DNA from: a virus
IMG/VR virus record: IMGVR_UViG_3300049629_001199
Span: 1 to 22,387 of that record
Reading direction: 5' to 3' (one strand)
Length of the DNA: 22,387 nt
Position numbers and translations under genes: made by a program. Below the pieces are notes generated by a model that ran no database searches, had not been told where the DNA came from, and saw only the letters and a list, made by a program, of their open reading frames with translations. Below, in pieces: positions 1-22,387 of this stretch (positions are counted from its first letter, which is position 1; every line of letters begins with the position of its first letter).

Positions 1-92
1 GCAATGCGCTCATCCTTGATTTTAATTTGAGACTGAAGGAATTCCTGTGTTGTGTTTGGTATTACTGTTACTGATGTTTCTGTTTGGTCCAT
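1..92 (-). CDS. Partial small protein, C-terminus outside window
   Basis: An open frame starts with ATG at 92 and runs off the left edge of the window. It encodes about 30 residues beginning MDQTETSVTVIPNTTQEF and then a charged stretch (QIKIKDERIA). An AGAGGG-like ribosome binding site lies a few bases upstream. The product is not recognised. It is the next leftward gene after the 50-residue gene ending at 271, with hairpin repeat copy 1 (168-191) in between, so it continues the leftward left-arm series. Confidence 0.5.
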   Translation of the reverse strand, partial: MDQTETSVTVIPNTTQEFLQSQIKIKDERI

Positions 93-167
93 GGGGGCCC
101 TCTTTCTGTTTGTTGGTTAATTCAATTGTACAGGTGCCCAAGGATATTTGTCAAGGGCCCTTGCGGG

Positions 168-191
168 GAGCAGTTTTGATACATACTCAGG
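168..191 (-). repeat. Intercistronic hairpin repeat, copy 1
   Basis: On the minus strand this reads CCTGAGTA, an 11-base spacer ending AAAC, then TGCTC. GAGTA pairs with TGCTC through one G-U wobble in RNA. It is one of four related hairpins (also 454-478, 954-978, 4527-4551). This copy is 79 bases after the stop of the upstream gene and lacks the outer T-A pair seen in the other three. Confidence 0.6.
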
Positions 192-270
192 TAGTTACAC
201 TTCTTGCAGTTGGTGTGAACTGGCTCTATAGTATTTATATGATCGCCCTAATCAGCCTGGCGAAGTCTAA

Positions 271-423
271 TTACTTTGCGTACTGGTATGTATACGATAG
301 GTGCTGGCTCTTATACTTAGCCAATTCGTTGGCGGTAGTTACGATAGCATGAGCCTTGATAGCAGTCTTATCTGTAAACTGGAGAATAGTCTTCTTGCCT
401 TGTGTGATAGTGAAATTATACAT
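271..423 (-). CDS. Small hypothetical protein (50 aa)
   Basis: Encodes MYNFTITQGKKTILQF..., 50 residues. I start it at the ATG at 423, which has an AAAGGA ribosome binding site, rather than at an in-frame upstream ATG. The latter would put coding sequence over hairpin repeat copy 2. The N-terminal beta-like stretch and the following helix weakly resemble the proteins at 5292-5477 and 7420-7608, suggesting a small paralogous family. Function is unknown. It lies between hairpin copies 2 and 1 in a leftward series. Confidence 0.65.
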   Translation of the reverse strand: MYNFTITQGKKTILQFTDKTAIKAHAIVTTANELAKYKSQHLSYTYQYAK

Positions 424-453
424 TTTAAATCCTTTTCGTTGAGTGGGGGTGGG

Positions 454-478
454 TGAGCAGTTTATCAACATACTCAGG
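454..478 (-). repeat. Intercistronic hairpin repeat, copy 2
   Basis: Minus strand: CCTGAGTA, 11-base loop (UG...AAAC), TGCTCA. TGAGTA pairs with TGCTCA through one G-U wobble. It begins 12 bases after the stop of the gene ending at 491 and precedes the gene starting at 423. A C-rich leader (ACCCCCAC type) follows. Confidence 0.65.
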
Positions 479-490
479 TTGTTGGTTTAA

Positions 491-913
491 TTAGAGATAC
501 TGAGCAACCGCATTATAGGTGCTAGTATTTACAGTTTCCTCATCTGTCATTTTAAGAATACGGATTGCGTTTTCCAATTCCTTCTTTGACTCACGATAAG
601 TGTGATGACCGATTTGCTCGAACTCACGCTCAGGCTCGGCAGGGAAAGTGCCTTCCTTAGTAACAATGTCGAAATCAACATTGAGAGTGTTGTTCCAATT
701 ACGATAGTTGGTGCGTAGGTTTTCAGCCTTTGAGAAGTTAGCAATAGCCCACTTTCCAATTTCCTTTTTCCATGCTTCGTGTGACTTCTGATACTTTGCT
801 TCGTTTGCTTCTTGTGTTGAGAAGTCTTTTTCTAACTTAGAAAGTGCGCTTTCTAGTGCCTTGATTACCTTTGGTGTTGCGATTTTAACTGAGATTGCTT
901 TTGCTCTAGCCAT
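491..913 (-). CDS. Hypothetical charged helical protein (140 aa)
   Basis: 140 residues, starting MARAKAISVKIATPKVIKAL. It is rich in Lys, Glu and Ala, with long predicted helices (roughly residues 15-60 and 95-125). There is no membrane segment and no cysteine cluster. I do not recognise a family. A basic N-terminus followed by acidic helices would suit a small phage DNA- or protein-binding factor, but nothing proves this. It sits between hairpin copies 3 and 2, and its leader carries an AAAAGAGAAA ribosome binding site. Confidence 0.8.
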   Translation of the reverse strand: MARAKAISVKIATPKVIKALESALSKLEKDFSTQEANEAKYQKSHEAWKKEIGKWAIANFSKAENLRTNYRNWNNTLNVDFDIVTKEGTFPAEPEREFEQIGHHTYRESKKELENAIRILKMTDEETVNTSTYNAVAQYL

Positions 914-953
914 TTGTTTCTCTTTTCTTTTGTGGGGTATTAGTTGGGGGTGT

Positions 954-978
954 TGAGTAGTTTTAATTCATACTCAGG
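954..978 (-). repeat. Intercistronic hairpin repeat, copy 3
   Basis: Minus strand: CCTGAGTA, 11-base loop, TACTCA, a perfect 6-bp stem. It lies 14 bases after the stop of the gene ending at 993 and 41 bases before the start of the gene at 913. Compared with copy 4 (TGAGCA/TGCTCA), the fourth stem pair has changed on both sides, which supports a real stem. Confidence 0.7.
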
Positions 979-992
979 AATAAACTATTTAC

Positions 993-1157
993 TTACTTAG
1001 CCGTCCAAGTTGTATAACGAGTTGCGCCATTTACATCTAACTTTACACGAACATTTCCATTAGCCTGTGGTGTAATCTCTGTGATTACTCCGCTGACCTT
1101 TGACTTCTGTGTCGTGAAAGTATCTCCGACTTTGTAAGTTGCTGTTGCTACTGCCAT
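993..1157 (-). CDS. Small beta-rich protein, GDxFTT family (54 aa)
   Basis: 54 residues: MAVATATYKVGDTFTTQK..., then VSGVITEITP, VRVKLDV and NGATRY. It aligns over its whole length with the product of 1263-1433: shared TYxxGDxFTTxK, VxGxI, TPxxN and NGAxR positions. The two are a tandem duplicate pair. The alternating hydrophobic pattern and conserved Gly residues suggest a small SH3/KOW-like beta barrel, but that is inference. Transcription is probably from the promoter at 1203-1232. Confidence 0.75.
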   Translation of the reverse strand: MAVATATYKVGDTFTTQKSKVSGVITEITPQANGNVRVKLDVNGATRYTTWTAK

Positions 1158-1202
1158 TTTGTTTCTCTTTTCTGTTTAGGGGTTGTTATTTGGTTATACC
1201 TA

Positions 1203-1232
1203 AGTATAACATTTTGGGGATAAAAATGTCAA
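1203..1232 (-). promoter_or_regulatory. Sigma70-type promoter, extended -10
   Basis: On the minus strand: TTGACA (1227-1232), 18-base spacer, TATACT (1203-1208) with a TGT extension. The start would be near 1196, about 40 bases before the ATG at 1157. The initial spacer TTTTTATCCCCA is shared with the promoter at 2737-2766. Confidence 0.75.
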
Positions 1233-1247
1233 ATCCATTTCGACATT

Positions 1248-1262
1248 TCTCACATTGTGAGA
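1248..1262. promoter_or_regulatory. Palindrome TCTCACA-T-TGTGAGA
   Basis: A perfect 15-base palindrome between the stop of the gene at 1263 and the -35 of the next promoter. It uses the same TCACA/TGTGA half-sites as the CRP-like sites elsewhere, but in reversed order and one base apart. It may be an operator or a short hairpin. Confidence 0.45.
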
Positions 1263-1433
1263 TTATTTGCTTGTCTTGACCATAGCAAGGCGTTGTGCGC
1301 CATTTGCCAAGATTAGACTAACTCTGGTAACCTTATTAGACATTGGTGTAAAACCTGCGATACGACCTGTAACGCCTGTCTTGCTGGTTGTAAATAAATC
1401 ACCAATTTGGTAAGTGTATCCGTGAAGTGTCAT
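1263..1433 (-). CDS. Small beta-rich protein, GDxFTT family (56 aa)
   Basis: 56 residues, starting MTLHGYTYQIGDLFTTSKTG. The start is the ATG at 1433, with an AAAGG site 9 bases upstream. Starting earlier would translate through the promoter at 1472-1498. It is a paralogue of the 993-1157 product, with the same TYxxGDxFTTxK opening, TP..N turn and NGAxR near the end. Function is unknown. Confidence 0.75.
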   Translation of the reverse strand: MTLHGYTYQIGDLFTTSKTGVTGRIAGFTPMSNKVTRVSLILANGAQRLAMVKTSK

Positions 1434-1471
1434 TGGGTCTTGCCTTTCTGTTGTGGGGGTTAATTGCTTAT

Positions 1472-1498
1472 AGTATAATTCTAGCAGAAAAATGTCAG
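1472..1498 (-). promoter_or_regulatory. Promoter upstream of the 1263-1433 gene
   Basis: Minus strand: CTGACA (1493-1498) followed by TTTTT as in the other left-arm promoters, then TATACT (1472-1477). The spacer is only 15 bases, so the -10 could be shifted by two. The CRP-like site at 1527-1542 is centred about 70 bases upstream of the expected start. Confidence 0.55.
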
Positions 1499-1526
1499 AA
1501 ATGCCAATCAAGGGAGGGTTTTGGGG

Positions 1527-1542
1527 TGTGTCCTTAATCACA
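1527..1542. promoter_or_regulatory. CRP-like site, one mismatch
   Basis: TGTGT-CCTTAA-TCACA, one base from the palindrome TGTGA-N6-TCACA. It is about 70 bases upstream of the expected start of the 1472-1498 promoter, similar to the positions upstream of the 5477 and 6467 genes. Confidence 0.5.
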
Positions 1543-1672
1543 TCTTAAAGGCGTGTCGCAACTTGACAAACCAAAAGTTTTGCCCACGTGGATCCTTGCA
1601 ATTTTTATTGGTGAAAAAATAAAAGTATTAACAACCAAAATAAAAATATTAATTGCAAGGAATTCATTTATC
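1543..1672. other. Gene-free island with GTGTCG/TTGACA, CACGTG and inverted repeat
   Basis: Holds GCGTGTCG near a TTGACA (1551-1570), CACGTG (1585-1590) and a 10-bp inverted repeat CCTTGCAATT (1594-1603) / AATTGCAAGG (1651-1660) around a 47-base AT-rich loop. The inverted repeat lies just after the stop of the GP88-like gene and could end its transcript, but it has no clear U tract. Confidence 0.5.
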
Positions 1673-2407
1673 TCATTTCTTAGTCGCAGAAAAAATTATG
1701 TCACTCTTAGAGTATACACACAATGAGCAAGAAACGCAAGCGGAGCCAGCGGATGAGATAAGTGGAATTTGTTTATTATTCTCAGGACACTTAGCAGCAG
1801 GCTTACCAATCATTTCTTTTACATCGGCTTGACCGATAGCAAAATTCTTAGCAAGGTATGCCATGCGAACACCGCTATTAATTTTTAGATCAACGGCAGT
1901 TTTAACATTCTCACTATCAGCAGAAAAGTAAAGTGATAGGTTTTCAATGTCTTTAAGGATTAGAGCAGCAGACTTAACACGAGTGTATACCCAGAATTGA
2001 ATATCAGGATTAAGTTTGATTACATCGGACCAGGCAGTGGCATAAGTATCGTTAAAGAAATCTCCGTCCCAGTGAATGCGAAATAGCATAGGTGCGTCTT
2101 TCTTTATACAATCAGCCTTGAAATCAGCAATCATCTCAGCAATGAGATTAAGCATAGTTAAATAGTCTGCGTCTTTTAGCAGGGCCCAATTGTGTAATAG
2201 GTTAACCTTTACGGTTGGGAATACCTTTTCGAGTTTTCCTGCGTAGCATACGCTTTCACATACACTAGTGGCACCAGGGCACGAGAAAGCCTTTCCAGCA
2301 GGTAGGCCAAAGGTATTTGCGATACTTGCTTGTTTTCCATTAGAGGTGACGGCATTAGCGACCTTTCTGTCTTTAGATCTTTTTAGTTTAAGTGTATTAG
2401 TAGTCAA
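1673..2407 (-). CDS. GP88-like cysteine-rich phage protein
   Basis: 244 residues. It resembles the actinophage Gene product 88 family: an N-terminal block FSCPGATSVCESVCYAG (C43, C50, C54), a central RIHWDGDF (about 110-117) followed by a helix and FWVYTRV (about 138-144), and a C-terminal cysteine group (C207, C224, C227, C230). Two Cys groups flanking a parallel-barrel-like core suggest an Fe-S or zinc centre. Biochemical function is unknown to me. The start is a TTG at 2407, overlapping the last 11 bases of the upstream gene, so translation is probably coupled. No strong ribosome binding site is visible. Confidence 0.75.
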   Translation of the reverse strand: MTTNTLKLKRSKDRKVANAVTSNGKQASIANTFGLPAGKAFSCPGATSVCESVCYAGKLEKVFPTVKVNLLHNWALLKDADYLTMLNLIAEMIADFKADCIKKDAPMLFRIHWDGDFFNDTYATAWSDVIKLNPDIQFWVYTRVKSAALILKDIENLSLYFSADSENVKTAVDLKINSGVRMAYLAKNFAIGQADVKEMIGKPAAKCPENNKQIPLISSAGSACVSCSLCVYSKSDIIFSATKK

Positions 2408-2573
2408 GGCCTAGACTCATTTCTAGAGCAATGTCTTCATTGTAGTGTGCGGACATTTCTTCTAGCAAGCAATGAGTACATTTTTCCTCATATGCGTCAA
2501 CGGCATTTTCTTTACATTCAGGGCAGGTTGTTGCGTAGTATTCATCATAAAATTCATCTGCGATATTTCCCAT
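2397..2573 (-). CDS. Small zinc-ribbon-like protein (58 aa)
   Basis: 58 residues, MGNIADEFYDEYYATTCPEC... CTHC..., with a CPEC (17-20) and CTHC (32-35) pair typical of a four-Cys zinc ribbon. The remainder is acidic. An AGGAGA ribosome binding site, supplied by the end of the upstream gene, lies 8 bases before the ATG. It overlaps the TTG start of the GP88-like gene by 11 bases in another frame, so the two are likely made together. Confidence 0.75.
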   Translation of the reverse strand: MGNIADEFYDEYYATTCPECKENAVDAYEEKCTHCLLEEMSAHYNEDIALEMSLGLDY

Positions 2574-2577
2574 GGGG

Positions 2578-2730
2578 CTATTCTCCTTTTTGTTGTTTAT
2601 CTAATTGTAGCATTTCTGACTGACATTTTCTACCCTTGCGAGTATATTTCTTTTTAGAGGGTACGGCAGAGGCAGCGTTGCTACGGCGTAATTCCATAAG
2701 CCTGCGTAATTCCTCTGGATTTTTCTTCAT
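2578..2730 (-). CDS. Small basic protein (50 aa), probably leaderless
   Basis: 50 residues: MKKNPEELRRLMELRRSNAA followed by a Lys/Arg-rich tail (PSKKKYTRKGRKC). Highly basic, so nucleic-acid binding is plausible. The product is not recognised. The -10 of the promoter at 2737-2766 ends six bases before the ATG, so the mRNA probably begins at the start codon. The 3' end carries the AGGAGA site of the next gene, five bases downstream. Confidence 0.65.
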   Translation of the reverse strand: MKKNPEELRRLMELRRSNAASAVPSKKKYTRKGRKCQSEMLQLDKQQKGE

Positions 2731-2736
2731 AAATTA

Positions 2737-2766
2737 ATCTTAGCATACATGGGGAAAAAATGTCAA
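2737..2766 (-). promoter_or_regulatory. Promoter giving a leaderless transcript
   Basis: Minus strand: TTGACA (2761-2766), 18-base spacer, TAAGAT (2737-2742) with a TGC extension. Six bases separate the -10 from the ATG at 2730. The spacer shares TTTTTT-CCCCA with the promoter at 1203-1232. The CRP-like site 2776-2791 lies directly upstream of the -35. Confidence 0.7.
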
Positions 2767-2775
2767 ATCTTAAAC

Positions 2776-2791
2776 TGTGACAAATCTCACA
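2776..2791. promoter_or_regulatory. CRP-like site, exact palindrome
   Basis: TGTGA-CAAATC-TCACA, an exact match to the CRP/GlxR-type consensus TGTGA-N6-TCACA. It is centred about 53 bases upstream of the expected transcript start at 2730. Confidence 0.65.
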
Positions 2792-2806
2792 GGGCGGGAC
2801 GTGTAG

Positions 2807-2842
2807 CACGTGGCATTTTTGTGCGGGGAAGCACACAAAAAT
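2807..2842 (-). terminator. Hairpin (possible terminator) and CACGTG
   Basis: ATTTTTGTG (2815-2823) pairs with CACAAAAAT (2834-2842), nine base pairs just downstream of the stop at 2850. No U tract follows on the minus strand, so termination is uncertain. CACGTG (2807-2812) follows three bases after the hairpin, as at other unit ends. Confidence 0.4.
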
Positions 2843-2849
2843 ACTTTAA

Positions 2850-3110
2850 CTATTCTTCATCTTCAATAAAAACATAAAACGGAATTGTATCAGTATAACT
2901 ATACAAGATAACTTCTTTTTCACCAAATTCGTTTTGAGTTTCTACTGAATAGTTATCTCCTGTTGAATCACTTTCTAAATAAATAACTTCAACAATGTCA
3001 TCACCAACTTTAATTAAATCGCCAATCATCAATTGGCTTGGTGTTAGATCATCAGCGTGAATTAGTTCCATAGCAATCATTGTATCAGACAATTTATTCC
3101 TCATCTTCAT
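2850..3110 (-). CDS. Hypothetical protein (86 aa)
   Basis: 86 residues, with MIGDLIKVGDDIVEVIYLES in the middle and an acidic C-terminus (FIEDEE). The VGD...VEV pattern suggests a small beta barrel. Function is unknown. It overlaps the upstream gene by 17 bases; an in-frame ATG at residue 3 is an alternative start. It is the last gene of the leftward operon that begins at 4249, followed by the 2815-2842 hairpin. Confidence 0.75.
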   Translation of the reverse strand: MKMRNKLSDTMIAMELIHADDLTPSQLMIGDLIKVGDDIVEVIYLESDSTGDNYSVETQNEFGEKEVILYSYTDTIPFYVFIEDEE

Positions 3111-3381
3111 AGTTATCTACTGGGTCAATGAACCATGATAAGTGGTGTTGGTCTACAATAGCATGGGCAGGGGCATGACTCATACCCTTATAGAATACGC
3201 CTTCAGGCATAGCAATAAATCGGTCATAGTCCTCATCATAGTATGCGTCAATAGCATCTATGCAAGGTTGCACCATGCTTAGTGGTACTGGTGGATAGTG
3301 ATTACCCTGTAAGTGATACGCTAACTGCGTTTCTAAATCTAATACGCTATCTGCTAATCCAATTGCTGTTACGCTTCCCAT
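3094..3381 (-). CDS. Conserved actinophage-type protein, HLQGNHYPPVP family (95 aa)
   Basis: 95 residues. The motif LAYHLQGNHYPPVPLSMVQPCIDAI (about residues 20-44) is one I associate with small proteins found widely in actinobacteriophages, where it has no known function. The C-terminal half is His- and Asp-rich (HAPAHAIVDQHH). Start ATG at 3381 is preceded by a GAGGAGAAA ribosome binding site inside the end of the upstream gene. The family membership is from memory and supports the host inference. Confidence 0.8.
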   Translation of the reverse strand: MGSVTAIGLADSVLDLETQLAYHLQGNHYPPVPLSMVQPCIDAIDAYYDEDYDRFIAMPEGVFYKGMSHAPAHAIVDQHHLSWFIDPVDNYEDEE

Positions 3382-3383
3382 TA

Positions 3384-3509
3384 TTATTTCTCCTCAATTT
3401 CTGCGACATAGGTTTCTAAATCTTCGGTTTTCCAATCAAACCAACGGACGGCATCTTCTTCGTTATCTGCCTCGATAGTTATGAAAGTAGTAAATTCGTA
3501 TAGTGGCAT
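3384..3509 (-). CDS. Small hypothetical protein (41 aa)
   Basis: 41 residues: MPLYEFTTFITIEADNEEDA then VRWFDWKTEDLETYVAEIEEK. One beta hairpin and an acidic helix are likely. It shares its opening style (YEF/YEY plus a beta strand) with the next upstream gene. Start and upstream stop share one base (TAATG). Its end supplies the strong ribosome binding site for the 3381 gene. Confidence 0.7.
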   Translation of the reverse strand: MPLYEFTTFITIEADNEEDAVRWFDWKTEDLETYVAEIEEK

Positions 3510-3727
3510 TATGCTTTTACCTGTACCCTTCCGTCACGATAAAATACTTTGGTGTAACACTTTCCTGTTGGAGTGTAAAGATTAACTGTTGAGTATTCGT
3601 TAGCAAGTCCCCAATCAGTAAATCGAAAAAAACTTTCCCATGCGCCAAATTCATTTTCATAGCGTTGTTCCCAATGAGGTTGTGCCTCTGAGTCATACTG
3701 GCAAGTGATTAAGTATTCATAGTCCAT
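3509..3727 (-). CDS. Hypothetical protein (72 aa)
   Basis: 72 residues: MDYEYLITCQYDSEAQPHWE, then aromatic-rich AWESFFRFTDWGLANEY and a beta-rich end (LYTPTGKCYTKVFYRDGRVQV). No motif is recognised. Linked by TAATG overlaps to both neighbours, so it is probably translated by coupling within the 4249-2850 operon. Confidence 0.7.
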   Translation of the reverse strand: MDYEYLITCQYDSEAQPHWEQRYENEFGAWESFFRFTDWGLANEYSTVNLYTPTGKCYTKVFYRDGRVQVKA

Positions 3728-3870
3728 TATTCTGCCTCTTTCGTTGTAAATAGTGCGCCTTCATTAAGTAAGCCTAACTCTAAATTAAACAATTCATCGC
3801 TATTAGCCTGAGACAAGTCTATCCAACCTGCGCCCTCGTTGTCAATTCTAAAAATTTCAATGTATCCCAT
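3727..3870 (-). CDS. Small hypothetical protein (47 aa)
   Basis: 47 residues: MGYIEIFRIDNEGAGWIDLS..., acidic overall. The open frame fits exactly between its neighbours, with a shared-base TAATG at each end. That exact packing is the main evidence that it is a real gene. Function is unknown. Confidence 0.65.
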   Translation of the reverse strand: MGYIEIFRIDNEGAGWIDLSQANSDELFNLELGLLNEGALFTTKEAE

Positions 3871-4037
3871 TAGTGTTGTTCCTCGCAATTCTGTGTATAG
3901 TCAAACTCGTGGTAATAGCAACCCATAGCCTCGCCGTGGGCTTTACAAGTGTATTTAAATTGTGACTCATCACAACAAAATCTCATCTCATCTTTAATTA
4001 AATAAAACTCGTTTTCGTCAATGTATTCTTTTAGCAT
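3870..4037 (-). CDS. Small Cys/His-rich protein (55 aa)
   Basis: 55 residues: MLKEYIDENEFYLIKDEMRF, then CCDESQFKYTCKAHGEAMGC and a His/Cys-containing tail. Six cysteines and several histidines suggest metal binding. It starts and ends with TAATG overlaps. Function is unknown; it is one of several Cys-cluster miniproteins in this arm. Confidence 0.7.
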   Translation of the reverse strand: MLKEYIDENEFYLIKDEMRFCCDESQFKYTCKAHGEAMGCYYHEFDYTQNCEEQH

Positions 4038-4249
4038 TAGTCATTTATCCTTACTGCGAGAATACGATAAGTATCTTTTAGATTAAGTGGGGCTGAGTAG
4101 TGAGGGCGAACCTGAACACGATAACTTTCTGTATCTGTTCCATACCAGACATCAGACTTTTCTGCTGAGATAATTTCTCCCTTTAGTGTGCGAGAGTGAT
4201 AAGTTTTTCCTACAAGTAGGCTTTCGATAGTGTAGACATTTGCGGACAT
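4037..4249 (-). CDS. Hypothetical protein (70 aa), first gene of operon
   Basis: 70 residues: MSANVYTIESLLVGKTYHSRT..., beta-rich with no recognised domain. An AAAGAGG ribosome binding site precedes the ATG. It is the first of seven tightly linked leftward genes (4249 to 2850), driven by the promoter-like block at 4281-4303. Confidence 0.75.
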   Translation of the reverse strand: MSANVYTIESLLVGKTYHSRTLKGEIISAEKSDVWYGTDTESYRVQVRPHYSAPLNLKDTYRILAVRIND

Positions 4250-4280
4250 TTATTGCCTCTTTCTTTTTGTTGATAATTCT

Positions 4281-4303
4281 ATCCTATCATAGGGGTCTGA
4301 CAT
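4281..4303 (-). promoter_or_regulatory. TTGTCAG-class promoter, variant copy
   Basis: Minus strand: ATGTCAGACCCC..., then TGA-TAGGAT (4281-4286). It has the same 11-base gap between the TGTCA hexamer and the -10 as the copies at 5509-5531, 6523-6545 and 7001-7023. Alternatively, TAGAAT at 4276-4281 could be the -10, with ATGTCA as a -35 at 16 bases. Confidence 0.5.
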
Positions 4304-4434
4304 TTTCGGTTAGACACGCCGTATGCGGATAGACTTTCTTTTATTTATTTTTTCTTACTATGTAAGTCTAGCCTATTACTCATAAATTATCAACCTACTA
4401 GCGAGTAATCTTAAATAGTGAGACGCTCAAGTCG

Positions 4435-4450
4435 TGTGATTAATCTCACA
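4435..4450. promoter_or_regulatory. CRP-like site, exact palindrome
   Basis: TGTGA-TTAATC-TCACA. An exact match to TGTGA-N6-TCACA, but about 168 bases upstream of the expected start of the 4249 operon, farther than the other copies. Confidence 0.6.
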
Positions 4451-4489
4451 AAATTTCGGGAGTGTCGTAACCAACATCATAAATCACCC

Positions 4490-4510
4490 TGTGTATAACC
4501 CTGTGGATAA
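4490..4510 (-). promoter_or_regulatory. Two tandem DnaA-box-like sites
   Basis: TGTGTATAA (4490-4498) and TGTGGATAA (4502-4510) are the complements of TTATACACA and TTATCCACA. Both fit the bacterial DnaA-box consensus TTATNCACA. They lie in the same orientation, 12 bases apart, next to an AT-rich stretch. Confidence 0.55.
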
Positions 4511-4526
4511 ACCCCACGTGAAATTT

Positions 4527-4551
4527 TGAGCAGTTTTTATTCATGCTCAGG
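4527..4551 (-). repeat. Intercistronic hairpin repeat, copy 4
   Basis: Minus strand: CCTGAGCA, 11-base loop (UGAAUAAAAAC), TGCTCA. A perfect 6-bp stem that differs from copy 3 by a compensated base pair. It starts eight bases after the stop of the gene ending at 4560. Confidence 0.7.
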
Positions 4552-4559
4552 AATTTATT

Positions 4560-4712
4560 TTATTTTTTAAGTCGTTCAGTTCGCAAAGCAACTTGAAGTC
4601 TGCGAATTTCTTTTTGTTGTTCTACATTTTGTTTCCAAAATAATAACATCATTGAAAGAGATCCAGCCAAAGCAATTACAATTGCAATTAGTGTTCCGTT
4701 ATCTAAAATCAT
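4560..4712 (-). CDS. Small single-pass membrane protein (50 aa)
   Basis: 50 residues: MILDNGTLIAIVIALAGSLS then MMLLFWKQNVEQQKEIRRLQ. One hydrophobic membrane segment (about residues 4-26) is followed by a charged coiled-coil-like helix. ATGA overlap with the upstream gene. Small membrane proteins of this shape occur in phages as lysis accessories or superinfection factors; I cannot choose. It is the last gene of the 5477-4560 operon. Confidence 0.7.
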   Translation of the reverse strand: MILDNGTLIAIVIALAGSLSMMLLFWKQNVEQQKEIRRLQVALRTERLKK

Positions 4713-4909
4713 TTACTCATCTCCAATTCTTTATAGCAAGCAAGAGCAAATCTGTTTGCGTCAAATCTTGGATTATCTGTTTCAAACATTAGAGAAAATT
4801 CATCCACTAAATCAGCGAACAGCATTTCTCCTTGCTCATCAAAAACAGATGTAGCAAAGTAATTGCTAAGAATTTCGGCAACCTTTACATAGTCTTTACG
4901 AGTCATCAT
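4709..4909 (-). CDS. Hypothetical protein (66 aa)
   Basis: 66 residues: MMTRKDYVKVAEILSNYFAT..., entirely helical in appearance. The pattern resembles small phage proteins beginning with a YxxVAExL helix and ending in FDxxRFxxAC, but I do not know a function. ATGA overlap with the membrane protein downstream and a one-base overlap with the upstream gene. Confidence 0.75.
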   Translation of the reverse strand: MMTRKDYVKVAEILSNYFATSVFDEQGEMLFADLVDEFSLMFETDNPRFDANRFALACYKELEMSK

Positions 4910-5115
4910 TATTCGGCCACCTTTAGAATTGCGTAGGACCCACGAGCATTTATCTCGTCAAGTGTTTCTTTTAGCGCAGGCGCTACTAAATCTTTTAGCA
5001 TTCCCTCAAGCATAGCAATTAAATCTGAGTGAGGTATCGATAAGGCATGTTGTGCCACTGGATGAGTTTCATCAAACTCTGTTACGAACTTTAGTGAGTG
5101 TTCTACTTTTACCAT
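4909..5115 (-). CDS. Hypothetical protein (68 aa)
   Basis: 68 residues: MVKVEHSLKFVTEFDETHPV then an amphipathic helical middle (LIAMLEGMLKDLVAPALKETL). No motif is recognised. An AGGAAAT ribosome binding site precedes the ATG. It is the third gene of the 5477-4560 operon. Confidence 0.75.
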   Translation of the reverse strand: MVKVEHSLKFVTEFDETHPVAQHALSIPHSDLIAMLEGMLKDLVAPALKETLDEINARGSYAILKVAE

Positions 5116-5135
5116 TTATTTTATTTCCTATTCTT

Positions 5136-5291
5136 TTAGTTTGCTTCGGGTGTGTTAAATAAGTTTAAGTCTTGTTCCATACCGAAATCGCATACGCAAG
5201 TTTCGACATCGAAATTATCATTATCGCCAAAAAAGATTAAACCTGTTGAGTGGCATTCCTCGCAGGGAATTGTTAAGACGGAGTTTATCAT
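5136..5291 (-). CDS. Small CxxCH...CxC zinc-binding-like protein (51 aa)
   Basis: 51 residues: MINSVLTIPCEECHSTGLIF, then acidic GDNDNFDVETCVCDFG. The CEECH (10-14) and CVC (32-34) groups look like a zinc-finger or DnaJ-like half-module. The start codon follows the stop of the upstream gene without a gap (TAAATG). Function is unknown. Confidence 0.7.
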   Translation of the reverse strand: MINSVLTIPCEECHSTGLIFFGDNDNFDVETCVCDFGMEQDLNLFNTPEAN

Positions 5292-5477
5292 TTATAGAAC
5301 CGCCTTTCCTCTAAGAACACCGCTAACGCCTAAAGCGTCACACGACATTTTTACAGATACGCCAACAGGTAATTGTGTTGGATAAGTTGAGATGAATTGA
5401 GCAACCGCACCTTTAGAGGCAAGGCTGATTTTTTTGGTAGAACCTGTAAAGGTTTCTAGTGTTATAGTGTAAGTCAT
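5292..5477 (-). CDS. Small hypothetical protein, LPxGxxV family (61 aa)
   Basis: 61 residues: MTYTITLETFTGSTKKISLA..., ISTYPTQLPVGVSVKMSCDA, then SGVLRGKAVL. It aligns along its length with the product of 7420-7608: TL.T..GTTK, FI, LP.G..V, G..SG and GKA. The two lie in divergent operons. Start at ATG 5477 with a GAAAGG ribosome binding site; a longer in-frame start would run into the promoter. First gene of the 5477-4560 operon. Confidence 0.75.
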   Translation of the reverse strand: MTYTITLETFTGSTKKISLASKGAVAQFISTYPTQLPVGVSVKMSCDALGVSGVLRGKAVL

Positions 5478-5508
5478 TTTGACTACCTTTCGTTTGTTTG
5501 TATAATTA

Positions 5509-5531
5509 AGTATAACAGGGGGGGCTGACAA
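5509..5531 (-). promoter_or_regulatory. TTGTCAG-class promoter
   Basis: Minus strand: TTGTCAGCCCCCCC-TGT-TATACT. The -10 TATACT (5509-5514) has a TGT extension. TTGTCA (5526-5531) is 11 bases upstream, too close for a normal -35. The same arrangement occurs at 6523-6545, 7001-7023 and 4281-4303. Confidence 0.65.
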
Positions 5532-5540
5532 ATTAGGCAC

Positions 5541-5592
5541 TTATTTGCTTAGGCTCACTGTGATACTGGTCACATTTATTTGCTAAGGCTCA
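5541..5592. repeat. 17-bp direct repeat around a CRP-like site
   Basis: TTATTTGCTTAGGCTCA (5541-5557) and TTATTTGCTAAGGCTCA (5576-5592) differ at one base and are 35 bases apart. The exact CRP-like palindrome 5559-5574 lies between them. Confidence 0.75.
5559..5574. promoter_or_regulatory. CRP-like site, exact palindrome
   Basis: TGTGA-TACTGG-TCACA. It is centred about 64 bases upstream of the expected start of the 5509-5531 promoter, near the class I CRP activator position. Framed by the 17-bp direct repeat. Confidence 0.65.
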
Positions 5593-5628
5593 TTGCTTAT
5601 TTATCTTTATTTAATTGTTATAGTAGCA

Positions 5629-5657
5629 ATACTAGCAGATAAAAGTCAAAAAGTCAA
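5629..5657 (-). promoter_or_regulatory. Upstream tandem promoter, TTGACT/TAGTAT
   Basis: Minus strand: TTGACT (5652-5657), 17-base spacer, TAGTAT (5629-5634) with a TGC extension. A second TTGACT lies inside the spacer. The region after the -10 (TGCTACTATA) matches the rightward promoter at 6729-6757 (TCTACTATA), so the two look like mirrored copies. Confidence 0.6.
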
Positions 5658-5688
5658 ATCGACACGCCGTAAAATGGGAAAATATTTG

Positions 5689-5704
5689 TGTGACCTTAAA
5701 CACA
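5689..5704. promoter_or_regulatory. CRP-like site, one mismatch
   Basis: TGTGA-CCTTAA-ACACA, one base from the palindrome. Its centre six bases are the same as in the site at 1527-1542. It lies upstream of the 5629-5657 promoter. Confidence 0.45.
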
Positions 5705-5708
5705 TTAG

Positions 5709-5729
5709 TTATCCACAGCCTGTGGAAAA
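5709..5729. promoter_or_regulatory. DnaA box and inverted partner
   Basis: TTATCCACA (5709-5717) is an exact DnaA-box consensus. TGTGGAAAA (5721-5729) is a one-mismatch box in the opposite orientation, making a TCCACA-GCC-TGTGGA dyad. CACGTG follows at 5733-5738. Confidence 0.55.
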
Positions 5730-5738
5730 CGCCACGTG

Positions 5739-5774
5739 GAAAAATCGCAGTGTTTTATTTCTGCGATCTTTTTT
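5739..5774. terminator. Bidirectional terminator
   Basis: ATCGCAG (5744-5750), 10-base loop, CTGCGAT (5761-5767). T tracts follow on both strands: C-TTTTTT on plus, TTTTT on minus. It ends the 6467-5777 operon just past the stop at 5777. Confidence 0.75.
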
Positions 5775-5776
5775 AT

Positions 5777-5866
5777 TTATTCTTTTACAAATAAATAAGC
5801 GCCATAAAATAAACAAATAAAAGAAAACCAAAACAATGCGTTACCGCTTACAAAAAAGTTATTCAT
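5777..5866 (-). CDS. Tiny membrane protein (29 aa)
   Basis: 29 residues: MNNFFVSGNALFWFSFICLF then YGAYLFVKE, almost entirely one aromatic-rich membrane segment. GAGGAA precedes the ATG inside the upstream gene, and the two genes overlap by eight bases. It is the last gene before a strong terminator. Its size makes it less certain, but position, ribosome binding site and hydrophobicity all support it. Confidence 0.6.
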   Translation of the reverse strand: MNNFFVSGNALFWFSFICLFYGAYLFVKE

Positions 5867-5954
5867 TAGTTTCCTCAATTTCATTTAGCAATTCCCAAAG
5901 TATTGGTTCTAACGCAATTGCGCTTTCATCTAATTTTTGTTGGAGTGTTTTCAT
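5859..5954 (-). CDS. Tiny acidic helical protein (31 aa)
   Basis: 31 residues: MKTLQQKLDESAIALEPILW then ELLNEIEETNE. A single amphipathic acidic helix. AAGGAG from the preceding gene serves as ribosome binding site, and an ATGA overlap joins them. Function is unknown. Confidence 0.6.
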   Translation of the reverse strand: MKTLQQKLDESAIALEPILWELLNEIEETNE

Positions 5955-6118
5955 TTTTTATTCTCCTTATAAAGAAAATCCCAAGCCTTACGGCATAACA
6001 CGATAGACTTACAGTTATCGCAACAGATAACCCCGTGAGGGTTAAGGTCTAAGTCATAGACATCAACGCTTGCTGATGTTGCGCCACATACTGAGGCGAG
6101 GTTTACATAGGTACTCAT
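5951..6118 (-). CDS. Small CCxxC...C protein (55 aa)
   Basis: 55 residues: MSTYVNLASVCGATSASVDV..., then HGVICCDNCKSIVLCRKAW. Cysteines at about 11, 32, 33, 36 and 42 suggest a metal site. TAATG overlap with the upstream gene and ATGA overlap with the downstream one. Function is unknown. Confidence 0.7.
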   Translation of the reverse strand: MSTYVNLASVCGATSASVDVYDLDLNPHGVICCDNCKSIVLCRKAWDFLYKENKK

Positions 6119-6282
6119 TATTTTACTCCTTCGAATAATTCTTTACACTTATTAGGATTTTCCCAATAAGGCTGACCCTCATGGTAGAGGGCGGGGGCTA
6201 ATACAACCTGACCGCATGGGCATAGGTTCATTAAGCCTTTAGGGTAATCGCTTACAGTAGCGAATTTAGTCCAAATACTCAT
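6118..6282 (-). CDS. Small CPCGQ protein (54 aa)
   Basis: 54 residues: MSIWTKFATVSDYPKGLMNL, then CPCGQVVLAP (21-30), a His at about 34 and a Cys at 46. The CPCGQ motif recurs in the divergent gene at 6790-6966 (CPCGQC). A small zinc-binding protein is plausible. ATGA overlap with the upstream gene. Confidence 0.7.
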   Translation of the reverse strand: MSIWTKFATVSDYPKGLMNLCPCGQVVLAPALYHEGQPYWENPNKCKELFEGVK

Positions 6283-6467
6283 TTAGACACCTTCCATCTT
6301 GTCCACATAGGTAGACGCTCAGGGTCGGTATCATCATACCAACGCTCAATGTTATTTTCACAATCTTGGCAGAAAGTAAATTGCTCATCTCCAATTTCTG
6401 AGATAGCAGATTTCATAGGGTTATGCTCTGAAAACTCTGAGCATTTTGTTATTGTTAGTGTAGTCAT
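6279..6467 (-). CDS. Small CxxC protein (62 aa), first gene of operon
   Basis: 62 residues: MTTLTITKCSEFSEHNPMKS..., FTFCQDCENNIERWYDDTDP, then a Trp-rich end (MWTRWKVSK). CQDC plus C9 and H15 may bind zinc. The start is ATG 6467 with an AAAGGTGG ribosome binding site. The leader and first codons resemble those of the 5477 gene (ATGACTACACTAAC versus ATGACTTACACTAT), so the two operon heads probably share an origin. Confidence 0.7.
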   Translation of the reverse strand: MTTLTITKCSEFSEHNPMKSAISEIGDEQFTFCQDCENNIERWYDDTDPERLPMWTRWKVSK

Positions 6468-6522
6468 TTTAGACCACCTTTCTTTAGAGGATTTCTTTAC
6501 CTCATTTTTTCTTGATACTGTA

Positions 6523-6545
6523 AGTATAGCAGGGGGGTCTGACAA
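6523..6545 (-). promoter_or_regulatory. TTGTCAG-class promoter
   Basis: Minus strand: TTGTCAGACCCCCC-TGC-TATACT. TATACT is at 6523-6528 and TTGTCA at 6540-6545, an 11-base gap. It drives the 6467-5777 operon. The CRP-like site 6578-6593 is centred about 70 bases upstream of the expected start. Confidence 0.65.
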
Positions 6546-6577
6546 ATTGAGGGGTATAAATGGGATAAATCGGACAT

Positions 6578-6593
6578 TGTGAGGTGTATCACA
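6578..6593. promoter_or_regulatory. CRP-like site, exact palindrome
   Basis: TGTGA-GGTGTA-TCACA, an exact match to TGTGA-N6-TCACA, about 70 bases upstream of the expected start of the 6467 operon. Confidence 0.65.
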
Positions 6594-6607
6594 TGAGAGG
6601 TAGGTCA

Positions 6608-6728
6608 CATTTATCGGGGGAATTATAACAATAGCGTAACAATCCTAGTAGTATCGGTGTGTCGACTTGACAAAATGGCACGTGCGATCAGTGTGGTATA
6701 AATCACATACGACACGCCGTGTTTGGAC
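6608..6728. other. Divergent control region between left and right arms
   Basis: Between the leftward 6523-6545 and rightward 6729-6757 promoters. Contains GTGTCGACTTGACA (6659-6672), CACGTG (6679-6684), a one-mismatch CRP-like site and GACACGCCGT (6711-6720). GTGTCG next to TTGAC also occurs at 1551-1570 and, on the minus strand, at 5652-5665. Confidence 0.55.
6692..6707. promoter_or_regulatory. CRP-like site, one mismatch
   Basis: TGTGG-TATAAA-TCACA, centred about 64 bases upstream of the expected start of the rightward promoter at 6729-6757. Confidence 0.45.
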
Positions 6729-6757
6729 TTGACTTTTGGGGTATTGTGTGATAGTAT
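6729..6757 (+). promoter_or_regulatory. Rightward promoter TTGACT/TAGTAT
   Basis: TTGACT (6729-6734), 17-base spacer, TAGTAT (6752-6757) with a TGA extension. It drives the 6790-7608 operon. Its sequence around the -10 matches the leftward promoter at 5629-5657. Confidence 0.75.
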
Positions 6758-6789
6758 TCTACTATAGAAAATAAAGAAAGGAATTCAAA

Positions 6790-6966
6790 ATGAATTCACT
6801 AACATTAGAACAAAAAATCGCTAAGGCTGCCCACATGGTAGCAAATGGTCAGGTAGTGTCCTTTAGAGGAGCCTCTGCCGATACCTACATCAAGGTTGAG
6901 CGTATGGCTAACCGCATTAAGCAGGAGCGTGAGTTCCCACAGTGCCCATGCGGACAGTGTGACTAA
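6790..6966 (+). CDS. Small CPCGQC protein (58 aa)
   Basis: 58 residues: MNSLTLEQKIAKAAHMVANG..., a helical body, then REFPQCPCGQCD at the C-terminus. The terminal CPCGQC repeats the CPCGQ of the 6118-6282 product. GAAAGGA ribosome binding site. First gene of the short rightward operon; function unknown. Confidence 0.75.
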   Translation: MNSLTLEQKIAKAAHMVANGQVVSFRGASADTYIKVERMANRIKQEREFPQCPCGQCD

Positions 6967-7000
6967 GCACACACCAACACACCCCCAAATAGGGCTGGTT

Positions 7001-7023
7001 TTGTCAGTCCCCTAGTGTAGAAT
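7001..7023 (+). promoter_or_regulatory. TTGTCAG-class promoter, rightward copy
   Basis: TTGTCAGTCCCC..., TAGAAT at 7018-7023, 11 bases after TTGTCA (7001-7006), as in the three leftward copies. It lies between the first and second genes of the rightward operon. Confidence 0.5.
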
Positions 7024-7055
7024 ACTAAGTATAAGAATCAAACAAAGGACAGTAA

Positions 7056-7202
7056 ATGATAAAAGACGAATTAAGAGATGAAGCCGTTAAGTTAGCAAAA
7101 GAGAAGTACGGCGATAACTGGTTAGCAGGTCTATGGGGTTGCGCTGGTGTATTACTAACAGAAAAAGATTTCAAGGTTATTATTAGCGTTATGGAGAAAT
7201 AA
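7056..7202 (+). CDS. Small hypothetical protein (48 aa)
   Basis: 48 residues: MIKDELRDEAVKLAKEKYGD then NWLAGLWGCAGVLLTEKDFK. A charged helix followed by a more hydrophobic one. AAAGGACAGTAA ribosome binding region. Function is unknown. The next gene starts three bases after its stop. Confidence 0.7.
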   Translation: MIKDELRDEAVKLAKEKYGDNWLAGLWGCAGVLLTEKDFKVIISVMEK

Positions 7203-7204
7203 GA

Positions 7205-7321
7205 ATGAACCCTTTTACATCATTGATTGATTGGTTAGATGAGAACGCAGACTATGCCCCTATTGGAGCATTTATAGGCTTAGGCATAGCATTAGTGTTA
7301 GCCTTTACACTAGGAGCATAA
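7205..7321 (+). CDS. Tiny membrane protein (38 aa)
   Basis: 38 residues: MNPFTSLIDWLDENADYAPI then GAFIGLGIALVLAFTLGA. An acidic N-terminal helix and one C-terminal membrane segment. No strong ribosome binding site is visible, so translation may be coupled to the upstream gene. Its 3' end supplies AGGAG to the next gene. Confidence 0.6.
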   Translation: MNPFTSLIDWLDENADYAPIGAFIGLGIALVLAFTLGA

Positions 7322-7326
7322 GAACT

Positions 7327-7608
7327 ATGTTATCCGAACGAGATAGACGAAGGGCACACCTCAAAAGCGGGGGAACAATAAGTAACTACGACAGAAGCCA
7401 TTACAAGAAAGAAGAACAAATGATAAAAGCAACATTAACAACAACAATGGGTACTACTAAGGGTATGGAATTCGATACTAAGGAACACCTACTAGAGTTT
7501 ATTGAATTGTTTGAGTCGGCACTACCATTAGGTACGGCAGTCAACATTGATGCGCCACTAGTAGGCATCCATAGTGGGTGGATACAGGGTAAGGCACCCA
7601 AAATCTAA
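7327..7608 (+). CDS. LPxGxxV family protein with possible N-terminal extension (93 or 62 aa)
   Basis: The 62 residues from the internal ATG at 7420 (MIKATLTTTMGTTKGMEFDT...) align with the 5292-5477 product: GTTK, FI, LP.G..V, G..SG, GKA. The frame extends upstream to ATG 7327, adding a basic segment (MLSERDRRRAHLKSGGTISN...). ATG 7327 has a strong AGGAG at good distance, while 7420 has only AAGAAAGAAGAA. Both forms may be made. Function is unknown. Confidence 0.7.
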   Translation: MLSERDRRRAHLKSGGTISNYDRSHYKKEEQMIKATLTTTMGTTKGMEFDTKEHLLEFIELFESALPLGTAVNIDAPLVGIHSGWIQGKAPKI

Positions 7609-7631
7609 GCAACTAGATAGATCAAACTAGT

Positions 7632-7662
7632 AGTGTGTCCGTTATGGGCGCACTATTTTTTT
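7632..7662 (+). terminator. Rho-independent terminator
   Basis: AGTGTGTCC (7632-7640), loop GTTAT, GGGCGCACT (7646-7654), nine pairs including two G-U, then a seven-T run. Ends the 6790-7608 operon. Confidence 0.85.
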
Positions 7663-7768
7663 ATGTTTTTATTCTCAATACTATGTATCATACATCTGGA
7701 CAAAATATTCAGATTTTAGGCTATTTGGGTTTTGGGCATGGTATAGAAAGGCTCAATGAAAGAGGTGC

Positions 7769-7774
7769 TATAAT
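7769..7774 (+). promoter_or_regulatory. Extended -10 promoter TGC-TATAAT
   Basis: A perfect TATAAT with TGC extension and no convincing -35. The start would be near 7781, followed by an AGGAGGA ribosome binding site for the gene at 7801. The gene-free stretch 7663-7768 otherwise shows only a palindrome ATGTAT-C-ATACAT (7683-7695). Confidence 0.75.
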
Positions 7775-7800
7775 TATATAGAGTTCTTGTAGGAGGAATT

Positions 7801-8061
7801 ATGTTAACTAACTATTTTGAGGCTTCAGAAAAACCTGAGTTACTAGAGACGTTTATGGCCAAACTGGTTTTAAGCATAACTGTCGAAAAAGGTTTGGATC
7901 AAAGCGCAATGTCAGCCGATGAAAGACAGGAAGTTGGCATCACTATCACTCAAGAGTGGGCAGATGGTAAAACTTTGGTAGAGATGTATGATATCTTGTT
8001 TGAAAAATTTGGCTCTGAAGAAGAACAAGCAGATTATGCAAACTGGAAACTTTCCATCTAA
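7801..8061 (+). CDS. Hypothetical acidic protein (86 aa)
   Basis: 86 residues: MLTNYFEASEKPELLETFMA..., helical and acidic, ending EEEQADYANWKLSI. It has one of the strongest ribosome binding sites in the window (AGGAGGAATT) and its own extended -10 promoter, so it is probably well expressed. No family is recognised. Confidence 0.8.
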   Translation: MLTNYFEASEKPELLETFMAKLVLSITVEKGLDQSAMSADERQEVGITITQEWADGKTLVEMYDILFEKFGSEEEQADYANWKLSI

Positions 8062-8092
8062 TTTTATTTTTCAGAATCATTAGGAGATCAAT

Positions 8093-8260
8093 ATGGGAAT
8101 CTTAGATAATCTAGAAAATGCCTGGGATGACGAATTCTTATTCGAATCCAAGCCTATACCAGTAACAGACAATATGGGAAGGTCAATAGAAGAGCCCAAC
8201 CTGGCTGTAAAATTATTTTCAGAAACCTGTTGCACAGAATGTGGTTGCAAAAATGGATAG
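8093..8260 (+). CDS. Small protein with C-terminal Cys cluster (55 aa)
   Basis: 55 residues: MGILDNLENAWDDEFLFESK..., ending SETCCTECGCKNG. The last ten residues hold four cysteines (CCxxCxC). TTAGGAGATCA ribosome binding site. It overlaps the next gene by eight bases. A redox or metal-binding tail is possible; function is unknown. Confidence 0.75.
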   Translation: MGILDNLENAWDDEFLFESKPIPVTDNMGRSIEEPNLAVKLFSETCCTECGCKNG

Positions 8261-8423
8261 CGATCAACAACAACTAACTCCAGAACAAGCACAAGCAATT
8301 TTATTATTTCAGATTGAGCAGAGAATAAGGTTTGCTATTGCAAAACAAGTTGAGAATAAATTTCACGGTATGTATCATAATGCGTCACACGATATAGCAC
8401 AGTTTATAAGAAATAGCGCTTAA
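8253..8423 (+). CDS. Small Gln-rich helical protein (56 aa)
   Basis: 56 residues: MDSDQQQLTPEQAQAILLFQ, then IEQRIRFAIAKQVENKFHGM and a short His-containing end. I use ATG 8253; an in-frame GTG at 8241 is possible. Its stop overlaps the stop of the convergent oxygenase gene. Function is unknown. Confidence 0.65.
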   Translation: MDSDQQQLTPEQAQAILLFQIEQRIRFAIAKQVENKFHGMYHNASHDIAQFIRNSA

Positions 8424-9010
8424 GGATAAGCAGATCCATCAGTTTTCTCAACATCACCAAATAACTCTGGGTTTAAGATAACTGGTTTGTCGACAGTTCC
8501 TCTAACAAACGAAGTAGAAAAATACCTATAGCCATCACTTGTAACTTCTGTGGTTCCATGTGGTATATTTCCACCATGCATAACTAAAGACCTGGCTTTT
8601 GGTTTGTGAGAAAAATCCAGGGATGGATAATGTATCTCTCCACCTAGATAATCGTCATTGTAATATATAACAATCCCATAACGAATATAGTAATCAATCT
8701 CTTTATTCCAATAGTCTTTATGTACTTCCATAAAGTTTCCACTTGGGTGTCTTTGCAACGAAACGTGATCAAAGTATAAAACATCGTCAAACAAGGTTTT
8801 TACTTTGTCGCTAATTTGATAAAAGACTGGTGGAAGTTCTCCTATTTTTTGCTTTCCAAAAAAGAAACCTTTTTCGTATTCTTCGTTATAAGATTTCCAC
8901 CATTCAGCCTCATCTAAGGTTTTGCAATAGTTCAAAACCTCTTCTTGCTCTTGGATACTTACAAAGTCTTCAATCTCGTAAATGTCGGGGGATAGAAGGT
9001 TAACCTTCAC
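8420..9010 (-). CDS. 2-oxoglutarate/Fe(II) oxygenase, prolyl-4-hydroxylase-like
   Basis: 196 residues with the double-stranded beta-helix motifs of the P4H-type family: FMEVHKDYW gives the HxD iron ligands (H97, D99), GGEIHYP (123-129) forms the core strand, H151 in IPHGTTEV is the third ligand, and R162 (YRYFST) fits the 2-oxoglutarate-binding position. Such enzymes hydroxylate Pro or other residues using O2 and 2-oxoglutarate. Start is a GTG at 9010, overlapping the upstream gene by 11 bases. It is relevant that collagen-like and Pro/Thr-rich fibre genes lie a few kilobases away. The actual substrate is unknown. Confidence 0.88.
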   Translation of the reverse strand: MKVNLLSPDIYEIEDFVSIQEQEEVLNYCKTLDEAEWWKSYNEEYEKGFFFGKQKIGELPPVFYQISDKVKTLFDDVLYFDHVSLQRHPSGNFMEVHKDYWNKEIDYYIRYGIVIYYNDDYLGGEIHYPSLDFSHKPKARSLVMHGGNIPHGTTEVTSDGYRYFSTSFVRGTVDKPVILNPELFGDVEKTDGSAYP

Positions 9011-9200
9011 TGGCTAATTCCCACATACGAATATCAACAAACCCATAACGAGATAGATCAGCCAACTCCTCAGTATCTGCTTCAATAACAAGTCTTACAT
9101 TTGACTCGACATCAAACCCTGGCTCGTACTCTTTTTGGGCATTTGCCAGATATGCTTCTTGAATCTTTTCTAAAATTGGTTTGTAATAAAACTTAGGCAA
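9000..9200 (-). CDS. Hypothetical protein (66 aa)
   Basis: 66 residues: MPKFYYKPILEKIQEAYLAN..., then FDVESNVRLVIEADTEELAD. The start is a TTG at 9200 with AGGTGG five bases upstream; no ATG is available. Overlaps both neighbours. It looks like a small alpha/beta protein; function unknown. Confidence 0.7.
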   Translation of the reverse strand: MPKFYYKPILEKIQEAYLANAQKEYEPGFDVESNVRLVIEADTEELADLSRYGFVDIRMWELASEG

Positions 9201-9378
9201 TTACGCCACCTGCTTTTAACTTGTCATAGATGTTTGACATCATAAAGCCAAGGCTTGGCTGTGATTGCTCAATTTGAGACTTTAGCGCTGTCTCATCTAG
9301 TCCAGCCTGGAGGCCTAATGCAAGATTATCTGCATTGATGCTTTCCATCATTATGTCTACTGCTTGTTCTTTTGTCAT
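9193..9378 (-). CDS. Hypothetical helical protein (61 aa)
   Basis: 61 residues: MTKEQAVDIMMESINADNLA..., ending YDKLKAGGVIA. I choose ATG 9378, which lies six bases after AGGA and overlaps the upstream stop as ATGA. The ATG at 9384 sits directly on the ribosome binding site. Pattern TKEQAVDIM resembles small phage helical proteins; function is unknown. Confidence 0.72.
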   Translation of the reverse strand: MTKEQAVDIMMESINADNLALGLQAGLDETALKSQIEQSQPSLGFMMSNIYDKLKAGGVIA

Positions 9379-10145
9379 ACCCATTCCTTTTCTTGGTCGT
9401 AAGTTACAGAGTACTCCCCTGTAAATATCTCTGCATAAGAGATGATATCTCTATTATACCTTATAAGGGTTTCTTTGCCAACTTTGTCACACAGGTACTT
9501 CCTACCATTGGTTAGTTCCTGGAACTTCATCCCCTGCCCTTCTAGGGCCTTATTAAGGGTATCCAAGTAACGTTCCTTGCCATAACGTTTTGACACAAAT
9601 GATTGATCAACATAATCAAACCTTGCTTGTGCATCATTCTTTCTTGCAATGTCCGAATTGTCTATTATGTACCTTGTTGCAAAATGATCCATCCGTGTAG
9701 ACCAGTTTCGCATGTTGTCGCTGTATTTCTCCATGTTCTTGAGAGTTGAGTCAGCGAAAGCCATGCGTATAAGGTCTTGTTCGGAGAGATCAGCCTCTAT
9801 TGCGAAACTTATCAAAAAAGCGGTTGCGAAAGGAAACTTGTCGCTATATGTCGAAACGCCAAAGTGAACATTTGGATTAAACGACTCGACAGACATATTA
9901 TCTTCCAAGAGTCGCATATGGTTTCCGAGAGATACAAACTCTTGTCGATTCATATCGCAGTCGACGAACAAACATTCTTCTGGATTGATCCCGTCGGCGA
10001 GACATAAAAGATTTTTATCGTACGAACCCACTATTTTCGAACCGTTAAAACGCTCTAGTAATTTTGCGGACATAAAACCATCCATGTCAGGGGATATAAT
10101 AAGATTCGTCGAATGCTCTAGTGTGTTAAGTATCTCTGTTTTCAT
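9375..10145 (-). CDS. Possible DHH-superfamily protein
   Basis: 256 residues. Near the N-terminus, NLIISPDMDGFMSAKLLE (about 15-32) resembles motif I of DHH phosphoesterases (DxDG followed by a helix), and CLFVDCDM followed by LGNHM could be degenerate motifs II and III. The usual HD and DHH signatures are incomplete, so catalysis is doubtful. Start at ATG 10145; AGGAG is 12 bases upstream, and a TTG at 10154 is the alternative. First gene of the leftward operon that ends with the oxygenase. A divergent promoter probably lies in the 35 bases before 10180. Confidence 0.45.
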   Translation of the reverse strand: MKTEILNTLEHSTNLIISPDMDGFMSAKLLERFNGSKIVGSYDKNLLCLADGINPEECLFVDCDMNRQEFVSLGNHMRLLEDNMSVESFNPNVHFGVSTYSDKFPFATAFLISFAIEADLSEQDLIRMAFADSTLKNMEKYSDNMRNWSTRMDHFATRYIIDNSDIARKNDAQARFDYVDQSFVSKRYGKERYLDTLNKALEGQGMKFQELTNGRKYLCDKVGKETLIRYNRDIISYAEIFTGEYSVTYDQEKEWV

Positions 10146-10164
10146 TTTATTCAAATACTCCTGT

Positions 10165-10170
10165 TATAAT
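10165..10170 (+). promoter_or_regulatory. Extended -10 TGT-TATAAT
   Basis: TATAAT nine bases before the ATG at 10180, with TGT extension. The transcript would have a leader of only a few bases. Confidence 0.6.
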
Positions 10171-10179
10171 AATATAGTT

Positions 10180-10449
10180 ATGACAATACAAGACTGGGCT
10201 TCCTTAATCGTAGCGATACTTACAATTGTATCATCAATCGCCTTTGCAATCAAGTGGATGGTAAAACATTATCTCAGCGAACTTAAGCCCAATTCTGGAT
10301 CATCGATGAAAGACCAAATGTCAAGATTAGAGTTGGCTGTTCAGGAACAAAAAATTAATTCCGAAGAATCACGAGATCGCCAAGAAAGAAAACTAGACGA
10401 ATTGTATAGAATTTTGCTTGAACATATTGCTAAAAATGACAAGAAGTAA
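10180..10449 (+). CDS. Small membrane protein with coiled coil (89 aa), holin-like shape
   Basis: 89 residues: MTIQDWASLIVAILTIVSSI starts a membrane segment (about 7-28). It is followed by a linker and a long charged coiled coil (about 48-85, with LELAVQEQKINSEESRDRQE) ending KNDKK. One membrane span plus a cytoplasmic coiled coil is common for phage holin-like or lysis accessory proteins, but no signature proves it. The lysozyme-like gene is 10 kb away. The start is ATG 10180, close behind TATAAT. Confidence 0.65.
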   Translation: MTIQDWASLIVAILTIVSSIAFAIKWMVKHYLSELKPNSGSSMKDQMSRLELAVQEQKINSEESRDRQERKLDELYRILLEHIAKNDKK

Positions 10450-10454
10450 TTAAA

Positions 10455-11126
10455 ATGATACCAAAGATTATTTGGCAAACTCACGAAAACAAATATAACG
10501 ATCTGTTACCATTTCAAAAAGACATTACAAACACTTGGAAAAATCTAAATCCAGGGTGGGAATATAGATATGTCGGAGCAGAAGAAAGATCTTTGGCAGT
10601 AAAAGAATATGATGAATTTTTACATAGTTATTATTTAGAGTCTGCTAAAACACACCAATCAGATATTTGGAGATTAGTTACAATTTATAATCACGGAGGA
10701 TTTTATTCCGATATGGATGCTGTATGTGTTAAAGGTATAGATGAAACATTATTAAATATTTATGACGGTAAAGACCTTGTATTTTCTCCAGAGGGATTTC
10801 AACATTCAGGTATAGGATCTTCAAATTTTGGCGCAGTAAAAAATAATAAAATTATTAAAGAAATGATAGATAAAATTATTTTAGAATATAGAAATACAGA
10901 CATAAAAGATATTCCAAATTTACCTTTTGCATCTTTAGAAAATAGAATTGTATCAGAAGTAGCAATGAAAAACAAGGAATTAATATTTTTTAATAATGAT
11001 TATTATAGTCACGCTGCTGAATACAAAACCTTGTTTAATAGTAATTTAGATGTTGTATTTAACAAAGAAAAAATTAATTATCACACACTTTGCATTAATA
11101 TGAATTGGCCTATATACTATATATAA
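10455..11126 (+). CDS. GT32-like glycosyltransferase with DXD motif
   Basis: 223 residues with the features of the DXD sugar-transferase family (Och1/GT32 type). The N-terminal strand is IPKIIWQTHE (2-11), NPGWEYRYV follows at about 32-40, and the donor-site block HQSDIWRLVTIYNHGGFYSD (67-86) runs into the DMD triad (86-88). Members transfer sugars from NDP donors. Length is normal for a minimal catalytic domain. The gene is especially AT-rich compared with its neighbours, which suggests separate acquisition. It is followed by a terminator at 11138-11163. The acceptor may be a virion protein, but this is inference. Confidence 0.85.
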   Translation: MIPKIIWQTHENKYNDLLPFQKDITNTWKNLNPGWEYRYVGAEERSLAVKEYDEFLHSYYLESAKTHQSDIWRLVTIYNHGGFYSDMDAVCVKGIDETLLNIYDGKDLVFSPEGFQHSGIGSSNFGAVKNNKIIKEMIDKIILEYRNTDIKDIPNLPFASLENRIVSEVAMKNKELIFFNNDYYSHAAEYKTLFNSNLDVVFNKEKINYHTLCINMNWPIYYI

Positions 11127-11137
11127 AGATAGTTTTT

Positions 11138-11163
11138 AAAACTATAAAGATAGTTCTTTTTTC
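11138..11163 (+). terminator. Terminator after the GT32-like gene
   Basis: AACTAT-AAAG-ATAGTT (11140-11155) followed by C and a run of T. A weaker overlapping hairpin (ATAGTTTT/AAAACTAT) lies just before it. Confidence 0.7.
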
Positions 11164-11287
11164 TTATATATTTAAAGTATACACTATCGCAATCCTGGCT
11201 AAAACAGACTTATGGTATCAAATCGGACATTCTTTATTATAACAATTTGATAACTTTAAATATCAATGTCCATTTTGTCTATTATGG

Positions 11288-11293
11288 TATAAT
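11288..11293 (+). promoter_or_regulatory. Extended -10 TGG-TATAAT without an ORF
   Basis: A perfect TATAAT with TGG extension whose expected start (about 11300) is three bases before a long stem that ends in a U tract. It could drive a short RNA. Confidence 0.55.
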
Positions 11294-11299
11294 TTTATT

Positions 11300-11355
11300 A
11301 CTGGCTAATACCTTGGTTTGTCCTATACCCACCAATCAAGGTATTAGTCTTTTTT
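11300..11355 (+). ncRNA. Candidate short hairpin RNA (about 55 nt)
   Basis: Predicted to start at A11300, seven bases after TATAAT. CTAATACCTTG (11305-11315) pairs perfectly with CAAGGTATTAG (11337-11347); a G-U and a G-C pair extend the stem outward, and six U follow. The loop (about 21 bases) contains UGUCCUAUACCCACC. No ORF fits. It may instead be only a terminator insulating the leaderless promoter that follows, since the T run merges into TATGGTATAAT. Confidence 0.4.
11305..11355 (+). terminator. Strong terminator before the tail module
   Basis: Eleven-pair stem plus T run, as described for the candidate RNA. The preceding gene already has its own terminator at 11138-11163, so this one is not needed for it. 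Confidence 0.8.
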
Positions 11356-11359
11356 ATGG

Positions 11360-11365
11360 TATAAT
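11360..11365 (+). promoter_or_regulatory. Leaderless-type promoter TGG-TATAAT
   Basis: TATAAT with TGG extension, then CACATT and ATG at 11372. The six-base gap puts the transcript start on the start codon. No ribosome binding site is present. Confidence 0.8.
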
Positions 11366-11371
11366 CACATT

Positions 11372-11752
11372 ATGACTATGCATGGACCAGAGGTTTTTGG
11401 AGCAGATCCAGCCAGAATTAAATGGCAAATTGTTAGAGGCGACACCTCCCCACTTCGTGTTGAATTTTTAGATGATGATGAAACCACATATTTTGATACC
11501 TCTGATTGGACGTATGAGGCTACTTCTTATGATCCTCAATCTGATGCTCTTGATTCCCTGGAAATTACACCTGGAGCAGGATATGTAGACATTATGGCAC
11601 CAGCATCAATTACAGAACTATGGGGTACTGGCTATAAAACAATAGTAACAGAACTAACCTTTGATCTACAGGTTACAATTGACTCAGACACAATCTGGAC
11701 TCCTCTGATTGGAACCATCTCAGTAATTGGCGATGTTACAGGTAGCCTATAA
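11372..11752 (+). CDS. Tail/baseplate-type protein, RGDT family (126 aa)
   Basis: 126 residues. IKWQIVRGDTSPLRVEFLDD (about 18-37) and the C-terminal WTPLIGTISVIGDVTG match the same regions in the 21371-21787 product (VVWTVVRGDTSGFKVYVTDD; VWTVCQGSMVILEDVTD) and, more loosely, the N-terminal half of the 12598-13353 product. This beta-sandwich pattern (W..xRGDT...V..DD, ending in G.i.i..dvT) resembles the N-terminal domain of phage baseplate upper proteins (BppU type). Probably a virion component linking fibres to the baseplate. Leaderless start. Confidence 0.65.
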   Translation: MTMHGPEVFGADPARIKWQIVRGDTSPLRVEFLDDDETTYFDTSDWTYEATSYDPQSDALDSLEITPGAGYVDIMAPASITELWGTGYKTIVTELTFDLQVTIDSDTIWTPLIGTISVIGDVTGSL

Positions 11753-11838
11753 TGGCAGTAGTAAAAATTACAACCCCTAGACCTGAGTTACCATCAGTGG
11801 TTAGAATTAAAAACAAAACTTTTAAAGTAAATAAATAA
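11752..11838 (+). CDS. Tiny basic protein (28 aa)
   Basis: 28 residues: MAVVKITTPRPELPSVVRIK then NKTFKVNK. It starts in a TAATG overlap with the RGDT-family gene. The same arrangement (RGDT gene, TAATG, small gene) occurs at 21371-22011, which supports it. Function is unknown. Confidence 0.5.
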   Translation: MAVVKITTPRPELPSVVRIKNKTFKVNK

Positions 11839-11846
11839 TCCCGTGA

Positions 11847-11852
11847 GATAAT
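11847..11852 (+). promoter_or_regulatory. Leaderless-type promoter TGA-GATAAT
   Basis: GATAAT with TGA extension, then GTCCTT and ATG 11859, again a six-base gap without ribosome binding site. Confidence 0.65.
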
Positions 11853-11858
11853 GTCCTT

Positions 11859-12590
11859 ATGGCTGCTTCTAAATCTATGGACTTCCCTGGTGCAAAAAAA
11901 TCTTCTTATGCTGCTCAAGTAGAGCAAAGTCAAATCTCTACATATCAAGAAAATACTCTTTCATTTCTACCAGTTCCTGGACCACAAGGTCCTCAAGGAC
12001 CAGCAGGAAGAGATGGTAAAGATGGATTGCCAGGTCCTATAGGTCCAGAAGGACAAAAGGGGCAAAAGGGAGAAAAGGGAGCAACTGGACAAAACGGGTT
12101 AAGTTCTTTATCTTCTTCAGGACAACAGGCTGGTTGGGCCTCATATGAAAACACTATTGACAAACCAATAAAACTTGGAATCTCTCAAGGCGATGATGGG
12201 TGGGTGACATTGTCATTAGACACAAAAGAAAAAACTCAGAATGAGACATACCTTCCAAAAGGATGTACCAGTCTTTGGAACAGCCACCAGCGAGCCCTAA
12301 ACTTTCATGGTATCAAAGAAGGATCCCAAGTATTTGTAACATATAACTTTGAACTAACGACATATACCGCTAATACAGAAGTTTGGCTAAGGACATATTT
12401 TGCAAGCAAAGACAAAGAGTTTGTCCAGTTGGTTGGGTCTTTTAAATATCAAAACGTTTATAACTTATCAGCAACACAGCAAATATTTATTGAAGATCAA
12501 GCCATGTGGGGCAATGGAGCAGTGCCTCAAATCAGAACAGACTTTGACTCATCCGTAATCCTCAATTCTGTCTACGTCAGCGTGGTATAA
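11859..12590 (+). CDS. Collagen-like tail fibre protein (243 aa)
   Basis: 243 residues. An N-terminal region (1-40) is followed by about 13 Gly-X-Y triplets (41-80: GPQGPQGPAGRDGKDG, GPEGQKGQKGEKG), then a C-terminal beta-rich domain (about 95-243) with the look of a trimeric fibre head. Collagen-like stretches trimerise phage fibres. Most prolines are in X position; GLP gives one Y-position Pro, the usual target of collagen prolyl hydroxylases. The stop codon is part of the next promoter (GTGGTATAAT). A P4H-like enzyme is encoded at 8420-9010. Confidence 0.85.
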   Translation: MAASKSMDFPGAKKSSYAAQVEQSQISTYQENTLSFLPVPGPQGPQGPAGRDGKDGLPGPIGPEGQKGQKGEKGATGQNGLSSLSSSGQQAGWASYENTIDKPIKLGISQGDDGWVTLSLDTKEKTQNETYLPKGCTSLWNSHQRALNFHGIKEGSQVFVTYNFELTTYTANTEVWLRTYFASKDKEFVQLVGSFKYQNVYNLSATQQIFIEDQAMWGNGAVPQIRTDFDSSVILNSVYVSVV

Positions 12591-12591
12591 T
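12586..12591 (+). promoter_or_regulatory. Leaderless-type promoter TGG-TATAAT inside a stop codon
   Basis: TATAAT (12586-12591) contains the TAA stop of the collagen-like gene. AAAACC and ATG 12598 follow. Confidence 0.8.
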
Positions 12592-12597
12592 AAAACC

Positions 12598-13353
12598 ATG
12601 GCATTTCCAGCGACCTATGACTTTAATTATTATAAGGGTGATACCTTTGAGTTTCGTATCTACCCGAAAAAGGACGACGGAACATCTCACCTTTTAGGTG
12701 CTTTTACAGTGCCAACAAATTTTGCAAATAGTCCAGACTATGCTTTGGACGTTTCAGCCCCATATGATAGCGCTCAGTTTACAATATCTACCGTTCGTGG
12801 ATCTGCAGGAACCCCAATTAAATGTTTTGCTAAAATATCAGATGACGGAACATTTGTTCAGTGTGCAATTAGACCGTCTGACTCAGTAGAACTAAATGCT
12901 GGAACAGAGTATGTCTATGACGTTGAGGTAAGGGCAGCAGAAGGAAATTACGAAAATCCTTTTTATGAAAAAGTATACACGCTGATGACAGGCAAGATAA
13001 CTATTACAGACCAAGTTACTGGAGCAAATCCAAATAACCGTCCAACACTTTCAAACTATAATATTAGAGGAGTCACAAAACCAGTTAAAGGAGCAACACC
13101 AGTTTCATCAGTATTTGAAACAGCAGAACATTCAGGAACAGTCTCCTGGTTTGAATCTAATGGAACAACTCCTTTGGTTGGAAATTTTGTTGCTTCAACA
13201 GTGTATCTTGCAAAAATTACAGTAAGTGCAAAGCAGCCATATTCTCTTATTGGAACTCCAGCAAATAAGTTTACAGTAGAACACGCAACACTTGTTACAA
13301 ATCCAATTGACTCAGGAATAGTTACTGCAGTATTCCCTGCAACAGGTGCTTAA
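12598..13353 (+). CDS. Two-domain tail/baseplate protein (251 aa)
   Basis: 251 residues. The N-terminal half (about 1-145) has FNYYKGDTFEFRIYPKKDDG and ends with VYTLMTGKITITDQVTG, matching the start and end of the RGDT-family proteins at 11372 and 21371 (BppU-like). The C-terminal half (about 150-251; FETAEHSGTVSWFES..., ASTVYLAKITVSA) looks like an Ig-like or bacterial-surface beta domain. Likely a virion structural protein. Leaderless start. Confidence 0.65.
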   Translation: MAFPATYDFNYYKGDTFEFRIYPKKDDGTSHLLGAFTVPTNFANSPDYALDVSAPYDSAQFTISTVRGSAGTPIKCFAKISDDGTFVQCAIRPSDSVELNAGTEYVYDVEVRAAEGNYENPFYEKVYTLMTGKITITDQVTGANPNNRPTLSNYNIRGVTKPVKGATPVSSVFETAEHSGTVSWFESNGTTPLVGNFVASTVYLAKITVSAKQPYSLIGTPANKFTVEHATLVTNPIDSGIVTAVFPATGA

Positions 13354-13355
13354 TA

Positions 13356-13955
13356 ATGGCAGACATACTATTATCAAATGATGATATGGCGGTCTTTGGT
13401 GGGCCAGCAGAAATAAAACTTGATTTAGATTTTGGACCACCAGGTGACCGTGGAAGTATTATTGTTGGCGTTCAGGGAGATCCAAGAAACGCTAGTGTAG
13501 CAAATTTAATTGCTCAAGATGTTCAAGCATTAGACCTTGCTGTTGATTATAGTCCAAGTTCAGATACATACAGAACAGTTTTTCAATATATCTCCACTCC
13601 ATCAGGTACTCCTCAGTGGACTCCTCTTGTTAGTTTAAAAACAGATTTTTACTCAGATATAAAAGGTCCTTTTAGTCCAGTAAATGGAAAGATAACAATT
13701 CCACCAATCAATGTTACAGATATCTATGCTTTATCAGATGGGACTGTGAGTTCTTCCAGATTCAGCATTCAGTACTCAATATCTTCGTCAGAAACATCTG
13801 GACCACTAGCAACAAACCTTATAGTAAAAGACTTAATAACAACACAGGGATTCTTAGCACTACCACTTGAAATAAAGGGAGTAGAATATGTAGATGGAGT
13901 CTGGTCAGATATGACTGGGCCTAAACTTGTCCACCTATTTATTACGGTGGTATAA
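13356..13955 (+). CDS. Tail protein (199 aa)
   Basis: 199 residues: MADILLSNDDMAVFGGPAEI, LDLDFGPPGDRGSIIVGVQG, then a beta-rich, Ser/Thr-rich body (SRFSIQYSISSSETSG). The GPPGDRGS short collagen-like motif and location suggest a fibre component. Start is ATG 13356 two bases after the preceding stop, without ribosome binding site, so re-initiation is likely. Its stop lies in the GTGGTATAAT promoter. Confidence 0.6.
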   Translation: MADILLSNDDMAVFGGPAEIKLDLDFGPPGDRGSIIVGVQGDPRNASVANLIAQDVQALDLAVDYSPSSDTYRTVFQYISTPSGTPQWTPLVSLKTDFYSDIKGPFSPVNGKITIPPINVTDIYALSDGTVSSSRFSIQYSISSSETSGPLATNLIVKDLITTQGFLALPLEIKGVEYVDGVWSDMTGPKLVHLFITVV

Positions 13956-13956
13956 T
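13951..13956 (+). promoter_or_regulatory. TGG-TATAAT promoter overlapping a stop codon
   Basis: TATAAT overlaps the TAA at 13953-13955. The start would be near 13963, giving a short leader with AAGGGTGA before the GTG start at 13975, so this one is not leaderless. Confidence 0.7.
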
Positions 13957-13974
13957 GAAAAAGGGTGATCTATA

Positions 13975-16686
13975 GTGGCAGCAGAAAATATTGACAATAC
14001 CGTTAATGGTACTGGACTATTTAATGCCAAAATCCCAGGTCTTGGAGATGCAGCCGATATTCAGGCAGCGCTCAGACTATATCACTATGGATCCTATACT
14101 TATGATGGCGCAAATACAACACCATCAAACCTTGTATCCCCTTCAATAGCAAAACACCTTCAAAACCTTGTAGATGCCGACGCAGCAGAAATAGTAAATA
14201 GAGATGCAGCCATCGCAGCACACAATGCAGCCACAATAAATGTTCACGGAATAGCAAACACAGCCCTTCTTGCAACAAAAGCATATGTTGATTCTGGAAT
14301 AGATAACTCTACCGTAAATCAGTCAACGCTTGCAGGAGTTGGAATTGACTGGAACTCAGGAACATTCCAATTTGATCTTGAGCCAAGCATTTCAAATACC
14401 TCAACAGTTATTACAAAAAATTCTAGTTTTACATTAGAGTTGGCAGATGTTAGCAAGACTATTCTTTTGTCAACATCTTCACCAATGAATTTAACTATCC
14501 CGCTAAATTCTTCAGTTGCAATTCCAGTTGGATATCAATATCATTTTATTGAATTTGGTTCAGAAAAAACAACTTTTGTTCCAGCATCTGGTGTGACTAT
14601 TAATAGTAAAAATTCACAATTATTCTTAGATGGAAGATATAGCAAGGGAACTTTAATAAAAGTTGCAACAGATAGTTGGGTTTTGTATGGAGATATATAT
14701 GAAGGTGTTGCTGTAGCAACTACTACAACCGCAGCACCGACAACCACTACAACTACTACAGCAGCGCCAGCCACTACAACTACTACAGCAGCGCCAGGAA
14801 CTACATCTTCAACACCAGCACCAGCCACTACAACTACTACAACAACAGTCGCACCAGGAACTACATCTTCAACACCAGCAACAACTACAACCACGACTGC
14901 AGCAACAACAACTACAACTACGACTGTAGCGCCAGTAATTACACCAACAATTAGTTCTTTCTCTGCTCAGTGTGAAAACCCTGACGTAGGAGGATGTACC
15001 GATACACAAACACAACAGGCTATCTGGACAATATTTAACTATTCAAATGCATCATCTTATCAAATAACTGCGTCTCCTTCAACTGCTAATGGAAGCACTT
15101 ATACAAGTAATGCTAACTCAGATACTGACGCATACCTTGGAATGGCAAACAAGGGAACAACTTATACTTTAACATTAACTGTTTATGCTTCTGACAATCA
15201 ACAAGGAGCATCTGCTTCTTCAACAATAAGTTACACTGTTCCTTCAGGTGTCACTACAAGTACAACCACGACTACAACAACAACTGCTGCACCAACAAGT
15301 GGATATTTTGCCTCATTCTGTTCTAATGGAATTGCAATGACAGACGGAGGATCTCAGTATACATCCGTTGGAGCACTTGAAGCATGGATAAATGGTAATT
15401 ATGAAAATGTAAGTAATGTTACTTACCAGCAAGGATCTGCTCCTGCACTACCAACTGGATGTGCTGGAACAACTACAACCACTACAACTACTCCAGCACC
15501 AACAGGAACAACTTATTATGCTTGCTGTACTAATGGAGCAGGAGTCAGTGGAACTTACGCTAACAGTAGTGCTGCAGTAACAGGTCTAAACGCTGCATGT
15601 GATGCAGATGAGCCAGGAATAGGAAATACTACACAGGGTGGGGTTTCTACAACACCAACTGGATGTAATCCTACTACAACTACTACAACAACAGTCGCAC
15701 CAGGAACTACATCTTCAACACCAGCAACAACTACAACCACGACCGCAGCAACAACAACTACAACTACCGTAGCACCAGTAACATCAGGAGTCTGGTACAC
15801 ATATTGTGGCAGCGTAAGCGCAGGTTATAGTCCTGGAACAGTTGTCGGACCACTGTTTGAAGCAGGAACAACGTGTAGTGCGATATTTAATGAAATGACA
15901 TCTATGGGAGAAATTGGTTCAGGATGGAACTGTGCAGCAGGAACATCAAATACACCTTCTGTTTCACCAGCAAGTTGTGGAGTAACTACTGCAACAACTA
16001 CTACGACTGCAGCACCAACAACTACAACAACAACGACAGCAGCAACTACGACTGCAGCATCAACTTCGCCAGCACCAACAACTACTACGACCCCAGCACC
16101 AACAACTACAACAACTACGACAGCAGCAACTGGATGGTTTGCTTCATTCTGTACAAACGGAGTTGCAATATCAGACGGAGGATCTTCCTTTACAACTCAA
16201 TCATCACTTGCTAATTGGATAAGTGGAAATTATGATGGCGTAAGCAATATTACTTATCAACAAGGGTCTGCACCAGCATTGCCAAATTGTACAACTACAA
16301 CTGCAGCACCTCCATTCTTCCCATATTTTGCTCCTGCAACAACTACGACTGCAGCAACTACGACCCCAGCACCAACCACAACAACGACTGCAGCAACTAC
16401 GACCCCAGCACCAACCACAACAACGACTGCAGCAACTACAACTGCAGCACCAACAACTACTACGACCGCAGCAACTACAACCGCAGCCACAACTGCAGCA
16501 ACCACAACTGCAGCCACAACTGCAGCAACCACAACTGCAGCACCAACATCTGGGGTAACCTGTACATCGTTTGACGTATCTATTGGATGTTGTGCTTCTA
16601 CTGGATGTAGTACTGGCTGTGGAAGCGGAGCAAGTTGTTCAAACCCACCATTTGATAGGTGTTTCGGAGGAGGATACAATTGTTAA
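13975..16686 (+). CDS. Mucin-like Thr/Ala/Pro-rich fibre protein (903 aa)
   Basis: GTG start. N-terminal part (1-247) resembles a phage fibre: an early segment DIQAALRLYHYGSYTYDG, Ala-rich helices (about 60-105) and a beta domain. Then Thr/Ala/Pro linkers (TTTTTAAP, TTSSTPAP; first at about 248-321) alternate with compact modules: a Cys-containing fibronectin-like domain (about 322-423), FASFC module A (about 443-498), an ACC...C module, a WYTYC...C module, FASFC module B (about 722-771), a long final linker and a Cys-rich tail with eight Cys in about 42 residues. A beads-on-a-string adhesin; the linkers are ideal O-glycosylation substrates. The reverse strand shows long Val-rich frames that are shadows. 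Confidence 0.85.
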   Translation: MAAENIDNTVNGTGLFNAKIPGLGDAADIQAALRLYHYGSYTYDGANTTPSNLVSPSIAKHLQNLVDADAAEIVNRDAAIAAHNAATINVHGIANTALLATKAYVDSGIDNSTVNQSTLAGVGIDWNSGTFQFDLEPSISNTSTVITKNSSFTLELADVSKTILLSTSSPMNLTIPLNSSVAIPVGYQYHFIEFGSEKTTFVPASGVTINSKNSQLFLDGRYSKGTLIKVATDSWVLYGDIYEGVAVATTTTAAPTTTTTTTAAPATTTTTAAPGTTSSTPAPATTTTTTTVAPGTTSSTPATTTTTTAATTTTTTTVAPVITPTISSFSAQCENPDVGGCTDTQTQQAIWTIFNYSNASSYQITASPSTANGSTYTSNANSDTDAYLGMANKGTTYTLTLTVYASDNQQGASASSTISYTVPSGVTTSTTTTTTTTAAPTSGYFASFCSNGIAMTDGGSQYTSVGALEAWINGNYENVSNVTYQQGSAPALPTGCAGTTTTTTTTPAPTGTTYYACCTNGAGVSGTYANSSAAVTGLNAACDADEPGIGNTTQGGVSTTPTGCNPTTTTTTTVAPGTTSSTPATTTTTTAATTTTTTVAPVTSGVWYTYCGSVSAGYSPGTVVGPLFEAGTTCSAIFNEMTSMGEIGSGWNCAAGTSNTPSVSPASCGVTTATTTTTAAPTTTTTTTAATTTAASTSPAPTTTTTPAPTTTTTTTAATGWFASFCTNGVAISDGGSSFTTQSSLANWISGNYDGVSNITYQQGSAPALPNCTTTTAAPPFFPYFAPATTTTAATTTPAPTTTTTAATTTPAPTTTTTAATTTAAPTTTTTAATTTAATTAATTTAATTAATTTAAPTSGVTCTSFDVSIGCCASTGCSTGCGSGASCSNPPFDRCFGGGYNC
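14827..14921 (+). repeat. 95-bp direct repeat, copy 1
   Basis: Encodes a Thr-rich linker with VAPGTTSSTPA. Matches 15673-15767 at all but one base. Confidence 0.85.
15673..15767 (+). repeat. 95-bp direct repeat, copy 2
   Basis: Second copy of the linker repeat 846 bases downstream, differing at one silent position. In-frame recombination between copies would delete two modules. Confidence 0.85.
16351..16428 (+). repeat. 39-bp tandem repeat, two exact units
   Basis: Units 16351-16389 and 16390-16428 are identical and each encodes 13 residues (AATTTPAPTTTTT). Diverged related units follow to about 16545. Multiples of three, so copy-number change keeps the frame. Confidence 0.85.
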
Positions 16687-17096
16687 CAGATATAGATATA
16701 CAGTTTGTTAGAGGAAACGACGGTATAAATGGAGTACCGTTAGTTTGGGTAATTGATGGACAATGCATATATGATATACCAACATGGAACGAATATAAAG
16801 AAATGTTTATGTCTAGCAATACAGTAATTGATGTATCTCAAAGTTATCCAAATCATGACGGGATAACAGTTAGATTTATTAAAGATGGATCAATGATCAA
16901 TGAATTACAAACTTCTGAATATTTTGGAAGCGTCTTATTAAGCAATCCATTAGTTCTTGATTTAAGAGACTACCCATATGGAAGATATGTTCAATCTCCA
17001 AATGCCACTTTTGACGGAGAAAAATTTACTATAACGAATAGAGACATGGCAGATTTAATTCCTTGGGCTCCAACACAGCCACAATACACTGAGTGA
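16680..17096 (+). CDS. Hypothetical tail-associated protein (138 aa)
   Basis: 138 residues from a TTG at 16680, which has a strong GGAGGAGGA site eight bases upstream; the start overlaps the stop of the mucin-like gene by seven bases. Sequence: DIQFVRGNDGINGVPLVWVI, DIPTWNEYKEMF, later VLDLRDYPYGRYV. Beta-rich, no family recognised. Coupled translation with the fibre suggests an accessory or chaperone for it, or a minor fibre part. Confidence 0.7.
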   Translation: MLTDIDIQFVRGNDGINGVPLVWVIDGQCIYDIPTWNEYKEMFMSSNTVIDVSQSYPNHDGITVRFIKDGSMINELQTSEYFGSVLLSNPLVLDLRDYPYGRYVQSPNATFDGEKFTITNRDMADLIPWAPTQPQYTE

Positions 17097-17103
17097 TATC
17101 GTG

Positions 17104-17109
17104 TATAAT
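17104..17109 (+). promoter_or_regulatory. TATAAT promoter for the zinc-ribbon/radical SAM genes
   Basis: TATAAT preceded directly by TG. A leader of about 20 bases carries AGGGAG (17126-17131) before ATG 17137. Confidence 0.65.
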
Positions 17110-17136
17110 AGAATAACAACTATTTAGGGAGAACAA

Positions 17137-17367
17137 ATGTCAAAGTCAGCATGGGAAAAATATAAAGAAAAAAATGGAGTAACTCCATTAGACTTACTAA
17201 ACCCAATGACAAAACATGCTGCCGATGATTTAGCAGCATCAAGAATGTCAATATGTAGAGCATGCCCAGAGTTAATTTCTTTAACCTCTCAATGCAAAAA
17301 GTGTGGATGCATTATGTCTATAAAAACTAAACTTGAAGCAGCCAAGTGTCCAATAGGTAAGTGGTAA
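17137..17367 (+). CDS. Zinc-ribbon-like phage protein (76 aa)
   Basis: 76 residues. Cysteines at 40, 43, 53, 56, 58 and 71 in ICRACPEL...CKKCGC...AKCPIGKW form a small Cys-rich fold. I associate this pattern (CPEL, CKKCGCxM, KTKL, CPxGKW) with small conserved phage proteins of unknown function. It immediately precedes the radical SAM gene with a one-base gap, and could serve it as a metal or carrier partner, though that is inference. Confidence 0.8.
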   Translation: MSKSAWEKYKEKNGVTPLDLLNPMTKHAADDLAASRMSICRACPELISLTSQCKKCGCIMSIKTKLEAAKCPIGKW

Positions 17368-17368
17368 T

Positions 17369-18373
17369 ATGAAATATCAATACAAAATATCAATGGCACA
17401 AATTGACCCCAATGGTCTTTGTAATGTAGGCTGTTGGTTTTGTCCAGTAAGATATGCAGAAAATCCTTTGGCACAAAGAACAAATATGCCAATTGAAACC
17501 TTTGAAAGCATTATTAATCAACTTGTTGCAGGTAAAGGCACGTTTGTTTCTGATAATTTTGATTTTATATATACGGCACACTACAACGAAGTTCTTCTTT
17601 ATAAGTACTTTCCAGAAATGCTAGAGGTTTTAAGAAAAAACAAGATAAGAACCATTGTGTTAACTAATGGAACGCCACTAACTAAAGCAAGAACTGACCT
17701 TATTAGAGAATATCAAGATGTTGTTCATGGTATTTGTTTTAATATTCCTGCATCAGATCCAGAAGAATGGGCAAAAGCAACAGGAAAACCCGTAAAAATG
17801 TTTGATAAATTAATAGAGCAGGTGACATATGCGGTAGAGCAGTTGCCAGATATGGTAACAAGCAAAGCCATGTCAATACAAGTAAACGGTATTAATAAAA
17901 ATTCTCTTGTAGAGTATGGTGGTTGGATTCAACAGTTAAAAAATGCTCCAGAAATGGACATAGATCTTGAAACTGGATTACTTGCAAGAATGACAAATGG
18001 TTGGAGAGAAAAGTTTCCTGGACTACAAGTATACGAAATGCCATACCTTGTAGATAGAAATGGTCACTTAGATACTCATCAAATTATTACAAATAAGGCT
18101 GCTATTGAGAGCAAAGAGAAAAAAGGCAAGGAAAGAGTAGTTGGTTGTGGTAACGGAAGAGAAGTAGGTGGCAGACCAAATGGATGGCTACACGTTGCTG
18201 CTAATGGAGACACCTTTATTTGTTGTAATGACTACGATTTTGAAACGGTATTTGGAAATATAAACGATAAGCCAATTAGCGATATATGGATGAGCATTGA
18301 GCATAAGTTAATGACAGTTAAGTCATTTGAAAACTTCTGCAGAACATGCGTTCATGCGATTTGGGGTGACTAA
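17369..18373 (+). CDS. Radical SAM protein with SPASM-like C-terminus
   Basis: 334 residues. The N-terminal CNVGCWFC (C18, C22, C25) is the CxxxCxxC ligand set for the 4Fe-4S cluster that cleaves S-adenosylmethionine. TIVLTNGTPL (about 94-103) fits the core barrel. The C-terminal region has GCGNGREVGGRPNGWLHVAA, then DTFICCNDYD and FCRTC. These resemble the SPASM auxiliary-cluster domain found in peptide- and protein-modifying members. TAATG overlap with the GT60-like gene places both in one operon. Substrate is unknown; a fibre peptide or a sugar is possible. Confidence 0.88.
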   Translation: MKYQYKISMAQIDPNGLCNVGCWFCPVRYAENPLAQRTNMPIETFESIINQLVAGKGTFVSDNFDFIYTAHYNEVLLYKYFPEMLEVLRKNKIRTIVLTNGTPLTKARTDLIREYQDVVHGICFNIPASDPEEWAKATGKPVKMFDKLIEQVTYAVEQLPDMVTSKAMSIQVNGINKNSLVEYGGWIQQLKNAPEMDIDLETGLLARMTNGWREKFPGLQVYEMPYLVDRNGHLDTHQIITNKAAIESKEKKGKERVVGCGNGREVGGRPNGWLHVAANGDTFICCNDYDFETVFGNINDKPISDIWMSIEHKLMTVKSFENFCRTCVHAIWGD

Positions 18374-19290
18374 TGGCCAGCATATTTGTTCAGATAGCAG
18401 CATATAGAGATTTAGAGGTAACCCCTACAATTCTAGATGCAATAAAGCAGTCATCTGGGAACCACACAATTAATTTTGGTGTTCACACAGTTTATGTAGA
18501 TGAATCAGAGATTAATGTTCCTGATTTGCCTAATGTTAAGCATGCTGAAAGCAAGGCTCCAGAAAATATTGGTTTGGGAATCGGAAGAGCCCTTGCTCAT
18601 CAATTTTATGATGGCGAAGATTATTATCTTCAATGCGACTCACATTCTAGATTTATTAGTGGTTGGGACGAAGTTGCCATAAACTCGGTTTTAAATTATC
18701 AAATTCAGGGAATTCACAAACCACTTCTTACAATGTACCCAGCAAATTACTGGTATCCATCTGCAACCGCTAAGTTTGTAGAAAAAGATTTTCTACCACC
18801 TGGCCACTTATCTAATATCTCATTTCATGAAAAGCCAGATCAGTTTAGGCTAACAAGAATTCCACAACAAACAGCAATGCCGATCCTCGATGGAAATAGA
18901 TTTGTAAAGTCAGTATCTGGAGGATCAATATTTACTGTTAAAGGATTTTTACCTTTCAACACAGACATTGCATTTTACGGAGAAGAAATATGGTTGGCAG
19001 CAAGGGCCTACACGCATGGGTATGACATATTAGTTCCTGATGAGCAGTATATGTATCATCTTTACTATAATCACAACATTGCAGGTGAAATAAATAAGAG
19101 AAAGATTCTTTGGACAGACTACCCTGATGAATTTAACCGTTTAGATTTAGTATCTAAACAATTAATCTATAAAACTTTAACAGAAGGAACAGTTGGAGAT
19201 ATGTTGCTTGGAAATGAAAGAACTCTTCTAGAATATGGAACATTTGCTGGGCTTGATTTTATAAATGGTGAAATAGTTGAAAACTGCTAG
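18373..19290 (+). CDS. GT60-type GlcNAc-transferase-like protein
   Basis: 305 residues. Matches the pattern of the family that includes the Dictyostelium Skp1 hydroxyproline GlcNAc-transferase: ASIFVQIAAYRDLEVTPTIL (2-21), GEDYYLQCDSHSRFISGWDE (81-100, with D89/H91 as the DxH metal site), LLTMYPANYW (about 118-127), and FYGEEIWLAARAYTHGYDI (201-219). The last holds the paired Glu and THGYD typical of the family. C-terminal His residues at 229 and 234 may also bind metal. It is predicted to transfer a sugar, probably GlcNAc, to protein hydroxyls. Neighbours: radical SAM gene (overlap) and epimerase (14-base overlap). Confidence 0.85.
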   Translation: MASIFVQIAAYRDLEVTPTILDAIKQSSGNHTINFGVHTVYVDESEINVPDLPNVKHAESKAPENIGLGIGRALAHQFYDGEDYYLQCDSHSRFISGWDEVAINSVLNYQIQGIHKPLLTMYPANYWYPSATAKFVEKDFLPPGHLSNISFHEKPDQFRLTRIPQQTAMPILDGNRFVKSVSGGSIFTVKGFLPFNTDIAFYGEEIWLAARAYTHGYDILVPDEQYMYHLYYNHNIAGEINKRKILWTDYPDEFNRLDLVSKQLIYKTLTEGTVGDMLLGNERTLLEYGTFAGLDFINGEIVENC

Positions 19291-20077
19291 CGTAGTTTTG
19301 ACTGGATCATTTGGTTATGTTGGATCAGCAACAAAAGAACTTTTAATAAAAAATGGATATAACGTTATAGAGTTTGATAAAAAAAATAACAATGACACAA
19401 GAAACATATTTAAACTATTTTGTTTGTCTTTAAAAAAACCAAAAGCAATAATTCACCTGTCTGCTAAAAAATCAATTACAGAGTCTGTAAAAAACCCTAT
19501 TCTTTATTATTTAAACAATATAGGATCTACCTTGTCTGTTGCTTTAGTTTCTAAGGTTTTAAATATACCAGTTATATTTGCATCCTCTGCAGCAATATAT
19601 AATCCATACAACCCATATGCCAAATCAAAACTTTTAGAAGAAAAAATATTAAAAATTTTATGTAAAAAACTTGTTATTTTAAGATATTTTAACATTGTTG
19701 GAAAATCTGACAAAATAAAGGATGAGCAAGGTGGAAACATATTTTCAATAATTAGTAAAAATCCAAATATAAACATTAATAGCGTTTCTTCAACAAGAGA
19801 CTATGTCCATATTTTAGATATAGCAAAAGCCAATGTACTATCTATTGAGTATCTTAAGGATAACGACTTTTTGCTTACAGATATTTTTACTGGAAACCAG
19901 TTTACTATGATTGATCTGGTAAACGAGTATAAGGCTAATGGTGTTACTATTACTTATACCGTTTTAAATTTGCCAGACCTAACAGTTCTATCAGAAATAG
20001 ATAACAGAGATCTTCTTGGCTGGTTCCCTTCTTACACTTTCTCAGATGGGGTTAAGTCAGAAGTTAATTTTAGATAA
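19277..20077 (+). CDS. NAD-dependent sugar epimerase, GalE-like
   Basis: 266 residues. Extended SDR features: TGSFGYVG (9-16) nucleotide loop, SSAAIY (103-108), YAKSK catalytic YxxxK (Y114, K118), LRYFNIVG (135-142) and RDYVHILD (174-181). These match UDP-glucose/UDP-GlcNAc 4-epimerases, although the protein is about 70 residues shorter than GalE. The TTG start at 19277 is needed to include the first strand and overlaps the GT60-like gene. Likely supplies an NDP-sugar donor. Very AT-rich, as is the GT32-like gene. Followed by a terminator. Confidence 0.87.
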   Translation: MKTASVVLTGSFGYVGSATKELLIKNGYNVIEFDKKNNNDTRNIFKLFCLSLKKPKAIIHLSAKKSITESVKNPILYYLNNIGSTLSVALVSKVLNIPVIFASSAAIYNPYNPYAKSKLLEEKILKILCKKLVILRYFNIVGKSDKIKDEQGGNIFSIISKNPNININSVSSTRDYVHILDIAKANVLSIEYLKDNDFLLTDIFTGNQFTMIDLVNEYKANGVTITYTVLNLPDLTVLSEIDNRDLLGWFPSYTFSDGVKSEVNFR

Positions 20078-20120
20078 TAAAATACCCCCAAGGATTTCTC
20101 CAAGGGGGTATATTATTTTA
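20078..20120. terminator. Bidirectional terminator between convergent genes
   Basis: ATACCCCC (20082-20089) pairs with GGGGGTAT (20104-20111), with A-rich and T-rich flanks on the two sides. It separates the epimerase (+) from the lysozyme-like gene (-). Confidence 0.8.
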
Positions 20121-20124
20121 TAGA

Positions 20125-20688
20125 TTATTTAGGAAATTTATTCATCCACATTCTGGTCTTTGGAGTAATGCCCTTCCAAGAAGACCAATCTTCTCCACCA
20201 TTTGTCATGTAGTATGCAATCTCTGCATTCTTGACGGGGTTGAAGAGTTCGGCATTAGAGTCAAGATCAAACTTAGTCCTACGATCAGGACCAAGGGTAT
20301 CAATCATATTGATTTGGAACATTCCATAAGATGAATCACCAGTCTTGTGGTTGCCATTAAAAGCCAGTGGTCGCCCATTAGACTCCTTTTTAGCAACTGC
20401 CCAAGCAACTACAAGGTCTTTACCCTTGAATCCTACTAGCGAAAGCAGTTCCTTTAGTTCTAAATCAGTCAGAGAAACCTTGTTCTCAAAACTCTCTAGT
20501 TTTTTTGCTTTAGAAACCAAAAAAACCTCTTTCGAGGCGGTTTCCGATGTCTGAGCCTGTTCTATGCTCAAGTTGTTTTTAGTATCAAGACCCGAATCAG
20601 CATTGGCTCCGTTCGACAAAACAGTTACTAATGCTACGATACTGAGTGTGCTAATGATCTCTTTGTTTCTTTCGATAAATTTAATCAT
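20125..20688 (-). CDS. Secreted lysozyme/SLT-type transglycosylase-like protein (187 aa)
   Basis: 187 residues. A signal-peptide-like N-terminus (IISTLSIVALVTVLSNGANA, 11-30) with a possible cleavage after ANA. A Ser/Lys-rich linker follows, then a goose-lysozyme/SLT-like fold: AWAVAKKESNGRPLAF with the expected catalytic E102, SSYGMFQINM (119-128), NPVKNAEIA (150-158) and a Trp pair in EDWSSW. It probably cuts peptidoglycan after export. Start ATG 20688 with perfect AAGGAGGAAACT. It is alone on the minus strand in a rightward region, with its own promoter, so it is separately regulated. It could serve lysis or entry, or be a cargo gene. Confidence 0.82.
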   Translation of the reverse strand: MIKFIERNKEIISTLSIVALVTVLSNGANADSGLDTKNNLSIEQAQTSETASKEVFLVSKAKKLESFENKVSLTDLELKELLSLVGFKGKDLVVAWAVAKKESNGRPLAFNGNHKTGDSSYGMFQINMIDTLGPDRRTKFDLDSNAELFNPVKNAEIAYYMTNGGEDWSSWKGITPKTRMWMNKFPK

Positions 20689-20709
20689 AGTTTCCTCCTT
20701 AGAAAACAA

Positions 20710-20729
20710 TAACACCTTGGTAGGTGTTA
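20710..20729 (-). promoter_or_regulatory. 5' stem-loop in the lysozyme leader
   Basis: TAACACC and GGTGTTA pair around loop TACCAA at the very 5' end of the predicted transcript. It may protect the mRNA or act as an early attenuator; a competing GGTAG/CTACC pairing depends on the exact start. Confidence 0.5.
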
Positions 20730-20735
20730 CTACCT

Positions 20736-20765
20736 AGTATAACACAAAAATTTATCAAAAGTCAA
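20736..20765 (-). promoter_or_regulatory. Strong promoter for the lysozyme-like gene
   Basis: Minus strand: TTGACT (20760-20765), 18-base spacer, TATACT (20736-20741) with TGT extension. The transcript would open with a stem TAACACC (20729-20723) / GGTGTTA (20716-20710), before a good ribosome binding site. Confidence 0.75.
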
Positions 20766-20778
20766 CTTTAGAGGGTGG

Positions 20779-20784
20779 TATAAT
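20779..20784 (+). promoter_or_regulatory. Leaderless-type promoter TGG-TATAAT
   Basis: TATAAT seven bases before ATG 20792, no ribosome binding site. Divergent from the lysozyme promoter, only 14 bases apart. Confidence 0.8.
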
Positions 20785-20791
20785 AAAGATT

Positions 20792-21358
20792 ATGCCACAG
20801 ACATCCTCAGCATCTAATTATCCTACTATGACGTACCCTATTGCGTCAGATCCTGTTAATGTACACGGAGACTTTAAAGTACTGGTTGATGCTTTAAATA
20901 ATATACTGCCATCTTTAGGAATGACAAGTGTTTCATCTCCCGTAAGAAATGTAAGTTCATCTATTTCTATTTTAACAGGAAAGCCAGTATTTATTTCGGG
21001 GGTAACGACTTATGAAGGAAAAGCAATTCCAACTGTAGAATTATACAACCCATCAAGTCCTACTCATAACCCAGATGTCCCAATTCTTGGATTAATGCAA
21101 TCGGACACACTGCCTTCTACAAACGGAGTTGTTGTTGTTTCTGGAATTATACAAATGAACACAACAGATTTAGGTACTTCTGGAACAAAAATTTATGTAG
21201 ATCAAAACGGAGCCTTGGTAAGTGGTCGTCCATCAACTGGCCCAGCAAGATATGTTGGAGTGGTTGCAGTTCAAGCAATTAAATCACTTGGTGGAATGAT
21301 TATAGTTCAAACAAAAGGAAACGGTACTTGGGGTGCACTCAAGGACGGTTTGTCGTGA
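20792..21358 (+). CDS. Virion structural protein, fibre/adhesin-like (188 aa)
   Basis: 188 residues: YPTMTYPIASDPVNVHGDFK then a helix with VLVDALNNILPSLG, followed by a beta-rich Ser/Gly/Thr body (TNGVVVVSGIIQMNTTDLG, ARYVGVVAVQAIKSLGG). This layout is common for fibre or decoration proteins. No specific family is assigned. Leaderless. Its TGA stop forms the TG of the next extended -10. Confidence 0.65.
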   Translation: MPQTSSASNYPTMTYPIASDPVNVHGDFKVLVDALNNILPSLGMTSVSSPVRNVSSSISILTGKPVFISGVTTYEGKAIPTVELYNPSSPTHNPDVPILGLMQSDTLPSTNGVVVVSGIIQMNTTDLGTSGTKIYVDQNGALVSGRPSTGPARYVGVVAVQAIKSLGGMIIVQTKGNGTWGALKDGLS

Positions 21359-21364
21359 TATAAT
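21359..21364 (+). promoter_or_regulatory. Leaderless-type promoter TGA-TATAAT
   Basis: The TGA is the stop of the preceding gene. AACATT and ATG 21371 follow, a six-base gap. Confidence 0.8.
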
Positions 21365-21370
21365 AACATT

Positions 21371-21787
21371 ATGGCAACTTTAAGAGGATCTCAATCATTA
21401 TACAATGTAGGCAATCCGCCTCCAACTGTTGTCTGGACTGTAGTTCGTGGAGATACTTCTGGGTTTAAGGTTTATGTTACAGATGATGCAAAGGTCCCGT
21501 TAATTTTAAAGGGTGTTGGATCTGAGTGGGACATTGCCATGAAGATTAAAAGACCAACCCTTGCATCAGACAAAGGAGTCATCACTGATAATGCAACTAC
21601 AATAATGGCTTTGCATCCAGTTGCAGATGAAGATGACCTTGTTGGAGAGTTTACAGTTTGGCTTACAGCAGAAGAATCCAATGTCTTGCAGACAGGAGAC
21701 ATCTTTGATATTCAGGTTAGCGACCCAACAAGAGTCTGGACAGTTTGCCAGGGTAGCATGGTTATCCTTGAAGATGTAACAGATTAA
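21371..21787 (+). CDS. Tail/baseplate-type protein, RGDT family (138 aa)
   Basis: 138 residues. VVWTVVRGDTSGFKVYVTDD (about 20-39), FDIQVSDPTRVWTVCQG and a DVTD end align with the 11372-11752 product. A BppU-like beta-sandwich is inferred. Leaderless start. A TAATG overlap leads into a small gene, the same arrangement as at 11372-11838. Confidence 0.65.
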   Translation: MATLRGSQSLYNVGNPPPTVVWTVVRGDTSGFKVYVTDDAKVPLILKGVGSEWDIAMKIKRPTLASDKGVITDNATTIMALHPVADEDDLVGEFTVWLTAEESNVLQTGDIFDIQVSDPTRVWTVCQGSMVILEDVTD

Positions 21788-22011
21788 TGGCCACGGCATT
21801 AATACTTGATGAACTTAATGGTAAAACCAAAAAAATTTTTTCTATTGATTATCCTGTAGTTCAAGTAGAAGAAATAACAAGAAACACCGTAATCACAGAC
21901 ATACTTCCTTTTAGAGTTAAGTTTTCAGCCATTCAAATTGTGGCTATTGGTTTGGGCAATACCCCAGCAATTCCACTACAGGTTATTGGATATAGCAACT
22001 ACATCCTCTAA
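21787..22011 (+). CDS. Hypothetical small beta-rich protein (74 aa)
   Basis: 74 residues: MATALILDELNGKTKKIFSI then TDILPFRVKFSAIQIVAIGL and LQVIGYSNYIL. The start overlaps the stop of the RGDT-family gene (TAATG). No homology is evident with the 28-residue product at the corresponding place (11752-11838) beyond the initial MA. Probably a minor virion or assembly protein. Confidence 0.65.
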   Translation: MATALILDELNGKTKKIFSIDYPVVQVEEITRNTVITDILPFRVKFSAIQIVAIGLGNTPAIPLQVIGYSNYIL

Positions 22012-22031
22012 TAGTCTTATTAAACAGGTGA

Positions 22032-22037
22032 TATAAT
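22032..22037 (+). promoter_or_regulatory. Leaderless-type promoter TGA-TATAAT
   Basis: TATAAT, then ATCGAT and ATG 22044, six-base gap, no ribosome binding site. Confidence 0.8.
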
Positions 22038-22043
22038 ATCGAT

Positions 22044-22387
22044 ATGGCTAAAGTATCAATTCCATCAGTTAAGACTCTATTTCAAACAGGAGATAGACCT
22101 ACTCAAGAAAATTATGAAGATTTAATTGACACCGCATCAGCCCAAGCAACAGATTTGGGTTCTGCTGGTAACAATGAAAATACAATCACTGGTATTGAGA
22201 ACGTAACTGTTGTTGATAACTTTGACGCTACAGTTTGGCGTATGGTCAAGTATATTGTTTCAATATCAAAGACCTCTGCAGGGGACAATAAGTTCTATGC
22301 AACCGAACTAACAATTCTCGTTGACGGTACAAATGTAAGTGTCAGCGAATACGGAACAATCGACAATGATGGGAATATTGGCACCAT
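22044..22387 (+). CDS. Tail fibre-type protein, C-terminus outside window
   Basis: 114 residues seen. MAKVSIPSVKTLFQTGDRPT then QENYEDLIDTASAQA is the phage-fibre type opening in which TGDxPTxxxYxDLID forms a short helix. It is followed by a beta domain (VWRMVKYIVSISKTSAGDNK, YATELTILVDGTNVSVSEYG) that resembles virion surface domains. Leaderless start. The gene runs past the end of the window. Confidence 0.7.
   Translation, partial: MAKVSIPSVKTLFQTGDRPTQENYEDLIDTASAQATDLGSAGNNENTITGIENVTVVDNFDATVWRMVKYIVSISKTSAGDNKFYATELTILVDGTNVSVSEYGTIDNDGNIGT

Follow-up and report, generated by a model that had tools for sequence, protein, structure and literature searches.

The stretch of viral DNA analysed here (the window; 22,387 nucleotides, IMG/VR record IMGVR_UViG_3300049629_001199) contains a gene for a Thr-rich fibre followed by a cassette of enzyme genes, and all genes on which the original prediction of a self-modified fibre was built are present where it had placed them (Table 1).

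Table 1. Features of the fibre region of the window
Feature	Coordinates	Strand	Evidence and remarks
Prolyl-4-hydroxylase (P4H)-like oxygenase	8420..9010	-	sub-threshold Pfam score; AlphaFold2 model
GT32-like DXD glycosyltransferase	10455..11126	+	PF04488, 48.2 bits (cut-off 23); sporadic
Collagen-like protein	11859..12590	+	Collagen, 31.9 bits (cut-off 27.2); conserved backbone gene
903-aa fibre	13975..16686	+	tail-protein-like N-terminal part; predicted acceptor
Small protein o16659	16659..17096	+	between fibre and cassette; 7/14 poly-Thr loci
Small Cys-rich protein	17137..17367	+	DUF6171, 23.2 bits (below cut-off 27); between fibre and enzymes
Radical SAM/SPASM protein	17369..18373	+	Radical_SAM 39.0 and SPASM 35.8 bits (both above cut-off)
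GT60-type glycosyltransferase	18373..19290	+	PF11397 (GlcNAc), 110.4 bits (Pfam cut-off 21)
GalE-like epimerase	19277..20077	+	Pfam Epimerase, 79.9 bits
Lysozyme-like (SLT) gene	20125..20715	-	borders variable cassette

The fibre consists of an N-terminal part, in which residues within 1-245 (e.g., 144-241) align with Gordonia phage proteins annotated as minor tail proteins, and of Cys-containing domains with Thr/Ala/Pro linkers between them (TTTTTAAPTTT). Its description as Thr-rich is accurate, as Thr makes up about 26% of the protein, and ten tracts of 253 residues in total include 161 Thr and 25 Pro. These Thr residues are spread over all four Thr codons (66/63/17/15), and position 2 of the tract codons is nearly fixed while position 3 is free, which indicates conservation of the repeat as protein sequence. 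In a record 99.85-100% identical to the window in DNA sequence, the fibre differs by an in-frame 13-aa length change after residue 823.

Profile searches bore out the assignment of the GT60-type, GT32-like, radical SAM/SPASM and collagen-like genes. The GT60 proteins of relatives L177 and L190 match PF11397 with 126.7 and 131.9 bits, and residues D89-x-H91, W98-D99 and E204-E205 are invariant in 26 relatives; searches of PDB sequences with the window GT60, as a single protein and as a profile, returned nothing. The GalE-like gene is supported as an epimerase and less firmly as galE, its top NCBIfam match, which scored 99.7 bits, under the cut-off of 262; its product is a possible source of sugar-nucleotide. 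The small Cys-rich protein is encoded in 63 of the 74 loci described below; in two relatives, L113 and L190, it forms a fusion with GT60. A Pfam scan detected no oxygenase in the window's own cassette.

The assignment of the 8420-9010 product as P4H-like held only in part. Its score against Pfam 2OG-FeII_Oxy_3 (23.9 bits) does not reach the cut-off of 27, and a PDB sequence search with the protein alone returned nothing. However, in a Foldseek search with its AlphaFold2 model (pLDDT 87.8) ranks 1-16 were all prolyl 4-hydroxylase chains (best E 5.6e-9), representing two proteins, one bacterial P4H and one chlorella-virus P4H, with other 2OG oxygenases from rank 17. Residues H97, D99, H151 and R162 (HxD...H and a basic residue) are invariant in 24 orthologues, the profile of which matches P4H chains with E of about 0.001, and the predicted fold is nearest to that of prolyl 4-hydroxylases. 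Among 44 assessable non-redundant loci, 19 encode a P4H of this type. Its link to collagen was rejected; because a Gly-X-Y run of at least 6 occurs in all 44, collagen is unable to discriminate. A link between GT32 and GT60 was likewise rejected (GT32 in 3/23 loci with GT60 and 5/30 without).

Linker type and cassette enzymes in related loci

Four scans yielded 222 loci with hits, 148 of which had both fibre and SLT genes, giving 137 segments and 74 non-redundant loci. Two scans were selected on the GT60 and the P4H of the window; the neutral ones used its SLT gene as an anchor (best 80 of 592 relatives) or COLL (best 80 of 162), and 6 of the 14 poly-Thr loci have a member from a neutral scan. 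Since the repeat classes and the 55% threshold for GT60 identity had been set after inspection of the data, an out-of-sample test was fixed in advance. The planned anchor gave 10 loci and two SLT anchors were added; of 82 new loci, 32 had no fibre or SLT gene and 6 no usable segment, and of the 44 remaining segments 21 were already represented in the old set and 3 by another new segment, which left 20. The fibre rule, slightly changed from the first one, here also took plus-strand ORFs with at least 30 class-repeat residues. Fisher values assume independent loci, and these loci are related; comparisons on an SLT tree refer to a quick tree in which 24 of the 71 inner branches are open.

A GT60 at least 55% identical to that of the window is encoded in all 14 poly-Thr loci and in none of the 60 others (identity 57-100% vs. 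at most 46%), and in 2/2 poly-Thr and 0/18 other new loci. On the SLT tree it accompanies poly-Thr in 7/7 independent pairs (p 0.016). The radical SAM gene occurs in 10/14 poly-Thr, 3/19 PTPT and none of the 41 remaining loci, as well as in both new poly-Thr loci. The o16659 protein is also associated with poly-Thr, but its independent pairs give p 0.5.

Linkers containing Pro are accompanied by other enzymes. VTP linkers go with a cupin (11/12 vs. 2/62 other loci; 5/5 vs. 2/15 among the new loci; only p 0.0625 on the SLT tree), in some loci also with GT61, and VAPTP linkers with c5, a predicted 2OG oxygenase (19/20 loci vs. 11/54 outside this class; 6/7 vs. 4/13 among the new ones, p 0.057). 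PTPT linkers occur mostly with P4H and often with a distant GT60 (SLT tree: p 0.25 and 0.22, respectively). Taken together, a cassette oxygenase (P4H, c5 or cupin) is present in 49/51 Pro-repeat loci vs. 5/18 poly-Thr and SFTP loci, and in 17/17 vs. 0/3 new ones; when the cupin is not counted, the Pro-repeat values are 48/51 and 16/17. The 20 further loci thus agree with the pairing of linkers and enzymes, weakly for VAPTP.

The pairing has exceptions. A cassette P4H occurs in 5 of the 14 poly-Thr loci, the other nine, including the window, having no cassette oxygenase, and the PTPT loci L113 and L190 encode a GT60 and lack such an oxygenase. Seven of 56 cassette-oxygenase loci (six VTP, one PTPT) are devoid of any family counted as a glycosyltransferase, even though unconfirmed families, e.g., c11 and c13, were included in that count; some cassettes may hydroxylate only. 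In relatives with Pro-Thr linkers, e.g., L177, a P4H paralogue other than the 8420 type adjoins GT60, which makes hydroxylation followed by glycosylation plausible in them and not in the window.

A second fibre, rich in FFP (FFPPFFP), is accompanied by 4-8 P4H-like genes in 29/29 loci, compared with 0/5 other loci, at a cut of nine repeats chosen after the counts were seen. The P4H profile was seeded with the seven genes of the FFP genome itself and 15 cassette P4Hs. Locus L310 was scored as having no P4H-like gene within 7 kb (two lie beyond), and loci left out for short downstream sequence include L291, with an SFTP-type fibre and one P4H-like gene.

Annotated phages gave no match to the whole window (megablast) or to its GT60 (tblastn), and a scan of genome contigs for a host with the SLT gene found no relative. 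The distant GT60 of L177 matches 3 of 50,697 annotated phage records. In jumbo phage XacN1 the matching distant GT60 lies beside a carbamoyl transferase gene and near that of DNA polymerase, with no annotated fibre in the 15 kb inspected; the RAS14 region contains hypothetical proteins only. The small Cys-rich protein was matched in 78 records; no such cassette is annotated around it in the Yut2 and S-IOM18 regions, the latter of which begins within a fiber gene. Matches to the cassette P4H were found in 413 records, mostly of cyanophages (26-32% identity among the matches listed). The S-SCSM2R region encodes several 2OG oxygenases, glycosyltransferases and a radical SAM protein together, and no fibre is annotated in the stretch inspected.

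Proposed modification of the fibre linkers

The linker-enzyme covariation is far stronger evidence for self-modified fibres than proximity in one window. Our results make it probable that an exchangeable cassette located between the fibre and SLT genes modifies the fibre linkers, each cassette being matched to its linker, and that the GT60 of the window glycosylates Thr directly. Gene identities, covariation and the conservation of putative active-site residues are observed. In the reaction predicted, this enzyme would transfer HexNAc (alpha-GlcNAc by family precedent) straight onto Thr of the TTTTTAAP tracts; the modification would be post-translational, within the infected cell. GT60 is predicted to place the first sugar, the epimerase may provide the donor sugar or change it, and the radical SAM protein could have an accessory role. 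In relatives with Pro-Thr linkers, P4H, c5 or cupin would hydroxylate first and many cassettes would glycosylate next. The benefit may be a stiff, protease-resistant, glycan-coated fibre, perhaps with an altered interaction with receptor or defence.

It is unlikely that the cassette enzymes act instead on the host cell surface, e.g., excluding rival phages, with fibre and cassette covarying via host tuning, although a host-tuned fibre and a host-surface enzyme could covary. Such a role matches the published view: in the excerpted text of PMC7029224, glycosyltransferases in the host recognition cluster of aquatic phages are read as host-surface modifiers, in that of PMC10202952 host-surface modification is one of two roles named, and together the two texts read these enzymes as modifiers of host surface or DNA. 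However, the covariation is stronger with the linker repeats than with the globular parts of the fibre. A class-free partial Mantel test of linkers against enzymes, given SLT and globular parts, yielded r 0.50 (0/999; r 0.38 with GT60 unsplit), and the correlation of enzymes with globular parts is weaker (r 0.20). Moreover, P4H-like and other 2OG oxygenases go with Pro-containing linkers, and P4H-like arrays with FFP fibres. Prolyl hydroxylases have peptide substrates.

Co-inheritance of the 3' part of the fibre gene and the adjacent cassette as one recombining block, with no functional matching, appears improbable. Linker type does correlate with the SLT gene and the globular parts, and on the SLT tree the linker classes show some clustering (34 changes vs. 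a shuffled mean of 44.1; 0/200 as low). However, the intervening genes c16, c17, c18, c19 and c22 do not follow linker class (the observed value was attained in 398-1888 of 2000 permutations). Linker class is predicted for 29 of 59 loci from the fibre N-terminus and for 28.5 from the small protein in between, compared with 50.7 for the enzyme set (42.2 without identical enzyme sets, 43.7 with GT60 unsplit, 32.4 with both restrictions).

The original prediction joined the 8420-9010 oxygenase and GT60 into a Skp1-type pathway, in which the former would hydroxylate fibre Pro and the latter glycosylate hydroxyproline. The P4H-like model, the Pro residues in the fibre tracts and the membership of the Skp1 enzyme, together with that of Trypanosoma cruzi, in the GT60 family (excerpted text of PMC6939170) agree with it. 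However, in the 26 loci with the cassette also classed, the 8420-type P4H occurs in 5/11 with GT60 and 5/15 without, so the link was rejected; the expected co-occurrence was found for GT60 and poly-Thr linkers and not for this P4H and GT60. As the window cassette, like those of eight more of the 14 poly-Thr loci, lacks an oxygenase and the matched acceptor, Thr, already bears a hydroxyl, the Skp1-like pair is unsupported, and we consider it very improbable. Self-modification of the fibre is thus supported and its hydroxyproline route in the window is not, direct O-glycosylation of fibre Thr in the manner of the T. cruzi mucin enzyme being most likely in the window.

Glycosyltransferases and 2OG oxygenases are able to modify DNA, and the weak match of the window oxygenase to Tet_JBP (16.9 bits, cut-off 34.9) and the XacN1 neighbourhood fit phage DNA bases as the target. 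However, the enzymes lie beside the fibre and covary with its linkers, and the excerpted source text describes two GT60 enzymes, both of which act on proteins, which leaves this very remote.

Known systems and significance

According to the excerpted text of PMC3769586, the T. cruzi enzyme was assayed with a poly-Thr peptide, KPPTTTTTTTTKPP, which resembles the phage linker, the predicted acceptor of a GT60 enzyme. However, that enzyme acts on surface mucins in a protozoan Golgi, while the phage enzyme, presumably cytoplasmic, is predicted to act on a tail fibre. Skp1 PhyA and Gnt1 (GT60) find a likeness in the adjacent P4H-like and GT60 genes of Pro-Thr relatives such as L177, yet they act on a single Pro of a regulatory protein and not on repeated linkers, and the window cassette has no P4H. 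Mycobacteriophages Che8 and Rita, in the excerpted text of PMC11256854, are glycosyltransferase-encoding phages with glycans on virion proteins; these are capsid proteins, whereas here tail-fibre linkers, GT60 and repeat-matched enzyme sets would be concerned. Mimivirus (L230, prolyl hydroxylase) also encodes hydroxylases and glycosyltransferases for its own repeat protein (excerpted text of PMC9546862), but the targets are collagen Lys and Pro of a giant virus, not Thr/Pro linkers of a phage with exchangeable cassettes. Plant arabinogalactan proteins carry glycans on Ala-Hyp, Ser-Hyp and Thr-Hyp dipeptide repeats (excerpted text of PMC7769824), which the APTP/PTPT linkers with P4H resemble, although hydroxylation in the phages is only predicted. 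No phage system of such repeat-matched fibre modification was found in the literature among the matches listed.

We are evenly divided on a broader proposal, a repeat-matched code in which exchangeable hydroxylase and glycosyltransferase cassettes are matched to poly-Thr, PTPT, VTP and VAPTP linkers, and a P4H-like array to the Phe-Pro second fibre. It would represent, in prokaryotic viruses, an equivalent of mucins and hydroxyproline-rich glycoproteins, in which linker and enzymes would co-evolve and be exchanged when host defences change. In contrast to the aquatic-phage readings mentioned above, the enzymes here track the linker repeats of the fibre itself. If self-modification is true, it would give a concrete function to a hypervariable phage region, the specificities of glycosyltransferases and hydroxylases would be predictable from the adjacent repeat, and the cassettes would provide natural enzyme/substrate pairs for mucin-like or hydroxyproline-containing proteins in bacteria.

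The virus and the genes of its putative modification cassette

All of the genes named in the original prediction are present as ORFs in the window, and the GT60 identity of one of them is firm (PF11397, 110.4 bits). The GT32, radical SAM/SPASM, epimerase and collagen genes also exceed Pfam cut-offs. The Pfam score of the proposed P4H is under the cut-off, while its predicted fold, conserved residues and orthologue profile are P4H-like. In a Foldseek search with its AlphaFold2 model (pLDDT 87.8), ranks 1-16 were all prolyl 4-hydroxylase chains, from two proteins only. HxD...H and R are invariant among 24 orthologues, whose profile matches solved P4Hs (E ~0.001). Its prediction as a prolyl-4-hydroxylase-like protein is credible.

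The window covers an entire virus record (22,387 bases), which is probably a fragment. Window bases 84-22387 align with 99.85-100% DNA identity to a longer record (L005, G001) of 118,084 bp. The terminase of the longer record is 55% identical, over the full length, to terminases of ~131 kb Streptomyces phages, which, together with the match of part of the fibre N-terminal region to Gordonia minor tail proteins, indicates an actinophage-like virus. The host scan of genome contigs gave no match.

From 222 loci with matches, 137 fibre-to-SLT segments (SLT, the lysozyme-like gene bounding the cassette) and finally 74 non-redundant, mutually related loci were obtained, with simple ORFs as gene calls. 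The gene order is largely kept (collagen-like gene, two more genes, fibre, small Cys-rich protein, cassette, SLT), and the cassette content varies. Cassette families were named from the Pfam result of one representative each. Family c5 matched no Pfam family over the cut-off; all 27 sequences compared share H93, D95 and H139, and its model (pLDDT 93.1) gave Fe(II)/2OG oxygenases as top Foldseek matches, mimivirus lysyl hydroxylase and PHD2 among them. In the cassette P4H, H129, D131 and H182 occur in 43/43 sequences and R192 in 42/43. The small Cys-rich protein, possibly an adaptor or metal-binding partner, is encoded in 63/74 loci and has relatives in cyanophages and Stenotrophomonas phages. 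In two loci its sequence is fused to GT60. All 13 radical SAM/SPASM genes of the 74 loci lie in GT60-bearing cassettes.

Features and cassette families discussed in the text
Feature	Coordinates	Remark
Fibre	window 13975-16686
P4H-like oxygenase	window 8420-9010 (-)
GT32	window 10455-11126
Small Cys-rich protein	window 17137-17367
Radical SAM/SPASM	window 17369-18373
GT60	window 18373-19290
Second fibre	L231:9373-10746 (-)	118-kb record
ORFs behind second fibre	L231:1864-8791 (-)	118-kb record
Cys-rich protein-GT60 fusion	L113:11377-12579
Cys-rich protein-GT60 fusion	L190:7607-8794	DUF6171, 21.6 bits, under cut-off
GT61-cupin polypeptide	L185:6620-8236	goes with VTP-repeat fibres
Synechococcus phage S-SCSM2R run	L315:222010-236579	named host strain
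Cassette P4H		2OG-FeII_Oxy_3, 67.7 bits
Cupin, with or without GT61		GT61 46.0 bits; cupin 23-25 bits, under cut-off
c7		O-FucT-like, 13.8 bits, under cut-off
c15		GT11-like, under cut-off
c26, c27		GT-like, under cut-off
c11, c13		match no Pfam family
Epimerase, GT60, sulfotransferase, FkbM methyltransferase, nucleotidyltransferase		over cut-off

Fibre linkers and cassette enzymes

Long linkers occur in the fibres, usually with one type predominating in each. A k-mer rule, with class boundaries chosen after inspection of the data, divided the 74 loci into VAPTP (20), PTPT (19), poly-Thr (14), VTP (12), SFTP (4) and none (5). GT60 of at least 55% identity to that of the window is encoded in 14/14 poly-Thr loci and 0/60 others, and lower-identity GT60 in 11/19 PTPT, 4/20 VAPTP and 2/5 none-class loci, but in no other class. 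Cupin accompanies VTP (11/12 vs. 2/62), as does GT61 (5/12 vs. 0/62), and c5 accompanies VAPTP (19/20 vs. 11/54). Cassette P4H is more widespread (PTPT 15/19, VTP 11/12, VAPTP 8/20, poly-Thr 5/14, none 2/5, SFTP 0/4).

Taken together, an oxygenase (P4H, c5 or cupin) is present in 49/51 Pro-repeat loci, one of them (L223) counted by cupin alone, vs. 5/18 poly-Thr or SFTP loci; the two Pro-repeat loci lacking one, L113 and L190, are those with the GT60 fusion. This preference is chemically plain, since Thr already carries a hydroxyl that Pro lacks. A GT-like family is absent from 7/56 oxygenase-bearing loci, which counts against a purely glycosylation-based reading, and six VTP loci with cupin and P4H have no recognised GT, so that hydroxylation alone may be the modification.

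A further fibre encoded in the 118-kb record contains an extended FFPPFFPFFP tract. Among eight ORFs tested behind it, seven match 2OG-FeII_Oxy_3 over the cut-off (P4H-like) and one is DUF6065. A scan seeded with the N-terminal part of this fibre gave, among the best 80 loci, the fibre ORF in 73 and 7 kb downstream in 53, of which 34 were non-redundant. All 29 of these with at least 10 PFFP/PYFP words carry 4-8 P4H-like genes within the downstream 7 kb; the other five carry none, and of these three have SFTP-like repeats and two have 7-8 PFFP words. The P4H profile matched none of 1,571 reversed ORFs.

Fibres with SFTP-like repeats lack a cassette oxygenase in L108, L098, L114, L068 and L381 (first fibre) and in L253, L254 and L271 (second fibre); the second fibre of L291 is accompanied by a single P4H-like gene. 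Such fibres may represent the unmodified state or be served by host enzymes.

Tests for association beyond linkage

Control genes between the fibre and the enzymes (c16, c17, c18, c19, c22) were not associated with linker class. The also intervening o16659 (window 16659-17096) showed some poly-Thr association (7/14), lost on independent pairs (p 0.5). On a quick SLT tree linker class changes 34 times (shuffled mean 44.1). Independent pairs retained poly-Thr with GT60 (7/7, p 0.016), VAPTP with c5 (~7.8/11, median p 0.008) and c7 (~6.0/11, p 0.03); values were p 0.06 for VTP with cupin (~4.6/6), p 0.125 for poly-Thr with radical SAM (~3.6/7), and 0.5, 0.22 and 0.25 for PTPT with c15, distant GT60 and P4H.

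When the class of 59 loci was predicted from nearest neighbours (chance ~23%), the enzyme set gave 50.7 correct, vs. 29 for the fibre N-terminus, 28.5 for the small protein and 29.2 (protein) or 28.7 (DNA) for SLT. The enzyme figure was 42.2 without identical sets, 43.7 with GT60 unsplit and 32.4 with both; with neighbours >98% identical removed, the fibre N-terminus gave 25 and the small protein 20.5. In the 68 enzyme-bearing loci, a partial Mantel test that makes no use of classes related enzymes to linkers given SLT and globular parts (r 0.50, 0/999 permutations; r 0.38 with GT60 unsplit), and enzymes to globular parts given SLT and linkers (r 0.20, 0/999).

Predictions fixed in writing beforehand were compared with 20 further non-redundant loci. 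The close GT60 was found in 2/2 poly-Thr loci and 0/18 others, cupin in 5/5 VTP and 2/15 others, c5 in 6/7 VAPTP and 4/13 others (p 0.057), and an oxygenase in 17/17 Pro-repeat loci (16 if cupin is uncounted) and 0/3 poly-Thr or SFTP loci.

Proposed model for the phage GT60

The GT60 family takes in both the Skp1 hydroxyproline enzyme and the T. cruzi mucin enzyme (PMC6939170), the latter assayed with acceptor KPPTTTTTTTTKPP (PMC3769586). Neither the window P4H nor the GT32 tracks GT60 across relatives. Since the matched acceptor in the phage is poly-Thr, the T. cruzi enzyme would be the better model for the predicted activity. In a near-identical phage the Thr tract has a 13-residue in-frame insertion (after residue 823 of the window fibre), and Thr codons in fibre tracts are mixed, which fits a repeat kept at the protein level while its length changes fast.

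Virion glycosylation is reported for mycobacteriophages (as told in PMC11256854), mimivirus modifies its own collagen (PMC9546862), and one paper on freshwater actinophages and one on pelagiphages interpret the glycosyltransferases of these phages as targeting DNA or the host surface (PMC10202952, PMC7029224). Among the matches listed for open-licence papers (titles and abstract openings), no account of fibre linkers matched to modifying enzymes was found. Which sugar is added, by which linkage, what the radical SAM protein does and what biological benefit follows are inferred. In Synechococcus phage S-SCSM2R a radical SAM gene lies in one run with several 2OG oxygenase and glycosyltransferase genes; this cyanophage may offer a cultivable system for similar chemistry.
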